Both the position numbers and the translations under genes were made by a program. 64,000 nt of DNA, taken from Halorubrum trapanicum. Its GTDB lineage: Archaea > Halobacteriota > Halobacteria > Halobacteriales > Haloferacaceae. The stretch spans positions 310,001-374,000 of the forward strand of contig NZ_AP017569.1 in the NCBI RefSeq assembly GCF_002355655.1, in the 5' to 3' direction. This document shows, one piece after another, positions 1 to 64,000 of this stretch. The stretch's first letter is position 1, and each line of letters starts with the position of its first letter. The notes beneath the pieces were generated by a model. The model had not been told where the DNA came from and ran no database searches. It saw only the letters and a program-made list of their open reading frames with translations.

Positions 1-547
1 CGGCCAGCTGCTCGTCGGTCATCGTCGCGCCGGTCGGGTTGTTCGGGTAACAGAGGACGAGCAGGTCGGCGTCGCCGGCGCCCGCCGCCTCCAGCGCCTC
101 GCGGGTGAGCGCGAAGTCGTCCTCTGCGCGCGTGGGGACCGTCAGCTGCTCGCCGCCCGCCAGTTCGATCCCCGGCCCGTAGGAGATGTACGTCGGCTCG
201 TGGACCGCGACGGTGTCGCCGGGGTCGACCAAGGCCCGGAACGCGAGGTCGACCGCCTCGCTCGCGCCGGTGGTGACGAGCACCTCCGACTCCGGGTCGT
301 ACGACTGGTCGTAGCGCTCGTGGTGGTCGGCGATCCGCTCGCGGAGCGCCGCCATCCCGCGGTTCGCGGTGTAGGAGGTCTTCCCGCGTTCGAGCGAGTC
401 GATCGCGGCGGTGCGGGCGGTCCACGGGGCCGAGAAGTCCGGCTCCCCGACGCCGAGCGAGATGACGTCGTCGCGCGCCTCCGCGAGCTCGAAGAACTTC
501 CGGATCCCGGACTCGGGGAGGGTTCGCGCGCGGTCCGACAGTCTCAT
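1..547 (-). CDS. Class I/II PLP-dependent aminotransferase, C-terminal part outside window
   Basis: About 182 N-terminal codons are visible; the gene runs off the left edge. The protein begins MRLSDRARTLPESGIRKFFE and carries the fold-type I features SLGVGEPDF near residue 35, a glycine-containing GASEAVDLAFRAL helix start and the YPNNPTGATM loop, as in aspartate-type aminotransferases. The PLP lysine lies outside the window, so the substrate cannot be judged. Its ATG overlaps the TGA of the upstream Lrp-type gene by four bases, so the two are translationally coupled and probably one transcript. This suggests an amino-acid aminotransferase controlled with, or by, the regulator. Family is clear; substrate is not. 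Confidence 0.9.
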   Translation of the reverse strand, partial: MRLSDRARTLPESGIRKFFELAEARDDVISLGVGEPDFSAPWTARTAAIDSLERGKTSYTANRGMAALRERIADHHERYDQSYDPESEVLVTTGASEAVDLAFRALVDPGDTVAVHEPTYISYGPGIELAGGEQLTVPTRAEDDFALTREALEAAGAGDADLLVLCYPNNPTGATMTDEQLA

Positions 548-1032
548 GGCGACACGGAGAGGCGGTCGTCGTCGTCGCCGTCCTCGAACCGGATCCCCCC
601 GTCCTTGTACGTCTCCATGATGTAGTGAGTCACCGTCTGGGTGACCTCCGGCATGGGCGCGACCTGCTCGGAGATGAACTCGGAGACGTCCTGCATGTTC
701 TCGCCGAGCACCTCGACGGCGAAGTCGTAGTCGCCGGACACGAGGTGTAAGGCGTCGACCGCGGGGAACTTCGCGATCCGGTCGGCCACCTGCTCGTACC
801 CCGTTTCGCGGTCGAGCTCGACGTTGATCTCGACGACCGCGCGGATCTTCCCCTCGTCGACGCGGTCCCAGTCGACGACGGCCTGGTAGCCGTGAACGAC
901 GTTTTTCGCCTCCAGCGCGTCGATCGCGTCCGCGACCGCCGCCGCGTCGAGGCCCGTCTGGGCCGCGATGTCGTCGATGTCCTCGCGGGCGTTCCGCGCC
1001 AACACGTCGAGTACCTCGCGCTCGGCGTCCAT
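544..1032 (-). CDS. Lrp/AsnC family transcriptional regulator
   Basis: This 162-residue protein has an N-terminal helix-turn-helix (about residues 5-50, EREVLDVLARNAREDIDDIA) followed by a RAM/AsnC ligand-binding beta-alpha-beta domain (about 65-145, with HLVSGDYDFAVEVLGENM). That is the normal Lrp/AsnC layout and length. Members bind DNA as dimers or octamers and sense amino acids through the RAM domain. The gene precedes and overlaps an aminotransferase (ATGA), a common haloarchaeal pairing, so regulation of that enzyme and of itself is likely. The C-terminal tail is short and Asp-rich, as expected in a halophile. Effector unknown. Confidence 0.92.
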   Translation of the reverse strand: MDAEREVLDVLARNAREDIDDIAAQTGLDAAAVADAIDALEAKNVVHGYQAVVDWDRVDEGKIRAVVEINVELDRETGYEQVADRIAKFPAVDALHLVSGDYDFAVEVLGENMQDVSEFISEQVAPMPEVTQTVTHYIMETYKDGGIRFEDGDDDDRLSVSP

Positions 1033-1127
1033 ACCTCACGATCGCGCGGGGACGGTTTATGAGTAGCGACGGGCGCAACACGGGCGAGCGGCGGGGGGTC
1101 AGGTGCGTGCGCCCCGAACCCTTTTTA

Positions 1128-1145
1128 GTGATACCACTGTATCAC
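1128..1145. promoter_or_regulatory. Palindromic operator in the toxin-antitoxin promoter
   Basis: A perfect inverted repeat, GTGATAC-4-GTATCAC, lies six bases before the antitoxin ATG and directly after a TATA-like CTTTTTAG (1121-1128). It therefore covers the expected transcription start. Ribbon-helix-helix antitoxins usually repress their own operon by binding such palindromes. The repeat is seen; that the protein binds it is inferred. Confidence 0.6.
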
Positions 1146-1150
1146 ACGAT

Positions 1151-1426
1151 ATGAGCACCGACACAGACGCGGGCGACGACCGGATGGAGAAGATCAACGT
1201 CCGGGTTCCGAAGTCCCTGCTGGACCGGATCGACGAGGAGTGGGAACGGCGGGGGTACGCGAGCAAGTCCGAGGCGATCCGCGACGCGCTGCGCGACTGG
1301 GTGGACCCGTCGGTGACGCTCTCCGAGGAGACGCTGTCGGATCTGGCGGAGAGCCGCGAGCAGGCGGAACGCGACGAGACGGTGTCGGCCGACGAGGCCC
1401 GAGAGCGACTGGGTCTGGATGACTGA
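1151..1426 (+). CDS. Ribbon-helix-helix (CopG/MetJ-type) antitoxin
   Basis: This 91-residue acidic protein has a short beta strand, EKINVRVPKSLLDRIDEEWE (from about residue 13), then the helix SKSEAIRDALRDWV, a standard ribbon-helix-helix DNA-binding fold. The C-terminal half, rich in Glu and Asp, would wrap the toxin. I chose ATG 1151 because it follows the TATA-like box and palindrome; an upstream in-frame start at 1103 would lie before the promoter. It overlaps the downstream toxin gene by eight bases. Role: neutralises the toxin and represses its own operon (known for the family). Confidence 0.85.
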   Translation: MSTDTDAGDDRMEKINVRVPKSLLDRIDEEWERRGYASKSEAIRDALRDWVDPSVTLSEETLSDLAESREQAERDETVSADEARERLGLDD

Positions 1427-1682
1427 GGTCGAGTACACCGAACAGGCGCTCTCTCACCTCGAATCACTCGATTCGCAGGCCGCCGATCGGATCCTGAACA
1501 AGGTCGACGAGGCGACGGAGTGGACCGAACACCGATTGGAACCGCTCTCCGGCTACCCGTACTACAAGCTGCGGGCCGGCGACTACCGCGCCATCGTTGC
1601 GTGGGATCAGGGCGCCGACGTCATCCGCGTCGAGGCCGTCGGTCACCGCCGGAACGTGTACGATCGACACCTCCCTCCCTGA
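1419..1682 (+). CDS. RelE/ParE-family toxin
   Basis: This 87-residue protein has the RelE/ParE pattern: N-terminal YTEQALSHLESLDSQAADRILNKVDE helices, then the core YPYYKLRAGDYRAIVAWDQG with the basic R-x-G-x-Y-R segment, and a C-terminal VEAVGHRRNVYDR strand carrying His-Arg-Arg-x-x-Tyr. RelE members cut mRNA on the ribosome; ParE members poison gyrase. The HRRxVY ending resembles the RelE branch. The start lies inside the antitoxin gene, an eight-base overlap typical of type II modules. Activity is inferred from the family only. Confidence 0.85.
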   Translation: MTEVEYTEQALSHLESLDSQAADRILNKVDEATEWTEHRLEPLSGYPYYKLRAGDYRAIVAWDQGADVIRVEAVGHRRNVYDRHLPP

Positions 1683-1755
1683 GCGCTCACTGCTGTTCCT
1701 CCCCTCTCCTTCCGGCATCCCCACGGCTTTCCGCGTGGCGCGAGATCCGTCGCGC

Positions 1756-2619
1756 ATGGCTTCGAACACCACCGGCGGGAGCGAGACGTTCGACATCGGC
1801 GGCGAGCTTACCGTCAACCGACTCGGCTTCGGCGCGATGCGGATCACGGGCGAGGATATCATCGGCCGCCCCGAGGACGAGGCGGACGCGAAGGACGTGC
1901 TCCGCCGCGCGGTCGACCTCGGCGTCGACTTCGTCGACACGGCCGACTCCTACGGGCCGGGCGTCTCGGAGCGGCTCATCGGCGAGGCGTTGGGCGACCC
2001 CGACGACGTCGTCGTCGCCTCGAAGGCCGGACTGCTCCGCAACCGCGAGGGCGACTGGCTCCCCCACGGCGACCCGGACTTCCTGAAAAATCAGGTGCTG
2101 TGTAGCCTCGACCGACTGGGGACCGACACGATCGACCTCTACCAGTACCACCGCCCGGACCCCGACACCGACTTCGAGGAGTCGGTCCACGCGTTCGCGG
2201 AGATGAAAGACGCCGGGCAGGTCGCCCACGTCGGCCTCTCGAACGTCACCGTCGAGCAGCTGGAGACCGCGATGGAGATAGTCGACATCGCGACGGTCCA
2301 GAACCGCTACAACGTCGGCCACCGCGACGACGAGGACGTGCTGACCGCCTGCGAGGAGAAGGGCGTGGGGTTCATCCCGTGGGGCCCGATGTACGCGGTC
2401 GACGACGGCGAGGCCGGCGAGGCTCTCGCCGAGGTCGCCGAGCGGCGGGACGCGACCCCCCAGCAGGTCTCGCTCGCGTGGCTCCTCGACCACTCCGACG
2501 TGACGCTGCCGATCCCGGGGACGTCGAGCGTCGACCACCTCGAGTCCAACCTCGCGGCCGCGGACCTGTCGCTGACGGACGAGGACCGGGCCGCGCTGAA
2601 CGACGTCGACCCGCAGTAG
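1756..2619 (+). CDS. Aldo/keto reductase family oxidoreductase
   Basis: At 287 residues it has the expected length. The catalytic tetrad can be read: Asp and Tyr in VDFVDTADSYGPG, Lys in VVVASKAG, His in LYQYHRPDP. The C-terminal GTSSVDHLESNLAA segment is the usual NADP(H)-binding loop. The reading frame is open from 1597, but the residues before ATG 1756 are unlike the family and would overlap the toxin gene. The protein is soluble and likely NADPH-dependent, reducing an aldehyde or ketone that cannot be named from sequence. It stands alone, ending just before a convergent membrane-protein gene. Confidence 0.9.
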   Translation: MASNTTGGSETFDIGGELTVNRLGFGAMRITGEDIIGRPEDEADAKDVLRRAVDLGVDFVDTADSYGPGVSERLIGEALGDPDDVVVASKAGLLRNREGDWLPHGDPDFLKNQVLCSLDRLGTDTIDLYQYHRPDPDTDFEESVHAFAEMKDAGQVAHVGLSNVTVEQLETAMEIVDIATVQNRYNVGHRDDEDVLTACEEKGVGFIPWGPMYAVDDGEAGEALAEVAERRDATPQQVSLAWLLDHSDVTLPIPGTSSVDHLESNLAAADLSLTDEDRAALNDVDPQ

Positions 2620-2643
2620 GCCGCGAGGCCACGCCTGCCGGCT

Positions 2644-3456
2644 TCACCCGGCGGTCTCGACGTCGGCCATCTCGGCGACCTTCAGCGCGGTCGCGACGTT
2701 GAATGCCAGCCCGAGCGGCGCGGCGACGACCGCGGCCGCGACCGCGCCGCCGGGGCCGGCGTGCGCGAGGAGGCTCACCGGGACCGAACAGAGCGCCGTG
2801 ACGACCGCGACGGCGAGGAAGAACCCGAGCGGTCGGTGTTCGTCCACGAGCGCTCGTGCCCGCCGCGCCGCGGACTCGATCCCGCGGTCCTCCAAGGCGA
2901 GGACGTAGACGGTCGGGAAGTACAGGTACGAGACGACGAGCGCCGCGAGGACCGCGACCACGAACAGCGGCGGGAAGAGGAGCAGCGGCAGGAACAGGGC
3001 CGCGAGTGCGAGGACCACGAGCGCTTCGAGGAGGATCATCCGAGCGCCGAACCGGCGGACGGCCGTGACGAAGTCGAAGCGCCCGGTCGTGATCCCCGCC
3101 GCGATGCTCCCGAAGTAGCCCGCGCTCAGCGCGCCGGAGACGACGACGTACGCGCCGATCAGGGGTGCGAGCAGCGGGAACGGGTCGACGGCCCCAAACG
3201 GGAGCGACACCGTCACGCCGTCGCCGCTCGGCGCGTCAACGAAGCTCCAGAGGTCGTACCGGTACACCGGGAACGAGGCGCGGAGCGAGAGCCCGTTCGT
3301 CCGTCCCGTCGCGAGCAGTTCCCGGGCGCGGAACAGCGCCGTCGCCAGCGGGACGAGCGCGAGCGGAAGCAGCCGCCCGAGGTGCGCGAACGTGCGTTGG
3401 AGGATCGGTTCCGGGGGCGGCGTGTCGGCTGACGGACCGGTGGAGGGCTCGGCCAT
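2644..3456 (-). CDS. Multi-pass membrane protein of unknown function
   Basis: This 270-residue protein has a Pro-rich N-terminus, a hydrophobic segment near residues 28-45, and hydrophobic stretches such as LLAPLIGAYVVVSGALSAGYFG, MILLEALVVLALAALFLPLLLF and the C-terminal AAAVVAAPLGLAFNVATALKVAEM. Five or six membrane segments are likely. The layout resembles haloarchaeal DUF4013-like proteins (ALEDRGIESAARRARALV before the last helices), but I cannot assign a family firmly. It is transcribed alone towards the aldo/keto reductase gene. No transport or catalytic motif is visible. Confidence 0.75.
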   Translation of the reverse strand: MAEPSTGPSADTPPPEPILQRTFAHLGRLLPLALVPLATALFRARELLATGRTNGLSLRASFPVYRYDLWSFVDAPSGDGVTVSLPFGAVDPFPLLAPLIGAYVVVSGALSAGYFGSIAAGITTGRFDFVTAVRRFGARMILLEALVVLALAALFLPLLLFPPLFVVAVLAALVVSYLYFPTVYVLALEDRGIESAARRARALVDEHRPLGFFLAVAVVTALCSVPVSLLAHAGPGGAVAAAVVAAPLGLAFNVATALKVAEMADVETAG

Positions 3457-3546
3457 GGCGGGTTGATTGCGTTCGATCGTGAAAAGCGTCGTCCGTTCGC
3501 TCCAATCGACCGCACGCCGCGACGGGATCGAGGTCCGGTGGCGAGC

Positions 3547-4899
3547 CTACTCCTCGAACGGGTTCGTCAGCTCGACGGTCTCCTCGCGGTCGGGGCCGAC
3601 GCCGACGGCGTACACCGGGGTGTCGATCTCGTCGGCGAGGAACTCCAGATACTCGCGGGCCGCCTCGGGTAAGGCGTCGTAGCCGGCCTCCGCGACCGTC
3701 GAGGAATCGAACTCTTCCCACGTGTCGAGCGTCTCGTATATCGGCTCGCAGCGCTCCCACCGATCGGTCGTGGTGGGGACCGTGTCGATCTCTTCGCCCT
3801 CAAGTTCGTAGCCCGTACACACCCTCAGCTCGTCGAGCCCGGCGAGTACGTCGACGTGGTTGACCGCGACGCCGGTGAACCCGGAGACGCGCGCCGAGTG
3901 CCGGAGCATCGGGAGGTCGAGCCAGCCGATCCGGCGCGGACGACCGGTGACCGTGCCGAACTCGCCGCCCTTCTCGCGGATCTCGTCGGCGAGCGCCTCC
4001 TCGGCAGCGTCGCCGTCGAGCTCCGTCGGGAGCGGGCCTTCGCCGACGCGCGAGAGGTACGCCTTCACGATGCCGACGACCTCGCCGTCGCCGACTTTCG
4101 TGACGCCGAGCCCGGAGCCGACGGCCGCGCCGCCGGCCGTCGGGTTCGACGAGGTAACGAACGGGTAGTTCCCGTGGTCGACGTCGATGTGGGTTCCCTG
4201 CGCGCCCTCGAAGACGATCGCGTCGCCGGCCTCGTGACGGCGGTAGAGGTAGTCGGAGCAGTTGACGGTCATGCCCTCGTCGGCGAGGCGCTCGCCGATC
4301 GCGGCGAACTCCTCGTGGAGCGCGTCGACGTCGAACGCCTCGGCGCGGTCGTCATCGTCGAGTTCGAGCCCGTACACGTCCTCGACGAGCGCGCGCTTCT
4401 GCGGCACGGCGTACTCCAGCTTCTCGCGGAGCGCGTCCGGGTCGAGCAGGTCGGCGACCCGGATTCCGCGGCGGCCGGCCTTGTCCTCGTAGGTCGGGCC
4501 GATCCCGCGGCCGGTGGTGCCGACCTCGTCGCCGGCGTCGTCGTCGGCCTTCACCTCCTCCTCGATTCCGTCGAGCACGCGGTGGTACGGCATGATAACG
4601 TGCGCGCGGCGGGCGACGCGCACGTCGGGGTCGAGCCCGCGCTCGCGCAGGTCGTCTATCTCGGTGAACAGCGTGCGCGGGTTGACGACGCAGCCGTTGC
4701 CGAGAATGCCGACGGTCCCCCGGACCGCGCCGCTGGGAACCAGCGAGAGCTTGTACTCCGCGCCGCCTTCGACGACGGTGTGGCCGGCGTTGTCGCCGCC
4801 CTGATAACGGACTACGACGTCCGCGTCCCCTCCCCACCGGTCGACGAGGGCGCCCTTGCCCTCGTCGCCGAGCTGGGAGCCGACGATGGTGAGTGTCAT
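3547..4899 (-). CDS. purA: Adenylosuccinate synthetase
   Basis: This 450-residue protein converts IMP, aspartate and GTP to adenylosuccinate in AMP synthesis. It starts MTLTIVGSQLGDEGKGALVDRWG, with the GDEGKG phosphate loop, then GGDNAGHTV, GRGIGPTYEDKAGRRGIRV, EGAQGTHIDVDHGNYPFVTSSNPTAGG, TGRPRRIGW and the base-recognition NHVDVLAG. The length is normal. The frame is open upstream to 5082, but those residues fall in AT-rich DNA and do not match the family. A TATA-like element on the same strand (TATTTATG, about 4961-4968) lies some 60 bases before the ATG, implying a short leader. It ends close to the convergent membrane gene. Confidence 0.97.
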   Translation of the reverse strand: MTLTIVGSQLGDEGKGALVDRWGGDADVVVRYQGGDNAGHTVVEGGAEYKLSLVPSGAVRGTVGILGNGCVVNPRTLFTEIDDLRERGLDPDVRVARRAHVIMPYHRVLDGIEEEVKADDDAGDEVGTTGRGIGPTYEDKAGRRGIRVADLLDPDALREKLEYAVPQKRALVEDVYGLELDDDDRAEAFDVDALHEEFAAIGERLADEGMTVNCSDYLYRRHEAGDAIVFEGAQGTHIDVDHGNYPFVTSSNPTAGGAAVGSGLGVTKVGDGEVVGIVKAYLSRVGEGPLPTELDGDAAEEALADEIREKGGEFGTVTGRPRRIGWLDLPMLRHSARVSGFTGVAVNHVDVLAGLDELRVCTGYELEGEEIDTVPTTTDRWERCEPIYETLDTWEEFDSSTVAEAGYDALPEAAREYLEFLADEIDTPVYAVGVGPDREETVELTNPFEE

Positions 4900-5217
4900 T
4901 CCGCCTGCCGGTTTCCCGCGGGGGGTAAAACCGATTACGGTCTGCGACCGGAGAGACCAGCATAAATACGGATCGAATTCAGAGATATTTCCGTAAAATC
5001 GCCTTGTTCGTGTATTGTCTCTCAGCAGTATATCTGATGGCTCTCCTCGTGAAATAACCCCTGACTCGGATTGCTGAATCACAGGTAAAATAGGTTAAAT
5101 ATCGATGAATTTGTAGTTCTGTTCACAATGACCTGCTGACCATGTTCCCGGAACTGAATTAATATAAAATAGCATATAAATCCTCAGATTCATTTACTAA
5201 CGGTCAAATTATGAGTC
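4900..5217. other. AT-rich non-coding stretch between purA and the island gene
   Basis: These 318 bases hold the purA promoter at the left and, from about 4960 rightwards, unusually AT-rich DNA with many short A/T runs. No convincing gene is present. ATATAAAAT and CATATAAAT near 5162-5181 could serve as TATA boxes for the gene at 5218. The left inverted repeat of the island lies at 4972-4985. Confidence 0.6.
4972..4985 (+). repeat. Left inverted repeat of the AT-rich island
   Basis: ATCGAATTCAGAGA here matches the reverse complement of 6133-6147 (ATCGGAATTCAGAGA) except for one extra base. The pair encloses the AT-rich gene. The core GAATTC is itself palindromic, which weakens the statistical case. 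Confidence 0.4.
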
Positions 5218-6081
5218 ATGTCAAATCGGATCCTTTTGTACTCTGGCCAAATGGGAGGAAAATCGACGTTCACAGGCGGCCTGTTCAGTCACTTACAGAA
5301 CCGCGAAGATACGGTGGTGAGTCACCGGATGCAGTATGGGAGGCCCGAGGACTTTGAGAAGCGCATTTTGTCGCAACTACTTGAGAGCCACCAGTACCCT
5401 CACCAAAATCCGGAACTATATATTGTCGACGTAACGCTGGGCGGGGGCGCACGAGATGGGCGACCTGACGAAATCACAATTATCGATTTTCCGGGAGAGT
5501 CCATAGAACTCATTCGTGACGACCCTCCCTGGAACCAACAAGATACGGATTCGATCGAACGACAGTACGAAGAACTCGAAACACACGATGATGGTTCCAG
5601 TTTCCTTATGTCGATAGAAGAACGAGAAACGGTGATTAAGCACGAATACTTTCAGAGCGATACCGTGATTTTCCTATTAAACTTCCATAAACTGCTCATG
5701 ACTAATCAGCACACGCCCGTATACGACGCACGCGATTTGCGAACAGTGGCCGAAGAAAAGGACATCGCCCTCGTCGCTATCGGTACGGATATTCTCGACT
5801 ACAAGCCGAACGATGATGTCGTTAGTAGCGACGGATTATTGAGTTTTATCCGAGGGTCCGGGAGTTCAGTCGACTCGGAGTTACTCGATACCATAGACGA
5901 CACCGTTTCGGTGCCAGGCATTTGGGACATACTATACACAGCCAAATCAAATAAAAATATCTCGTTTTTCGGGGTAGCAGTTCCGAGCCGAGAGTCTGGT
6001 GGAGACGACCGCTCAGTTGTCTCCGAAAACGGAGTGGCGGAAACGTGGGGATACAAAAATGTCCTCAAGTGGTTATCTTGA
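5218..6081 (+). CDS. P-loop GTPase-like protein on an AT-rich island
   Basis: I do not recognise this 287-residue protein as a named family. It has a Walker A-like SGQMGGKS at residues 9-16 (Ser instead of Gly/Ala at the first position), a Walker B/G3-like ITIIDFPGE at 87-94, a GTDILD stretch at 189-194 where G4 would fall, and TAKSNK at 241-246 at a G5-like position. A DxxGE signature occurs in GTPase-like NTPases linked to prokaryotic conflict systems, but no partner gene sits beside it. Composition is foreign: the 60 bases 5941-6000 contain only 27 G or C. No membrane segment is visible. Probably acquired horizontally; function unknown. Confidence 0.7.
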   Translation: MSNRILLYSGQMGGKSTFTGGLFSHLQNREDTVVSHRMQYGRPEDFEKRILSQLLESHQYPHQNPELYIVDVTLGGGARDGRPDEITIIDFPGESIELIRDDPPWNQQDTDSIERQYEELETHDDGSSFLMSIEERETVIKHEYFQSDTVIFLLNFHKLLMTNQHTPVYDARDLRTVAEEKDIALVAIGTDILDYKPNDDVVSSDGLLSFIRGSGSSVDSELLDTIDDTVSVPGIWDILYTAKSNKNISFFGVAVPSRESGGDDRSVVSENGVAETWGYKNVLKWLS

Positions 6082-6132
6082 CTCGTTCTACAAACCAACT
6101 GATCAGGAGCGACGTCAAATCGGCGCTATAGC

Positions 6133-6147
6133 TCTCTGAATTCCGAT
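6133..6147 (-). repeat. Right inverted repeat of the AT-rich island
   Basis: TCTCTGAATTCCGAT is the reverse complement of 4972-4985 with one base inserted. It lies 52 bases after the stop of the GTPase-like gene, before base composition returns to normal at about 6240. Confidence 0.4.
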
Positions 6148-6288
6148 GGAAGTACTGAGAACTGGACCTGATCTCCGAGGATTTACTGTCGTATTTATAA
6201 CTCTGCCGCCGTGCCGCGATCGAACACGTTAATTACTCCCACGTCAAAGCCTGCGATCTGACGAGGCCTCCCCGGCCGCCGACAGCAA

Positions 6289-6297
6289 CTTTTAAAC
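6289..6297 (+). promoter_or_regulatory. TATA box for the winged-helix regulator gene
   Basis: CTTTTAAAC ends 26 bases before ATG 6324, which fits a leaderless or very short-leader haloarchaeal transcript and supports the start chosen. Confidence 0.6.
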
Positions 6298-6323
6298 GGG
6301 GGCATGACGAGTTAACATGTGCC

Positions 6324-6629
6324 ATGATAGATCGACTAGAGAAGGAGGTAGACATGCTGGAACGTCACCTCCAAGTCCTGCGGATGGTCATCGAGAACGA
6401 GCCGATCGGCATCGTGAAGATGTCGAACGAGACGGGCTACCCGCACCACAAGGTCCGCTACTCGCTGCGGGTCCTCGAAGAGGAGAACCTCATCGAGCCG
6501 TCCAGCCAGGGCGCGATCACCACGGAGCGGACCCACGAGTTCGTCGACGAACTCGACGAGAAGCTCGACGAGACCGTCGAGAAGCTCGGCTCCATGCGGA
6601 TCGACGACGCCGCCGAACTGGAGAACTGA
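6324..6629 (+). CDS. Small winged-helix transcriptional regulator
   Basis: This 101-residue protein has an N-terminal helix, then a winged helix-turn-helix at about residues 15-70: LRMVIENEPIGIVKMSNETGYPHHKVRYSLRVLEEENLIEPS, with the wing GAITTERTHEF. The C-terminal 30 residues form an acidic amphipathic helix suited to dimerisation. It resembles the small archaeal regulators grouped with COG3432. No effector-binding domain is visible. It stands alone at the right edge of the AT-rich island, but its base composition is normal, so it belongs to the core genome. Targets unknown. Confidence 0.8.
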   Translation: MIDRLEKEVDMLERHLQVLRMVIENEPIGIVKMSNETGYPHHKVRYSLRVLEEENLIEPSSQGAITTERTHEFVDELDEKLDETVEKLGSMRIDDAAELEN

Positions 6630-6711
6630 CCTGAATTTCGATTTCGCCCGCCGACGTGACTGACGCGTTTCTGCGCTCCCGGTAGCCGTCTCCGACAGGG
6701 TCCCGTGACGG

Positions 6712-8958
6712 CTACAAGTCGGGGACCGTCATGTGGAACCCGCCGTCGCGCGCCTCGACGAGGCACAGGTGGTACCCCTGCTTGCGCGAGAGCTTCACGA
6801 AGCTCGCCCGCTTCGACCGGCTGAACAGGCCGCCGCCGACCGCGTCGCTCGCGGTCTCTAAGGCGCCCGGCTCGAAGAAGCTCTCCGTCACCGCGAACGC
6901 CCCGGCGAACGTCTCGTTCGAGGCCGCGATGTCGCGCCCGTTCTCGACGAGCGACTCCAGCGTTCCCTCCGGCGTGGGGTCCCGGCTGTCGTTCAGGTCG
7001 GCGACGAACAGCGGGTGGCCCATCCGGTCGCGCAACACGAGGTCGAACGCCCGCTGCTCGCGGACCTCCTCGCCGCCCTCTCGGAGCTCGACGGACACCG
7101 TCCCGCCGATCTCGGCGCGGTCGATCTCGGGAAGCGCGTCGTAGAGGTCGCGGAGTGTCCCCTCGTTGCCGGTGCCGCGGACCTCGAACGGGAGGTCCTC
7201 GACGAGCCAGCGGGTGAAGCCGTACTCGATGGTGTCCTCTAAGAACTCCGCGAACGGCCGGCCGTCCACCGCGAGGCCGTCCGTCTCGAAGCTCGTGTGG
7301 TGTTCGACCCGGAGGTTCTCGCGAAGCGCCTCGCGGTCGACGGTCCCCTCGTGGGCGTCCGCCAGCGTCGCGCCCTCCTTCGAGTCGTACCTGATGAACA
7401 AGTTCGTCCCGTTACGCGCCTCGCCCGGCGTGAGCGTCCGCTCCGCGTCGGGGAGCCGCTCTTTGGCGTTCGAGAGCTCGCTGCGGAGCCGGTCGCGCTC
7501 CTCCTTGAGCTCGTCGACCTCGGACTCGAGCCGGTCGACCTCGTCGGCCAGCTCGTCGCGCTCCGACTCGACCTCGTCGCGCTCGGTCGCCAGCCGGTCT
7601 CGCTCCTCCGCCAGCGACTGCCGCTCCGTCTCCGTCTCCTCTAAGGCCGCCTCGAGTTTTCGAACCCTATCGGGGTCGGCGCCGCCCTGCGCGTCGCGTC
7701 CGTCGCGTTTCGACACCGCGGACGGCCCCGACGACGTTCCGTCGGTGGAGCGCGGCGACGGCGACCCGCCGTTCGCGTTCGACCCGTCCCGATCGGCCCT
7801 GCCGCGGTCGGCGCCCGAGCGGGAGCGCCGCGACGACGCGGCGCGGCGCTCTTCCGCGCTCCGGGGCTCCCCGCCCGCCTCGGAGGGGTCGAGCGCCGGG
7901 ATCGACTTCTGTTCCCGCCACTCGGCCTCCTCCGAGAAGACGTCCTCGGAGTCCGGCGCGTCGGCGGCGTTCGGGTCGGGAGAGTCCCCGGCGTCGGACT
8001 CCGAATCGGACGCCCCGTCGGGCTCGGTCGGCGGGCGGCGCACGCGGTCGGATCCGGCCGGTCCGTCGGCGTCCCGCTCGGCCGACTCCGCGTCGCCGAT
8101 ACGGACCTCGTCGGGCGTCGATCCTTCTTCCGCCGACGCCTCGCCCCCGTTGCGTTCGTCTCTCGCGTCGACACCCGGCGACTCGTCGCTTCCGCTCGCG
8201 GCGGTCGGGTCGCCGTCTCGGCCGGCGCTCGCGGCGGGACCGACCGCGCTCGCGGGGCCGCCGTCGTCTCCTGCCGTCTCCGGCTCGGCGTCGCTCTCGG
8301 CGTCCGACGGTCCGTCGTCCGCGTCGCTCGCGTCGTCGGAACCGGCGGTCTCGGTCGGGTCGACCGCGGCGCTCGGTTCACCCGCGTCGCCCGCGTCGTC
8401 CGCATCTTCTGCGTCGTCGCCGTCCGGGAGCGGGCGGACGTCGAGGTCGACCTCGTACACCGTGTAGATGCCGACCTCGTCGGCGGCGAGGTCGAACGCG
8501 TCGTCGCCCGTCTCCAGCCGCCGCGCGTTGCCGACGTACGCGGCCGCCATCGACTCGCCGCCGGTGTAGGCGACGTAGTAGTCGCCGGAGAGGACGTTCT
8601 CCGACAGCTCGATGTAGCCGGTGAACCCGCCCTGCGAGAGCTTCCGGTCGGCCTCCTTCAGCGGCGTGTCGTTGGTGTAGTACTTCGCCCGCGGCTCGCC
8701 GCCCAGCTCCTGCATCGCGAAGAGCACGGGGAGCGCGTCGTCCGGGGCCCGGTAGACGGTCCCGGCGGCGTCGGCGAAGGCGTCGAGCGTCGCGTCCACG
8801 ACGCCGACGACGCGCCCGTCGACGAGGAACAGCCACCCGGTCCCGTCGGTCGCCGCGCCGGAGAACCCGTCGTCGACGATCCGCCGGAGCCCCGCGAACC
8901 CGTCGGAAAAGGAGCGGTCGTCCCACTCGGTGATCGCTTCCCGTCGCTGTGCGTCCAT
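6712..8958 (-). CDS. 748-residue haloarchaeal protein: N-domain, acidic linker, coiled coil, C-domain
   Basis: Four parts are visible. Residues 1-185 form a folded domain (WLFLVDGRVVGVVDA, AKYYTNDTPLKEADRKLSQGGF). Residues about 186-430 are a disordered Asp/Ser/Gly/Glu-rich linker. Residues about 435-505 form a coiled coil with heptads such as LATERDEVESERDELADEVD. Residues about 510-748 are a second folded domain (TNLFIRYDSKEGATL, AFDLVLRDRMGHPLFVADLNDS). The hydrophobic-Asp pattern of the last segment recalls PD-(D/E)XK nuclease folds, but the E-x-K pair is absent. No membrane segment. It is single-gene and convergent with the winged-helix gene. Likely a haloarchaeal-specific scaffold or regulatory protein; function unknown. 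Confidence 0.8.
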   Translation of the reverse strand: MDAQRREAITEWDDRSFSDGFAGLRRIVDDGFSGAATDGTGWLFLVDGRVVGVVDATLDAFADAAGTVYRAPDDALPVLFAMQELGGEPRAKYYTNDTPLKEADRKLSQGGFTGYIELSENVLSGDYYVAYTGGESMAAAYVGNARRLETGDDAFDLAADEVGIYTVYEVDLDVRPLPDGDDAEDADDAGDAGEPSAAVDPTETAGSDDASDADDGPSDAESDAEPETAGDDGGPASAVGPAASAGRDGDPTAASGSDESPGVDARDERNGGEASAEEGSTPDEVRIGDAESAERDADGPAGSDRVRRPPTEPDGASDSESDAGDSPDPNAADAPDSEDVFSEEAEWREQKSIPALDPSEAGGEPRSAEERRAASSRRSRSGADRGRADRDGSNANGGSPSPRSTDGTSSGPSAVSKRDGRDAQGGADPDRVRKLEAALEETETERQSLAEERDRLATERDEVESERDELADEVDRLESEVDELKEERDRLRSELSNAKERLPDAERTLTPGEARNGTNLFIRYDSKEGATLADAHEGTVDREALRENLRVEHHTSFETDGLAVDGRPFAEFLEDTIEYGFTRWLVEDLPFEVRGTGNEGTLRDLYDALPEIDRAEIGGTVSVELREGGEEVREQRAFDLVLRDRMGHPLFVADLNDSRDPTPEGTLESLVENGRDIAASNETFAGAFAVTESFFEPGALETASDAVGGGLFSRSKRASFVKLSRKQGYHLCLVEARDGGFHMTVPDL

Positions 8959-9038
8959 CCTTGCGTTTACGTCGCCAACACCGACCCAAATACCTTCCGG
9001 AGCGTGAGACGGCCGTCTGACGCCGCGACGCCCTTCGT

Positions 9039-9512
9039 TCAGTCCCCTCCGACGGCGGCGATCGCCTCTCGACCGAGGTCGACGACGTCGTCCGGGAGGT
9101 CGCTCGCCGCCAGTTCCTCCGAGGTGTACCAGCGCCAGCGCGCCGGGTCGACCTCGTCGTCCCCGTTGGGAGCGATCTCGCGGGAGTCGACGCGGGCGTA
9201 GTAGAGGTGGTCGACGTGCTGGTGGCCCACCGACCCGTCCTCGTGGACGTTGATATCGTGGAGCATGAGGTGGGCCGGCTCCGGGAGCCCGCGGGTGTTC
9301 GGGCCCGTAACCTCGGACTCCGTCGCGACCAGCTCGGGGGTCAGCCCCGTCTCCTCGCGGACCTCGCGGCGAGCGGCCTCGTGCGGGAGCTCGTCGCGGT
9401 CCACGTGCCCGCCGGGAGGCAGCTTAATTCCGAGCCGCTCGTGGTCGTGAAGGGCCGTCGCGCCGTCGTGGACGATGTACGTCGTCGCCGTGAAGTGGCG
9501 AGTCGTCTCCAT
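9039..9512 (-). CDS. Nudix hydrolase
   Basis: This 157-residue protein starts METTRHFTATTYIVHDG and contains a complete Nudix box, G-x5-E-x7-R-E-x2-E-E-x-G, in GGHVDRDELPHEAARREVREETGL (read as two overlapping pieces around residues 33-56). The box binds Mg2+ and hydrolyses a nucleoside diphosphate linked to X. Substrate-specific residues cannot be assigned. The frame is open upstream but Arg-rich and unlike a protein; ATG at 9512 is the natural start. It is divergent from the cupin gene with 132 bases between. Confidence 0.92.
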   Translation of the reverse strand: METTRHFTATTYIVHDGATALHDHERLGIKLPPGGHVDRDELPHEAARREVREETGLTPELVATESEVTGPNTRGLPEPAHLMLHDINVHEDGSVGHQHVDHLYYARVDSREIAPNGDDEVDPARWRWYTSEELAASDLPDDVVDLGREAIAAVGGD

Positions 9513-9644
9513 GTCCGCGGGTGGCGACGCGTCGCCTTCGCGGTTTCGGCTCGGGCGGACGCCGCGACGCGGGGGCGCGGGCCGGACGACGGACGCTCCC
9601 TCGGCGACGCGAACGATTTTGGCGTTCCCACCTAACAGTGGTCC

Positions 9645-10133
9645 ATGCCACCTATCAACGCGGACGACCTGTCGTGGACGGCCCCCGACGCGGACGACGC
9701 CGCCTGGCGGCGGAAGCGTCTGGGCGCGGCGGCGGGCGGCGAGGACCTCGGGTGTAGCCTCTACGAACTGCCGCCCGGAGAGCGGTCGTGGCCGTACCAC
9801 TACCACACGGCCAACGAGGAGGCGCTGTACGTCCTCGCGGGCGAAGGCACGCTGCGGCTGGACGAGGAGACGCACCCGCTTCGACCGGGGGAGTACGCCG
9901 CGTTCCCCGCCGACGCCTCGGGCGGCCATCGCGTGGTGAACGACGGCGACGACACGCTGCGTTACCTCGTCGTCTCGACGATGCGGGAGCCCGACGTGAC
10001 CCTGTACCCCGACTCGGAGAAGTTCGGCGTGTACGTCGGCTCGCCGCCCGGCGGCCGCGAGGAGCGGTCGCTGTCGGGATACTATCGGATCGGCGACGAC
10101 GTGGGGTACTGGGAGGACGAAGAACGCGGATGA
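9645..10133 (+). CDS. Cupin-domain protein
   Basis: This 162-residue protein holds one conserved cupin barrel. The first cupin motif reads YHYHTANEEALYVLAGEG (His, His, Glu metal ligands) and the second RPGEYAAFPADASGGHRVVN with the final His. A single metal-binding cupin of this size may be an isomerase, dioxygenase or sugar-binding protein; sequence alone does not decide. The tail DSEKFGVYVGSPPGG is typical of a cupin group seen in halophiles. It is divergent from the Nudix gene and convergent with tfb. Confidence 0.85.
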   Translation: MPPINADDLSWTAPDADDAAWRRKRLGAAAGGEDLGCSLYELPPGERSWPYHYHTANEEALYVLAGEGTLRLDEETHPLRPGEYAAFPADASGGHRVVNDGDDTLRYLVVSTMREPDVTLYPDSEKFGVYVGSPPGGREERSLSGYYRIGDDVGYWEDEERG

Positions 10134-10180
10134 AAACGGCGGAAATCGAACGTCACGACGACCGGACGCGGAGCGACGCG

Positions 10181-11158
10181 TCAGTTCAGCGCGACCGAGT
10201 CCTCGGCCTCGAGGAGCTCGTGGTACCGGTTCCGGATGGTGACCTCACTGATGTTCGCGACCTCGCTGACCTCGCTCTGGGTCACCTTCTCGTTGACGAG
10301 CAGGGAGGCGGCGTAGACGGCGGCCGCGGCGAGCCCGACCGGCGACTTGCCGGAGTGGATCCCCTGTTCCTTCGCCGTGTCGAGCAGGCTGCGGGCGCGG
10401 CGCTCGGCCTCGTCGGAGAGGCCGAGGTCGGAGGCGAACCGCGGGACGTAGCTCTCGGGGTCGGCGGGCTGGATCTCCAGCTTCAGCTCGCGGACGACGT
10501 AGCGGTACGTCCGGGCGATCTCGTCTTTCTCCACCCGGGAGACGCCCGCGATCTCGTCGAGGCTGCGGGGCGTCCCCGCCTGTCGGGCGGCGGCGTACAG
10601 CGACGCCGTCGAGACGCCCTCGATGGAGCGGCCTGGGAGCAGGTCCTCGTCGAGCGCGCGGCGGTAGATGACGGAGGCGGTCTCGCGGACGTTGTCGGGG
10701 AGGCCGAGCGCGCTGGCCATGCGGTCGATCTCGCCGAGCGCCTGCTTGAGGTTTCGCTCCTTGGAGTCTCGGGTGCGGAACCGCTCGTTCCACGTCCGCA
10801 GCCGCTGCATCTTCTCGCGCTGTCGGCTGGACAGCGACTTGCCGTAGGCGTCTTTGTCCTGCCAGCCGATGTTCGTCGAGAGCCCCTTGTCGTGCATCAT
10901 GTTCGTCGTCGGGGCGCCCACCCGCGACTTGCTGTCCTTCTCCTTGGAGTCGAACGCGCGCCACTCCGGCCCGCGGTCGATCTCGTCCTCCTCGACGACC
11001 AGCCCGCAGTCGACACAGACGGTCTCGCCGTGTTCCGTGTCGGTCGCGAGCTGGCCGCCGCACTCGGGGCACCGCAGCTCCTCTGCCTCGCTCTCCGACT
11101 CGGTCTCGCTCTCGTCGTCGACGTTCTCGGTCGTGTACGTTCGAAGGTTCTCGCTCAT
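10181..11158 (-). CDS. tfb: Transcription initiation factor IIB (TFB)
   Basis: This 325-residue factor bridges TBP on the TATA box and RNA polymerase. After an acidic Glu/Ser tail, the zinc ribbon CPECGGQLATDT...CVDCGLV occupies about residues 30-55. The B-reader region GPEWRAFDSKEKDSKSRVG and the linker follow, then two cyclin folds, with AAARQAGTPRSLDEIAGVS and AAAVYAASLLVNEKVTQSEVSEVA. The extended frame to 12175 is only an open frame; ATG 11158 begins the real factor. Haloarchaea carry several TFB paralogues, so this is one of a set and may serve a subset of promoters. Confidence 0.97.
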   Translation of the reverse strand: MSENLRTYTTENVDDESETESESEAEELRCPECGGQLATDTEHGETVCVDCGLVVEEDEIDRGPEWRAFDSKEKDSKSRVGAPTTNMMHDKGLSTNIGWQDKDAYGKSLSSRQREKMQRLRTWNERFRTRDSKERNLKQALGEIDRMASALGLPDNVRETASVIYRRALDEDLLPGRSIEGVSTASLYAAARQAGTPRSLDEIAGVSRVEKDEIARTYRYVVRELKLEIQPADPESYVPRFASDLGLSDEAERRARSLLDTAKEQGIHSGKSPVGLAAAAVYAASLLVNEKVTQSEVSEVANISEVTIRNRYHELLEAEDSVALN

Positions 11159-11238
11159 TGGTTTGGTGCGTGGAGGGAACAACGAAACCGAGAGACGGGT
11201 CTCGGTGTTTTCCTCACCTTCGGGTAAGTGAGCGACGA

Positions 11239-11247
11239 ACTTAAATG
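11239..11247 (-). promoter_or_regulatory. Candidate TATA element for tfb
   Basis: On the minus strand this reads CATTTAAGT, about 81 bases before the tfb ATG, implying a leader of roughly 50-55 bases. This is longer than for most genes here. The remaining part of the 269-base gap (11159-11427) shows nothing else I can name. Confidence 0.4.
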
Positions 11248-11427
11248 TTTGCGTGTTTGGTGCCGCCGAGACACGGCCGAATTCAACGTGTAGAACCCTG
11301 TACGATTCGGAATTTGTGACGGTGCGAGTCGACCCGTCGCGAGAACCGATCCGACGGTGAAAGCGCGGGATATAGTATATAGGCGTTTCGTGGAAGCCGG
11401 ACGCCGCCCGAGCGTCCGATCCGTCCG

Positions 11428-11834
11428 TCAGTCTCCGGTCGCGGCCGTCGCGACCGCGCCGGCCACGCCGCCGATGACCACGCCGGTCCCGGACACGAGT
11501 AGCAGGGTCGCGACGAGGTCGGGGGCGGCGGTGACGCCGGCCGCATCCGTCACCGGAACCCCGTCCGCGTCGGAGATCGGGAGCGCCTCGTCGCTCGCGT
11601 GACCAGTGCGCGTCGAAGCGGAACCAGACCGTCCCCTCGACCGCGGATATCTGTCCGCCGACCACGCCGGGCGACGGCCGAGTCGCCCGGTGACACGCCG
11701 GCGAACGCGAGTCCGACCCACGTGAGCGCCAGTCCGAGCAGCGCCGCGCCGCTCCCGCAGGCGACGTCGACGGGCAGCCAGCCGGACGGGAGGGACACGA
11801 GCGAACGGAGGGTAGTTCGTCGGTCGGTCGACAT
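11428..11834 (-). pseudogene. Frameshifted small membrane-protein gene
   Basis: Starting at ATG 11834, the frame encodes MSTDRRTTLRSLVSLPSGWL and a hydrophobic helix ending LTWVGLAFAGVSPG, then loses protein character. A second frame continues with GVVGGQISAVEGTVWFRFDAHW, and a third continues SDEALPISDADGVPVTDAAG and a second hydrophobic helix (LVATLLLVSGTGVVIGG) before TGA at 11428. Joined, the three pieces make a plausible two-helix membrane protein of about 130 residues with an extracytoplasmic acidic middle. Two frameshifts are needed: true decay, or sequencing errors. Family not recognised. Confidence 0.45.
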
Positions 11835-11953
11835 CGCAGCCGCCTCGTTCCGGAGTGAGCGGTATCTGCCTTTCTCGGCGCCGTCAACGGCCCCGCCGTT
11901 CGGCCGGTTCCGCGAGGACAACCGCTTTGACCGTCGCCCGAACAGGGGCAGGT

Positions 11954-13141
11954 ATGAACCGAGCGCGACTCGACGACCGCCTCGCCGACCTCGACACGGA
12001 CGGCTACCTGCTCGACGCCTCGCAGGAGGACGCCAACCAGCTGTACCTCTCCGGGTTCACCGGGCCCGACCCGTTCCTCACGCTGTACGCCGACGGCGAG
12101 GTCCACCTCCTCGTCAGCGGGCTGGAGTACGGCCGCGCGACGGCGGAGGCGGCGGCGGACACGGTGGAGCGCCACGCCGACTACGACTTCGAGTACGGCG
12201 GCCGCGAGGAGCGCAACGACATGTACGCCGCGTTCGTCCGCGACAAGGGCGTCGAGTCAGTCTCGATGCCGCCGCGCGGCCCGGTCGGCACCGCGGACGC
12301 CCTCCGCGAGCGCGGCATCGACGTCGCGGTCGACGCCGACGATCGACTACAGGAGGTCCGCGCGGTGAAGACCGACGAGGAGATCGACGCGATCCGCGAC
12401 GCGCAGCGGGCGAACGAGGCCGCGATGCGGGCCGCCGAGGAGCTGATCGCCGGCGCCGACGTGGCCGGGGAGGACGTCCCGGCGGACGGCGACGTCGAGC
12501 CCGGCACCCTGCTCCACGGGGGCGAGCCGCTCACCAGCGAGCGGGTGACCGAGGAGATCGAGGTGACGCTGCTGCGCCGCGGCTGCGCGCTCGACGAGAC
12601 GATCGTCGCCGGCGGCGCGCAGGCCGCGGACCCGCACGACCGCGGCTCGGGGCCGCTCCGCGCCGACGAGGCGATCATCGTCGACATCTTCCCGCGCTCG
12701 AAGGCGACGAAGTACAACGCCGACATGACGCGGACGTTCTGCGTCGGCGAGCCGAGCGAGACCCTCCGCGAGTGGTACGACCTCACCGAGCGGGCGCTGG
12801 ACGCCGCGCTCGACGCCGTCGAGCCGGGCGCCACGGGCGAGGAGGTCCACGCCGCCGCCTGCGAGGTGTACGAGGAGGCGGGCGAGCCCACCTTCCGGAC
12901 CGACCCCGAGACGGAGACCGGGTTCATCCACTCCACCGGTCACGGGATCGGGCTCGACGTCCACGAGTCGCCGCGGCTGGCGAACGGCGGCGAGGAGCTG
13001 GAGCCGGGTCACGTGATCACCGTCGAGCCCGGCCTCTACGACCCCGAGGTCGGCGGCGTCCGCATCGAGGACCTCGTCGTCGTCACCGAGGACGGGTACG
13101 AGAACCTCACCGACTACCCGATCCGGTTCGCGGCGGAGTGA
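11954..13141 (+). CDS. M24-family metallopeptidase (Xaa-Pro dipeptidase/aminopeptidase-like)
   Basis: This 395-residue protein has an N-terminal creatinase-like domain (about 1-135) and a C-terminal pita-bread domain. Metal ligands can be read: Asp in IIVDIFPRS, Asp in YNADMTRTF, His in HSTGHGIGLDVHE, Glu in ITVEPGLY and Glu in VRIEDLVVV. The enzyme should remove residues N-terminal to proline using two metal ions. ATG 11954 fits the family; the longer frame from 11855 adds unrelated Arg-rich residues. It is divergent from the frameshifted gene and is followed 107 bases later by an MFS transporter, which may be co-transcribed. Confidence 0.93.
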   Translation: MNRARLDDRLADLDTDGYLLDASQEDANQLYLSGFTGPDPFLTLYADGEVHLLVSGLEYGRATAEAAADTVERHADYDFEYGGREERNDMYAAFVRDKGVESVSMPPRGPVGTADALRERGIDVAVDADDRLQEVRAVKTDEEIDAIRDAQRANEAAMRAAEELIAGADVAGEDVPADGDVEPGTLLHGGEPLTSERVTEEIEVTLLRRGCALDETIVAGGAQAADPHDRGSGPLRADEAIIVDIFPRSKATKYNADMTRTFCVGEPSETLREWYDLTERALDAALDAVEPGATGEEVHAAACEVYEEAGEPTFRTDPETETGFIHSTGHGIGLDVHESPRLANGGEELEPGHVITVEPGLYDPEVGGVRIEDLVVVTEDGYENLTDYPIRFAAE

Positions 13142-13248
13142 GCCGCCGCGGGGCGCCCGGATCGCCGTCGGCGACGCGGCGCCGCGCGACACCCGGCCCG
13201 TCTGACCGCGATCGGAAGCCGCTTTGACCCGTGCCGGGAACGGCGACC

Positions 13249-14433
13249 GTGAACTGGCGGTACGAACACGCGGCGCTCGCGCTCTGTACGCTCGCGTTCA
13301 CCGGCACGATGGTGGCGCGGCTGGTCGTCAGCCCGCTCGTCCCCGAGATCACGGCGCGGTTCGGCGTGACCAACGGGACCGTCGGGCTCGCCTTGAGCGG
13401 GATGTGGCTCACCTACGCGCTGGCGCAGTTTCCCTCGGGCGTCCTCGGCGACCGCTACGGCGAGCGCCGCGTCATCCTCGCCGCGGTCGGCGCAACCGCG
13501 GTCGCCTCCGTCCTCCTCGCGGCGTCGCCGTCGATGCTCGCGTTCGGGCTGTTCGCGGCCGCGCTCGGCGTCGGGGCGGGGCTCCACTACTCGGTCGCGA
13601 CGACGTTCCTCACGCGGCAGTTCGACGACACCGGCCGCGCGGTCGGCGTCCACGTGGCCGGCGGGCCGCTCGCGGGACTCGCCGCGCCGCCCGCCGCCGC
13701 GCTCGTCGGGTCGCGGTACGGCTGGCGCGCCGGCGTCCTCCTCGGCGCCGCCGTGGCGGTCCCCGTCTTCGTCCTGTTCGCGTGGCGGGTCCGGCCGACC
13801 GAACCCCTCCGCCCCGACCAGCCGATGGGCGAGCGGTTCGCGCTCGGTCCGCTCGTCGAACTGCTCTCGCGGCCGCGGATCCTCTACACGACCGCGCTGG
13901 CGACGATGGGCGCGTTCACGTGGCAGGCGACCGCCTCGTTCCTCCCGACGTTTCTGGAGTTCGGGACCGGCCTGTCGAGCGCGCTGTCGGCGCTTCTGTT
14001 CTCGGTGTACTTCCTCGTCCACGGCGGCACGCAGCCGGTGACCGGGTCGGTGTCCGACCGGATCGGCCGCGACGCCACCGCGATGGTGACGATGGGCGCC
14101 GGCGTCGTCGGCTACGGGACCCTCGTCGCGGCCGCGGCGTTCGACTGGGGGATCGCCGCCGTCGTCCCGGGCGTCGGCCTCGTCGGCCTCGCGATGTCGT
14201 GGGGGGCGCCGGTCCAGTCGCGGTTCATGGACCTCCTGTCCGACACTGAGCGCGGCGCCGGCTTCGGGCTCGTCCGCACCGCGTACATGGTGACGGGCGC
14301 CACCGGGAGCGTGGTCGTCGGCACCGTCTCCGACGCCGCGGGGTGGGCGGTCGCCTTCGGACTGCTCGCCTGCGTGATGGCGCTCGGACTGGCGACGCTG
14401 TCGGCGAACCGGCTGTTCGGGTTGGGGTACTGA
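13249..14433 (+). CDS. MFS transporter
   Basis: This protein of about 394 residues has twelve predicted membrane helices. Motif A-like GVLGDRYGERRVI lies between helices 2 and 3, and a second copy, TGSVSDRIGRDAT, sits at the half-way repeat. I chose GTG 13249 because NWRYEHAALALCTLAF is how many haloarchaeal MFS proteins begin; an in-frame GTG at 13231 is an alternative. Proton- or sodium-coupled export or uptake is likely. The substrate is not predictable. No partner gene suggests one. Confidence 0.9.
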   Translation: MNWRYEHAALALCTLAFTGTMVARLVVSPLVPEITARFGVTNGTVGLALSGMWLTYALAQFPSGVLGDRYGERRVILAAVGATAVASVLLAASPSMLAFGLFAAALGVGAGLHYSVATTFLTRQFDDTGRAVGVHVAGGPLAGLAAPPAAALVGSRYGWRAGVLLGAAVAVPVFVLFAWRVRPTEPLRPDQPMGERFALGPLVELLSRPRILYTTALATMGAFTWQATASFLPTFLEFGTGLSSALSALLFSVYFLVHGGTQPVTGSVSDRIGRDATAMVTMGAGVVGYGTLVAAAAFDWGIAAVVPGVGLVGLAMSWGAPVQSRFMDLLSDTERGAGFGLVRTAYMVTGATGSVVVGTVSDAAGWAVAFGLLACVMALGLATLSANRLFGLGY

Positions 14434-14474
14434 ACCGCGGTTCGTTTAAAAGGAGCGCAGCCGAGCGCGAGTAC

Positions 14475-14711
14475 TTAGAGTCGGTCGTCTTCGATGCTGC
14501 CCGGGTCCTCCGCGGTGTCGAACATGTTGTTCTCGGCGCCGTCGAGCATCTCGTCGCGGGGCTCGTCGTCGACGACGCTCACGTTGTACGCCTCGATGCC
14601 GGACGCGATGAGGTCCTCCGCGGCCTGCTCTTCGGAGACGAACTCGTCGTCCGCCAGCTGCTGAAACTCCGCGTACACGTCGTCCGAGAGGTTCAGCTCG
14701 AAAGTGGGCAT
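14475..14711 (-). CDS. Small acidic haloarchaeal protein, possible ribbon-helix-helix relative
   Basis: This 78-residue protein begins MPTFELNLSDDVYAEFQQLA, a strand followed by helices as in ribbon-helix-helix proteins, with a Glu/Asp-rich C-terminus (ending GSIEDDRL). The short strand plus EEQAAEDLIASGIEAY is CopG-like, but basic DNA-contacting residues are scarce, so DNA binding is uncertain. No toxin gene is adjacent. A TTTAAA stretch upstream on the same strand (about 14733-14740) lies roughly 25 bases before the ATG and supports the start. Confidence 0.7.
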   Translation of the reverse strand: MPTFELNLSDDVYAEFQQLADDEFVSEEQAAEDLIASGIEAYNVSVVDDEPRDEMLDGAENNMFDTAEDPGSIEDDRL

Positions 14712-14780
14712 ACCCCTCGTTCCGACCGGACACTTTTAAATTGATCCCTCGTTGCGTGACGTGTTCGGAGTCCCCCGCTC

Positions 14781-15167
14781 ATGAACGACGGCGACGAGAC
14801 GGTGATCGAAGCGTACGACGACGGTCTGCGGGTCGTTCACGAGGAGCGCATGCGACCCGACGCCTACCACGTCGACGGCCCCGACGGCCGGATCGCGTCG
14901 TTCGAGATCGCGGCGGCGGCCCGGCTGTACGCCGACCTGTACGCGATCACCGACGGCTTCGACGAGAAGCAGACCGGCAGGCGGGGCGTCCCGCCGACGA
15001 TCGCCCGCGCCGACGAGGGGATCCGAATGACGTACCTCGCCGTCCGCCGGTCGGTTGCGTACGCCGCAGCGGCGTTCGACGTCGACGAGTCGGTCGTCCG
15101 CGACGCCGTCGACGGCGTCCACGCGCGGGCGACGGAACTGCGCTCGGGGCCGGACGGAAACGGCTGA
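14781..15167 (+). CDS. Hypothetical haloarchaeal protein, 128 residues
   Basis: I do not recognise this protein. It is soluble and acidic, with a short N-terminal beta region (ETVIEAYDDGLRVVHEERM), an Ala-rich helix (FEIAAAARLYADLYAITDGF) and a C-terminal helical part (MTYLAVRRSVAYAAAAFDVDESVVRDAVDGVHARATEL is helical across about residues 83-120). Codon use matches neighbours. It lies between two small unknown genes, in the same direction as the next one. No catalytic motif is seen. Confidence 0.65.
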   Translation: MNDGDETVIEAYDDGLRVVHEERMRPDAYHVDGPDGRIASFEIAAAARLYADLYAITDGFDEKQTGRRGVPPTIARADEGIRMTYLAVRRSVAYAAAAFDVDESVVRDAVDGVHARATELRSGPDGNG

Positions 15168-15239
15168 GGCCCGCTCGCCAGTGACGGCCCGAACATCTGC
15201 GGGGTCAGGAGTACCCCGGCGGACCGCCACCTTACGCAC

Positions 15240-15890
15240 ATGCCCAGTTTCCCGTCTCCCTTCGGCTCCGACGAGGACGGCCTGTTCGACGGCTACGACG
15301 AGTTCGTCGCGGACGACCTCCCGCGACCGGGCGGGTTCCTCGACGGCCACGACGTGCTCACGGGGGCGGACCATCTCGCGTTCCACCGCCTCACGCGCGA
15401 GTGTTTCGAGGCGCGGACGGTGTACGACATGACGTTCGACTACAACCTCGCGCGGCTGAACCTGGACACGCGCCACGAGGACGCCGGGTTCCGCTACGCC
15501 GTCGAGCGCGGCGACGCGGCCGACGCCGTCGACGCCGCTGACGCCGGCGGGGACGCCTTCGACGGGAGCGGGGTCGACCGCGTCCTCCGCGCGGAGTTCA
15601 CGCCGACGACCGCGTTCTGCCCGCAGACGCACACGCTGACTATCGGAGCCTTCCGCGCGTGGAACGGCCTCGCCGACCGCCACGAGTACGACCTCGTCCG
15701 GGTCCGCGCGGCCCCGATGCACAACCAGAGCGAGGCGGTGAACGACCGGCTCGCGGAGTTGGAAGACCGGTTCCTCGAAACGGGCGACGTGGAGGCTGAG
15801 GGCGACGAGGGCGTGGGAATCGGGTCGAACCCGGTGGGTGGAAGGGGAGAAGCGAGCGCGCCGAGCGGCTCGACCGACGCGCCGTTTTAA
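15240..15890 (+). CDS. Hypothetical haloarchaeal protein, 216 residues
   Basis: The function is not recognised. Residues about 35-90 contain LTRECFEARTVYDMTFDYNLARL; a low-complexity Ala/Asp insert (GDAADAVDAADAGGDAFDG) follows near 97-115; then comes a conserved-looking core with FCPQTHTLTIGAFRAWNG and APMHNQSEAVNDRLAELE. The Cys, His and Met residues in this core could bind metal, but that is only a suggestion. The last 40 residues look disordered. It follows the 128-residue unknown by 72 bases and could share its transcript. Confidence 0.65.
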   Translation: MPSFPSPFGSDEDGLFDGYDEFVADDLPRPGGFLDGHDVLTGADHLAFHRLTRECFEARTVYDMTFDYNLARLNLDTRHEDAGFRYAVERGDAADAVDAADAGGDAFDGSGVDRVLRAEFTPTTAFCPQTHTLTIGAFRAWNGLADRHEYDLVRVRAAPMHNQSEAVNDRLAELEDRFLETGDVEAEGDEGVGIGSNPVGGRGEASAPSGSTDAPF

Positions 15891-15909
15891 ATAGCGATCT
15901 CGAAGCCGG

Positions 15910-16512
15910 CTACAGGTCCCGCCAGGCCCCGAGGAACCGCTGGACCGCGGTGAGGTGGCCGACGACGGCGAACAGCGCGAGCAGCACGCCGACGACGTTC
16001 AGGCCGGCGACGATCGGCGCCGAGTAGACCGCGGCGACGACGCCGACGATCCCGGCGAGCGCGAGCCGGTCGGCCCGGCCGAGGAGCCCGCCGTACTCGC
16101 GGCCGATGCCGACCGCCTGGATCTGCGTGCCGAGGTAGGAGGTGAGGAGGACGCCCGTGACGGCGGCGAAGCCGAGGGCGTACGCCTCGATCCCCGCGGT
16201 GAACCCCGCGATGATCGCCACGTCGGCGTAGCGGTCGAGGACGTGGTCGAGGAAGTCGCCGCCGTCGGAGGCGACTCCCTGATGGCGTGCGAGCGCCCCG
16301 TCGACCACGTCGAGCCACCCGTTGAGGAGGACGAGCAGCGCGCCGGCCGCGTAGAGGGGAGCAGAGCCGGCGGCGAAGGCGGCGGCGGCCGCGACCGCGA
16401 CGAGGAAAGCGATAACGCTCACCTGGTCCGGCGAGAGGCCGAGCCTGTCGGCCGCCGACACCCACGGGCCGAGGAGGCGGTCCGCCACGGACCGGTACTG
16501 GTCGAGAGTCAT
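15910..16512 (-). CDS. CDP-alcohol phosphatidyltransferase family membrane enzyme
   Basis: This 200-residue, roughly six-helix membrane protein carries the family signature D-x2-D-G-x2-A-R-x8-G-x3-D-x3-D, read in DVVDGALARHQGVASDGGDF and the following LDHVLD (residues about 67-93). Such enzymes transfer a phosphoalcohol to a CDP-activated lipid. In archaea the family makes archaetidyl-inositol phosphate, -serine or -glycerol phosphate. The genomic position gives only a weak clue: it is the last gene of the hisC-kinase operon. An archaetidylinositol-phosphate synthase is my first guess. Confidence 0.88.
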   Translation of the reverse strand: MTLDQYRSVADRLLGPWVSAADRLGLSPDQVSVIAFLVAVAAAAAFAAGSAPLYAAGALLVLLNGWLDVVDGALARHQGVASDGGDFLDHVLDRYADVAIIAGFTAGIEAYALGFAAVTGVLLTSYLGTQIQAVGIGREYGGLLGRADRLALAGIVGVVAAVYSAPIVAGLNVVGVLLALFAVVGHLTAVQRFLGAWRDL

Positions 16513-16538
16513 CTACCGTCCCGAGGGTTGCGGCCGGC

Positions 16539-17114
16539 TCATATATAATCGATGAAGTCCACGGTGCCGGCGCTCGGCTCCCGCTCGCCCTCGATCACGG
16601 CGCGGACCGCGTCGGCGACCGCCTCGGGGTCGCGGTCGGTCGCGTCGACCTCGTAGACGTTCTCGACGCCGTGCTCGTCGACCGCCTCCGAGAGGATCAC
16701 GTCGAGCGCCTCGCTCTCGGCGTTCTCCGCGGCGGTCTCCGGGGACTCGCCGCGCTCGCGGAGCCGGGACTCGATCGTCTCGGGGCGACAGCGCAACACG
16801 ACCACGCGGTCGACGTCGAACCGGTGAGCGAGGTGCGAGTCGAGGACGCCGGCCCAGTCGCCGAGGTGATCGCGGACCGCGTCGAGGTCGGCGACGAGCG
16901 TGTCGCGGTCGTCGTCGCGCTCGGTCCAGAGCTCCTCGTCCTCCTTGATCCGGTCGTTGAGATGGATCACTTCGTACTCGCCTTCGAGCAGCGCGGTCGC
17001 GGTCGACTTGCCGGTTCCGGGCGTGCCCGTGACGGCGACGCGGTCGGCGCGGCCGCCGTCGGCGCCTCCGCTGGCGTCGGCGTCCGCTGCGGCCTCGGTG
17101 TCGCCGTCGCTCAC
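16539..17114 (-). CDS. Small nucleotide kinase of the archaeal AK6/Fap7 type
   Basis: This 191-residue P-loop protein has GTPGTGKSTATALLE (about residues 30-44), then HLNDRIKEDEELWTERDDDRDTLVADLDAV and LDSHLAHRF, the pattern of the AK6/Fap7-like adenylate kinases, which in eukaryotes and archaea also assist 18S/16S rRNA maturation with ribosomal protein S11. The LRCRPETIESRLRERG segment is the lid-side arginine region. Translation starts at GTG 17114, which overlaps the hisC stop by four bases (GTGA). The first 25 residues are a disordered Asp/Ala tail. Role in AMP phosphorylation or ribosome assembly is inferred. Confidence 0.85.
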   Translation of the reverse strand: MSDGDTEAAADADASGGADGGRADRVAVTGTPGTGKSTATALLEGEYEVIHLNDRIKEDEELWTERDDDRDTLVADLDAVRDHLGDWAGVLDSHLAHRFDVDRVVVLRCRPETIESRLRERGESPETAAENAESEALDVILSEAVDEHGVENVYEVDATDRDPEAVADAVRAVIEGEREPSAGTVDFIDYI

Positions 17115-18205
17115 GCGCGGACACCGAGTTCGAGGTCCGCCAGCGTCTCGTTGAGCAGGGCGACCGCCTCGCGGGTCTCCTCGCGGGTGCCCGTCGAGAT
17201 CCGGACGTGCTCCGGGAGGCCGAACGAGGTACAGTCGCGGATGATGACGCCGCGCTCCTGGGCCGCCTCGGCGACGCGCTCGCCGTCGCCGACCGCGGCG
17301 AGGACGAAGTTGCCCGCGGAGTCGACGGTGGGCGCGTCGAGCTCGCTCGCGATGTACTCGCGGGCCCATCGGGCGGTCTCGACCGACTGCTCCACGTGTT
17401 CGTCGTCGTCGAGCGCGGCGAGCGCGGCGCGGCAGGCGAGCTCGTTGGCCGCGAACGGGGTGTTGACGCGGGCGTACGCCTCGCCCCACGCCTCCGGGAC
17501 GACGCTGTAGCCGATCCGGAGCCCCGCGAGGCCGTACGCCTTCGAGAAGGTGCGGAGGACCGCCACGTCGTCGCGCTCGTCGACGAGCGGGATCGCGCTG
17601 TCGACCTCGGCGAACTCGCCGTACGCCTCGTCGACGACGACGAGCGTCTCCTCGGCGGTCGCGTCCGCGATCGCCTCGATCTCGTCGAGTGGCATCGTCG
17701 ATCCCGAGGGGTTGTGCGGGGAGGTGACGTAGACGATCCGCTCGCCGCCGTACGCGGACAGGACGGTCTCCGCGTCCTGCGCGAAGCCGTCGGCCGGAGT
17801 GAGGTCGTACTCCGTCACCTCGCCGTGGTGGTACCGCGACGACATCGCGTAGTAGGCGAAGCCCGGGCTCGGCACCAGCACCTCGTCGCCGGGCTCCAAG
17901 GCCGCCCGAGAGAGGTAGTCGATCGAGCCGTCGGCGCCCGGCGACACCCACACCTGCTCGTCGTCGACGCCCCACTTCGCGGCGATCTCCGCGGTGAGGT
18001 CCGTGTGCGACGACTTCGGGTACTGGTTCACGCTGTCGGCGTGCTCGCGGATCGCCTCGACGGCCGCCGGGCTCGGGCCGTGCGGGTTCTCGTTCGAGGA
18101 GAGCTTGATCAGGTCGTCGGGGTCGAGCCCGCGCTCGCGGGCGACCTCCTCGACGCCCCGCCCCGGGACGTACTCGGAGTGGTCCGAGAGATCGCGTGGT
18201 TGCAT
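17111..18205 (-). CDS. hisC: Histidinol-phosphate aminotransferase
   Basis: This 364-residue fold-type I PLP enzyme exchanges imidazole-acetol phosphate and glutamate for histidinol phosphate. The features are LSSNENPHGPSP near residue 36, YPKSSHTDL, TSPHNPSGSTMP, VVVDEAYGEF, the PLP lysine in RTFSKAYGLAGLRIGY, and the C-terminal GLPEHVRISTGTREE arginine. ATG 18205 lies 25 bases from a TTAAG box, so the transcript is probably leaderless. The gene heads an operon with the nucleotide kinase and the CDP-alcohol transferase; no other his genes are nearby. Confidence 0.95.
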   Translation of the reverse strand: MQPRDLSDHSEYVPGRGVEEVARERGLDPDDLIKLSSNENPHGPSPAAVEAIREHADSVNQYPKSSHTDLTAEIAAKWGVDDEQVWVSPGADGSIDYLSRAALEPGDEVLVPSPGFAYYAMSSRYHHGEVTEYDLTPADGFAQDAETVLSAYGGERIVYVTSPHNPSGSTMPLDEIEAIADATAEETLVVVDEAYGEFAEVDSAIPLVDERDDVAVLRTFSKAYGLAGLRIGYSVVPEAWGEAYARVNTPFAANELACRAALAALDDDEHVEQSVETARWAREYIASELDAPTVDSAGNFVLAAVGDGERVAEAAQERGVIIRDCTSFGLPEHVRISTGTREETREAVALLNETLADLELGVRA

Positions 18206-18229
18206 GCCCGGGAGTCGGAGACCGGCGGG

Positions 18230-18236
18230 CTTAAGC
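18230..18236 (-). promoter_or_regulatory. TATA box of the hisC operon
   Basis: GCTTAAG on the minus strand lies 25 bases before the hisC ATG, fitting leaderless transcription. Confidence 0.5.
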
Positions 18237-18299
18237 GTGGTCTTGACGGTCGACCGGGTCCGCCCGCTCGGCGCCGCGTTCGGGACCGCCCGCCTCGAC

Positions 18300-19043
18300 T
18301 CAGGGAATCCGGACGTCGTGTTCGAGCGTCCCGACGCCCTCGACCTCGACCTCGACGGTGTCGCCGTCGGAGAGCGCGCCGACGCCCTCGGGGGTGCCGG
18401 TCGCGATGACGTCGCCGGGTTCGAGCGTGAGGTACGTCGTGATCTCCTCGATCAGCGTCGGCACGTCGAAGATCATGTGCTCGCGGTCGCTCGACTGCTT
18501 CGTCTCGCCGTTGACGCGGAGCTCGACGCTCGCGTCGTCCGGGACCTCGTCGGGCGTCGCGAGGACCGGGCCGAGCGGCGCGGCGCCGTCGAACGCCTTC
18601 CCGCGCACCCAGTTCTGCTCGCGGTTCTGGTCGTCGCGGTTCGACACGTCGTTCATACAGGTGAACCCCGCGACGACGTCCATCGCGTCCGCGGCGTCGA
18701 CCGCCTTACACTGCTCGCCGATGACGACCGCGAACTCCGCTTCCCAGTCGATCCGGTCCTTCCCGGCGGGGACGGTCACGGTGTCGCCGTGGCTCGCGAC
18801 CGCGTTCGGCGGCTTTAAGAATAGCAGCGGGCGGTCGGGAACGTCGTTGCCGAGCTCGGCGGCGTGGTCGGCGTAGTTGCGGCCGATACAGACGATCTTC
18901 GAGGGCTCGGTCGGGGCGAGCACGTCGATCGCGGGGTCCGAGAGCGCGTAGTCGTCGCCGCCGAAGGCGACCGTGTCGGTCGCCGGGTCGTACTCGCCCT
19001 CGCGGATCGATCCGGCCGGGTCGCGGAACCGTGCGCGGTACAT
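18300..19043 (-). CDS. Fumarylacetoacetate hydrolase family protein
   Basis: This 247-residue protein has a short N-terminal region and the FAH core: KIVCIGRNYADHAAELG, PLLFLKPPNAVASHGD, DWEAEFAVVIGEQ with metal-binding Glu residues, GFTCMNDVSNRD, and the C-terminal YLTLEPGDVIATGTPEGVG. These residues bind Mg2+ for hydrolysis, decarboxylation or isomerisation of a diketo or oxaloacetate-like substrate. Related proteins act as acylpyruvases or in aromatic catabolism. No catabolic operon is adjacent, so an acylpyruvase or oxaloacetate-decarboxylase housekeeping role is as likely. Confidence 0.93.
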   Translation of the reverse strand: MYRARFRDPAGSIREGEYDPATDTVAFGGDDYALSDPAIDVLAPTEPSKIVCIGRNYADHAAELGNDVPDRPLLFLKPPNAVASHGDTVTVPAGKDRIDWEAEFAVVIGEQCKAVDAADAMDVVAGFTCMNDVSNRDDQNREQNWVRGKAFDGAAPLGPVLATPDEVPDDASVELRVNGETKQSSDREHMIFDVPTLIEEITTYLTLEPGDVIATGTPEGVGALSDGDTVEVEVEGVGTLEHDVRIP

Positions 19044-19121
19044 ACGCGAGCGAACGGGCGGCCGCCCGAAAAGCGTTCCCGGAGAGGCAAGCGACGCCCG
19101 CGGGGGGTCGGGACCGCCGGC

Positions 19122-20240
19122 TCACTCGGTCGCTTCCGTGGCCCGCTCGTCGCGGGAGGCGTCGTCCGCAGCGTCCCCGTCGTCGGCGTCCGCGTCTGCG
19201 AAGCCCTCGTCGATCGCGTCCGCGCCGTCGACCGGGCTCGCGTCGTCCGCGATGTCGTCGAGCGACGGCGCCCCGACGCGGTCGCCGAACAGCTCGGACT
19301 GCGCGCAGTCGACGCAGTAGTAGTTGTGGCGGATCGAGTGGGTGCGGACCGGGACGCCCGCGGCGACCGTCTCGTCCCGCCGCCGCCTGACGAGGCCGCG
19401 GTCGAACGCCTCGCCGCAGACGACGCAGGGCTCGTCGACGGACTCGGGCGGCCGGACGACCCGATGGTCGACCGTCTTCTTCCGGCCGAACGCCGTGATC
19501 CCGTGGCGGCGGTCGAGCCGCCGGCGGACCGGCGGGGCCACGCCGAGGCCGAGGCCGGCGAACGCGATCCCGATCAGCGCGGCGGGCGGGGAACCGCTCG
19601 TCGCCGCGAAGAACGCGATCAGGCCGCCGATCAGCAGCAGCAGCGTCGTCAGGACGTACGCGGTGGCAGTCTCCATCCGCCCCGCGTCCGCGACGCTCGA
19701 CGGGGCGCGCGCCGGCGTCTCGTCGCCGCGGACGAGTCTGCGCCGCTCGGCCAGCTTCGAGTAGTGCCACCAGCCGTACAGCAGGTTCCCGATGCCGCTG
19801 GTGAAGATGAAAAGCAGGATGTGGACGCCGACGGAGCCGACACCGCGGTCGACGAGGACCACTCGGTCCCCGTCGTCGCGCTCGACGTCCCAGCCGGCGT
19901 CGAGGTGGTCCTGGACGCGGCGGCGGAAGGCGCGCTCGCTCTCGGCCGCGGTCGACGCCGAGCGCGACGGGGACGAGTCCGGCCCGCCCGATTCCTCGGG
20001 CTCGCGGCTCGTCGGCCCGGACGCGAGGGGTTCACCGCCGGACCGCGACGCGCCGCAGTTCGAACAGAACCGGTCGTCGTCGTCGAACGCCTCGCCGCAC
20101 GCGGAACAGTACGCGGGGTCGTCCGGGTCGCCGAGGTCGGCACCGCAGTCGGGGCAGAAACTCGCCCCGGCCGGCACCGCCTCGCCGCAGGCGGGGCAGG
20201 CGGCCGGCGGGTCGCCTGGGTCGCTGGTCTCGGAGGGCAT
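19122..20240 (-). CDS. Double zinc-ribbon membrane protein
   Basis: This 372-residue protein starts with two zinc ribbons, CPACGEAV...FCPDCG and CSACGEAF...FCSNCG (about residues 14-68), then a Ser/Gly-rich linker, a helical segment RRRVQDHLDAGWDVE, and hydrophobic helices around VGVHILLFIFTSGIGNLLYGWWHY, YVLTTLLLLIGGLIAFFAAT and ALIGIAFAGLGLGVAP. After the membrane part comes another cysteine set, CVVCGEAFD and YYCVDCAQSE, and an acidic tail. Zinc ribbons facing the cytoplasm suggest protein or nucleic-acid contacts. Family not recognised. It is divergent from the metallo-hydrolase gene. Confidence 0.8.
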   Translation of the reverse strand: MPSETSDPGDPPAACPACGEAVPAGASFCPDCGADLGDPDDPAYCSACGEAFDDDDRFCSNCGASRSGGEPLASGPTSREPEESGGPDSSPSRSASTAAESERAFRRRVQDHLDAGWDVERDDGDRVVLVDRGVGSVGVHILLFIFTSGIGNLLYGWWHYSKLAERRRLVRGDETPARAPSSVADAGRMETATAYVLTTLLLLIGGLIAFFAATSGSPPAALIGIAFAGLGLGVAPPVRRRLDRRHGITAFGRKKTVDHRVVRPPESVDEPCVVCGEAFDRGLVRRRRDETVAAGVPVRTHSIRHNYYCVDCAQSELFGDRVGAPSLDDIADDASPVDGADAIDEGFADADADDGDAADDASRDERATEATE

Positions 20241-20345
20241 CTGATCGGCGTTCGCGTTCGTCCCTGTTAATTGCTTTCGCCGGCGGGCGACGAGTTCCGC
20301 GGCGTCGAGTTTTATTACCGTTCGCCGAGACGTACCGAACGAACC

Positions 20346-21068
20346 ATGGAACTCACCTGGCACGGCCACTCCACGTGGCACGTCGTCGTCGACGACACCG
20401 AGCTGCTGATCGACCCGTTCTTCGACAACCCGAAGACCGACGTCGATCCCGGGGACCTCGACCCAGACTACCTCCTCCTGACCCACGGGCACGCGGACCA
20501 CATCGCCGACGCCGCGGAGTTCGAGGACGCCACCGTGGTCGCCACGCCGGAGCTGACCGCGTACGTCCAGGAGAACTTCGGCCTCGAACACACCCTCCCG
20601 GCCGGCGGGATGAACGTCGGCGGCACCGTCGAGTGCGGGGACGCGTGGGTGACGATGGTCCGCGCGGACCACTCGAACGGCATCGAGAACGACCCCGACT
20701 ACTCGGCCGGCATGCCGACCGGGTTCGTGATCGGCGACAAGAAGCCGACCCAGGAGTCGGACGCCGACTGCACCACGTTCTACCACGCGGGCGACACGGG
20801 CTTGATGTCCGAGATGGTCGACGTGATCGCGCCGTACCTCGAACCGGACGCCGCCGCCCTCCCCGCCGGCGACCACTTCACGATGGGGCCCGCGGGCGCC
20901 GGCATCGCCGCCGACTGGGTGGGCGCCGATGTCGTCTTTCCGATGCACTACGACTCGTTCGGCCCGATCGAGATCGAGACCCGCGAGTTCGTCAACGAGG
21001 TGAAGGCCGCGGGCGCAGCCGCCGAGCCGGTCGTCCTCAAGGGCGACGAGACGTACACGCTCGACTGA
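20346..21068 (+). CDS. Metal-dependent hydrolase, UPF0173/UlaG-like beta-lactamase fold
   Basis: This 240-residue protein shows the metallo-beta-lactamase motifs: [15 protein letters not shown] at the N-terminus, [23 protein letters not shown] (HxHxDH), the later Asp in YHAGDTGLM, and the His in VFPMHYDSF. The arrangement matches the single-domain UPF0173 group (UlaG-like), which hydrolyses small phosphate or lactone esters; the true substrate is unknown for archaea. ATG 20346 follows a TTTTATTA stretch by about 30 bases. It is single-gene. Confidence 0.9.
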
Positions 21069-21225
21069 CGGCCACGGGTCGGCGACCCCACCGGTGACTC
21101 CGCGATTTTTCGGAGTCCGACCGCGCAGCGACGCGGCCGCCGTCCGGGGAACGCGGCCCTCGCCCCGGCAGCGACGTCCCGTGTCGGCAGCCTTTAGCGG
21201 CGGGAGGTCGAACCGTCACTCGACT

Positions 21226-21624
21226 ATGGCAGACATCGAGACATCCACGGTTTCCGAGGAAGGGTACGCCAGCACCAGCCAGGTCGGCGAGTTCGACCTC
21301 CAGATCGACGCGACCGACGAGACGGGCCCGAACCCGAACGCGGCGCTCGTCGCCACGTACGCCTCCTGTTACCTCCCGGCGCTCCGCGTCGGCGGGAGCC
21401 AGCGCGGCGAAGAGGACCTCGGTAAGGTCCAGATCGACGCGAGCGCCGAACTCGACGACGACGACGACCTCGAATCCATCGCCTTCGACGTCCACGTCGA
21501 GGCCGACCTCGACGAGGAGACCGCCGCCGACATCGCCGAGCGCGCCGAGGGCATCTGCCACGTCCACAGCGCGCTCCGCGAGGGGCTCCACGCCGACGTC
21601 AGCGTCTACCCCGGCGCGTTCTGA
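21226..21624 (+). CDS. OsmC family protein
   Basis: This 132-residue protein has the OsmC fold pattern: ALVATYASCYLPALRVGGSQ with one redox cysteine at the start of the long helix, and EGICHVHSALREGLHADV with the second cysteine. In OsmC/Ohr proteins this cysteine pair reduces organic hydroperoxides using a thiol. The short form here lacks the typical N-terminal Arg-containing strand of Ohr, so it is closer to OsmC-like proteins. A peroxide-defence role is inferred. It is transcribed alone. Confidence 0.88.
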   Translation: MADIETSTVSEEGYASTSQVGEFDLQIDATDETGPNPNAALVATYASCYLPALRVGGSQRGEEDLGKVQIDASAELDDDDDLESIAFDVHVEADLDEETAADIAERAEGICHVHSALREGLHADVSVYPGAF

Positions 21625-21674
21625 GGGCGTCGACCGCCGGCTTTTCCCGATCGGTTCGGACGTGCGACCCGCAC

Positions 21675-24311
21675 TCAGTCCCGGGGCTCGACCGTCTCGC
21701 CGGGCGACGCTGACCCCTGCGGCGACGGGTCCGGGCGGTCGACGCCGGTGAATTCGAACCGGGCGCCGCCGCGCTCTCCCTCCGTGACCGCGACGTCCCA
21801 GCCGTGCGCCTCGGCGATGCGCTGGACGATGGAGAGCCCGAATCCGGTCCCCGTCTCTGAGGTGGTGTAGCCGCTCTCGAACACCGTCTCCCGCTCGTCG
21901 GGGTCGATCCCGGGCCCGTCGTCCTCGACGTAGAACCCGTCGGAGAGATCGCCGACGACGACGCGCTCGCCGCCGTGTTCGGCGGCGTTTCGGAACAGGT
22001 TCCCGAGGAGCTGGCGGACCCGCCCGGGGTCGGCGCAGATCTCGCCGTCGGCGTCGACTTCGACCTCGATCGGAGCGGTCTTCGCCCCGCCGCCGCTCGT
22101 CTCGTCGCCGCTCGCCCCGCCGCCGAACGGGTCCTCGTCGCCCGCCGATCCGAACGCGTCGTCGCTGTACCCGGCGGCCAGTTCGCCGAGGTGAACGCGC
22201 TCGAACGACCCGACCGCCTCGCCCTGCTTGGCCAGCGCGAGCACGTCCTCGATCAGCCGCTCCATCTCGTCGAGCGCGCGCTCGCAGCGGTCGAAGTACG
22301 AGTCGGTCCCCGTCTCGCGGGCGAGCCGGAGGTACCCCGAGAGGACGTTGAGCGGGTTCCGGAGGTCGTGGGAGACGATGCTCGCGAACTCGTCGAGCCG
22401 CTCGTTCTCGCGTTCGATCCGGCGCTCGTACGCCTTCCGCTCGGAGATGTCGCGGCTGCTCGCCAGAAACCGGTCCTCGCCCTGAACGTCGATGCGTCGC
22501 ACGTGGACCTCGACGGGGAACGTCGAGCCGTCCGCGCGGGCGAACGTCGTCTCCAGCCGGACCGTCTCGTCCGTCTCTAACCCCTTCCAGAGCCGCTTCC
22601 CCTCGTCGGGATCGAGTTCGGTGTCGACGTCCCAGACGTCCATACCGACGACCTCGTCGCGGTCGTAGCCGAGCGCCTCCGTCATCGCGCGGTTGGCGTC
22701 GACGATCGCTCCCGCCTCGTCGTGGATGTCGATCATGTCGGGGGACCCCTCGAACAGCGCCTCCAGCCGGGCCGAGGTGCGTTCGAGCCGCCGCTGCCGC
22801 CGCCGCTCGTCGGTCACGTCGCGGGAGATGCCGAGAACCCCGTCGAACTCCCCGTCGATGACGAGGCGGGTCAGGCCGTAGTCGACGATCGCCTCGGACT
22901 TCCCGGGCAGGTCGACCTCGACCGTCCCGGCCAGCGAGTCGCGCTCGCCGTCGACGAGGGCGTCGTACCGGTCGCCGTCGCCCGCCGCCCGAATACGGTC
23001 GACGAGGCGGCTCTCCCGGCCGACGAGCGCCTCGGGATCGGTCTCCAACACGTCGGCGGTGTGGTCGTTCGCGAGCGCGATGCGGCCGTCGGCGTCGTAG
23101 ATGCACACCGACTCCGGCAGCTCGTCGACGATGCGGCGGTACCGCTGCAGCTCTCGCTCGCGTTCCTTCTCCTCGGTGACGTCGATGTGGATGCCGACGG
23201 CCCGGAGCGGCTCGCCGTCGTCCGTCCGCTCGACGACCCGGCCGCGGTCGCGGATCCACTTCCAGTCGCCCGACTTCGTCCGCATCCGGAAGTCGCTCTG
23301 GTAGAGGTCGACTTCGCCTGCGAAGTGCGCCTCAATGGCGTCCCAAGCGTCGCCGACGTCGTCGGGGTGGACGCGGTCCTCCCACGCCGACAGGTCGAAG
23401 TCGATCTCGTCGGCCTCGTACCCGAGCATCGCCGCCCACCGCTCGTCGAACCGGACCTCGTCCGTCCGGACGTTCCAGTCCCAGACGCCGACGTCGGCGC
23501 CCTCGACGGCCAGCTGGAGCCGCTCGGAGAGCTCGCGGAGCTCCCGCTCCCGTTCCCGCTTCTCCGTCACGTCCCGGAAGTACAGCGCGATCCCGTCTGG
23601 CGTCGGGTAGGCGTTCACGACGAGGTCGGCGCCGAGCCGGTCCACGTGCTCCTCGAACCGCACCGGATCGCCGGTCTCGGCGGCTTTTCGGAGCGCCGCC
23701 TCGCCGTCGGTTCCCGTGGTCTGGGGGAACAGGTCCCAGATCCGTTCCCCGAGCAGCTCCTTCGCGTCGAGGTCGATCATCTCCGCCGCGCGGTCGTTGA
23801 GGTACGTGATCCGCCAGTCGTCGTCGACCTCGCAGAACGCGTCGGAGACGCGCTCCAAGTGCTCCGCGACCCGCCGCTCGCCTCGGGTCCGCGAGACGAG
23901 CCCCTCGACGGCGCCCGCGAGCTGCGAGTACTGGTCGGACGCGGCCCCCTTGCGGAGGTACTCGTCGACGCCCGCGGAGACCGCCTCGCTGGCGACCGCC
24001 TCGGACCCCTCGCCGGTGAACAGCACGAACGGGACGTCGCCGTGTCGCTCGCGGACGGTTTCGAGCAGCTCGACCCCGTCGGTCTCGGTCATCTCGTAGT
24101 CCGAGACGACGCAGTCGTACGACGACGCCGAGAGCGCGTCGAGCGCCGCCGCCGCGCTCTCGACCGGCGTCGCCTCGATCCGGTCGTCGCGCGACTCCAA
24201 CAGCGAGGCCGCCACGTCCGCGAACCCCGGCTCGTCGTCGACGACGAGCACGCTGACGAGCGAGCGCTCTCGCCCGCCCGTCGACCCCTCGTTGTCGGTC
24301 CCTCCGCTCAT
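21675..24311 (-). CDS. Receiver-PAS4-histidine kinase signalling protein
   Basis: This 878-residue soluble protein has an N-terminal receiver domain (VSVLVVDDEPGFADV; phospho-acceptor Asp in CVVSDYEM; LFTGEG), four PAS domains ending in RDVTEKRE, IDVTEEKE, SRDVTDER and SRDISERKA, a HisKA helix with IVSHDLRNPLNVLSGYL, and a HATPase with LFRNAAEHGG and VEDDGPGIDPDE then GTGFGLSIV. No membrane segment is visible, so it likely senses light, redox state or a small molecule in the cytoplasm. It is a haloarchaeal type with the receiver first. No DNA-binding output or separate regulator is beside it. Signal unknown. Confidence 0.93.
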   Translation of the reverse strand: MSGGTDNEGSTGGRERSLVSVLVVDDEPGFADVAASLLESRDDRIEATPVESAAAALDALSASSYDCVVSDYEMTETDGVELLETVRERHGDVPFVLFTGEGSEAVASEAVSAGVDEYLRKGAASDQYSQLAGAVEGLVSRTRGERRVAEHLERVSDAFCEVDDDWRITYLNDRAAEMIDLDAKELLGERIWDLFPQTTGTDGEAALRKAAETGDPVRFEEHVDRLGADLVVNAYPTPDGIALYFRDVTEKRERERELRELSERLQLAVEGADVGVWDWNVRTDEVRFDERWAAMLGYEADEIDFDLSAWEDRVHPDDVGDAWDAIEAHFAGEVDLYQSDFRMRTKSGDWKWIRDRGRVVERTDDGEPLRAVGIHIDVTEEKERERELQRYRRIVDELPESVCIYDADGRIALANDHTADVLETDPEALVGRESRLVDRIRAAGDGDRYDALVDGERDSLAGTVEVDLPGKSEAIVDYGLTRLVIDGEFDGVLGISRDVTDERRRQRRLERTSARLEALFEGSPDMIDIHDEAGAIVDANRAMTEALGYDRDEVVGMDVWDVDTELDPDEGKRLWKGLETDETVRLETTFARADGSTFPVEVHVRRIDVQGEDRFLASSRDISERKAYERRIERENERLDEFASIVSHDLRNPLNVLSGYLRLARETGTDSYFDRCERALDEMERLIEDVLALAKQGEAVGSFERVHLGELAAGYSDDAFGSAGDEDPFGGGASGDETSGGGAKTAPIEVEVDADGEICADPGRVRQLLGNLFRNAAEHGGERVVVGDLSDGFYVEDDGPGIDPDERETVFESGYTTSETGTGFGLSIVQRIAEAHGWDVAVTEGERGGARFEFTGVDRPDPSPQGSASPGETVEPRD

Positions 24312-24357
24312 CCGAATTGGTGTTCCCTATCCGACAAGATAACCGTTTCGTTCGGTT

Positions 24358-25023
24358 TCACCGGACGACCGTCGAAACGGCGATCCCGGAGCCGACCGGG
24401 AGGACCGCGGTCTCCACGGCGTCGTCCGAGCGGACGGTCCCCACGTACTCGCCGATGCCGCGCGTCTCCTCGTCGACCGCGTCGTCCGGGAGCGGTTCGC
24501 CCGCCTCGAAGTGCGCGACGAGGGCCTCGAAGTCGATGGGGCCGCGGGTGACGTTGTCGGCGACGATCACGCCGCCGGACCGGACCTTCGGGAGGACCTC
24601 CCGGTAGGCGTCGGCGTACCGCCCCTTCTGGTGGTCGATCAGGACCACGTCGAAGGGGCCCTCGTAGCGGTCTATCGCCTCCATCGCGTCGCCGACCTCG
24701 AAGGTGACGCGGTCGGCGTAGCCGCCCTCGTCGGCGAACGCGACGCCGCGTTCCGCCTCGTCGGCGTCGAACTCGGTACAGACCACGCTCCCGGCGCCGC
24801 CGCGGAGGAACCACGTGGCGGAGTAGCCGAACCCGGAGCCGAACTCGAAGACGCGGTCCGCGTCCGTCAGGCGTGCGAGCAGGCGGAGGACCGCCCCCGC
24901 CTCGGGGCCGATGATCGGGAACCCCCACTCGTCGGCGAGGTCGGCCATCTCCGACTGGATCGGGGTGTGGTCCGGCGCCGTCGCCGTCAGGAACCGGCGC
25001 GCTGGGTCCGTGAGCACGTCCAT
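24358..25023 (-). CDS. O-methyltransferase (class I SAM-dependent)
   Basis: This 221-residue protein matches the catechol/caffeoyl-CoA-type O-methyltransferase layout: VFEFGSGFGYSATWFL is the SAM-binding glycine loop, CTEFDADEAERG is the acidic loop, and FDVVLIDHQKGRYADAYREV with VIVADNVTRG provides the metal-binding Asp and Asn. The long frame begins at 25047, but a TATA-like ATTTAA at 25048-25053 lies 25 bases before ATG 25023, so the shorter start is favoured. Substrate unknown. It ends 46 bases before the convergent... same-strand sensor kinase start, which may share a transcript. Confidence 0.9.
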   Translation of the reverse strand: MDVLTDPARRFLTATAPDHTPIQSEMADLADEWGFPIIGPEAGAVLRLLARLTDADRVFEFGSGFGYSATWFLRGGAGSVVCTEFDADEAERGVAFADEGGYADRVTFEVGDAMEAIDRYEGPFDVVLIDHQKGRYADAYREVLPKVRSGGVIVADNVTRGPIDFEALVAHFEAGEPLPDDAVDEETRGIGEYVGTVRSDDAVETAVLPVGSGIAVSTVVR

Positions 25024-25047
25024 GCGAGCGCATCGGACGCGTGACAC

Positions 25048-25053
25048 TTAAAT
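25048..25053 (-). promoter_or_regulatory. TATA box of the O-methyltransferase gene
   Basis: ATTTAA on the minus strand, 25 bases before ATG 25023. It sits where the longer open frame would start, and so decides the start codon. Confidence 0.55.
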
Positions 25054-25134
25054 CGGGCCGGCGGGCGCGACTCCCGCCGGGCGAGGACCGTCGCACTGGC
25101 GACCGGGCGGACCCTGAAAACTGTTAAGTCGCGG

Positions 25135-25146
25135 TCGGTCGACCGA
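25135..25146. promoter_or_regulatory. Palindrome at the methylmalonyl-CoA mutase start
   Basis: TCGGTCGACCGA is a perfect 12-base palindrome centred about 13 bases before the ATG at 25154 and downstream of a TTAAG-type box (25123-25128). Its position over the likely transcription start suggests a repressor operator. In GC-rich DNA such palindromes also arise by chance. Confidence 0.35.
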
Positions 25147-25153
25147 TTCGATA

Positions 25154-26827
25154 ATGTACGATCCCGAGGAACTCGCCGAGATCCGGGCGGCCAAGGAGTC
25201 GTGGGAGGACGGCACCTACGGCGAGACGGTCGACCGGTTCGGCGAGCGCGAGGAGACGTTCACCACCGATACCGGCGGCCAGGAGGTCGACCCCCTCTAC
25301 ACCCCCGCCGACGTCGAGACGGACTACCGGGAGGACCTCGGCTACCCCGGCGAGGAGCCGTACACCCGGGGGGTCTACTCGACGATGCACCGGGGGCGGC
25401 TGTGGACGATGCGCCAGTACGCCGGGATGGGCACCGCCGCGGAGACGAACGAGCGGTTCCGCTACCTCATCGACGAGGGCTCGTCGGGCCTCTCGATGGC
25501 GTTCGACCTGCCGACGCAGATGGGGTACGACTCCGACGCCGCGATGGCCGAGGGCGAGGTCGGCCGCTCCGGCGTCGCTATCGACACCTTAGACGACTTC
25601 GAGACCGTCTTCGACTCGATTCCGCTCGACGAGGTGTCCACGTCGATGACGATCAACGCCCCCGCCGCCGTCCTCCTCGCGATGTACGTCGCGATGGGCG
25701 ACGAGCAGGGCGTCCCGCGCGAGGAGCTCCGCGGGACGATTCAAAACGACATCATGAAGGAGTACATCGCGCGGAACCTCTACATCTACCCGCCGAAGGA
25801 GTCGATGCGGCTGATCACGGACATCTTCGAGTTCTGCGCGGCCGAGACGCCTTCGTTCAACACCATCTCCATCTCGGGGTATCACATCCGCGAGGCGGGC
25901 TCGACCGCCGCCCAGGAGATCGCCTTCACCCTCGGCGACGGCATCGAGTACGTCGAGGGCGCGATCGACGCCGGGCTCGACGTCGACGAGTTCGCCCCGC
26001 AGCTCTCCTTCTTCTTCAACGCCCACAACAACATCTTCGAAGAGGCCGCGAAGTTCCGCGCCGCGCGCCGGATGTGGGCGCAGATCATGGACGAGCGGTT
26101 CGACGCCCAGAACCCCAAGTCGAAGCAGCTGAAGTTCCACACCCAGACCGGCGGCTCGACGCTCACCGCCCAGCAGATCGAGAACAACGTCGTCCGCGTC
26201 TCCTACCAGGCGCTCGCGGCGGTGCTCGGCGGTACCCAGAGCCTCCACACGAACGGGAAAGACGAGGCGCTCGCGTTACCGACCGAGAAGTCGGTCCGCA
26301 CCGCGCTCCGCACCCAGCAGATCCTCGCCCACGAGTCGGGCGCGGCCGACACGATCGACCCGCTCGCGGGGTCGTACTACGTCGAGGACCTCACAGACGG
26401 GATCGAAGAGGAGGCGTTCGAGATCTTAGAGGAGGTCGACCGGCGCGGCGGGATGCTGGAGGCCGTCGAGAGCGGGTGGGTCCAGCGACAGATCCAGGAC
26501 GTCGCCTTCGAGCGCCAGCAGGAGATCGAGGAGGGCGAGCGGATCATCGTCGGCGTCAACAAGTTCGAGGTCGACGAGGAGCCGGAGATGGACTTAGAGG
26601 AGGTCGACCCGGAACAGGAGCAGAACCAGCGCGACCGCCTGAACGAGGTGAAGGCAGACCGCGACGACGACGCGGTCGACGACGCCCTCACCGGGCTGCG
26701 AGAGGCCGCACAGGGGAGCGAGAACGTGATGCCCCACATCGTCGACGCGGTGAAGGCGTACGCGACGGTCCAGGAGGTCTCGGACGTCCTCCGCGACGAG
26801 TTCGGGGAGTACAAGCCGGGGCGGTGA
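25154..26827 (+). CDS. Methylmalonyl-CoA mutase, large (catalytic) subunit
   Basis: This 557-residue protein matches the catalytic barrel of methylmalonyl-CoA mutase: [55 protein letters not shown] with the catalytic His, [21 protein letters not shown] and [16 protein letters not shown]. It isomerises methylmalonyl-CoA and succinyl-CoA with adenosylcobalamin, in propionate and branched-chain amino-acid use. The C-terminal B12-binding domain of the fused bacterial enzyme is absent, as in archaea where it is a separate small protein, not found in this window. The epimerase gene lies 960 bases downstream. Confidence 0.95.
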
Positions 26828-26875
26828 GCCGGTTCGCCGACCCGCGAGGCGGCCGGTCGGCCGCCGATCGAGCGG

Positions 26876-27679
26876 TCAGTCCGCGCCGCGGACGACGTGT
26901 TCGTACTTCAGCGCCGCGACGAAGATCCCGCCGCCGACGGCGTTGCCGACGGTCGCGAGCGCGAGGAAGGACAGGTAGTCGGTCACGGTGATCGCGGGCG
27001 AGACGAACAGTCCGAACAGCACCTCCACGTTGCCCGCGATCGAGTGCGGCAGGTGGAGCAGTCCGATGGTGCCGGTGACTATCAGCACCATGAGCAGGCG
27101 CCCCGTCGTCTCTTGCGCGGCCGTGATCAGCCACGCCAGCAGCCCCATCAGCCAGCCGGCGAACACGCCGCCGACGAACAGCCACGCGAGGTCGTGGGAG
27201 ACGAGTTTCAGCGCGATGGCCTCGAAGGCGGCCGCCTCGACGACGCCGAGCCCGGGCGTGAGGAGGGTCGCGAGCAGGGCGAACGACAGGCCGCCGAGGA
27301 GGTTCCCGACGTACACGAGCCCCCAGAGGCGGCCGAGCTGTCGGAGCGACGCCTGCCGGTCCAACACGGGGATCACCGCGAGCATCGTGTGTTCGGTGAA
27401 CAGCTCCGACCGGCCGAGGATGACGAAGATGAAGCCGACGGAGTAGACGCTCGCGAGCAGCAGCTCCGTGCCGAGGTCCCCGTACCCGCCGGGCGAGAGG
27501 GTCAGCGCCACGGCCATCAACAGCGGGCCGAACCCGATGTCGAGGCCCGCGGAGAGCCCGGAGAGGAAGAGTCCGGAGGGCTCACGGTTCATCTCGTGGA
27601 GGGCGCTGTCGAGGATAGTGCCGAGGATCGTCCGTGACGTCGCCTGTTCCGACGCCGCGTTCTGGGTCTGGTCGCTCAC
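26876..27679 (-). CDS. Formate/nitrite transporter family channel
   Basis: This 267-residue membrane protein has six hydrophobic helices: GLFLSGLSAGLDIGFGPLL, LLLASVYSVGFIFVILGRSELFTEHTML, LGRLWGLVYVGNLLGGLSFALL, AWLFVGGVFAGWLMGLLAWL, LMVLIVTGTIGLLHLPHSIAG and the last YLSFLALATVGNAVGGGIFVAAL. The ELFTEHT loop and the GNxxGG helix are characteristic of the FocA/NirC fold. GTG 27679 is the preferred start; the longer frame would run into the epimerase promoter. It passes formate, nitrite or another small monovalent anion; which one is uncertain. It sits between the mutase and the epimerase on the other strand. Confidence 0.9.
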   Translation of the reverse strand: MSDQTQNAASEQATSRTILGTILDSALHEMNREPSGLFLSGLSAGLDIGFGPLLMAVALTLSPGGYGDLGTELLLASVYSVGFIFVILGRSELFTEHTMLAVIPVLDRQASLRQLGRLWGLVYVGNLLGGLSFALLATLLTPGLGVVEAAAFEAIALKLVSHDLAWLFVGGVFAGWLMGLLAWLITAAQETTGRLLMVLIVTGTIGLLHLPHSIAGNVEVLFGLFVSPAITVTDYLSFLALATVGNAVGGGIFVAALKYEHVVRGAD

Positions 27680-27791
27680 GGGATGGCTCGGGACGAGATT
27701 GCGTCTCGAACTACCCAACCCTTTCCATCGGCGAACCTCGCCGCCGGAACCCTCGGGTCCATTTATTATCTCCGCGCCGCGACCCCACGCC

Positions 27792-28178
27792 ATGCGCTTC
27801 GACCACGTCGGCGTCGCGACGCGCGACGCCACCGCCCTCGCCGACCTGTTCGGCGGCCTGCTCGACGCCCCGGTCGCCCACGAGGAGACGTTCGACGGGA
27901 TGCGCGTCGTCTTCCTCGAACTCGACGGCGGCGGCTACTTCGAACTGCTCGAACCGGACACCGGCGGAACGATCGCGGACTACCTCGACCGCGAGGGACC
28001 CGGCGTTCACCACGTCGCGCTCGCGGTCGACGACCTCCCGGCCGCGCTCGACGACGCGCGCGACCTCGGCATCGACCTCGTCGACGAGGACCCCCGTCCC
28101 GGCGCGTGGGGCCACGAGGTCGCGTTTCTCCATCCGCGGTCGACGGCCGGGGTACTCGTCGAGTTCGTCGAGCACTGA
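27792..28178 (+). CDS. mce: Methylmalonyl-CoA epimerase
   Basis: This 128-residue VOC-fold protein begins MRFDHVGVATRDATALADLF. Metal ligands appear as His in DHVGVA, Glu in YFELLEPD, His in VHHVALAVDDL and Glu in VLVEFVEH. It interconverts (R)- and (S)-methylmalonyl-CoA so that the mutase can use the product of propionyl-CoA carboxylase. Location near the mutase supports the assignment. It is divergent from the channel gene, and a TTTATTA box near 27761-27767 lies about 26 bases before the ATG. The protein is the usual length. Confidence 0.93.
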   Translation: MRFDHVGVATRDATALADLFGGLLDAPVAHEETFDGMRVVFLELDGGGYFELLEPDTGGTIADYLDREGPGVHHVALAVDDLPAALDDARDLGIDLVDEDPRPGAWGHEVAFLHPRSTAGVLVEFVEH

Positions 28179-28211
28179 GCGGTCGCGCCGAACAGTCCGG
28201 TCCGCCGCGGC

Positions 28212-30359
28212 TCAGTCGTCCGCCCCGACCGCAGGGTCGTGCGTCTCGTACCAGCCGAGGATCTTCTCCAGTCGGTGGATCGCGCGGTCGGGATCGCCGA
28301 TGTTGTGGTGCTCGTCCGGGTAGACGACCAGTTCGGCGTCGATCCCCTGCTTGCGGGCGGCGACGTACAGCTGCTCCGACTGCGAGGGCGGACACCGCCA
28401 GTCCTCGCCGCCGGCCATCACGAGCAGCGGCGTCTCGATGTTCCCGGCGTCGAGGATCGCCGTCGACGCGTCGAACGCCTCCGGGTTCTCCCACGGGAGC
28501 CCGAACTCGGCCTCCATCCAGTTGTGCGTGTCGTCCGTGCCGAACGCCGACCGGATGTCGTAGATACCGTGCTCGGGCGCCGCGGCGGCGAACAGGTCCG
28601 GCTCCCGCGTGACGAGGAACCCCTGCGCGATGCCGCCGTACGAGAAGCCGTGGCCGAACACGCGGTCGGGGTCGACCCAGCCGCGGTCCGCGAGCGACTC
28701 CACGCCGGCCGCGATGTCGTCGACCTCGGCGGTGCCCCACTTCCCGGTCAGCTCCGCGGTGAACTCCCGGCCGCGGGAGGTGCCGCCGCGGTAGTTCGGG
28801 CGGAAGACGAGGTAGCCCCGGCTCGTCAGCGCGGCGTGCCCGAAGCTGAAGACGGGCTCGTCGTACGACATCGGACCGCCGTGGATCGCCACTACCAGCG
28901 GGTGGTCGCCGTCTTCGGGGTCCACGTCCGGGTCGTGGTAGAGCACGCCGTCGAGCATCCAGCCGTCCGACTCCCACTCGACGCGCCGGGCCTCCGGCAT
29001 CGCGAACTCGTCGACGAGCGACTCGTTGACCGACGTCAGCCGCCGGAAGGAGTCCGGTTCCGTGGCCGCGTCGAGGTCGTCGACGTCGACCGCGTACAGG
29101 TCCGTCCCGTCGGTCGGCGTCGAGAGGACCGTCACCGCCGTCGACCCGTCGTCGGCGACGTCGAACCCGGTCATGGCGCGGTCGCGGCCCTGCGCCTCGA
29201 AGACGCGCTCGACGGTCCCGTCGGTCCCGACGCGGACCAAGCGGGTGTGGCTCTCGTCCGCGATCCGCGTGTAGATCGCGCCGTCGACCCAGTCGACCCC
29301 GCTGCCGCGGGCCACCGTCCTGTCGAGGTCGCCGGTGAGCGAGGTCGGGCCCTCGTCGGCGCCCCCCTCGATGAGGTACACCTCCGCCGGGGCGGGCGGG
29401 TCCTCGGGGTCGCCGGCGACCGTCGCGACGCCGTCGCCGTCGGGGCGCCACGCCGGCTCGCCGTGTGTGAGATCACCGCCCGTGAGCTGCTCGGCGTCGC
29501 CGCCGTCGGGCGAGACCGCGTAGACGTCGCGGACGGAGGTGTCGTCCGGGCGGTCGAGCCGACACGAGGTGAACGCGATCCGGCCGGCCTCGCCCCACGT
29601 CGGGTCCATCCCGGCGAGGTCCTCGAAGGCGCCGCCGCCGTACGCGTCGTCGAGCCGGCGGGGGTCGCTCTCTGGGTCGTCGAGGTCGACGACGAAGAGG
29701 TACCGCGTCACGTCGTCGGTCCAGCCCGCGCCGTTCACCTTGTGCTGGAGCCGCGTCGTCTCGATCGGGCCGCCCTCCTCGCGCACCTGATCGAGGTACT
29801 CGGACTCCTCGTCGGTCGGGTCGCGCGACTCGATCACCAGCCGGTCGCCGTCGGGCGACCAGTCGAAGCCGGCGACGCCCTCGTCGCGCTCCGTGACCTG
29901 ATGCGCGTCGCCCCCGAGCGCGAGGTCGAAGATCCACACCTGCGGCTTCGACTCCTCGTCGCCGTTTTCGAGGGGCCCGTCGTCCTCGGTCTCGGCGTCG
30001 GCGTCGTCGGCGTCGTCTTCGGCCTCCGCGTCGTCGCCGTCGGCTTCCTCCCCGTCGGCTTCTTCCTCGTCTCGGTCGCGCCAGCCGACCCGCTTCTCGG
30101 CGTCGCGGTCGCGGGCGGCCACGAACGCGAGGCGGTCGCCCTCGGGCCCCCACGCCGGCGCGGAGGCACCGGAGGCGCTCGTCAGGCGGTGCGGCTCGCG
30201 GGAGCCGTCGGTGGGGGCGACGAACAGCGAAGAGACCGCCTCGTCGGCGGCCTGGTCGTACTCGGTCGCGGTGAAGGCGACGCGGTCGCCCGTCGGGGAG
30301 ACGGCGACCTCGCCGATCTGGGTCAGATCGTAGTAGGCGTCCAGCGGTAGTTCCGACAT
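28212..30359 (-). CDS. S9 family serine peptidase (prolyl oligopeptidase type)
   Basis: This 715-residue protein has an N-terminal beta-propeller (about 1-440, repeated WSPDGDRL/WRPDGDGV units) and a C-terminal alpha/beta hydrolase. The catalytic Ser is in GHGFSYGGIAQG, the Asp in VMAGGEDWRCPP, and the His in YPDEHHNIGD. An acidic low-complexity insert (residues about 110-150, rich in Asp, Glu and Ala) interrupts the propeller between QVWIFDLA and the earlier blade. No signal peptide is visible, so it is likely cytoplasmic and cleaves short peptides. Related to acylaminoacyl- and dipeptidyl-peptidases. It is divergent from the cyclase gene. Confidence 0.93.
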   Translation of the reverse strand: MSELPLDAYYDLTQIGEVAVSPTGDRVAFTATEYDQAADEAVSSLFVAPTDGSREPHRLTSASGASAPAWGPEGDRLAFVAARDRDAEKRVGWRDRDEEEADGEEADGDDAEAEDDADDADAETEDDGPLENGDEESKPQVWIFDLALGGDAHQVTERDEGVAGFDWSPDGDRLVIESRDPTDEESEYLDQVREEGGPIETTRLQHKVNGAGWTDDVTRYLFVVDLDDPESDPRRLDDAYGGGAFEDLAGMDPTWGEAGRIAFTSCRLDRPDDTSVRDVYAVSPDGGDAEQLTGGDLTHGEPAWRPDGDGVATVAGDPEDPPAPAEVYLIEGGADEGPTSLTGDLDRTVARGSGVDWVDGAIYTRIADESHTRLVRVGTDGTVERVFEAQGRDRAMTGFDVADDGSTAVTVLSTPTDGTDLYAVDVDDLDAATEPDSFRRLTSVNESLVDEFAMPEARRVEWESDGWMLDGVLYHDPDVDPEDGDHPLVVAIHGGPMSYDEPVFSFGHAALTSRGYLVFRPNYRGGTSRGREFTAELTGKWGTAEVDDIAAGVESLADRGWVDPDRVFGHGFSYGGIAQGFLVTREPDLFAAAAPEHGIYDIRSAFGTDDTHNWMEAEFGLPWENPEAFDASTAILDAGNIETPLLVMAGGEDWRCPPSQSEQLYVAARKQGIDAELVVYPDEHHNIGDPDRAIHRLEKILGWYETHDPAVGADD

Positions 30360-30493
30360 GAACGCATCCAGCGGCGGGCGCAGGAAATACGTTCGGGCCG
30401 CGGAACCCCGGAGGATACCCCCGCTCGACGCTGCCGCGGCGCGGAGCGGTCGACGGCGACCGACTTAACCGCGCCGCGGCCCGACCGCCGGTC

Positions 30494-31195
30494 GTGTTCC
30501 GCGACTGCTCGCGACCGATCGAGACGGGGATGCCGACCTACCCGGGCGACCCCGACGTGACGCTCGCGCCGGACGCGACCCACGAGGAGGACGGGTACGC
30601 GACGAGCGAACTCCGGACCGGCACCCACGCGGGGACCCACGTCGACGCGCCGAAGCACACGGTGCCGGGCGGCGAGGCGATCGACGAGCGGGCAGTCGAG
30701 CGGTTCGCGTTCGACGCGCGGCTCGTCGATCCCCGGCCGCTCGGACCGCGGGAAGCGATCGCACCTGACGCGCTGCCCGAGCCGAGCGACCTCGACGACG
30801 ATGTCGACCTCCTCGTCCTCCGGACCGGCTGGGAATCGCACTGGGGGACCGACCGGTACCGCGACCACCCGTACCTGACCGCCGCGGCCGCCGAGCGGTG
30901 TCGGGCGGCTGGCGTCGGCGTCGGCCTCGACGCGTTCGGACCTGACTCGACGCCGACCGCGAGCGGCGACATCGGATCGTCCGTGACCGCGGGCGACGCC
31001 GACTCGGCCGCACCGACGGACGACGAACCCGACGGCACCCCCGCCCACGACGTCCTCCTGGGCGACTCGCTGCCGATCGTCGAGAACCTCTGCGGGCTCG
31101 ACGGGCTCCCCGAGCGGTTCCGGCTGTACGCCTTCCCGCTCCGGCTCCGCGCCGCCGACGGGTCGCCGGTGCGCGCGGTCGCGGAGTGGGAGTAG
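30494..31195 (+). CDS. Cyclase family protein (kynurenine formamidase-like)
   Basis: This 233-residue protein begins at GTG 30494, VFRDCSRPIETGMPTYPGDP, and contains the metal-binding motif H-x-G-T-H-x-D-x-P-x-H in THAGTHVDAPKH. Its C-terminal half has LLGDSLPIVENLCGLDGL, normal for the family. Members hydrolyse an amide, ester or cyclic bond using zinc; the archetype is N-formylkynurenine formamidase. A disordered Asp/Ser/Thr-rich insert near residues 155-185 sits in the second half. The substrate is not identified, as no tryptophan-degradation gene is adjacent. Confidence 0.85.
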   Translation: MFRDCSRPIETGMPTYPGDPDVTLAPDATHEEDGYATSELRTGTHAGTHVDAPKHTVPGGEAIDERAVERFAFDARLVDPRPLGPREAIAPDALPEPSDLDDDVDLLVLRTGWESHWGTDRYRDHPYLTAAAAERCRAAGVGVGLDAFGPDSTPTASGDIGSSVTAGDADSAAPTDDEPDGTPAHDVLLGDSLPIVENLCGLDGLPERFRLYAFPLRLRAADGSPVRAVAEWE

Positions 31196-31253
31196 GACGA
31201 CCGGACACGGGCCGTCACGCGCGCCGGCTCGCGGGCGCCCCATACCAAACCCG

Positions 31254-31260
31254 TTTTAAG
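31254..31260 (+). promoter_or_regulatory. TATA box of the ribosomal-protein operon
   Basis: TTTTAAG lies 35 bases before the rpl44e ATG, leaving a leader of about ten bases. Confidence 0.5.
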
Positions 31261-31295
31261 CGTCGGCGACGAACCGCGCCATAAGGTCGATATCC

Positions 31296-31577
31296 ATGGA
31301 AATGCCACGCCGCTTCAACACGTACTGTCCGCACTGTGACTCCCATCAGGAGCACGAGGTGGAGAAGGTCCGATCGGGTCGCGCGACCGGAATGAAGCGC
31401 GACGCGCGGCAGCAGCGCCGCGCGCTCGCGACCATCGGCAACGCCGGCGGGTACTCGAAGGTGCCCGGTGGCGACAAGCCGACGAAGAAGACCCACCTGA
31501 AATACCGCTGCGGCGACTGCGGCAAGGCCCACATGCGCGAGGGATGGCGCGCCGGCCGTCTCACGTTCCAGGAGTAA
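31296..31577 (+). CDS. rpl44e: Ribosomal protein L44e (eL42)
   Basis: This 93-residue protein starts [17 protein letters not shown] and carries both zinc-binding cysteine pairs, CPHC and [13 protein letters not shown]. The central [19 protein letters not shown] is the basic rRNA-contacting part and [15 protein letters not shown] is invariant in the family. In Haloarcula it sits near the ribosomal E-site. The gene opens the operon with rps27e, aIF2-alpha, nop10 and a PAC2-type protein, the conserved archaeal order. The next start is three bases after its stop. Confidence 0.98.
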
Positions 31578-31579
31578 GC

Positions 31580-31753
31580 ATGGCGGGAGACTTCCACCGC
31601 GTCGCCTGCGGCGACTGCGAGAACGAACAGGTCGTCTTCGGCAAGGCCTCCTCGACGGTGTCGTGCGCGGTCTGCGGCACGACCCTCGCGACCCCCACCG
31701 GCGGGGAGGCGGAGCTTCACGGCGAAATCGTCGAAACCGTTGAGGCGCGGTAA
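31580..31753 (+). CDS. rps27e: Ribosomal protein S27e (eS27)
   Basis: This 57-residue small-subunit protein has a four-cysteine zinc ribbon, VACGDCENEQVVFG...VSCAVCGTTLA, and the ending GGEAELHGEIVETVEAR. The length is normal for archaeal S27e. It is two bases downstream of the L44e stop and 18 bases before the aIF2-alpha start, so co-transcription is clear. It is shorter than many automatic cut-offs but well supported by its zinc motif and position. Confidence 0.97.
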   Translation: MAGDFHRVACGDCENEQVVFGKASSTVSCAVCGTTLATPTGGEAELHGEIVETVEAR

Positions 31754-31771
31754 CCGCCTCACCCACCCCGT

Positions 31772-32572
31772 ATGAAGTACAGCGGCTGGCCCGAACCCGG
31801 CGAGTTGGTGGTCGGCGACGTCGACGAGATCGCCGACTTCGGCGTGTTCGTCGACCTCGACGAGTACGAGGACAAGCGCGGCCTCTGCCACATCAGCGAG
31901 GTCGCGTCCGGCTGGATCAAGAACGTCCGCGACCACGTCCGCGAGGGACAGACGGTCGTCGCGAAGGTGCTGGAGGTCGACGAGTCGTCGAACCAGATCG
32001 ACCTGTCGATCAAAGACGTCAACGAACACCAGCGAAAGGAGACGATCCAGGACTGGAAGAACGCCCAGAAGGCCGACAACTGGATGCTCATCGCGCTCGG
32101 CGAGGACGTCGACGACGACCGCTACACGTCGGTCGCCAACGCCCTCCTCGCGGAGTACGAGAGCCTCTACGACGCCTTCGAGTCGGCCGCGATCAGCGGC
32201 GACGAGGCGCTCGACGACGTCGACGTCGACGCCGACACCGCCGACGCGGTGGTCACGGCCGCCCGCGACAACGTCTCCGTCCCGTACGTCGACGTGACGG
32301 GCTACGTCGACCTCGAGTCGGCGGCCCCCGACGGCGTCGACGACGTGCGCGACGCGCTCGCGGCCGCCGAGGGGAACGGCGAGATCCCGGACGGCGTCGA
32401 GCTCGACGTCGGCTACGTGGGCTCGCCCGAGTACCGGATCAAGGTCCGCGCGCCGGACTACAAGACGGCGGAGTCGCAGCTCGAGACCGCCGCCGAGCGC
32501 GCCCGCGAGTCGATCGAGGCCGCCGGCGGCGCCGGCGAGTTCCACCGCGAGCGGCGCGAAGACGACGAGTAA
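31772..32572 (+). CDS. Translation initiation factor aIF2, alpha subunit
   Basis: This 266-residue subunit of the archaeal eIF2-like trimer helps deliver initiator tRNA to the ribosome. Residues about 10-85 form an S1/OB fold: [23 protein letters not shown] and [20 protein letters not shown]. The middle is helical, and the C-terminal alpha-beta domain (about 180-265) includes [18 protein letters not shown] and [17 protein letters not shown], which binds the gamma subunit. Length and order match archaeal homologues. Gene symbols vary between annotations (eif2a or aif2a), so I leave the symbol empty. Confidence 0.97.
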
Positions 32573-32603
32573 CCGCGAGCCGTTCGACCCGCAACTTTTC
32601 ACC

Positions 32604-32783
32604 GTGAAATCAGATATCCGCGTCTGCGCGAACTGGGAGACCGCTCACGACCGACCGGTGTACGCGCTCGGCGACCGCTGTCCGGCGTGTGACGGCCCCA
32701 CCGAGAACAGCGCGCCGGCCCCGTTCGGCCCGGAGGACCCCTACGGCGAGTACCGCCGGCGGGCGCGGCGGCGGTCGGAGTAG
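32604..32783 (+). CDS. nop10: Ribosome biogenesis protein Nop10
   Basis: This 59-residue component of the H/ACA pseudouridylation RNP starts at GTG 32604: MKSDIRVCANWETAHDRPVYALGDRCPACDGPTENSAPAPF when read with Met. The C-terminal half has FGPEDPYGEYRRRARRR, the archaeal Nop10 signature that contacts Cbf5. The usual first zinc Cys pair is reduced to one Cys (CANW), while the second (CPAC) is kept; I recall this pattern from haloarchaeal relatives. It lies 31 bases after aIF2-alpha, its conserved position. Easily missed because it is short. Confidence 0.93.
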   Translation: MKSDIRVCANWETAHDRPVYALGDRCPACDGPTENSAPAPFGPEDPYGEYRRRARRRSE

Positions 32784-32884
32784 CCCCCGCCCGGCAGAGG
32801 TCAGACGGACGGTCGTCGGCCGCGACCTATCGCGCGCCGCCGGAATAGCCACGCTCTTGTGACCGCCGCCCGGACGGACGGGAC

Positions 32885-33637
32885 ATGGAGGACATCGAGA
32901 TCGACGAGGTCGCGACGCCGGAGCTTACGGACCCGGTGTTGATCGAGGGGCTGCCGGGCGTCGGCCACGTGGGGAAACTGGCGGCCGAACACCTCTTAGA
33001 GGAGTTCGACGGGGAGTTAGTCCGGCGGGTGTACGCCACGGAGTTCCCGCCGCAGGTGAGCGTCGACGACGAGGGGGTCGCGGAGCTGACCTGCGCCGAG
33101 TTCCACGCCGTCGAGACCGACGGCGCCGACCTGCTCGTGTTAACCGGCGACCACCAGGCCGGATCGAACGAGGGCCACTACCGGCTCACCTCGACGTTCC
33201 TCGACATCGCCGGGGAGTTCGGCGCCGAGCGGGCGTTCGCGCTCGGCGGCGTCCCGACCGGCGAGCTCGTCGAGGAGTACACCGTCCTCGGCGCGGTCTC
33301 CGACGGGTCCCTCGTCGACGACCTCGAGGACGCCGGCGTCGAGTTCCGCGCGGACGAGCCGGCCGGCGGCATCGTCGGCGTCTCCGGGCTCGTGCTCGGC
33401 CTCGGCGGTCGGCGCGGCTTCGAGGCCGCCTGCCTGATGGGCGAGACGAGCGGCTACCTCGTCGACCCGAAGAGCGCTCGCGCCGTGCTGGAGACGCTGG
33501 AGGCGGTCCTCGACATGTCCGTCGACTACGAGAGCTTAGAGGACCGCGCCGAGGAGATGGAGGAGGTCGTCGGCAAGATCCGCGAGATGCAGGAGGGGCC
33601 GGCGGTGCCGGACGACGACCTGCGCTACATCGGGTGA
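32885..33637 (+). CDS. PAC2/proteasome-assembly-chaperone family protein
   Basis: This 250-residue protein has the ATP-grasp-free PAC2 pattern: DPVLIEGLPGVGHVGKLAAEHLL, VYATEFPPQVSVDDEG, LLVLTGDHQAGSNEGHYRL, ALGGVPTGELVEEY and GIVGVSGLVLGLGGRRGFEAACLMGET. In eukaryotes PAC2 pairs with PAC1 to assemble the proteasome alpha ring; archaeal PbaA/PbaB homologues bind proteasome subunits. Conserved linkage to aIF2-alpha and Nop10 supports the identity. The C-terminal helix ends EEMEEVVGKIREMQEGP, with a conserved C-terminal tail, DDDLRYIG, which could dock on a proteasome ring. Confidence 0.92.
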   Translation: MEDIEIDEVATPELTDPVLIEGLPGVGHVGKLAAEHLLEEFDGELVRRVYATEFPPQVSVDDEGVAELTCAEFHAVETDGADLLVLTGDHQAGSNEGHYRLTSTFLDIAGEFGAERAFALGGVPTGELVEEYTVLGAVSDGSLVDDLEDAGVEFRADEPAGGIVGVSGLVLGLGGRRGFEAACLMGETSGYLVDPKSARAVLETLEAVLDMSVDYESLEDRAEEMEEVVGKIREMQEGPAVPDDDLRYIG

Positions 33638-33752
33638 ATCGGACGCGTTCGCCGGATTCGCCTCGTTCTCTCCGCGGCGGTTCGCTTCCGCCCGGGGGCC
33701 GGAACCCCCGGTTCCGGCAAAGCTAAACCGCATCCCCGATCATCGTTCCTGT

Positions 33753-34919
33753 ATGACTGACGTACGCGTCGCCGGGGTCGGGCTCACTCCCTTCGGCAGC
33801 CACTCGGAGCGCACCGGCCGCGACCTGTTCGGCGAGGCCGCGCTGCGGGCGTTCGAGGACGCGGCCGTCGACAGGGCCGACGTCGAGGAGCTGAACTACG
33901 GGAACTTCATGGGCGCGCTCGCCGAACACCAGGGCCACCAGGCGCCGCTGATGGCCGAGGCCGCGGGGGTCCGCTGCCCGGCGACGCGCTACGAGTCGGC
34001 GTGCGCGTCGGCCGGCGTCGCGGTCCGCGAGGCGGTCCGGACGGTGGCGGCGGGCGACGCCGACGTCGTCCTCGCGGGCGGGATGGAGCGCATGACGAAC
34101 CTCCCGACCGACGAGGTGACGGAGGGGCTCGCCATCGCGGCCGACGACCTCTTCGAGGTGCGGGCCGGGGTGACCTTCCCGGGCGCGTACGCGCTGATGG
34201 CGAACGCCTACTTCGACGCCTACGGCGGGAGCCGCGAGGACCTCGCCCATATCGCGTCGAAGAACCACGAGAACGCACTGCCGAACGAGTACGCCCAGTA
34301 CCGCAGGGAGGTGTCCGTCGCGGAGGCGATGGACGCCCCGCCGGTCGCGGAGCCGCTCCACCTGTACGACGCCTGTCCGATCACCGACGGGGCGAGCGCG
34401 CTCGTGCTGGTCTCCGAGGAGTACGCCGCCGAGCACGACCTCGACGCCTCGGTCGCGGTGACGGGGACCGGGCAGGGGACCGACCGGATGGCGCTCGGGG
34501 ACCGCGAGCACCTCGCCCGGACGCCCGCGGCCGACGACGCGGCCGACGCGGCCTACGCCGATGCGGGCGTCGAGGCCGCCGACGTCGACGTCGCCGAGGT
34601 CCACGACTGCTTCACCATCGCGGAGGTGCTGGCGCTGGAGTCGCTCGGGCTGTTCGAACCGGGTGAGGGGATCTCGGCGGCCCGCGAGGGGCTCACGACC
34701 GCCGACGGCGACCTCCCGGTGAACCTCTCCGGCGGGCTGAAGGCGAAGGGTCACCCGGTCGGCGCCACCGGCGGCTCGCAGATCGCCGAGCTGACCCGCC
34801 TGCTCCGGGGCGACCATCCCAACAGCGAGCACGTCCCGGAGGCGGAGGTCGGCGTCGCGCACAACGCGGGCGGCACGGTCGCCAGCGCGGTCGTCCACGT
34901 GCTGGAGGTGGCCGGATGA
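33753..34919 (+). CDS. Thiolase family protein
   Basis: This 388-residue protein has the thiolase catalytic set: Cys in RYESACASAGVAVREAV, His in VAEVHDCFTIAEVLALE, and the C-terminal His in KAKGHPVGATG. It lacks the canonical C-terminal Cys-Gly-Gly of bacterial thiolases; the ending AHNAGGTVASAVVHVLEVAG is the SCP2/archaeal type. The gene overlaps the downstream DUF35 gene by four bases (ATGA). In archaea thiolase and DUF35 form a complex, often with HMG-CoA synthase; no HMG-CoA synthase gene is nearby here. A condensing or cleaving role in acyl-CoA metabolism is likely; which acyl group is unknown. Confidence 0.92.
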   Translation: MTDVRVAGVGLTPFGSHSERTGRDLFGEAALRAFEDAAVDRADVEELNYGNFMGALAEHQGHQAPLMAEAAGVRCPATRYESACASAGVAVREAVRTVAAGDADVVLAGGMERMTNLPTDEVTEGLAIAADDLFEVRAGVTFPGAYALMANAYFDAYGGSREDLAHIASKNHENALPNEYAQYRREVSVAEAMDAPPVAEPLHLYDACPITDGASALVLVSEEYAAEHDLDASVAVTGTGQGTDRMALGDREHLARTPAADDAADAAYADAGVEAADVDVAEVHDCFTIAEVLALESLGLFEPGEGISAAREGLTTADGDLPVNLSGGLKAKGHPVGATGGSQIAELTRLLRGDHPNSEHVPEAEVGVAHNAGGTVASAVVHVLEVAG

Positions 34920-35368
34920 GCGACGACGGCGCGGACGCGGCGGACGAGGCGGACGAGACGGACGCGGCGCCGCCGACGGACCGCCACTACGCCGAGTGGC
35001 TCGACGCGCTCGCCGACGGGGACGGGTTCGCCTTGGTCTGTCCGGAGGGACACGGCTCCCTTCCCCCGCGGCGGGTGTGTCCCGAGTGCGGGGCCGCCGA
35101 CCTCTCGCGGGAGCCCCTCGACGAGACGGGGACGGTGGCGACGTACAGCGTCGTCCACGTCCCGTCGCCGCGCTTCGCCGACGACGCGCCGTACGCGACC
35201 GCGGTGGCGGACTTCGGTCCGACGCGGCTGACGGGGATCGTCCGCGACGGCGGCGCGGACGACGAAGCGCCCGAGGTCGAAATCGGCGACACGATCGCGG
35301 TCGACGTGGGCGAGCGGGCCACCGACGGCGAGCGCCTCGTCGTCTTTCGGCCGGCTGGCGGGCGCTGA
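34916..35368 (+). CDS. Zn-ribbon/OB-fold protein (DUF35), thiolase partner
   Basis: This 150-residue protein has an acidic tail (about 1-30), a rubredoxin-like zinc ribbon read as LVCPEGHGSLPPRRVCPECGAADL, and an OB fold with GTVATYSVVHVPSPRFADDAPYATAVADFG and LTGIVRDGG. The first zinc half-site is CPEGH, so one ligand may be His or missing. DUF35 proteins bridge thiolase and synthase active sites and pass the acetoacetyl-CoA intermediate. Tight coupling to the thiolase gene supports that role. Confidence 0.9.
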   Translation: MSDDGADAADEADETDAAPPTDRHYAEWLDALADGDGFALVCPEGHGSLPPRRVCPECGAADLSREPLDETGTVATYSVVHVPSPRFADDAPYATAVADFGPTRLTGIVRDGGADDEAPEVEIGDTIAVDVGERATDGERLVVFRPAGGR

Positions 35369-35488
35369 GCGCGGCGGTCGCCCGACGGCGCCGGTGAGTC
35401 GAAACGGGTCCCGGTCTCCGAGAGCGTTTCCGTGACGAGCGTGTCAGCGCCAAAACCGTTATATCCGGGTCGTCGGTACTCCGGACGT

Positions 35489-38200
35489 ATGCCCGACCGC
35501 ATCCCGGTCCTCCTCGTCGACGACGACCCGGACCTCCGCGCGGTCACCGCCACGTTCCTAGAGCGCGAGGCGGACCGAATCGCGGTCGAGACGGCGCCCG
35601 ACGCGGCCGACGGCCTCGACGTCTTAGCGGAGCGCGACGTCGAGTGCGTCGTCTCCGACTACGAGATGCCCGGGAAGGACGGGCTCGCGTTCCTCGCCGA
35701 GGTGCGCGAGCGCCACCCGGACATTCCCTTCATCCTCTTCACCGGACGGGGGAGCGAGGAGGTCGCGAGCGAGGCGATCTCCGCCGGCGTCACCGACTAC
35801 CTCCAGAAGCGCGGCGGCACGGAGCGGTACGAGCGGCTGGCGAACCGGATCGTCGAGGCCGTCGAGAAGCGGCGAGCCGAGCGGGACGCCGAGCAGGCGG
35901 TCGAGCAGTTCCGCGCGGTCGCGGAGGGCGCGTCCGACGCGATCGTAACGATCGACACCGACGGCGTGATCCGGTTCGCGAACCCGGCCGTCGAGTCCGT
36001 GCTCGGGTACGAACCGTCGGAGTTGGAAGGGGAACCGCTGACGACGCTGATGCCCGAGCGACACCGCGACGACCACCGCGAGGCGGTCGACCGGTACCTC
36101 GACACGGGCGAGCGGAGCGTCGACTGGTCGGACGTTCGGTTCAACGCGCTCCACCGCGACGGCGGCGAAGTCCCCGTCTCCCTGTCGTACGGCGAGTACG
36201 AGGTCGAGGGAGAACGGCGCTTCGTGGGCGTGATCCGCGACGACGGCGAGCGGGAGCGACACCGGGCGTTCATCGAACACGCCAGCGACGTGGTCGCGGT
36301 GCTGTCGAGCGACTGGCGGTTCCGGTACCTGAGCCCCTCCTGCGAGCGCGTGACCGGTCACGCGCCGTCCGATCTGCTCGGCGAGCGGTCGCTGGACTAC
36401 GTCCACCCGGAGGACCGCGAGGCGGTCAGAACGGCGTTCGGCGAACTCTCCGCCGGCGAGAGCCTCCCGACCGCCGAGTACCGGTTCGAGACCGCCGAGG
36501 GCGAGTATCGCTGGCTCGAGTCCGTCGGGAGCGACCGGATCGAGACCGACGGCATCGAGGGGTACGTCGTCACCACGCGCGACGTCTCCGCGCGGAAGGA
36601 GCGCGAGCGGACCCTCGCCCGGCTCCGAGAGTGGACGCGGGAGCTCAACTACACCCGGACCACCGAGGAGGCGGCCGAACTGGCGGTGGAGGCGGTCGAC
36701 GACCTGATCGACGCCGGGCTGAGCGGGATCCACCTGCTGAACGACGACGGGTCCCGCCTCGAACCGGTCGCGCTCGGCGACTCGGTACCGACGCTGTTCG
36801 AGAGCCAGCCCTCCTACGACCGGGACGCACCGCCGGGGACGCGGGCGGCGCTGGCGTGGGAGGCCTTCGAGGGAGACGAGTCGATTGTCATCGACGAGCT
36901 CTCGTCGGCCGACCGGCTCGACGAGTCCTCGCCCGCGGAGAGCCTCGTGTTGCGCCCGGTCGGCGGCCACGGGCTGTTCGTCGTCTCGTCGCCGGAGCCG
37001 AACGAGTTCACCGACACCGACGTCCTCGTGGCCGAGATCCTCTCCGGCCACCTCGAGGCGGCGCTCGACCGCGTCGAGCGAGAGAGCCGCGTCGAGCGGC
37101 TCCACGGGGCCACGCGAACGCTCGTCGGGGCGGAGTCCCGGGAGGAGATCGCCGAGCGGGCCGTGGAGGCCGCCACCGACGTGCTGGGCTTCTCGATCGT
37201 CACCGTCCGGGTCCACGACGAGGCGGCGGGCGGACTGGTGCCGTCCGCCGTCTCGCCCGAGGCCGAGCGGCTGCTCCCGGAGCGCGAGACGTTCACGCCC
37301 GACGGCGGGAGCCTCAACTGGGCGGTCTTCGAGGCGGGCGAACAACGGATGTACGACGACATCCGAACGACCGACGCGCTCGACGCCGACACGGCGCTGC
37401 GCAGCCTGCTTATCGTCCCGATCGGCGAGTACGGGACGATCGCGATCGGCGAGACGGAGCCGGGGGTGTTCGACGGGGTCGACGAGTACCTCGCCGGCAT
37501 CCTCGCGACCGCGGCCGAGACGGCGTTCCAGGCCGAGGCGCGCACCCGACGGCTCGCCGAGCGGACCGCCGAGCTGGAGCGGCAGAACGACCGGTTAGAG
37601 GAGTTCGCCGGCGTGGTGTCACACGACCTCCGGAACCCGCTTGAGGTCGCTCGCGGCCGGACCGAACTGGCCCGCGAGGAGTGCGACAGCGACCACCTGG
37701 CTGCGGTCGAGCGCGCGCACGACCGGATGACCGCGCTGATCGACGACCTGCTCACGCTCGCCCGCGAGGGCGACCCCGTGACCGACGCCGAGCCGGTCGA
37801 TCTGGCGCGGGTCGTCGGCTCCTGCTGGCGGACCGTCGACACGAGGGACGCGACGCTGCGGAGCGAGGCCGAGGGAAGGATCCTCGCGGACGAGGGGCGG
37901 CTGAGACAGCTGCTGGAGAACCTGATCCGGAACGCGATCGAACACGGCGGCGAGGACGTGACGGTCACCGTCGGAACGCTGCCGGACGGCTTCTCCGTGG
38001 CCGACGACGGGCCGGGGATCGACCCGGACCGACGCGAGGCTGTGTTCGACGCCGGCCACTCGACCTCGCAGTCGGGGACCGGGTTCGGGCTTCGGATCGT
38101 CGAACAGGTGGCCGACGCGCACGGGTGGTCGGTGCGCGCCGTCGAGAGCGAGGCGGGTGGGGCGCGCTTCGAAGTCACCGGGGTCGAATCCGCGGACTGA
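35489..38200 (+). CDS. Receiver-PAS2-GAF2-histidine kinase signalling protein
   Basis: This 903-residue soluble protein begins with a receiver (IPVLLVDDDPDLRAV; phospho-acceptor Asp in CVVSDYEMPGKDG; LFTGRG), then two PAS domains (AIVTIDTDGVIRFANPAVES; VVAVLSSDWRFRYLSPSCE), two GAF-like domains (ELAVEAVDDLIDAGLSGIHLL; EIAERAVEAATDVLGFSIVTV), a HisKA helix with VVSHDLRNPLEVARGR, and a HATPase with NLIRNAIEHGGEDV and VADDGPGIDPDR. ATG 35489 precedes the receiver; the frame is open 57 bases earlier. It has the same architecture class as the kinase at 21675-24311, with GAF domains added. No membrane segment or output partner is adjacent. Confidence 0.93.
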   Translation: MPDRIPVLLVDDDPDLRAVTATFLEREADRIAVETAPDAADGLDVLAERDVECVVSDYEMPGKDGLAFLAEVRERHPDIPFILFTGRGSEEVASEAISAGVTDYLQKRGGTERYERLANRIVEAVEKRRAERDAEQAVEQFRAVAEGASDAIVTIDTDGVIRFANPAVESVLGYEPSELEGEPLTTLMPERHRDDHREAVDRYLDTGERSVDWSDVRFNALHRDGGEVPVSLSYGEYEVEGERRFVGVIRDDGERERHRAFIEHASDVVAVLSSDWRFRYLSPSCERVTGHAPSDLLGERSLDYVHPEDREAVRTAFGELSAGESLPTAEYRFETAEGEYRWLESVGSDRIETDGIEGYVVTTRDVSARKERERTLARLREWTRELNYTRTTEEAAELAVEAVDDLIDAGLSGIHLLNDDGSRLEPVALGDSVPTLFESQPSYDRDAPPGTRAALAWEAFEGDESIVIDELSSADRLDESSPAESLVLRPVGGHGLFVVSSPEPNEFTDTDVLVAEILSGHLEAALDRVERESRVERLHGATRTLVGAESREEIAERAVEAATDVLGFSIVTVRVHDEAAGGLVPSAVSPEAERLLPERETFTPDGGSLNWAVFEAGEQRMYDDIRTTDALDADTALRSLLIVPIGEYGTIAIGETEPGVFDGVDEYLAGILATAAETAFQAEARTRRLAERTAELERQNDRLEEFAGVVSHDLRNPLEVARGRTELAREECDSDHLAAVERAHDRMTALIDDLLTLAREGDPVTDAEPVDLARVVGSCWRTVDTRDATLRSEAEGRILADEGRLRQLLENLIRNAIEHGGEDVTVTVGTLPDGFSVADDGPGIDPDRREAVFDAGHSTSQSGTGFGLRIVEQVADAHGWSVRAVESEAGGARFEVTGVESAD

Positions 38201-38263
38201 CCGCTTCGAGACGCGACGGGAGAAGAAGTCGGGTTCGAACGGTCGGCTTTTCGCGCGGTCTCG

Positions 38264-39031
38264 TTAGTCCCGCGTGACCAGTTCGACCTCGTGGCCGTCC
38301 TGGTCCTTCGTGAACGCGTAGTTGTGGTCGCACGATTCGGGGTCGCGGTAGTCGGGCGCCTCGCGGGTCATCAGGTCGTCCCAGGCGTCGTCGAGGTCGT
38401 CGACGCGCACCGCGACGTGACCCCAGGCGTCGCCCATCGTGTACTCGCGGCCGTCGTAGTTGTAGGTGAGTTCGATCTTCATCGCCTCGTCCGGGGCGTC
38501 CTCGGGCGCCACGAAGTAGTTCGAGAAGGAGTCCGCCTCCCAGCGGCCGGGTACCTCGGTGTACTCGAACTTGCGGGTCCAGTAGCCGAGCGCCTCGTCG
38601 GCGTCCTCGACGCGGATCATCGTGTGGTCGATGCTCCACTTCGCGCCGTGGTCGCGCTTGACGATCTCGATCTCGTGGCCGTCGGGGTCCTTCACGAACG
38701 CGTAGCGGTTTCCACAGGACTCGGGGTCGCGGTAGTCCTCGACGCCCTCCGCCATCAGCTGGTCGTACGACTCCTGTAGCGCGTCCTCGGGGACGCGGAC
38801 CGCGATGTGGCCCCAGGCGTCGCCGATCTCGTAGGTGCGGCCGTCGTGGTTGTACGTGAGCTCCAAGAGGGCGCCGTCCTCGTGGACGTCCTCGGGCCCG
38901 AGGAAGACGTTGGTGAACGTGTCCGCCTCCCAGCGGCCCTTCTCCTCGTAGTTCAGGTGCGTCTGGTACCAGTCGAGGCTCTCCTCTAAGTCCTCGACGC
39001 GGATCATCACGTGGTCGAGCGTTCCGTCCAT
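38264..39031 (-). CDS. Two-domain VOC (glyoxalase/dioxygenase-like) protein
   Basis: This 255-residue protein is an internal duplication. Each half contains the same VOC landmarks: DHVMIRVEDLEESLDWYQ then GRWEADTFTNVF, LELTYNHDGRTYEIGDAWGH and DPDGHEIEIV in the first, and DHTMIRVEDADEALGYW, GRWEADSFSNYF, IELTYNYDGREYTMGDAWGH and DQDGHEVELV in the second. The repeated His/Glu pattern fits two metal sites. Glyoxalase I is normally a dimer of such half-units, so a methylglyoxal-lactoylglutathione-type lyase fold is plausible, but haloarchaea lack glutathione; substrate unknown. It is divergent from the UbiA gene. Confidence 0.9.
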   Translation of the reverse strand: MDGTLDHVMIRVEDLEESLDWYQTHLNYEEKGRWEADTFTNVFLGPEDVHEDGALLELTYNHDGRTYEIGDAWGHIAVRVPEDALQESYDQLMAEGVEDYRDPESCGNRYAFVKDPDGHEIEIVKRDHGAKWSIDHTMIRVEDADEALGYWTRKFEYTEVPGRWEADSFSNYFVAPEDAPDEAMKIELTYNYDGREYTMGDAWGHVAVRVDDLDDAWDDLMTREAPDYRDPESCDHNYAFTKDQDGHEVELVTRD

Positions 39032-39179
39032 ACGCGAGCGATCGGCCGCTCGGGTCAAAAGCGTACTGAAGCCCGAACCCGCCTCGCGGCGCCGAAGCGG
39101 AGGGGACAGATACCGCGAGGAGTCTCGTTTTATTAACACCGTACGGAGTGGATAGATACGTCTCGATCCCCCATACCGG

Positions 39180-39207
39180 ACGTTCGCCGTCTTCGGGCGG
39201 CGAACGT
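39180..39207 (+). promoter_or_regulatory. Perfect hairpin just before the UbiA-family start
   Basis: ACGTTCGCCG (39180-39189) and CGGCGAACGT (39198-39207) are exact reverse complements around an eight-base loop, and the 3' arm ends four bases before ATG 39212. An AT-rich TTTTATTAAC (39129-39138) upstream could be the TATA box, giving a leader of about 50 bases that contains this stem. It could block or modulate translation, or be a protein operator. Confidence 0.45.
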
Positions 39208-39211
39208 TCAA

Positions 39212-40177
39212 ATGGCAAACGAACCCACGAGGCCGTCCGCGCCGGACGGCACGACAGCGCAGTATCGCTCGCACGCAACACCCTCCGACTCGGGGACGCT
39301 CCGGCTGGTCGCCGCGTTCGTGGCGGGGGCGCCGTTCGCGGGGCTCGTCGCCGCCGTCGAGGTGGCGGTCGTGACGGCCGCGCTCGGCGTGCCGCTCTCG
39401 GCCGCGCCGGTCGCGGTGGGGCTCGTCGCGTTCGCGGTGTACGCCGCGGACCACGTCGCCGACGCCGAGGGCGACATCGGCTCGACGCCGGTGCGGGCGC
39501 GGATCGCGCTCCGCTACGCCGATCAGCTGATGGTCGCCGCCGCGGTGAGCTACGGGCTGGCCGTCGCGCTCGCGGCCGGCGCGGGTCCCGCGGCGCTCGC
39601 GCTCGTCCTCGTTCCCGGTGCGGTGTGGATCGGCTACGCCACCGACTGGCTGCCGGCCGCGGGGGACCTCGTCGCGCCGCTCGGCGAGGTCTCCGTGCCG
39701 CGCCTGAAGGACGTGTTCCTCCTCAACTCCGCGGCGGTCGCGCTCGCCTGGGCGGTCGCCGTCGTGGCCGCGCCGCTCGCGTTCGCCGGCGTTCCCGTGG
39801 ACTCGGCCGGAGCGCCCGCGGTCGCCCTGCTTTTCGCCTACGTCTTCGCCCGCTCGTTCGTCGACGTCGAGGTCCCGAACGTCAGGGACGTCGCGGCCGA
39901 CGCCGCGCGGGGCGTGGCGACGCTCCCCGTCGTCTACGGAGTCAGCGGAACGCGGCGGGCCCTGCTGGCCGTCGACGCCGTCGCCGCCGGACTGCTGGCG
40001 GCCACCGCCGCGACCGGCGCCGCGTCGACCCCCGCCCTCGCCGCGCTCGGCGTCGGCCTCGCCGTTTCGGTGACCGTCACCGCGCTGGCCGACCGGCTCG
40101 GCGGCGCGGCGCTCGGGGTCGCGCCCGACTGTAGCTACCTCGTCGCCGGCGCCGTCCTCCTCGCGATCGGCTGGTGA
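39212..40177 (+). CDS. UbiA-family prenyltransferase
   Basis: This 321-residue protein has about nine hydrophobic helices and the two acidic UbiA motifs: YAADHVADAEGD near residue 78 (an N-x-x-x-D variant) and VDVEVPNVRDVAADAARGVATLP near residue 210. The family transfers a prenyl chain to an acceptor in membranes, making menaquinone, geranylgeranylglyceryl phosphate ether lipids, heme O or bacteriorhodopsin-related carotenoids. Archaeal GGGP-to-DGGGP synthases share this size, but the motif variant and isolated position do not let me choose. The first 25 residues form a polar N-terminal tail. Confidence 0.85.
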   Translation: MANEPTRPSAPDGTTAQYRSHATPSDSGTLRLVAAFVAGAPFAGLVAAVEVAVVTAALGVPLSAAPVAVGLVAFAVYAADHVADAEGDIGSTPVRARIALRYADQLMVAAAVSYGLAVALAAGAGPAALALVLVPGAVWIGYATDWLPAAGDLVAPLGEVSVPRLKDVFLLNSAAVALAWAVAVVAAPLAFAGVPVDSAGAPAVALLFAYVFARSFVDVEVPNVRDVAADAARGVATLPVVYGVSGTRRALLAVDAVAAGLLAATAATGAASTPALAALGVGLAVSVTVTALADRLGGAALGVAPDCSYLVAGAVLLAIGW

Positions 40178-40273
40178 GGTCGCGTCCGCGGGTCCGAGGG
40201 CCCCAACGGCCGGTTTTTTCGATAAGACAACTCGACCCGATGAGTTATAAATCCAATGTGCGTAAAAAACGGT

Positions 40274-42064
40274 ATGGCCGCGCTGAGTCCCCTCTCCGTC
40301 GCCCTCCTCGTCGCGGTCACGGTCGGGTTGGCGGCGGCGATCCTCGCGTGGCGGGAGCGGCCGGAGCCGGGCGCGACGTGGCTCGCGGTGCTGCTCACCG
40401 GACAGGTGTGGTGGGCGACGTTCCTCGTCTTCGAGCTGGAGGCGACGACGCTGCCGGCGAAGGCGCTCTGGTACGACGTCCAGTGGGTCGGCGTCGTCGC
40501 GATCCCGGTCGGCTGGCTCTTCTTCGCGCTGGCGTACACCGGCTACGACCGCTACGTGACGCCCTTCTCCGTGGCGCTCGTGTCGGTCATTCCGGTCGCC
40601 ACCGTCGCGGTCGCCGCCGCCGGCGACCCGGGCGACCTCCTCGCGGTCGACCGGGTCGTGCGCGAGACAGCCGTCGGGACGTTCCTCGACGTCGTCCCCG
40701 GCCCGCTGTACTACGTCATCGCGGGATACACCTACCTCCTCGGCGCGGTCGGATCGGTTCCGCTGATCCAGCTGATCCGCGACGACGCCCGCCCGTTCCG
40801 GGGACAGAGCGCGGCGCTGCTCGTCGGGACCGCTGCGCCGTGGGCCGGGAACCTCGCGCACCTCTCCGGCGCGGTGCCGATCCCCGGGCTCGACCCCACC
40901 CCGCTGGCGTTCGCGGTCTCCGGCGTGGCGTACCTGCTCGCGCTCTCGCGGTTCCGCCTGCTGACGCTCGCGCCGGCCCCCCGCCGCCGCGCCCGGCAGC
41001 TCGTCTTTGAGCAGCTTCACGACCCCGTCTTCGTCGTCGGCACGGAGGGCCTCCTCGTCGACCTGAACGAGTGCGCGGCCGAGACGTTCGGGATCGACCG
41101 ACGCGACGCGATCGGCGAGCCCGCGGCGACCGTCGTGCCGAAGTACGACGCGATCCGCGAGCTCGACGGCACCGACGCCGACAAACCGCGGCCGATACCG
41201 ATCGTCGGCCGCGACGGCCAACGGCCGTACGAGGCGACGGTTCGGGACGTCGTCGACGACCACGACCGCACCACGGCCCGGGTGATCACCTTCCACGACG
41301 TCGGGGCGTACCTCGGCCAACAGCAGCGGCTCAACGTCTTGAACCGCGTGTTCCGTCACGACGTTCGGACGGAGACCAACCTCATCCAGGGGTACGCCGA
41401 ACAGCTCCGCTCGGACCCGACCGACGAGCGCGCCCTTTCGATCATCGAGGAGAGCGCCGGGCGGATGCTCGAACTCAGCGAGCGCACCCGGACCGCCGGC
41501 GAGCTGTTCGACCCGACGGAGGAGTCCGAGACGGCGCCGCTCACGGACGCCGTCGACGAGGCCGTCGCGGAGGCGAGAGCCGTCGCCCCCGACGCGCGGA
41601 TCGAGGTCGGGCAGGTGGCGCCGGTCCCGGTTCCGGTCGTGTTGGAGGTCGTCTTGGGGAACCTCTGTACGAACGCGGTCAGACACAACGACGCGGACGC
41701 GCCGTGGATGCGGATCGACGCCGCGGTCGCGGACGGCTGGGTCGAGGTCACCGTCGCGGACGACGGGCCCGGGATCGACCCCGCCGAGTACGACGTGTTG
41801 GACCGCGGCACGGAGACGCCGCTGCGACACGGCAGCGGGATCGGCCTGTGGATCGTCAAGTGGGGCGTCGACCACCTCGGCGGGCGGATCTCGTTCGACG
41901 AGCGCGAGCCGACCGGGACCGTCGTGACGGTCTGCGTCCCTGTCGACCGCTCGGAGACGCCGGGCGCCGGCCCGGACGGTGAGCCCCCGGATCCGCACCT
42001 CGATGACCCGGCGCCGAGCGACGAGTCGGGCTCGCTCGGCCCGCCGCCGAACGCGGGTCGATAG
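40274..42064 (+). CDS. Membrane histidine kinase with 7TM N-domain, PAS and HATPase
   Basis: This 596-residue sensor has seven hydrophobic helices in the first 230 residues (LSPLSVALLVAVTVGLAAAIL, TWLAVLLTGQVWWATFLVF, WVGVVAIPVGWLFFALAY and so on), the histidine-kinase 7TM sensor layout. Then comes a PAS domain (QLHDPVFVVGTEGLLVDLNE, about 255-355), an H-box, NRVFRHDVRTETNLIQGYAEQL, and a HATPase with LGNLCTNAVRHNDADAP and VADDGPGIDPAEYD. ATG 40274 fits the TATA-like spacing better than the upstream 40256 start. The C-terminal tail is Pro/Asp-rich. No regulator gene is next to it. Signal unknown. Confidence 0.92.
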   Translation: MAALSPLSVALLVAVTVGLAAAILAWRERPEPGATWLAVLLTGQVWWATFLVFELEATTLPAKALWYDVQWVGVVAIPVGWLFFALAYTGYDRYVTPFSVALVSVIPVATVAVAAAGDPGDLLAVDRVVRETAVGTFLDVVPGPLYYVIAGYTYLLGAVGSVPLIQLIRDDARPFRGQSAALLVGTAAPWAGNLAHLSGAVPIPGLDPTPLAFAVSGVAYLLALSRFRLLTLAPAPRRRARQLVFEQLHDPVFVVGTEGLLVDLNECAAETFGIDRRDAIGEPAATVVPKYDAIRELDGTDADKPRPIPIVGRDGQRPYEATVRDVVDDHDRTTARVITFHDVGAYLGQQQRLNVLNRVFRHDVRTETNLIQGYAEQLRSDPTDERALSIIEESAGRMLELSERTRTAGELFDPTEESETAPLTDAVDEAVAEARAVAPDARIEVGQVAPVPVPVVLEVVLGNLCTNAVRHNDADAPWMRIDAAVADGWVEVTVADDGPGIDPAEYDVLDRGTETPLRHGSGIGLWIVKWGVDHLGGRISFDEREPTGTVVTVCVPVDRSETPGAGPDGEPPDPHLDDPAPSDESGSLGPPPNAGR

Positions 42065-42094
42065 GCACTTGACGCCGGGCGGCGACCCGGCTGT

Positions 42095-42535
42095 ATGGAC
42101 GCTACGGCCACGACGTATCTCCCGTACGCGCTGCTCGCGATGGGCGCGTACGCGCTCGTCTCGCCGCTGATGCGCGTCGCAACGACCGGTCCGAACGCGA
42201 TCCCGAGCGACGTCGCCGTCGTCGTCTCGAACACCCTGCTCGTCGCCATGGCGGTCGGCGTGATCGCGTACACCGGGCAGGGGTTCACGACGCACCTCGC
42301 GTCGCCGAAGCTGGCCCACGTGCTCGCGGCGGGCGTGTTCCTCGGGATCGGCATCCTCGCATTGTACCGATCGCTCTCGCTCGGCCCGGTGAGCGTCGTG
42401 ACCCCCATCTTCGCGATGTTCCTCGTCTTCTCGTCGGTGATCGGCTTCCTGTTCCTCGGCGAGTCGTTCACGGCCCGGAAGGGGCTCGGAATCGTCTTCG
42501 CGGCCGCCGCGGTGTACCTCGTCTCCGGCGCCTGA
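42095..42535 (+). CDS. Half-size EamA/DMT transporter-like protein
   Basis: This 146-residue protein has about five membrane helices, beginning ATTYLPYALLAMGAYALVSPLMRVAT and ending GESFTARKGLGIVFAAAAVYLV, the EamA repeat ending (E-x-F/L-T/S). Full DMT transporters have two such repeats; half-size forms work as dimers, often in pairs of genes. A partner gene is not adjacent. Substrate unknown. It starts 30 bases after the sensor kinase stop and precedes the MATE gene in the same direction, so these three may form one transcript. Confidence 0.85.
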   Translation: MDATATTYLPYALLAMGAYALVSPLMRVATTGPNAIPSDVAVVVSNTLLVAMAVGVIAYTGQGFTTHLASPKLAHVLAAGVFLGIGILALYRSLSLGPVSVVTPIFAMFLVFSSVIGFLFLGESFTARKGLGIVFAAAAVYLVSGA

Positions 42536-42632
42536 CGGTGGGTCGATCCCGGCCCGCCGACCCCGCGATCCGGAACGGCCTGCCGCGTGACGAAACCCCT
42601 TTAGCCGCCAGCGGGAAAGGGGCGCACCCGCC

Positions 42633-44177
42633 GTGTCTCGCCTTCCGAGTTCCCTCCGCGCGCTGATCTCGTACGTCGCCGACCTCCCGAACCCGTTCCG
42701 GCTGCTAATCTTATACATCGGCTTCGCACTCGCGAGGGTCGGGCTGATCGACCGCCACCGCGTGGTCCGGACCACCGACCTCGCGTGGCCGCGGATCGTG
42801 ACGGGTATCGCCCGGATGTCGAAGAACGCGGTCGACGTCGCGATGGTCGGCGTCGCGGTCGGCACCAGCGCCGTCGCCGGCGTCGGCTTCGCGGGCCCGT
42901 ACTGGGGGCTCGCGTTCGCGCTCGGCGGCGGCGTCGCGGGCGGCACCATCGCCCTCGTCTCCCAGCGGTACAGCGCCGAGGCGTTCGTCGAGCTCGGCGA
43001 CGCGGTCCGGTCGAGCGTCCTCCTCGTGATCGCGATCAGCGTCCCCGTCAGCGGCGCGTTCTGGCTGTACGCGCCGGCGTTCATCGACGTGCTGAGCAGC
43101 AACGAGGCGGCGATCGCCTACGGCGCCGACTACCTCCGCGTGGTCGGGCTCGGCGTCCCCTTCGCCGCGCTCAACCTCGTCGGCAGCCGCGTGCTGGTCG
43201 GCTGCGACGACGCCTACACCGCGATGCAGGTCCGCGCCGGCGGCGCGGTCGCGAACATCGTCCTCAGCGCGCTGTTCATCTTCGGCCTCGGCTGGGGCGT
43301 CGAGGGCGCCGCGGTCGGCACCGTCCTCTCGAACGTGCTCGCGGTCGCCGGGTTCACCGTCGGCCTCGTCCGCGGGAGCGCGCCGCTCGTCGGCGAGTTC
43401 CCGGTCGCGATCGACGCGACCGGCTCGTACCTCAACCCCGGCATGCTCCGCGACCTCGTCGAGATCGGCGTGCCCGTCGGCGCGCGCAACCTCGTCTGGA
43501 CGGCCGCGGAGTTCCCGATGCTCGCCATCCTCGACGTGTTCGGCGAGAACACCGTGGCCGCGTTCGTCATCGCCCGCCGCATCTGGGGGATCATGAACAC
43601 CCCCGGCTGGGGGTTCGGCCTCGCTTCCTCCAGCCTCGTCGGGCAGGAGCTCGGCGTCGAGCGCCCCGAGGAGGCCGAGGCGTACGCCCGCGACATCATC
43701 CGCTTCTCGGTGGCGACGTACGCGGTCTCCGCGGTGTTGATCGCGGTCTTCGCGACGGACATCGTCTCGCTGTTCGCCCAGTCGCCCGAAAGCCCGGAGA
43801 TCCCGATCGCCGTCAACCTCGTGTACGCGGCCTGCGCGGCGGTGATCTTCCAGGGCGTCTCGGGCGGCGCGGCCGGCCCGCTCGACGCCGCCGGCGACAC
43901 GAAGATCCCCTTCGCGAGCCAGTTCCTCGGGATGTTCTGCGTGTCGATTCCCCTCGCGTACGTCGGCGCGCACGACGCGACGCCGGCGATCGACCTCCCC
44001 CTAGTCGGCGTCACGCTCCCGCAGGTCGCGCTGCCCGCGATCGGACTGTGGGGCCTGTACCTCGCGTTCATGGCGGAGACGACGATCCCCGCCGCGATCA
44101 ACTACCTCCGCTTCCGCTCCGGGAAGTGGAAGAAGATCAGCGAGGCGTACCGCCCCGGGGCGACCGCGGACGACTGA
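42633..44177 (+). CDS. MATE family efflux transporter
   Basis: This 514-residue protein has twelve membrane helices. It starts at GTG 42633. The first MATE repeat reads IVTGIARMSKNAVDVAMVGVAVGTSAVAGVG and GLAFALGGGVAGGTIALVSQRYSAE; the second includes VEIGVPVGARNLVWTAAEFPML and GWGFGLASSSLVGQELG. MATE proteins export cationic drugs, dyes or metabolites using Na+ or H+. Haloarchaea often have several, of unknown substrate. The N-terminal 55 residues before the first repeat are longer than usual and contain one extra hydrophobic stretch (PFRLLILYIGFALARVGL). Confidence 0.92.
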   Translation: MSRLPSSLRALISYVADLPNPFRLLILYIGFALARVGLIDRHRVVRTTDLAWPRIVTGIARMSKNAVDVAMVGVAVGTSAVAGVGFAGPYWGLAFALGGGVAGGTIALVSQRYSAEAFVELGDAVRSSVLLVIAISVPVSGAFWLYAPAFIDVLSSNEAAIAYGADYLRVVGLGVPFAALNLVGSRVLVGCDDAYTAMQVRAGGAVANIVLSALFIFGLGWGVEGAAVGTVLSNVLAVAGFTVGLVRGSAPLVGEFPVAIDATGSYLNPGMLRDLVEIGVPVGARNLVWTAAEFPMLAILDVFGENTVAAFVIARRIWGIMNTPGWGFGLASSSLVGQELGVERPEEAEAYARDIIRFSVATYAVSAVLIAVFATDIVSLFAQSPESPEIPIAVNLVYAACAAVIFQGVSGGAAGPLDAAGDTKIPFASQFLGMFCVSIPLAYVGAHDATPAIDLPLVGVTLPQVALPAIGLWGLYLAFMAETTIPAAINYLRFRSGKWKKISEAYRPGATADD

Positions 44178-44252
44178 GCCGCTGACCCGTCGTCCGGCGG
44201 CTTTTCGACGCGAGTCGTCTGCGGTTGCCGTCCCGGAGAAGTGGAGTGGACG

Positions 44253-44894
44253 CTACGATTCGCTCTCGGACGACTCGACGAGGTCCGCGAAGTTGGCGAG
44301 CGTCCGGGTGGCGGTGGAGTCCTCGAAGGAGCCGTCGGCCGCCTCCCAGTCGTCGTACTCGTCTGTGATCCGAGGCGTGAATTCGGGGTGATACTGGACC
44401 GACCAGACGGGCCGGTCGCGGTGGCGCGTGGCGAAGTACTCGTAGTAGTCCGCGCGCCCGATGACCTCCATCCCGTCGCCGAGCTCCGTCACGACGTCGG
44501 AGTGAAGGACGGGCACGCTCGGTTCGACGCCGTCGAACAGCGGCTCGTCGGCGTCGAGTTCGGCGTCGTGGAGCCGGAGGCGGGAGGTCCCGCTGTCCGC
44601 GACCGCGCCGCCGAGGGCGGCGTTCAGAATCTGATGGCCGAAGCAGATGCCGAGGGTCGGGACGCCCTCCTCGACGAGCCGGCGCGCGAACCGCTTCTGG
44701 GCCGCGATCCACGGCTGGTCGGGCTCGTCGTACACGCCGACCTCGCTGCCGCCGATGACGACGCCGTCCACGTTATCGAGGGCCGGGTCACCGTCCTCGT
44801 TCGGGTAGTTGTACACGCGGGCGTCGGGCAGGAAGTGGACGATCTCGTCGGCCATGTAGCCGCCGTCGACCGCGTTATCGAGTACCAATATCAT
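44253..44894 (-). CDS. Class I glutamine amidotransferase domain protein
   Basis: This 213-residue protein has the triad: Cys in TLGICFGHQILNAAL, and His and Glu in VQYHPEFTPRI. The oxyanion-side VDGVVIGGSEVGVYD replaces the usual GGP. It is a stand-alone GATase1 domain, like those found with GMP synthase or gamma-glutamyl hydrolase families; the true archaeal GuaA glutaminase subunit is a similar length. No ammonia-using partner lies beside it, so assignment to guaAA would be a guess. It is divergent from the SufS-SufU gene with only 40 bases between the two ATGs. Confidence 0.85.
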   Translation of the reverse strand: MILVLDNAVDGGYMADEIVHFLPDARVYNYPNEDGDPALDNVDGVVIGGSEVGVYDEPDQPWIAAQKRFARRLVEEGVPTLGICFGHQILNAALGGAVADSGTSRLRLHDAELDADEPLFDGVEPSVPVLHSDVVTELGDGMEVIGRADYYEYFATRHRDRPVWSVQYHPEFTPRITDEYDDWEAADGSFEDSTATRTLANFADLVESSESES

Positions 44895-44902
44895 CTGGGA
44901 GT

Positions 44903-44912
44903 TATTTAAATA
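44903..44912. promoter_or_regulatory. Palindromic TATA box between GATase and sufS-sufU
   Basis: TATTTAAATA is a perfect ten-base palindrome. Its right end is 22 bases before the sufS ATG (44935), correct for a leaderless plus-strand transcript. Its left end is only eight bases from the GATase ATG (44894), too close to serve that gene the same way, so the GATase promoter may lie inside the sufS coding region. Confidence 0.55.
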
Positions 44913-44934
44913 GAACTGATCTCTTGGTAGTTAC

Positions 44935-46545
44935 ATGAGTTTCGATGCCGAAGCGGTTCGTTCGGACTTCCCCGTGCTCGACCGACGCGTGAACGGGCAT
45001 CCGCTCACCTACCTCGACAACGCCGCGACCACGCACACGCCCCAGCAGGTGTACGACGTCTTCGAGGAGTTTTACGCGGGGTACAACGCGAATATCCACA
45101 GGGGGATCCACGAGCTCAGCCACGAGGCCTCGCTCGCCTACGAAGAGGCGCACGACCGCGTCGCCGACTTCCTCGGCGCGGACGGCCGCGAGGAGATCGT
45201 CTTCACCAAGAACACCACCGAGAGCATCAACCTCGTCGCGTACGGTCTCAGCCGGCGTCTCAGCGAGGGCGACGAGATCGTCGCGACGGAGATGGACCAC
45301 CACGCCTCGCTGGTCACCTGGCAGCAGATCGCCGAGCGCACGGGTGCGACCGTCCGCCACATTCCCGTCACGGCCGACGGCCACCTCGACATGGACGCCG
45401 CCCGCGACCTCGTCACCGACGACACCGCGGTCGTCTCTGTCCCCCACGTCTCGAACGTGCTCGGGACGGTCAATCCCGTTGCCGACCTCGCGGCCCTCGC
45501 ACACGACCACGACGCGTACGCGGTCGTCGACGGCGCCCAGTCCGCCCCGACGCGGCCCGTCGACGTGGGGGCGATGGACGCGGACTTCTTCGCGTTCAGC
45601 GGCCACAAGCTCGCCGGCCCCACCGGCATCGGGGGACTGTACGGGAAACGCGAGATCTTGGCGGAGCTCGACCCGTTCCTGTTCGGCGGAGAGATGATCC
45701 GGAACGTCACGCTCACCGACTCGACGTGGAACGAACTGCCCTGGAAGTTCGAGGCCGGCACGCCGCCGATCGCGGAGGGCATCGCGCTCGGCGCGGCCGT
45801 CGACTACCTGGAGGAGCTGGGGATGGACGCCGTCCGCGACCACGAGAACGAGCTCGCGCAGTACCTCCTCCGAGAGCTCGCAGACCGGGAGTTCGTCCAG
45901 ACGTACGGCCCCGGCGTCGGCGAGGAGCGTACCGGCCTCGTCTCATTCAATGTTGAGGGTGTCCACGGGCACGACCTCTCCAGCCTCCTCAACGATCGAG
46001 GCATCGCCATCCGCGCCGGCGACCACTGCACGCAGCCGCTCCACGACCGGTTCGACATCCCCGGCTCCGCGCGGGCGTCGTTCTACGTCTACAACACCCG
46101 CGCAGACGTCGACCGCCTCCTCGACGTGGTCGACTCCGCGCGCGACGACCTGGACGCGTACCTCGCCTCCGACCGCTACCACGATCTCATCAGCGACCAC
46201 TACCACCACCCCCGTAACCCGGGCGCCCTCACCGATCCGACGTTCGTGAAGTCCTCCGAGGAGACGACCTGCGGCGACGACGGCGAGTTCCACGTCGCGA
46301 TCGCCGACGGCCGCATCGAGGAAATCGCCTTCGAGAGCCGGAGCTGTGCGGTCAGTCGCGCCGTCGCCAGCCTCCTCTCGGAGCACCTCGACGGGATGTC
46401 GGTCGAGGCAGTCGCCGACCTCGACGGGTACGTTACCCGCGAGCTCGACGGACAATACCCCGACCTCCGACGCGAGTGCGTCGAAGGCCCGGAGGACGTC
46501 ATCCGGGAGGCAGCCCGCGAGTACGTCCAGAAAAACAGCGCGTAG
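44935..46545 (+). CDS. Fused SufS cysteine desulfurase-SufU scaffold protein
   Basis: This 536-residue protein joins two Fe-S assembly functions. Residues about 1-405 are a type II cysteine desulfurase: YLDNAATTHTPQQV, FTKNTTESINLVAY, MDHHASLVTWQQIA, the PLP Lys225 in AFSGHKLAGPTG and the persulfide Cys365 in RAGDHCTQPLHDRF. Residues about 415-530 are SufU/IscU-like: ISDHYHHPRNPGALT, TTCGDDGEF, SRSCAVSRAVASLL and LRRECVEGPEDVI, with three cysteines at 446, 471 and 515, as in zinc SufU. The fusion would pass sulfur from Cys365 to the U-domain within one chain. No frameshift is seen at the junction. Confidence 0.9.
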   Translation: MSFDAEAVRSDFPVLDRRVNGHPLTYLDNAATTHTPQQVYDVFEEFYAGYNANIHRGIHELSHEASLAYEEAHDRVADFLGADGREEIVFTKNTTESINLVAYGLSRRLSEGDEIVATEMDHHASLVTWQQIAERTGATVRHIPVTADGHLDMDAARDLVTDDTAVVSVPHVSNVLGTVNPVADLAALAHDHDAYAVVDGAQSAPTRPVDVGAMDADFFAFSGHKLAGPTGIGGLYGKREILAELDPFLFGGEMIRNVTLTDSTWNELPWKFEAGTPPIAEGIALGAAVDYLEELGMDAVRDHENELAQYLLRELADREFVQTYGPGVGEERTGLVSFNVEGVHGHDLSSLLNDRGIAIRAGDHCTQPLHDRFDIPGSARASFYVYNTRADVDRLLDVVDSARDDLDAYLASDRYHDLISDHYHHPRNPGALTDPTFVKSSEETTCGDDGEFHVAIADGRIEEIAFESRSCAVSRAVASLLSEHLDGMSVEAVADLDGYVTRELDGQYPDLRRECVEGPEDVIREAAREYVQKNSA

Positions 46546-46576
46546 GACCGCTACCGCGTCGTCTTTCGGGGCTCGG

Positions 46577-48415
46577 TCACTTCTCGTCGGCGTGCCGAAC
46601 CTCGACCGCGACCCCCCGCGTCGCCCCCGCCATCTCCGGGCCGGACATCGCCGCGCGGCCGACCGCGAACGCCTTCGGCCCCTCGATCACGACCTCGTCG
46701 CCCACCCGGATCTCGTCGTCCGCGTCGACGACGCCGGGCGCGAGGACGGAGCCGTGCGGGACGAACCCGTCGATCTCGACCCGCTTCGTCGGCGCGTCGC
46801 TCTCCACCCACCGGCGCGCGCCGTCGAGGGTGAAGGAGAGGGTGCCGTACTGCGGGACCATCGTCGCCAGCTGCTCGCCCGGCTCGCCCTCGCGGCCGGC
46901 GTCGGGGTCGTCGCCCCACACCTGGAGCTTCGGGTAGCGCCCGGTGGTTCGCACGTCGGCCTCGCCGCCGTAGCGCGCTGTCTCGACGCCGTCCCCGCCG
47001 GCCGCGCCGAGCCCGCCGAAGAGGTCGTCGCCTGCGCCGTCGCCGAGCAGGTAGTCGGCGATGGCGCGGACGGTGTTGTGCTCGCGCTCGCGCTTGCTGT
47101 AGGCGGGCTCGCCCTGAAGGGCGGCGTTCAGCTCGCCGAGCGACTCGTCGGTCGTCGGGTGGTCGACGCAGGTGTACTCGAACTCGACGTCGACCGCGCC
47201 CTCGACGCGCTCGCAGATCTCGCGGTAGCCGTCCTCGGGAACGTGCGCGATGACGCGCGAGTAGTCGTTGCGTTCGAGGTACCGCCGCAGCACCTCCGCG
47301 ACGAACGAAATCTCGTCCTCGCTCCAGTCGCCGGTGACGACCGAGTCGTAGTGTTGGGCGGGGTAGGTCGTCTCCAGCTCCTGCGGGACCACGCCGATGG
47401 GCGAGGTCATCGAGACGGTGTGGCCGCGCCACTGGATCGCGTCGTGGAACTGGCGGTGGCTCTGGGAGTCGCTGTACGGCTTCGTCGCCGAGCAGGGGAC
47501 GAGCACGAGCGGCTGGTCGGTGAATCGATTGCGGTAGCGGCTCGTGACGCGGTCGGCGAACCGCCGGATCTCGACGCGGTCGAGCGTCTCCGCGGACGCG
47601 GCCGTCACCTCGGCGTCGCGCATGAGCGGCGTCCGTTCTTCGAGGTACCCCCACTGGTCGTCGAACTCGCGGAACGCGGCCGTGAGCCACCCCTCGTGGC
47701 GGGCCTGCCCCTCGACGTAGTCGCGCAGGCGACCCGCCCGAATGCGCTCGCGGACGCGGCGGAGTTCGGCGCGGAGGGCGTTGACGTTGTGGTCGGCGCA
47801 GTCGGCGCGCGTGAACTCCTCTCGGGGCGTCGCGCAGGCCGGACAGGCGCACGGCAGCTCGTCGAGGTCCTCGAGGAAGTGTTCCGCGTCGGCGGTGAGG
47901 TACATCCCCTGCGTGCCCTTCGTCCGCGCGAGCGTCTCGTCGACGAGGTCGACGCCGGCGTACGCGAGCAGCGCGACGTTCCGCGGCGTGGCGACCCCTG
48001 AGAGGCCGAGCGCGGCGTCGGGCGGCAGGCTTCCCTTCGCCCGGACGATCGCGTCGCGGAACGCCTCTCCGTGGCCGACGAACCCCTTCGCGTCCGAGAG
48101 GAGGTACGCGTCGGCGCCGAGGTCGCGGGCGCTCCGGCTGTCGACGACCGCGGCCGAGGGGAAGTCGGCGTCCGGATGCTCGACCGCGAACGACTCGCGG
48201 ACCTCGTCGCGCGTGCCGGCCGGGAACGACCGGTGCGGCAGCACCGTGAGCGCACTCTCGTCGCCGTCGGGCACCTCGCGGTCGCCGGCCCAGAGGCTGC
48301 CGGCGTCGTCGAGGAACGGGCCCGCGAGCGCCGGCGTCGTCACGGGGTCGGCGAGGCGGACCGCCCCGAGGCGGGCGGCGCCGTCGCGCTCGTGGACCTC
48401 GAAGTAGTCGGTCAT
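46577..48415 (-). CDS. arcS: Archaeosine synthase (ArcS, TgtA2-type)
   Basis: This 612-residue enzyme converts preQ0 at position 15 of archaeal tRNA to archaeosine. The N-terminal part is a TGT-like barrel (GLSGVATPRNVALLAYAGVDLVDETLARTKG) with a cysteine cluster CACPACATPREEF. The central ArcS-specific module contains VLVPCSATKPYSDSQSH, the Cys that makes the covalent intermediate. The C-terminal PUA domain (about 530-612: VVDADDEIRVGDEVVIEGPKAFAVG) binds tRNA. The longer frame to 48994 is upstream junk; ATG 48415 fits the family start. It converges on the SufS-SufU gene with 31 bases between. Confidence 0.95.
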   Translation of the reverse strand: MTDYFEVHERDGAARLGAVRLADPVTTPALAGPFLDDAGSLWAGDREVPDGDESALTVLPHRSFPAGTRDEVRESFAVEHPDADFPSAAVVDSRSARDLGADAYLLSDAKGFVGHGEAFRDAIVRAKGSLPPDAALGLSGVATPRNVALLAYAGVDLVDETLARTKGTQGMYLTADAEHFLEDLDELPCACPACATPREEFTRADCADHNVNALRAELRRVRERIRAGRLRDYVEGQARHEGWLTAAFREFDDQWGYLEERTPLMRDAEVTAASAETLDRVEIRRFADRVTSRYRNRFTDQPLVLVPCSATKPYSDSQSHRQFHDAIQWRGHTVSMTSPIGVVPQELETTYPAQHYDSVVTGDWSEDEISFVAEVLRRYLERNDYSRVIAHVPEDGYREICERVEGAVDVEFEYTCVDHPTTDESLGELNAALQGEPAYSKREREHNTVRAIADYLLGDGAGDDLFGGLGAAGGDGVETARYGGEADVRTTGRYPKLQVWGDDPDAGREGEPGEQLATMVPQYGTLSFTLDGARRWVESDAPTKRVEIDGFVPHGSVLAPGVVDADDEIRVGDEVVIEGPKAFAVGRAAMSGPEMAGATRGVAVEVRHADEK

Positions 48416-48538
48416 ACCACCACTCGCGCGGGGACGGTCAATTCTCTTGTGTTCCGCGGTCGGCCGGGTGGCGTCTCGCGGACCGCCGTCCGAGCGCTTC
48501 GCCGCAACTGTTAGGCGGAACGCGGCCGAGGGATCGGT

Positions 48539-49036
48539 ATGGACCCGACCGGCCCGTGGGACCGCGAGCGCGTCGACGAGTACCTCGGCGCCGCGCGCGT
48601 CCCGGTCCGCCTCGGCTGCCGCACGCCGAGCGATCGCCCCTGGATCGTTTCGCTGTGGTTCGCGTGGGACCCGGACGCGGGGAGCGGGCCCGACGCCGAA
48701 CGCGGTTCCGACGACCACGCCGGCGCTATCCGGTGCGCGACGAGCGCGAGCGCCGACCTCGTGGAGTTCGTCGAACACGACGACGAGGTCTCGTTCGACG
48801 TGTCGACGAACGACCCACCTTATAAAGGGGTCCGCGGTCGCGGCCGCGCGACGGTCGTCCCGGACGAGGACAAGCGGCTCTTGCGGTCGCTGCTGACGAA
48901 GTACCTCGGCGGGACCGACAACGCGACCGCCGACCGGCTCCTGCGGCCCGAGCGCGACGAGGTGGAGATCCGTATCGAACCCGAGCGGCTCCACGCGTGG
49001 GACTACTCGGAGCGGATGGGGACGGCGGAGGAGTGA
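48539..49036 (+). CDS. Pyridoxamine 5'-phosphate oxidase-like split-barrel protein
   Basis: This 165-residue protein has the flavin-binding split barrel: DEYLGAARVPVRLGCRTPSDRPWIVSLWFAW, then VSFDVSTNDPPYKGVRGRGRATVV and LLTKYLGGTDNATADRLL, ending VEIRIEPERLHAWDYSERM. It is the family of PNPOx-like F420- or FMN-binding proteins, which in archaea often bind F420 or heme. True vitamin B6 oxidase cannot be claimed, because the PLP-phosphate residues are not obvious. It is divergent from arcS. A disordered Gly/Asp insert (GSGPDAERGSDDH) lies in the first loop. Confidence 0.85.
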   Translation: MDPTGPWDRERVDEYLGAARVPVRLGCRTPSDRPWIVSLWFAWDPDAGSGPDAERGSDDHAGAIRCATSASADLVEFVEHDDEVSFDVSTNDPPYKGVRGRGRATVVPDEDKRLLRSLLTKYLGGTDNATADRLLRPERDEVEIRIEPERLHAWDYSERMGTAEE

Positions 49037-49097
49037 CCCGAGCCCGGGCGGGCGGTCTCTGAGCGCGTCGGCCGGCGTCGCTCTCCGCGAGGCGATC

Positions 49098-49104
49098 GTT
49101 TAAG
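49098..49104 (+). promoter_or_regulatory. TATA box of the M20 amidohydrolase gene
   Basis: GTTTAAG ends 23 bases before ATG 49128, fitting leaderless transcription. Confidence 0.5.
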
Positions 49105-49127
49105 CGGTCGCCGGGCCACCGGGTGGT

Positions 49128-50408
49128 ATGAGCGCTCTCGACAGCGACGAGTACCGCGCGTTCCGCCGCGACCTCCACCGCCACCCCGAGCCCGCGTGGC
49201 GCGAGTTCTACACCACCGCCCGCATCGTCGAGGCCCTCCGCGAGCGCGACCTGACGGAGCTCCACGTCGGGCCCGACGCGCTGGCGGCCGACGAGCGCCT
49301 GAACGTCCCGGACGACGAGGAACTGGCGGAGTGGGAGGAGCGGGCCCGCGAGGCGGGCGCCGACCCCGAGATTCTCGACGAGCTCTCCGGCGGCTACACC
49401 GGTTGCGTCGCGGTCGTCGAGCGCGGCGACGGCCCCGTGGTCGGCCTGCGCGTCGACATCGACGGCCTCCCGATCACGGAGTCGGAGTCGGGCGACCACG
49501 TCCCGGTCGGGGAGGGGTTCCGCTCCGAACACGAGGGGTTCATGCACGCCTGCGGTCACGACGCCCACGCGACGATGGGGCTCGGCGCGCTCGACGCCGT
49601 CCTCGACTCCGACTTCTCGGGCACGCTGAAGGTGTTCTTCCAGCCGGGCGAAGAGCAGATCGTCGGCGGGAAGCCGATGGCCGAGTCGGGCCACCTCGAC
49701 GACGTCGACTACCTGTACGCGGTCCACGTCGGCTTAGATCACCCCTCCGGCGAGGTCGTCTGCGGCATCGAGGGGTTCCTCGCGGTGCGGCACTTCCTCG
49801 CCGAGTTCACGGGGGAACCCGCGCACGCCGGCGCGCGCCCCGAGCAGGGCCGGAACACGGTTCAGGCGATGGCGGCCGCGATCCAGAACCTCTACGCCAT
49901 CCCGCGGCACGCGGACGGCCCGACGCGGGTGAACGCCGGGCTCGTCGGCGGCGGCACCGCGACGAACATCATCCCCGAGGAGTCGTACATCGAGGGCGAG
50001 GTGCGCGGGCAGACGACTGACCTCGCCGAGTACATGTCCGACCACGCCGACCGGGTCCTCGACTCGGCCGCGGAGATGCACGACTGCGAGGTCGAGGTAT
50101 CGACGCTCGGCGAGGCGCCCAGCGCGACGAGCGACGACGCGCTCGCCGAACTCGTCGGCGAGTCCGCGAGCGACGTCGCCGGCGTCACGAACATCGTCGA
50201 CAGCGACGAGCTCGGCGGCTCCGAGGACGCGACGTACCTGATGAACTACGTCCAGGAGCAGGGCGGGCTCGCCTGCTACCTCGGCGTCGGCACCGACCAC
50301 CCCGGCGGCCACCACACGAGCGACTTCGACGTCGTCGAGGACGACATCGCGATCGGTATCGACGTGATCGCCGGCGCGATCCGGCGGGTCGCCGAGACGC
50401 GGCCATAG
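49128..50408 (+). CDS. M20-family amidohydrolase/peptidase
   Basis: This 426-residue zinc amidohydrolase shows the M20 metal and catalytic motifs: VGLRVDIDGLPITES, FMHACGHDAHATMGLGALDA, FFQPGEEQIVGGKPMAESG, and GGHHTSDFDVVEDDI at the C-terminus. The insert dimerisation domain (about 215-325) includes EPAHAGARPEQGRNTVQAMAA. Members split N-acyl amino acids, indole-acetyl amides or aminobenzoyl-glutamate. Amide hydrolysis in the cytoplasm is likely; the exact substrate is unknown. The last gene before the structured repeat element, it ends 26 bases before the element's left TATTTAAAAA. Confidence 0.92.
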   Translation: MSALDSDEYRAFRRDLHRHPEPAWREFYTTARIVEALRERDLTELHVGPDALAADERLNVPDDEELAEWEERAREAGADPEILDELSGGYTGCVAVVERGDGPVVGLRVDIDGLPITESESGDHVPVGEGFRSEHEGFMHACGHDAHATMGLGALDAVLDSDFSGTLKVFFQPGEEQIVGGKPMAESGHLDDVDYLYAVHVGLDHPSGEVVCGIEGFLAVRHFLAEFTGEPAHAGARPEQGRNTVQAMAAAIQNLYAIPRHADGPTRVNAGLVGGGTATNIIPEESYIEGEVRGQTTDLAEYMSDHADRVLDSAAEMHDCEVEVSTLGEAPSATSDDALAELVGESASDVAGVTNIVDSDELGGSEDATYLMNYVQEQGGLACYLGVGTDHPGGHHTSDFDVVEDDIAIGIDVIAGAIRRVAETRP

Positions 50409-50480
50409 GGGTCCGGAGCGCTTTTCTGACCAGTATTTAAAAACCCCTTCGACGACCTTTATAAATGAATGCGGTGGCGC

Positions 50481-50514
50481 GTGCCGACGAGCGCCCGTAG
50501 GGCGCGAGTCGCAC
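50481..50514 (+). other. Hairpin 1 of the repeat element, with tandem G-A mismatch
   Basis: GCGCCC (50491-50496) pairs with GGGCGC (50500-50505) around loop GTA. GTGC...GAC before it pairs with GTC-GCAC after it, leaving one bulged C and a GA opposite GA, the tandem sheared G-A arrangement found in many structured RNAs. Confidence 0.45.
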
Positions 50515-50524
50515 ACGCGAGGGA

Positions 50525-50556
50525 GTCGGTCGCCGAGCGAAGCGACGGCGACCGAC
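50525..50556 (+). other. Hairpin 2 of the repeat element
   Basis: GTCGGTCGCCG (50525-50535) and CGGCGACCGAC (50546-50556) are exact reverse complements with a ten-base loop, AGCGAAGCGA. Confidence 0.6.
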
Positions 50557-50600
50557 GAGGTTGGGGAGGTGTGAGGCTGCGGTGCTGTGCGGGGCGGGAC

Positions 50601-50712
50601 CCGAAGGGGCAGCCGTGAGGCGGGCGCAGGCGACGTAAGGACCGCAGGAGCGAACGAAGTGAGCGACGAGGACCGCAGCGAGCGTGCGCCCGCCTCACGG
50701 CTGGGGCTTCGG
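50601..50712 (+). other. Large hairpin 3 of the repeat element
   Basis: A perfect 19-base stem (50610-50628 with 50685-50703) is extended by an internal GGG/GGG loop and a further six pairs, CCGAAG (50601-50606) with CTTCGG (50707-50712). The 56-base loop contains AGGACCGCAG twice (50638-50647, 50669-50678). Confidence 0.7.
50692..50711 (+). repeat. 20-base direct repeat, copy A
   Basis: Begins GCCTCACGG and ends GGGCTTCG. It is identical to copy B at 50761-50780, 69 bases away, and forms the 3' side of the large hairpin. An AT-rich TTATAAATA follows 30 bases later. Confidence 0.85.
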
Positions 50713-50760
50713 TGGTGTCGGTGTTGGTGTCGCACGGTCACTTATAAATAAAACCGTACA

Positions 50761-50780
50761 GCCTCACGGCTGGGGCTTCG
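50761..50780 (+). repeat. 20-base direct repeat, copy B
   Basis: Identical to copy A. Here there is no matching left arm, and a TATTTAAAAA tract follows 24 bases later. Confidence 0.85.
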
Positions 50781-50851
50781 ATGAACGTCACCCCCGCAGT
50801 CGCCTATTTAAAAAGAGCCGACCACGAGTCTGCCTCTCGGATCTTCGCAAC

Positions 50852-51292
50852 TCAGAACGTCAGGTGCGAACTCGACGCCGGCCCGTCGTCGTCGCCCTCG
50901 TCGTCGGGTAACCCCTCGTAGAGGTACGTGAGGTCGTCGTCGGTGAGGAACACCGCGCCGTCGCGCACCTCGACGTCGATCGAGCGGAGCGTCGTGCCCG
51001 CGGCCTCGCCGTTGTCGCAGGAGCCCTCACAGGAATCGAACGCCGAGCCGTGCTTCGGGCAGACGACGGAGCCGCCCCGCGTCACGGCGCCAACCCCCTC
51101 CCGGTGGAGTCGCTGCTCCTCGTGGGTACAGCGGTTGATCCACGCGCGGACGGGCTGCTCCTCGCTACCCTCGGGCTCGTCCGCGCACGGCACGAGAAAC
51201 ACCTCGCGGTCTTCGTCGCCCTCGCGGGCGGTGAACGCCCACGATCCCTCCTCGCGCACCGTCTCGACGGTAGTGAGTCGGTAGCCGCTCAC
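50852..51292 (-). CDS. Rieske-type [2Fe-2S] protein
   Basis: This 146-residue soluble protein carries C-x-H near RCTHEEQRLH and C-x2-H in VVCPKHGSAFDSCEG, the two halves of a Rieske cluster site. It begins at GTG 51292 (SGYRLTTVETVREEG) and ends with an acidic tail. No membrane anchor is visible, so this is a ferredoxin-like Rieske rather than a bc-complex subunit. Between the two ligand pairs lies GVGAVTRGGSV instead of the usual longer spacer. It starts five bases before the stop of the geranylgeranyl reductase gene, so the two are likely co-transcribed; an electron-transfer role for that enzyme is inferred. Confidence 0.92.
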   Translation of the reverse strand: MSGYRLTTVETVREEGSWAFTAREGDEDREVFLVPCADEPEGSEEQPVRAWINRCTHEEQRLHREGVGAVTRGGSVVCPKHGSAFDSCEGSCDNGEAAGTTLRSIDVEVRDGAVFLTDDDLTYLYEGLPDDEGDDDGPASSSHLTF

Positions 51293-51296
51293 GGGC

Positions 51297-52667
51297 TCAG
51301 TACTTCGCGTCGGCGCCGGTCGTCTCGTAGACGCGGTCCATGATGTCGTCGCGCTCGCGGGTCCAGTTGGCCATCGCGGCGGGGCTCGTCGGGTACTCGT
51401 CGTAGTGGGAGATCAGCTCGTCCGCCAGCGACTTCGTCTGGTAGAAGTTCCGGATCGTCCCCCAGTAGCCGAACGACTTGACCGCGGCCTTCACCTTCAG
51501 GCCGAAGGACATCGAGGTCGACCCCTCGTACAGCGCCTCCGCGAGCTTCTCGCCCGGCAGCGACGCGAGCAGGCCCATCAGGTCGTCGACGTCGACCGCG
51601 GTCGAGAGGACGTTGTACACGTCGAGGCCGGCGTAGCGCCCGCCGAAGTGGTCCATCACGCGGGCGTTGTACCGCCAGAGGTTCTCCTCGCTCACGTCGC
51701 CGTCGGAGATCGCCTTCACCGCCTGCTCGCCGGCGTACTTGCCGGCGTACGCCGCGCCGGCGATGCCGCCGCCGGTCGTCGGGTTCACGTGGCCGGCGGC
51801 GTCGCCGACCGCCATGTAGCCGGGCGCGACCGCCGAGTCGTACGGGCGTCGGGTCGGCAGCGCGGCGCCGAGCTTGTCGCGCACCTCCGCGCCCTCGAAC
51901 TCGGGTCGGTCCCGGAGGTCCTCCTTCAGCGACTCGACGAGCTGCATCGGCTCCTCGGTCATCTGGAAGCCGAGCCCGGCGTTGATCTCCGTCGCCGTCC
52001 GCGGGAAGTACCAGAGGTACCCCGCGGCGCGGTCGGTCGCTTTGAACACCAAGGCGTCGTCCCACTCGACCGGCTCCGGCACCTCGACGATCTCGCGGTA
52101 GGCGGAGCAGAACTGCGAGTAGCGGACGTTCGTGTCGAAGGTGGTCCCCTCGAAGTCGGCCTTGTCCTGGAGCAGCGAGAGCGACCCGGCGCCGTCGATC
52201 ACGACGTCCGCCGCGTACGTCCGCGGCTCGCCCTTTCGCACCGCGTGGAGCCCCGTGACGCGGCCCGTCTCGTCCTGTAACACGTCGTTGATGACGGTGT
52301 CGTAGTGGAAGTCGACGCCGGCGTCCTCGGCGCCGGCGATGATCTGGCGGCCGTACTCCCAGCGGTCGATGACGGCGAGCTCGCCGGGGACCGGGATCTC
52401 GAGGACCGTGTCCTCCTGCGGGATCTCGAAGCGGCCGTGGTCGACGCCCGTGTTCGTGAACGCGGGTTCGAGCCGGTCTTTCGGGATCGCCTCCGGGAAG
52501 GCGTCGGCCCCCTTCAGGGCGTCGCCGCAGGCGATGTGGCCGGCCTCCTCCTCGTCCTTCCGCTCGACGATGACGACGTCGAGCCCCTCGTTCGCGATCG
52601 TCGCGGCGGCGTAGCAGCCGGCGGTGCCGGCGCCCGCCACGACGACGTCGTACTCGTCGATATCCAT
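51297..52667 (-). CDS. Geranylgeranyl reductase family flavoprotein
   Basis: This 456-residue FAD protein has the dinucleotide loop VVVAGAGTAGCYAAATIANEG and VVIVERKDEEEAGHIACGDALKG at the N-terminus, YLWYFPRTATEINAGLGFQ in the substrate region, and VAPGYMAVGDAAGHVNPTTGGGI as the second FAD motif. Family members hydrogenate the double bonds of digeranylgeranyl glycerophospholipids or menaquinone side chains, giving saturated phytanyl lipids in archaea. Reductant in archaea is ferredoxin or another low-potential donor, and such genes flank this one on both sides (Rieske downstream, HTH-ferredoxin divergent). Confidence 0.92.
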   Translation of the reverse strand: MDIDEYDVVVAGAGTAGCYAAATIANEGLDVVIVERKDEEEAGHIACGDALKGADAFPEAIPKDRLEPAFTNTGVDHGRFEIPQEDTVLEIPVPGELAVIDRWEYGRQIIAGAEDAGVDFHYDTVINDVLQDETGRVTGLHAVRKGEPRTYAADVVIDGAGSLSLLQDKADFEGTTFDTNVRYSQFCSAYREIVEVPEPVEWDDALVFKATDRAAGYLWYFPRTATEINAGLGFQMTEEPMQLVESLKEDLRDRPEFEGAEVRDKLGAALPTRRPYDSAVAPGYMAVGDAAGHVNPTTGGGIAGAAYAGKYAGEQAVKAISDGDVSEENLWRYNARVMDHFGGRYAGLDVYNVLSTAVDVDDLMGLLASLPGEKLAEALYEGSTSMSFGLKVKAAVKSFGYWGTIRNFYQTKSLADELISHYDEYPTSPAAMANWTRERDDIMDRVYETTGADAKY

Positions 52668-52825
52668 TACCGGACCGTGTCGTGCCCCCGGCAAAACTCT
52701 TTGCTCCCGTTTCGGTCGGATCTCCGGGAACGGATTGTCCTCATTCGCCGCTCCTCGACCGATCCGAACCCGTGCCTAACTGTTCAGGCTCGACGTTTAA
52801 CGGCCTCGAAGCGAACGACAGGGAC

Positions 52826-53626
52826 ATGGGCCAACTCGAACACGTCGACGCCGACCGCCTCCGGGCGTGGCTCCCGGAGGTCCGGTCGGCCGAGGCGACC
52901 GCGGCGCTGATGGTCGCCGTCGCGTACGACAGAGGGATCGGCACGGCGGAGCTCGCCTCGTGGTACGGCCGCTCGGAGGAGTGGGTCGAGGAGACGGTCG
53001 ACGCGCTCGACTCCGGGCGGCTCGTCTCGACCGTCGCCCGCCTCGAAGGGGTCGACGTCGAGGCGGTCGCCGCCGAGTCGAACCTCGCGCCGTCGACGGT
53101 CCGCGACTGGTTCGACGGCCTCGCCGACGAACCGGTCCCGGAGGCGGCCGACGTGGTCCGGCGGTACGCGGAGGGGTCCGTCGAGCCGGTGCGGACCGGG
53201 TCGCCGTCGACCGTTTACCACCTCGACCACGAGACGCTTACCGAGCGCGGCTGGTCGCTCGACGACGAGGGCCTCTTCGAGAAGGCGGCCGAGGCCGACC
53301 TCGACCTCCCGGAGTACGGCCGCTTCCTCGTCGAGCCCGACGAGTCGATCCTCGAGGCCGCCGAGCGCGGCGGGCGGTCGTGGCCGTACGCGTGCCGCGG
53401 CGGCGCCTGCTCGAACTGCGCCGTGGTCGTCGTCGAGGGCGACGTGGCGATGCCGGGACAGTCGATCCTCTCGGACGAGCAGATCCGGGAGACGAACGCG
53501 CGCCTCTCCTGCGTCGGGGTGCCGATCACCGAGGAGGTGAAAGTCGTCACGGGCGTCGGCGACACCGACGCGTTCGCCGACCTGCGGCTACCGTCGCCGA
53601 CCGACGAGACGGGAGCGTCGGACTGA
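52826..53626 (+). CDS. HTH-domain [2Fe-2S] ferredoxin fusion
   Basis: This 266-residue protein has two helix-turn-helix-like segments at the N-terminus (GIGTAELASWYGRSEEWVEETVDAL and VEAVAAESNLAPSTVRDWFDGL, about residues 33-110) and a plant-type ferredoxin at the C-terminus (about 165-255), with C-x4-C-x2-C in YACRGGACSNCAVV and the last Cys in RLSCVGVPITEEV. The ATG at 52826 fits the HTH start; the open frame runs back to 52682. Haloarchaeal ferredoxins of this kind carry extra N-terminal domains. It may act as an electron carrier, or the HTH part may sense redox state and bind DNA. It is divergent from the geranylgeranyl reductase gene. Confidence 0.88.
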   Translation: MGQLEHVDADRLRAWLPEVRSAEATAALMVAVAYDRGIGTAELASWYGRSEEWVEETVDALDSGRLVSTVARLEGVDVEAVAAESNLAPSTVRDWFDGLADEPVPEAADVVRRYAEGSVEPVRTGSPSTVYHLDHETLTERGWSLDDEGLFEKAAEADLDLPEYGRFLVEPDESILEAAERGGRSWPYACRGGACSNCAVVVVEGDVAMPGQSILSDEQIRETNARLSCVGVPITEEVKVVTGVGDTDAFADLRLPSPTDETGASD

Positions 53627-53706
53627 CGGCGGACGCGTTCCGACGTGAGCCGGCCGCGAGAAAGCGCCGGAGCGGACCAGCGTGGAAAACCGCTCGACAG
53701 CTTCGA

Positions 53707-54798
53707 TTACTCCTCGGTCTCGTAGTGTTCGCCCGCCGCCTCGGGGAGCCGCGTCCGACCGACCAGCGCGAGCACGACGATGACGACCACGAAGGGCGTG
53801 ATCCGGATGAGCTGGCGGGGGACCCCGATCCCCTGCGTCTGGAGGACGGTCTGGAGCGCGTCCAACCCCGCGAACAGCATCGTCGAGAAGAACGTCCCGA
53901 CCGGATTGTAGTTGCCGAACAGGTACGCCACGATGGCGATGAACCCCTTCCCGTTGACCATCGTCGGGCCGTTCCCGGTGAACAGCCCGAGGTCGAGCGA
54001 CAGCGCCGCGCCACCCATCCCCGCGAGCGCGCCCGAGATCAGCACCGCGGCGTACCGGACGCGGGTGACGCTCACGCCGGCGGTGTCGAGCGCCTTCGGG
54101 TTCTCGCCGCTGGCGCGGATCCACCGGCCGAACGCGGTCCGCTCGAACACGTACCACGACCCGGCGACGGCGACGAACAGCATGTACACGGACGGCGACG
54201 CCGAGAACAGCGCGCCGAAGAACGGGATGTCGGCGAGCACCGGCACCGATATCGACCCCGTCGTCGCGACGGTCGGGGAGTTCGGGCTCCCGTAGAACAC
54301 CTGCGAGGCGAACGGGGCGAGCCCGAGCGCGATGAGCCACACCGCGAGCCCGGCGATGATCTGGTCCGCCCGGAACCCGATCGTCACGACGGCGAAAAGC
54401 GCCGCGAGCAGCGTGCTCGCGACCACTCCCCCGGCGTAGCCGACCCAGACCCCGCCGGTGACGTCGGCGACGTAGACGGCGCTGAACGCCGAGATGATCA
54501 GGAGCCCTTCCAGCCCGATGTTGATCACGCCGGACTTCTCCGCGAAGATCCCCCCGAGGGCCGCGAACGCAATCGGCACCGAGAGCCGCAGCGCCGAGGC
54601 GAGCGTGAACCGGCTCGTGAGCGCGTCCGCGAGCGTCCCGGCGACCGAGTCCGGGAAGACCAGCCCGGCGAGAAGCAGCGCGACCACCGCGGCGACCGTC
54701 GCGCCGGCGAAGAGCGCGCGGGCCGAGTACCGCTCGAAGATCGACTCCCGCTCGGGGCCCGACTCGGTCGCCGAACCGTCGGCGGACGCGTCACTCAT
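53707..54798 (-). CDS. BMP-type ABC importer, permease 2
   Basis: This 363-residue integral membrane protein has about eight hydrophobic helices. It is the second permease of the cluster: SVPIAFAALGGIFAEKSGVINIGLEGLLIISAFSAV is the conserved early segment, and LAGMGGAALSLDLGLFTGNGPTMVNGKGFIAIVAYLFGNYNP the conserved later one. BMP-family systems import nucleosides such as guanosine or adenosine, or simple sugars. Its start overlaps the preceding permease stop by eight bases. It is the last gene of the operon. The C-terminal tail EAAGEHYETEE is short and acidic. Confidence 0.92.
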   Translation of the reverse strand: MSDASADGSATESGPERESIFERYSARALFAGATVAAVVALLLAGLVFPDSVAGTLADALTSRFTLASALRLSVPIAFAALGGIFAEKSGVINIGLEGLLIISAFSAVYVADVTGGVWVGYAGGVVASTLLAALFAVVTIGFRADQIIAGLAVWLIALGLAPFASQVFYGSPNSPTVATTGSISVPVLADIPFFGALFSASPSVYMLFVAVAGSWYVFERTAFGRWIRASGENPKALDTAGVSVTRVRYAAVLISGALAGMGGAALSLDLGLFTGNGPTMVNGKGFIAIVAYLFGNYNPVGTFFSTMLFAGLDALQTVLQTQGIGVPRQLIRITPFVVVIVVLALVGRTRLPEAAGEHYETEE

Positions 54799-56035
54799 CC
54801 GTCTCACCTCCGTCGGTCGGGACGCCGCCGTCGGTCGCGGCCGCCTCCGGCTTCCGTCCGGTCCCCGGGAACCCGCGGGCCAGCAGCCGGAAGAACTCCG
54901 GCATCGCCACGAACAGGATGATCAGTCCGCGGAGGACCCCGACGAGCTGCGGCGGGACGTCGGTGGCGAACTGGACGACCGTCGTCCCGCTCTTCAGCAC
55001 GCCGAAAAGCAGCGCGGCGATCCCGACGCCGAGCGGGTTGTTCCCGGCGAGGATCGAGACGGTGATCCCGTCGAAGCCGTACGAGGGGATCCCCGTCTGG
55101 AACGTGCCGAGCACCATCATCACGTACATCGCGCCGGCGATCCCGCCGAGCGCGCCCGAGAGCGTCAGGCTCGCGACGACGGTGCGCTTGGCGTCGACGC
55201 CGCCGTACTCGGCCGCCTCGGGCTGGACGCCGCTCGTGCGCACGTCGTACCCGAAGGCCGTGTGTTCGAGGACGTAGTACAGCGCGCCGAGCGCGAGCAG
55301 CCCGAAGGCCAGCGCGACCAGCGAGAAGTCCTGGCGCGCGCCGAACAGCACCGCCGGGAACTGCGCGAACTCGGGGAGGGGGACCGTCTGGTTGGCAGCG
55401 CTCTCGGGGTCTTTGAACACGCCGCTGACCAGATACAGCGCGACGCCGGTCGCGATGAAGTTGAGCATGATCGTCGTGATCACCTCGTTGGCGTCGGCGT
55501 ACGCCTTCAACAGGCCGGGGATCGCGCCGTAGAGGCCGCCGAACACCGCCCCGACGAGGAGCCCGAATGGGATCAGCACGACGGTCCCGACGACGCCCGA
55601 CACGAGCGACGACGCCCAGAGGACGCCGAGCGCGGTCGCCAGCCCCCCGACGACGAGCTGGCCTTGGGTTCCGATGTTGAAGATCCCGGCGCGGAACGCC
55701 AAGGCGACGGAGAGCCCGGTGAATATCAGCAGCGTCGTCTCGCGGAGGGTGACCGCGAACTGCCCGTTCGGCGACCAGCCCCCGCTGAGGGGGTCGCCCA
55801 GCGCCCCGAGGAAGAGGCGGTCGAACACGACGACGGGGTCGTAACAGAACCCGGTCCCGAAGTAGTACACCGCCTCGCCGGCGGTACAGGTCGTCATGCG
55901 CCCGGCGACGAGAACGAGCACCGCGCCGATGAGCACGGAGAGCACGAGCGCGGCCGTGCTGATCAGGATCCGCTCGGTCGCGGACGCCGTGGCGAGCCGA
56001 GAGAGCGCCTGCCGCACGCGGTCGGCGGCGCTCAC
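54791..56035 (-). CDS. BMP-type ABC importer, permease 1
   Basis: This 414-residue membrane protein is the first permease of the importer. Motifs are ILISTAALVLSVLIGAVLVLVAGRMT at the N-terminus, SVALAFRAGIFNIGTQGQLVVGGLATALG as the conserved core and GIAGAMYVMMVLGTFQTGIPSYGFDGITVSILAGNNPLGVGIAAL near the end. A periplasmic-side extension, AVYYFGTGFCYDP, follows the first helix. It starts at GTG 56035, overlapping the ATPase stop by four bases. The pair of related permeases forms the heteromeric channel. Confidence 0.92.
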   Translation of the reverse strand: MSAADRVRQALSRLATASATERILISTAALVLSVLIGAVLVLVAGRMTTCTAGEAVYYFGTGFCYDPVVVFDRLFLGALGDPLSGGWSPNGQFAVTLRETTLLIFTGLSVALAFRAGIFNIGTQGQLVVGGLATALGVLWASSLVSGVVGTVVLIPFGLLVGAVFGGLYGAIPGLLKAYADANEVITTIMLNFIATGVALYLVSGVFKDPESAANQTVPLPEFAQFPAVLFGARQDFSLVALAFGLLALGALYYVLEHTAFGYDVRTSGVQPEAAEYGGVDAKRTVVASLTLSGALGGIAGAMYVMMVLGTFQTGIPSYGFDGITVSILAGNNPLGVGIAALLFGVLKSGTTVVQFATDVPPQLVGVLRGLIILFVAMPEFFRLLARGFPGTGRKPEAAATDGGVPTDGGETDE

Positions 56036-57711
56036 GCCCGCTCACCGTCCGTGGGGTCCGCGCTGTCGACCGGCTCGTCCCGATCCCGCTCGCCGGAGCC
56101 GCCGCCTTCCGTCTCGTCGGGGTCCCCGCCTCCCGCGTCCGGGTCGACCGCCGCGTCGACGTCGGTCGCGGTCGGCTCGCCGTCCCCGGCGTCGCCCCCC
56201 GGCCGCTCGCCCGCCATCAGCAGGCCGAGCTCCTCTTCGGTCGTCTCGTCGGGGTCGACCACGTCGATGAACTCGCCCTCGTAGATGACCGCTAAGCGGT
56301 CCGAGAGTCCCTGTACCTCCTCCAGCTTGGAGGAGACGAGGAGGACCGCAACGCCCTGCTCGCGGAGCTCCAGCAGCCGCTCGTGGATGAACTCGATCGA
56401 ACCGACGTCGACGCCGCGCGTCGGGTGCGAGGCGACGACGAGCTCCGGGTCGCGCTCGAACTCCCGACCGACGATGAACTTCTGCTGGTTGCCGCCGGAG
56501 AGCGACTCCGCGTCCGCGTCGGCGTCCGGCGGCCGGACGTCGTACTCGTCGATGATCGCCTCCGCGCGGTCGCGCGTCCTCGGCCAGTCGATCCGGCCGC
56601 CGGCGGCGAGCTCCGGGTCGTGTTGGCTCCCCAACAGCCCGTTCTCGACGAGGTCGAACTCCATCACCAGCCCGCGCTCCTGACGGTCCTCGGGGACGTA
56701 CGCCATTCCGGCGTCGATCCGCTCGCGCCGCGACGCGGTCGTCACGTCCTCGTCGCGGAACCGGACCTCGCCCGCGTCGACCGACTGGAGCCCGGTCACC
56801 GCCTCGACGAGCTCCGACTGACCGTTGCCGTCCACGCCGGCGATCCCGAACACCTCGCCGCCCCGCACGTCGAAGGAGACGCCGTCGACCGCCCGGACGC
56901 CGCGGTCGTCCTCGACGACGACGTCCGAGACCGACGCGACGACGTCGCCCGTCTCCGCGGCCCCGTGATCGACGTCCATGAGCACCTCGCGGCCGACCAT
57001 CAGCTCCGCGAGCTCCTCCTGGCTCGTCCCGTCGGCGTCGACGGTCCCGACCTTCCGCCCGTCCCGGAGGACGGATATCTCGTCGGCCGCGCGCATCGCC
57101 TCGCCCAGCTTGTGGGTGATGAAGATGATCGTCTTCCCCTGCGCGGTGAGCTCCTCCAGCACCTCGAACAGCTCGTCGACCTCCTGCGGCGTCAGCACGG
57201 CGGTCGGCTCGTCTAGGATCAGCGTCTCGGCGCCGCGGTACAGCGCCTTCAGGATCTCGACGCGCTGCTGTTCCCCGACGGAGACGTCCTCGATCCGCGC
57301 GTCGGGGTCGACGTCGAAGCCGTACCGGTCGGAGAGGTCGACGACGGCCTCCCGGGCCGCGTCTCGGTCGACGGCGAGCCCGCCCCACTTCCGCGGCTCG
57401 TTGCCGAGCGTGATGTTCTCGGTGACGGTCATCGGGTCAACGAGCATGAAGTGCTGGTGGATCATCCCGACGCCGGCGTCGATCGCGTCCCGCGGCGAGC
57501 CGAACGCCTTCGGCTCCCCGTCGAGCAGAACCTCTCCCGACGTCGGTTCGTAGAGGCCGTAGAGGACGTTCATCAACGTCGTCTTCCCGGCCCCGTTCTC
57601 GCCGAGGAGGGCGTGTACGGTACCGCGTTCGACCTCGAGGTCGACGTCGTCGTTCGCCACGACGCCGGGGAACCGCTTGGTTATCCCGTCGAGGTGGACG
57701 GCTGTGGCCAT
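56032..57711 (-). CDS. BMP-type ABC importer, ATPase with two nucleotide-binding domains
   Basis: This 559-residue protein holds two ABC domains, as in the sugar/nucleoside ATPases of the RbsA type. Domain 1 has GENGAGKTTLMNVLYG, the SVGEQQRVEILKALYRGAE signature and LILDEPTAVLTPQE. Domain 2 has a degenerate P-loop, GIAGVDGNGQSELVEAV, lacking the GKT, and the LSGGNQQKFIVGREFE signature. So ATP is probably hydrolysed at one site. The C-terminal 60 residues are a disordered Gly/Asp tail. It precedes permease 1 and follows the binding-protein gene. Confidence 0.95.
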   Translation of the reverse strand: MATAVHLDGITKRFPGVVANDDVDLEVERGTVHALLGENGAGKTTLMNVLYGLYEPTSGEVLLDGEPKAFGSPRDAIDAGVGMIHQHFMLVDPMTVTENITLGNEPRKWGGLAVDRDAAREAVVDLSDRYGFDVDPDARIEDVSVGEQQRVEILKALYRGAETLILDEPTAVLTPQEVDELFEVLEELTAQGKTIIFITHKLGEAMRAADEISVLRDGRKVGTVDADGTSQEELAELMVGREVLMDVDHGAAETGDVVASVSDVVVEDDRGVRAVDGVSFDVRGGEVFGIAGVDGNGQSELVEAVTGLQSVDAGEVRFRDEDVTTASRRERIDAGMAYVPEDRQERGLVMEFDLVENGLLGSQHDPELAAGGRIDWPRTRDRAEAIIDEYDVRPPDADADAESLSGGNQQKFIVGREFERDPELVVASHPTRGVDVGSIEFIHERLLELREQGVAVLLVSSKLEEVQGLSDRLAVIYEGEFIDVVDPDETTEEELGLLMAGERPGGDAGDGEPTATDVDAAVDPDAGGGDPDETEGGGSGERDRDEPVDSADPTDGERA

Positions 57712-57806
57712 TGTCTGGTTCTCTCTGGTTCGAGGGGGCGTGAATATGTTTGGATATGGGTCGGACCGCGCGACGCGCCCCACGGCGGCGGCCGGTCCGT
57801 GGAGCC

Positions 57807-58934
57807 CTACGTGTCCGAGGGCGACGAGGGAACGTCGATATCGCCGGCGATGATGTCCTCCCGGGCGCTCGCGACCTCGTCGCGCACCTCTTGGGGGATC
57901 TCGGAGCCGAGCTGGTCGCCGTAGACGAGCGCCACGCCGTCGTTGTCGAGCCCGAGCGTAATGTTCGAGCCGCCGGGGAACTCGCCCTCGACGGTCGCCT
58001 CGATCGCGTTGTAGACGGCGGTGTCGACGCGCTTGACCATGCTCCCGAGGATGACGTCGGCGTAGTCGGGGCGCGTGATCGACTGGTCGCGGTCGACGCC
58101 GATCGCGAACTTCCCCTGCTCCTGTGCGGCCTGGAACACGCCGGTGCCGGTGTTGCCCGCGGCGTGGTAGACGATGTCAGCGCCGCTGTTGTACATCGAA
58201 TTCGCCGCCTCGCGACCCGCAGCGGGATCGCTGAAGCTCCCGGTGTAGTTGACGCTGACGTCGACGTCGTCGGCGCCGGCGGCGACGCCCGCCTGGAAGC
58301 CGGCCTGGAACTTCTGGATCAGGGAGGACTCGACGCCGCCGACGAACCCGAGGTTCGTGGAGTCGCCCTGGGTGGAGCCGGCGCCAGCCGAGAAGTCGCG
58401 GGTGGTGAGCAGGCTCGCCATCAGGCCCGCGAGGTACGACCCCTCGTGCTCCCGGAACGTGTAGCTCGCGACGTTGTCCGCCTCGACGACCTCGTCGACG
58501 ATCATGAAGTCCTGATCGGGGTACGACTCGGCGGTTTCCGAGAGCGAGTCGGCCTGGAGGAAGCCGATACAACACACCAGGTCGTAGTTCGGGTCGGTCG
58601 AGCTCGCGAACTGCTGCTGGAACGTGCTGAACTGCGCCACCTCGTCCGGCTGGGCCTCTCCGAACGAGATGCCCAGCTCCTCTTCCGCTTCGAGCGCGCC
58701 CTGTTGGGCCTGGTCGTTGAACGACCCGTCGCCGAGGCCGCCGGTCGCGTACACCATCCCGACGTTCGCCGCCGGGGCGCTCTCGCCGTCGGACCCGTCG
58801 GAGCCGTCCGAGTCGGTCGAGCCGTCTGATCCGTCTCCGCCCTCACTCGGGCCGCCGCTACATCCGGCGAGGCCGACCAGGCCCGCCGCGCTTGCCGCCT
58901 TGATGAACCGCCGCCGATCGAAGTCGGATGTCAT
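57807..58934 (-). CDS. BMP-family substrate-binding lipoprotein
   Basis: This 375-residue exported protein begins MTSDFDRRRFIKAASAAGLVGLAGCSGG: twin-arginine signal, hydrophobic stretch and LAGC lipobox, so it is probably Tat-exported and lipid-anchored, as usual in haloarchaea. An acidic Ser/Asp/Gly linker follows. The BMP core includes VGMVYATGGLGDGSFNDQA, NYDLVCCIGFLQADSL, YTFREHEGSYLAGLMASL, LGFVGGVESSLIQKFQAGFQAG and IVYHAAGNTGTGVFQAAQEQGKFAIGVDRDQS. Homologues (PnrA/BmpA) bind purine nucleosides. It is first in the importer operon. The two cysteines in LVCCIG are uncommon. Confidence 0.94.
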   Translation of the reverse strand: MTSDFDRRRFIKAASAAGLVGLAGCSGGPSEGGDGSDGSTDSDGSDGSDGESAPAANVGMVYATGGLGDGSFNDQAQQGALEAEEELGISFGEAQPDEVAQFSTFQQQFASSTDPNYDLVCCIGFLQADSLSETAESYPDQDFMIVDEVVEADNVASYTFREHEGSYLAGLMASLLTTRDFSAGAGSTQGDSTNLGFVGGVESSLIQKFQAGFQAGVAAGADDVDVSVNYTGSFSDPAAGREAANSMYNSGADIVYHAAGNTGTGVFQAAQEQGKFAIGVDRDQSITRPDYADVILGSMVKRVDTAVYNAIEATVEGEFPGGSNITLGLDNDGVALVYGDQLGSEIPQEVRDEVASAREDIIAGDIDVPSSPSDT

Positions 58935-59135
58935 CTCGTTCCTATCCCCGTCGGAACGCGGCATAAATTCGTCGTTCCGAGGGCAGCGATGTGACACGTT
59001 CGTGAAGGGACTCGGCCGAATACCGGGCAAAATCCCCGCCGATCCCCGTGATCCGATCCACGAATCCGAATTTTACACGGTCGTGAACGTGGCGACGGGA
59101 TCGACGGAGTACCGCGCCCGGACCGTCGGCCCGAC

Positions 59136-60695
59136 CTACGCCGCCGCGACCGCGTCCTCGACGACGCCCTCGACCTCGGCGACGAGGGCGTCGACGTCGT
59201 CGCTCTCGGCGTACACGCGCACGTACGGCTCCGTGCCCGAGGGTCGCACGAGCGTCCACGAGCCGTCCTCGAACTCCAGCCGGACGCCGTGGTCGGTGTC
59301 GACCGCGGCGTCGGGGAACGCGTCCGGCAGCGCCGTCTCCAGCCTGTCCATCACGGGTTCCTTCGCGTCGTCGGGGCACGAGACGCTCACCTTCCGATAC
59401 GGGCGCTCTGTGACCGGCTCTCGGAGCGCGTCGAGCCCCTCGTCGGCGACGAGGCGCGCGATCACCGCCGCGGAGGCGACCCCGTCGATCCACCCGCCGA
59501 AGGCGACGTGGACGTGCTTCCACGGCTCGGCCGCGAACACGACGCGCGTCTCGGCGCCGACCTCCCCGGCGGCGCCCGCCTCGCCGACCGCACCGGCCTC
59601 GCCGAGCGCGCCGGCCGTGCCGGCTTCCTCCCGAACGGCCGCGATCCCTTCGTGGAGCGCGCCGAGTCGCACGCGCTCGACGCGCCCGCCGGCCTCCCGG
59701 ACGCGCTCGTCGATCCGGCCGGAGGCGTTCGGCGTCGTCACGACGACCGGGTCCGCCGCGTCGCTCGTCCGAGTGTACCGCTCCGCCAGCACCGCGAGCA
59801 CCGTGTCCTCGTGGACGACCTCGCCGTCCGCGTCGACGATCACGATCCGGTCGGCGTCGCCGTCGTGGCCGATGCCGAAGGCGAACCCCTCGGCATGGCC
59901 CGCTTCGCCTGCCCCGTCGTCGCCTCCCTCAGCGCCGTCGCCGTCCCTCCGGTCGCCCGTCGGCCGCCCCGGGTTCTCGACGCCCTCGTTGGCGTCCGCG
60001 ACGAATGCGCGGAGGTCGGCGAGCGTCTCCGGCGTCGGCTTGCTCCCGCGGCCGGGGAAGTGACCGTCGACGTTGCCGTTGAGCGTGACGACGTCGGCAC
60101 CGAGCTCGCGGAGGACGGTCGGCGTCGCGGGCGCACTCATCCCGTTGCCGCAGTCGACCGCGACCCGGAGGCCGTCGAGGGGGGCGCCGAATCCCGCCGC
60201 GTACTCGCGCACGTCGTCGAGGTAGTCGCCGAGCGGATCGGCTCGGGTCGCCTCGGTCCACTCGTCCCACGGGGCGACCGGCTCCTCGTCGGCGACTCGC
60301 GACTCGACGGCGCGCTCCGCGTCGCGGTCGAACTCCGTCCCGTCGCGGAAGAGCTTGATCCCGTTGTCGGTCGGGGGGTTGTGCGAGGCGGTGAGCATCA
60401 CGCCGTAGCGACCGCGCGAGGCGTGCGCGAGCGCCGGCGTCGGGAGTCGCCCGGCGCGGCGCACGGCGACGCCGCCGGCGGCCAGCCCGGCCTCCATCGC
60501 GGCCGCGAGCGCCGGGCCGGTCACCCGGCCGTCGCGGGCGAGGACGACCGTGGGTTCGGGGCTCGACTCGGAGGGCGACCCCTCGCTTCGCGATCGGATC
60601 TCGGCGGCCACGGCTCGCCCGACGGCGAGCGCGAGCGCCGGCGTGACGCGCTCCTCGACGCCGCCGCGTATCCCGGCGGTTCCGAACAGGTCCAT
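59136..60695 (-). CDS. Phosphohexomutase-family enzyme (phosphomannomutase/phosphoglucomutase type)
   Basis: This 519-residue protein has the alpha-D-phosphohexomutase motifs: MDLFGTAGIRGGVEE, the phosphoserine loop LTASHNPPTDNGIKLF, the Mg2+ loop IGHDGDADRIVIVD, a sugar-binding segment FAAEPWKHVHVAFGGWIDG and RPSGTEPYVRVYAE. ATG 60695 is favoured over GTG 60704. Two low-complexity inserts are unusual, one Gly/Asp-rich before FAFGIGHDGD and one Gly/Ala/Glu-rich hexapeptide tandem before VVFAAEP (59551-59632). It sits 201 bases upstream of the nucleoside importer on the same strand, so phosphopentomutase activity in nucleoside salvage is possible. Confidence 0.9.
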   Translation of the reverse strand: MDLFGTAGIRGGVEERVTPALALAVGRAVAAEIRSRSEGSPSESSPEPTVVLARDGRVTGPALAAAMEAGLAAGGVAVRRAGRLPTPALAHASRGRYGVMLTASHNPPTDNGIKLFRDGTEFDRDAERAVESRVADEEPVAPWDEWTEATRADPLGDYLDDVREYAAGFGAPLDGLRVAVDCGNGMSAPATPTVLRELGADVVTLNGNVDGHFPGRGSKPTPETLADLRAFVADANEGVENPGRPTGDRRDGDGAEGGDDGAGEAGHAEGFAFGIGHDGDADRIVIVDADGEVVHEDTVLAVLAERYTRTSDAADPVVVTTPNASGRIDERVREAGGRVERVRLGALHEGIAAVREEAGTAGALGEAGAVGEAGAAGEVGAETRVVFAAEPWKHVHVAFGGWIDGVASAAVIARLVADEGLDALREPVTERPYRKVSVSCPDDAKEPVMDRLETALPDAFPDAAVDTDHGVRLEFEDGSWTLVRPSGTEPYVRVYAESDDVDALVAEVEGVVEDAVAAA

Positions 60696-60774
60696 GTCGC
60701 CCACCTCGGCGCCCGGGAGTTAGTAGGCGTCGGTTGCGGGCGCGGGTCGGTCGAATGTCGGTCGCGGGCGGGCC

Positions 60775-60781
60775 GTTTAAC
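60775..60781 (+). promoter_or_regulatory. TATA box of the acylphosphatase gene
   Basis: GTTTAAC ends 25 bases before ATG 60807, fitting leaderless transcription. Confidence 0.5.
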
Positions 60782-60806
60782 AAGCAGGCGGTCGCACGAC
60801 CGAGCG

Positions 60807-61085
60807 ATGACCGACCGCGTTCGCGCGCACGTCTTCGTTTCCGGCCGCGTTCAGGGCGTCTTCTACCGAGCGAGCACCCGCGACGCCGCCCGCGAGGCGG
60901 GCGTCGACGGCTGGGTGCGGAACCTCGACGACGGCCGGGTCGAGGCCGTCTTCGAGGGTCCCGAGGGAGACGTCCGCGACATGGTGGCGTGGTGCGAGAC
61001 CGGAAGCGAGGCCGCCGAGGTCGAGGACGTCGACGTCGAGTACGGCGAGCCGGAGGGCGAGGACGAGTTCGAGATCAGGCGGTGA
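60807..61085 (+). CDS. acyP: Acylphosphatase
   Basis: This 92-residue protein is the size and pattern of acylphosphatase: RVRAHVFVSGRVQGVFYRASTRDAAREAGVDGWVRNLDDGRVEAVFEG, here quoted only as the landmarks GRVQGVFYR (phosphate loop with its Arg) and GWVRNLDDG (the catalytic Asn). It hydrolyses carboxyl-phosphate bonds such as acetyl phosphate or 1,3-bisphosphoglycerate. The C-terminal tail EYGEPEGEDEFEIRR is acidic. It is a single gene, convergent with the zinc-binding unknown that follows. Confidence 0.95.
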   Translation: MTDRVRAHVFVSGRVQGVFYRASTRDAAREAGVDGWVRNLDDGRVEAVFEGPEGDVRDMVAWCETGSEAAEVEDVDVEYGEPEGEDEFEIRR

Positions 61086-61095
61086 CGCGGCCGGG

Positions 61096-61689
61096 TCAGT
61101 CGTCGTCCGCGGGCGTCGACTCTCCGGCTCCGGGGGCGGCCTCGGCGCCCCGGCCAGCTCCGTTTCGAACGCCGAGCTCCTCCAACGCGCGCAACACGAC
61201 GATCGCCTCCACCACGTCGCGCTCCTCGGTGTAGGGGTCGTCGACCGCGTCGAGGGTCGCCTCAGCCTCACTCGCGAGCCGCGCCTCCAGTTCCGTCTGG
61301 TCCGTCTCGGCCTTCGTCGCCGACAGCAGCGCCTCGTGGTCCTCGCGGAGGTCCAGGGAGACGTGCGCCGCGTTACACCGCGAGAGGGGGTGTGTGTCCA
61401 TCTCGATCGCGAGGTCGCTCACGAGGTCCCAGTCGTCGGCGCAGAAGCGCAGGGTGACGGTGCCGACCACGTCACGCCACGCGATCGGCCCGCCGTTCTC
61501 CATCAGCCGGAGCGCGCGCGGCGGCACGGCGATCCGGGTGTGGGTGTCGTCCCGGCCGCACAGACAGCAGGGAGTGTTTTTCAGTCCGGCGTACACGCCG
61601 ATCGCTACGCGCCGGAGAGGGGTGTGCGTTTCGGCGGCGGAGTGCCCTTCGGCCGCGCCGGGAGCGCCGTCGACGACTCGCGACCGCAC
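61096..61689 (-). CDS. Hypothetical protein with Cys-rich N-terminus
   Basis: The start is unsure. The frame opens at GTG 61689, but the first 30 residues are unlike the rest; GTG 61596 would give VYAGLKNTPCCLCGRDD as the beginning. The core has CCLCGRDD, TRIAVPPRALRLMENGGPIAWRD, LRFCADDWDLVSDL and SRCNAAHVSL, with several Cys and His that could bind zinc. The C-terminal part is helical and acidic, then disordered. I do not recognise the family. It follows the second repeat-element relative and is convergent with the acylphosphatase gene. Confidence 0.6.
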   Translation of the reverse strand: MRSRVVDGAPGAAEGHSAAETHTPLRRVAIGVYAGLKNTPCCLCGRDDTHTRIAVPPRALRLMENGGPIAWRDVVGTVTLRFCADDWDLVSDLAIEMDTHPLSRCNAAHVSLDLREDHEALLSATKAETDQTELEARLASEAEATLDAVDDPYTEERDVVEAIVVLRALEELGVRNGAGRGAEAAPGAGESTPADDD

Positions 61690-61737
61690 AGAGCACTCAC
61701 GCCGTCGATGGAAGAAAGGTCACGATGAGACGTCCGT

Positions 61738-61854
61738 CGCCGAAGCTCCTCGCGGCTGGGGGCTTCGGCGGTGTTCGCCGTCGATCGACTGGCAGCTATT
61801 TATAACCGATCGGGGAGCGCCTGATGCGATAGCGCTGTCACGTCTATTTAAAAG
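61738..61854. repeat. Second, reduced copy of the structured element
   Basis: CGCCGAAGC (61738-61746) and GCTTCGGCG (61762-61770) form a perfect nine-base stem. The loop and right arm (61748-61767) match the 20-base repeat of 50692-50711 except for one extra G and one A-to-G change. A TATTTATAA (61797-61805) and a TATTTAAAAG (61845-61854) follow, and the latter lies one base after the stop side of the DRG gene at 61856. So the element again lies at a gene end. Confidence 0.5.
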
Positions 61855-61855
61855 T

Positions 61856-62965
61856 CTACTTCCGAGCGACGATCCGGAGCACGTCCTCGTCGGCGAGTTC
61901 GTGCCCCTTCCCGACCTGCTGGTCGTCGTGTTTCGCGCTGTCGCCGGACACCCGCGCAAATTTAAACCGCTCGTCGAACTCGCCGCCGAGCTTCGAACAG
62001 GCGTCGCCGACGGTGTCGCCCTCGAAGAGGATGAGGGGCTCCTCGTAGTCGACGCCGCGTCCCGGCTTGTCCATGTAGATCCGAATCACGCCCAGCTCCT
62101 TCCAGAGGCGCTCCTTGAGCCCGTCGAGGCCGAGTTCCTTCTCGGCCGAGATGAAGAGCACGTCGTCGGGGTCGAGGTCGCGCTCGCGCAGTTCCTCCTT
62201 CACCGTCGGGAGATAGCTCTTGTCGATGAGGTCCGCCTTGTTGACGGTGACCATCGAGGGGAGGTACTCCCGGTTGTCCATCACGGCGTCGACGAGTTCG
62301 TCGATCGTGAGGTCGTGGGGGATCGTCACCTTCGCGTTGACGTAGCCGTACTCGCGGAGGACCTGCTTGACCGTCTCCTCGTCTAAGCTCACGTCGTCGC
62401 TCATCGTCACGCCGAGCCCGTCCTTGTGCGTCTTCCGGATGTTGATGTTCGGCGGCTCGGTGTCGAGGCGGATGTTCGTCGCGTACAGCTCCTCGCGCAG
62501 GCGGTCGTACTGCTCGATCTCGAAGACGGAGAGCATGAACACGACCAGATCCGCGGTCCGGACCACCGAGAGCACCTCCTTCCCGCCGCCGCGCCCGCCC
62601 GCGGCGCCCTCGATCAGCCCCGGCACGTCGAGGATCTGGATGTTCGCGCCGCGGTACTGCAGCATGCCGGGGTTGACGTCGAGGGTGGTGAACTCGTAGG
62701 AGCCGACCTCGCTGTCGGCGTTGGTGAGGGCGTTGATGAGGGTGGACTTGCCGACGCTCGGGAAGCCGACGAGGGCGACCGTGGCGTCGCCGTGCTTCTC
62801 GACCGCGTAGCCGTGGCCGCCGCCGGCGGAGGACTGGTTCTCCAGCTTCTCCTTCTTCTCCGCGAGCTTCGCCTTCAGACGCCCGATATGAGCCTCGGTG
62901 GACTTGTTGTAGGGCGTCTCGGCGATCTCCTCGCGGAGGTCCTCGATCTCCTCCTCCAGTCCCAT
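61856..62965 (-). CDS. DRG-family GTP-binding protein (Obg-related)
   Basis: This 369-residue translational GTPase begins with a helical hairpin (MGLEEEIEDLREEIAETPYN), followed by the Obg-like G domain: G1 LVGFPSVGKSTLINALT, G3 DVPGLIEGAAGGRGGGKEVLSV, G4 VNKADLID, G5 ISAEKELGLDGL. A TGS domain at the C-terminus has GVIRIYMDKPGRGVD and EPLILFEGDTVGDACSKLGGEF. Eukaryotic DRGs bind ribosomes with partner proteins. ATG 62965 lies 26 bases from a TTTAAC box (62991-62997). The longer frame to 63202 is spurious. Confidence 0.96.
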   Translation of the reverse strand: MGLEEEIEDLREEIAETPYNKSTEAHIGRLKAKLAEKKEKLENQSSAGGGHGYAVEKHGDATVALVGFPSVGKSTLINALTNADSEVGSYEFTTLDVNPGMLQYRGANIQILDVPGLIEGAAGGRGGGKEVLSVVRTADLVVFMLSVFEIEQYDRLREELYATNIRLDTEPPNINIRKTHKDGLGVTMSDDVSLDEETVKQVLREYGYVNAKVTIPHDLTIDELVDAVMDNREYLPSMVTVNKADLIDKSYLPTVKEELRERDLDPDDVLFISAEKELGLDGLKERLWKELGVIRIYMDKPGRGVDYEEPLILFEGDTVGDACSKLGGEFDERFKFARVSGDSAKHDDQQVGKGHELADEDVLRIVARK

Positions 62966-62990
62966 TACCCGTCTCTCGGCCGGTCGGCTC

Positions 62991-62997
62991 GTTAAAG
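62991..62997 (-). promoter_or_regulatory. TATA box of the DRG gene
   Basis: CTTTAAC on the minus strand ends 26 bases before the ATG at 62965, fitting a leaderless transcript and deciding the start. Confidence 0.5.
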
Positions 62998-63170
62998 GTG
63001 TTCCTTCGAACCGCCCGCATGGCGGCGCGGACCGCACCGCCCGCCCGGCGGCGCGGACTAGACCGCCCGACCGCGCTCCGCGAACCGACGGATCGTCGCC
63101 GTAGGAGTGGTTGGACCGCCGATACTTCGACACGGTTATATCGGCGCCGAATAATCCCAACCCACGCCGA

Positions 63171-63371
63171 ATGCCAGACCCGTCGAGCCTCCGTGACAGC
63201 ACGCAGATCGTCCTCCCGCGCCGCGCGCTCGACGGTCACCGAGAGTCCCTCGAAGCCCGGTTCACCGTCACCGTCGTCGAGACGGCCGAACAGTACCGGA
63301 TCATCGGCAGCCCGGTCGAGATCAAGGCCGCGAGCGACTACCTCACGCGCAACGGCGTCGCCGTCGCGTAG
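63171..63371 (+). CDS. Small haloarchaeal protein, 66 residues
   Basis: The protein starts MPDPSSLRDSTQIVLPRRAL and ends SDYLTRNGVAVA, with a central strand, VTVVETAEQYRIIGSPVEIK. It resembles a conserved short haloarchaeal family that I recall being annotated as VNG_1110C family, but this is from memory and unverified. A strand-helix-strand arrangement with a basic beginning could be RNA-binding, though no known fold is clear. It is divergent from the DRG gene; GGTTATATCGG (63135-63145) could be its TATA box. Confidence 0.7.
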   Translation: MPDPSSLRDSTQIVLPRRALDGHRESLEARFTVTVVETAEQYRIIGSPVEIKAASDYLTRNGVAVA

Positions 63372-63458
63372 CCGTTTTCACCTCCCCATTCTGCCGAACC
63401 ACTCCGCCGTCCGCCCGTTCGGAGGGTTAAAGTCGCCGCTCGCCGAGGCCACGTGACG

Positions 63459-64000
63459 ATGGTCTCTCGCCGGTCGCTGCTCGCCGCGGGCGTCGCGGGT
63501 CTCGGCGGGACCGCCGGCTGCGCCGCCGTTCCGTCCGGCCTCGACGCGGGCGACCCTGCCGCTGACGACGGCGACGCCGACGACGGACCCCTCGGCGACG
63601 CACGGATCGGCTTCGTCGGCGACCTGATGCTCGGACGCAGCGTCGCCGACCGCTGGGCCGAGAGCGACGACCCGGCGGGCGTCTGGGGGACGACGCTCCC
63701 GCGGCTCCGCGATCTCGACGCGCTCGTCGGCAACCTGGAGTGTTGCGTCTCCGACCGCGGCGAGCGCTGGCCGGACAAGGCCTACTACTTCCGGTCGCCG
63801 CCGTCGTTCGCGATACCCGCGCTGGAGGCGGCGGGCGCCTCTTTCGTCTCGCTCGCCAACAACCACGTCCTCGACTACCGGGAGCCCGCCCTCCGCGACA
63901 CCCGAACGCACCTCGCGGACGCCGGGATCGCCCGCGCCGGCGCCGGCACGAACGCCGACGCGGCGCTCGAACCCGCGACGTTCGAGGCCGGCGACCTCAC
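63459..64000 (+). CDS. CapA-family lipoprotein (metallophosphatase-like), C-terminal part outside window
   Basis: About 180 codons are visible. The N-terminus MVSRRSLLAAGVAGLGGTAGC has twin arginines, a hydrophobic stretch and a GTAGC lipobox, so the protein is probably Tat-exported and lipid-anchored. An acidic Asp/Gly linker follows. Then the CapA core appears: IGFVGDLMLGRSVADRW with metal-binding Asp, ALVGNLECCVSD and FVSLANNHVLDYREPAL with the Asn-Asn-His. CapA proteins are linked to poly-gamma-glutamate and capsule formation, and act as metal-dependent phosphatases. No capsule genes are in view. Confidence 0.88.
   Translation, partial: MVSRRSLLAAGVAGLGGTAGCAAVPSGLDAGDPAADDGDADDGPLGDARIGFVGDLMLGRSVADRWAESDDPAGVWGTTLPRLRDLDALVGNLECCVSDRGERWPDKAYYFRSPPSFAIPALEAAGASFVSLANNHVLDYREPALRDTRTHLADAGIARAGAGTNADAALEPATFEAGDL

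Follow-up and report, generated by a model that had tools for sequence, protein, structure and literature searches.

The gap between two convergent genes in the window, the whole 64-kb stretch of DNA analysed here, contains a copy of a structured repeat family that extends across the haloarchaea; a search of the window found this one copy. The compensatory helix covariation looked for in a structured non-coding RNA is present, and this covariation of the family fold is decisive. Our favoured interpretation, to which we give about an even chance, is that the family is an old, haloarchaea-wide, REP-like extragenic repeat, inherited mostly vertically, whose folded + strand is bound by a putative trans-acting factor. 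A host RNA gene family ranks below this reading, and a cis-acting 3'-end element lower still. No description of the family was found in the open literature, literal sequence words included and subscription journals largely outside the scope, and in Rfam 15 nothing in the window passed the gathering threshold, and four loci showed not even a weak match over the element.

The element's neighbours are an M20-type peptidase/amidohydrolase-like gene (49128-50408, +) on one side and a Rieske-type gene (50852-51292, -) on the other, both named by eye from their sequences, in the convergent setting that the original prediction described. That prediction placed the element at 50434-50814. The element is real; its conserved core is narrower (50472-50719), with a family-typical 3' tail reaching about 50783, and the two TATTTAAAAA tracts (50434-50443 and 50805-50814) are outside it. 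On the + strand, positions 50477-50711 form a three-stem fold. Stem P1 (50477-50518) consists of two covarying helices separated by a tandem G.A (50489-50490/50506-50507), and P2 (50525-50556) is a hypervariable hairpin closed by GTC/GAC. A conserved purine-rich linker (50557-50601; GAGGYTGGGGAGG.GTGAGG ... GGGYGGGAC) precedes P3 (50602-50711), the class-wide core of which reads CRAAG-GGG-CAG...CTG-GGG-CTTYG and which carries a GGG/GGG loop (50607-50609/50704-50706) and three tandem G.A motifs (50632-50633/50680-50681, 50648-50649/50665-50666 and 50652-50653/50661-50662). Within the long hairpin arms delimited by a repeat search (50601-50631/50682-50712), the perfect 19-bp stem CAGCCGTGAGGCGGGCGCA (50610-50628/50685-50703) is extended by this symmetric loop to CGAAG/CTTCG. 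The exact 20-nt direct repeat GCCTCACGGCTGGGGCTTCG occupies 50692-50711 and 50761-50780, its second occurrence lying within a repetition of the P3 3' arm in the tail (50761-50783, +). A TATA-like TTTATAAAT box (50458-50466) stands directly 5' of the element and a CTTATAAAT box (50741-50749) in the 3' tail.

Direct reading and the repeat search recovered everything that had been reported from the letters: three hairpins, the 19-base stem with its GGG/GGG loop, a tandem G-A mismatch, the 20-base repeat and TATTTAAAAA twice. The 19-bp stem and the P1 mismatch are two rungs of a longer ladder of covarying helices and G.A motifs. The arrangement had also been judged too ordered for a spacer, which is borne out by the family evidence and by the folding energy of the + strand as RNA (-191.9 kcal/mol, z = -5.8 versus dinucleotide shuffles); the - strand of the region likewise folds well.

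Covariation was scored for a structure of 62 pairs in an alignment of 47 copies (A1). The compensatory changes that the original prediction proposed to look for occur on both sides in 37 of the 62 pairs, double-change cells number 301 (shuffles give 77), and the proportion of paired cells is 96.6%, versus 26-40% when the pairing is slid. Most of the top covarying column pairs are Watson-Crick partners in P1, P2 and P3. In P1 (columns 14-69), 6 of 14 pairs show two-sided changes, 97.6% of cells are paired and the G.A cells are kept in 47/47 and 46/47 copies; 5 of 8 pairs covary in P2 (helix 3), and P3 (helices 5-9) covaries as well. The four tandem G.A motifs (P1 has one and P3 three) occur in 44-47 of the 47 copies and the GGG/GGG loop in all 47: these motifs are essentially invariant, while the surrounding stems are rewritten. 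Invariant or near-invariant columns also make up the linker, which is retained in other genera. A class-wide alignment (A3), which leans towards the structure since it was fitted to the covariance model, gives two-sided changes in 54 of 61 pairs and 593 double-change cells versus 187 in shuffles. The conservation of the G.A and GGG motifs and the covariation strongly support a structured single strand, as the earlier suggestion of a structured RNA had it. Because G.U exceeds A.C (35:15 here, 50:12 in the class-wide set) and in 107/107 copies of the source genome the + strand folds better than the - strand, we take the + strand to be the one that folds; this evidence fits RNA and single-stranded DNA alike. 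A coding gene was also considered and rejected on the distribution of element lengths modulo 3 (43/35/29) and the covarying stems. Open frames often run through the core, which GC-rich DNA with few stop codons would produce in any case.

A covariance-model search of haloarchaeal genomes, as had been proposed, found related copies in 109 of 145 genomes of the class (46 of 58 genera), leaving 36 without a match; 89 of 119 genomes of the family matched, and the element is present in all 39 sampled genomes of the genus. None of the findings that the original prediction named as fatal to it, namely missing covariation, missing relatives or a coding copy, came true. In a phylum sample of 197 genomes, 26 matched, all inside the same order, and no match was obtained outside that order. 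Carriers of a 15-mer core include Haloarcula, Natrinema, Haladaptatus, Halorussus, Halobellus and Natronococcus, and a search of 69 haloarchaeal loci gave 68 model matches. The same 15-mer in 45 viral contigs and 11 non-haloarchaeal records was dismissed as chance, with no model match. Distant members often consist of P3 alone, and other genera also show head-to-head inverted pairs of P3, in which 37-49 nt separate the core motifs; no such pair was seen among 107 copies examined in the source genome. The spacing of these pairs is fairly constant in loci L260, L277, L282, L305, L324 and L326 (Haloarcula, Natronococcus and others).

Copy number across genomes ranges from a handful to more than 150. 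On the main contig of the source genome (2,835,595 bases) the model, whose E-values are rough and whose copy counts are lower bounds, finds at least 150 matches, nearly all full length; among the matches listed, the weakest scores 96 bits and all sit on this contig. A DNA search of the same genome returned 40 scored full or long matches, and an exact 16-mer core of the P3 foot has 144 hits there, counting both orientations, and 32-168 in seven relatives, with 0 for a reversed control. The two small contigs hold no full-length copy in 240 kb, where about 12 would be expected by length; their sole convincing match is a fragment at 29 bits. Regular spacing along the chromosome is not supported (gap CV 0.88 versus 0.99 +/- 0.07 at random, not significant).

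Individual sites are gained or lost between species. Between the M20 and Rieske genes, at least nine species carry the element and two have a clean empty site, with gaps of 44 and 97 bp. At three loci (L070, L074, L075), several hundred extra bases, possibly further small genes, lie between the element and the Rieske gene. Sites upstream and downstream of the SRP54 gene are each occupied in about a dozen species by copies that point at the gene, and are empty in others. Orthologous copies are 58-73% identical and paralogous ones 67% on average and 89% at most; orthologues are no closer than paralogues, and the source genome has no recent duplicates (identity at most 89%). It contains 71 distinct P2 modules among 103 copies, one of them identical in 13 dispersed copies. 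From these recurring identical hairpins and the equal distance of orthologues and paralogues, we infer that hairpin modules are exchanged between copies. Two subfamilies, A (CAAAG/CTTTG) and B (CGAAG/CTTCG), differ in one base pair of the P3 foot: the source genome has 80 A and 17 B copies (97 typed), and among the matches listed B accounts for nearly all in G016 and A for nearly all in G019. The P3-foot base pair is near-fixed per genome and species-dependent (G-C in the former, A-U in the latter), which points to concerted evolution or subfamily replacement. Some copies carry multi-hairpin inserts within P3 (L064, 1187-1510; L075, 309-537 and surroundings), which look as if palindromes invade the element.

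Could these copies instead be genes for a large, ornate host RNA, maintained by selection for a chromosome-level or RNA-protein function and inherited along with the chromosome? We regard this as possible, though less probable than a resident repeat. The many unpaired and core positions conserved class-wide, the confinement to the main contig, the excess of G.U over A.C, the stable sites and the lack of viral and near lack of plasmid spread would all fit such genes. Against them stand the wide variation in copy number, the 36 class genomes lacking a match, the turnover of sites, and the head-to-head pairs, whose 37-49 nt between core motifs leave scant room for two promoters. The 5' box is wrongly spaced as well: 66 of 92 copies of the source genome have a TATA-like box in the 60 nt upstream (about 1.4 expected), with a peak 16-18 nt before the GGTGGCG anchor, a position that seems too close for an ordinary archaeal promoter driving a + RNA that keeps all of P1, and the box was seen only in the genus and not in the other genera inspected. 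More tentative still is the idea that an ornate RNA family ancestral to haloarchaea, with up to 150 or more chromosomal copies, is bound by a conserved protein and acts chromosome- or transcriptome-wide.

A cis-acting mRNA 3'-end, terminator or insulator working on neighbouring genes appears unlikely. According to a simple composition-based gene caller, whose calls are approximate, 34 copies of the source genome lie in convergent gaps, 13 in divergent and 54 in tandem ones; the convergent excess and the very stable hairpins speak for a 3'-end role. In tandem gaps, however, the element runs with and against the genes equally often (27:27), some relatives lack it at the corresponding gene pair, and a promoter (sigma-type) and terminator scan gave a single terminator-like site, on the - strand, and none on the + strand. 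The complex invariant core would also be needless for a terminator. The transcription-end device offered in the original prediction is accordingly disfavoured. The 3' tail has at least one CTTATAAAT-type box within 300 nt downstream in 98/107 copies and at least one extra P3 arm in 61/107. These tail arms match their own element's P3 arm beyond chance (subfamily base in 56/63 versus 37.6 shuffled), which fits either local duplication or a competing pairing. Among close pairs of copies (<3 kb apart), 10 of 13 point inward (P = 0.0001 versus equal chances). This bias is limited to such distances, around one or two ordinary genes (for example L169, L172, which contains the SRP54 gene, and L174); the enclosed genes include SRP54 and cysteinyl-tRNA synthetase-like, MsrA-like and thioredoxin-like genes. 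Composite transposons were rejected as an explanation of the 10 inward pairs, which enclose ordinary genes with no transposase recognised by eye.

The suggestion of a mobile element holds in part: copy number, subfamilies and the occupied and empty orthologous sites support it, while a mobilising enzyme and target duplications are lacking. The element has neither the terminal inverted repeats nor the target duplications of a MITE, the longest words shared by its flanks averaging 8.7 (direct) and 8.7 (inverted) versus 8.6 and 8.8 for mismatched flanks. Movement of a PATE- or REP-like element as single-stranded DNA, with an IS200/IS605 (Y1) transposase acting in trans, is improbable. The mismatched folded single strand without target duplications recalls PATEs (PMC3119063), and the head-to-head pairs recall REPINs. 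Against this, a Y1 transposase (PF01797), found in 32 of 39 genomes of the genus, is absent from the other 7 carriers, including G016 with 72 exact core matches. The sole Y1 match of the source genome (683859-684209 of the main contig, L421) adjoins a TnpB-like open frame, the palindrome 5' of it is unrelated to the element, and the similarity downstream belongs to another family member; copies of the element lie about 2 and 3 kb downstream. A non-autonomous SINE-like retroposon copied through RNA, which the general layout of 5' box, structured core and tandem-repeat 3' tail would suit, is the least probable reading and is largely refuted by the missing target duplications and by the absence of an RVT_1 reverse transcriptase from all 39 genomes of the genus, RVT_1 being found in control genomes.

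A resident repeat with a recognised strand is favoured because target duplications and reverse transcriptase are missing and Y1 is lacking in 7 of the 39 carriers. What would matter in such a repeat is the folded + strand, with its ladder of short covarying helices, tandem G.A separators and fixed GGG/GGG loop, which a putative trans-acting factor may recognise as RNA or single-stranded DNA. Copies would spread through rare duplicative insertion, and exchange between them would reshuffle the hairpins. Counted against the resident repeat are the small replicons without full copies, unlike most insertion elements, the lack of terminal inverted repeats, target duplications and a partner enzyme, and the lack of recent duplicates. 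If it is right, a structured family for which no description was found is spread over most haloarchaeal genera, and 150 copies of about 250 nt would make up about 1.3% of the chromosome. With hundreds of copies per genus, an invariant G.A ladder and GGG/GGG loop, the family is a very strong comparative data set in the search for a new partner that binds RNA or ssDNA, and the long persistence of high-copy structured repeats without an obvious transposase becomes testable in tractable archaea.

Large ornate bacterial non-coding RNAs of the OLE, GOLLD and HEARO types have many conserved unpaired nucleotides and hypervariable stems. The element is similarly large, with conserved unpaired nucleotides and hypervariable stems, and differs from them in its more than 100 copies per genome, the lack of a noticed associated protein gene and its absence from Rfam 15. 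The PATEs of Haloquadratum, folded single strands with mismatches and no target duplications (PMC3119063), are likewise haloarchaeal, non-coding and present in many copies without terminal inverted repeats. However, they have near-terminal palindromes related to IS605 (PMC3119063), a relation not found for the element when the palindrome at the source genome's only Y1 gene was compared, and the element's whole body makes up a single conserved three-stem fold that covaries across the class. Another close likeness is to the bacterial REP/BIME/REPIN systems with their RAYT enzymes (REPINs, PMC3116915), which share high copy number, extragenic location, a mismatched folded single strand and inverted pairs; REPs are described as exceeding 100 copies per genome (PMC2817692). 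The inverted pairs, a REPIN-like trait, occur in other genera only. In contrast to REP palindromes of 20-40 nt, the unit of the element is about 110-260 nt, with four tandem G.A motifs, no obligatory Y1 enzyme and no GTAG or CGTC tag among its invariant A1 columns. The element works like REP/REPIN-type resident repeats, yet it is not one of them.
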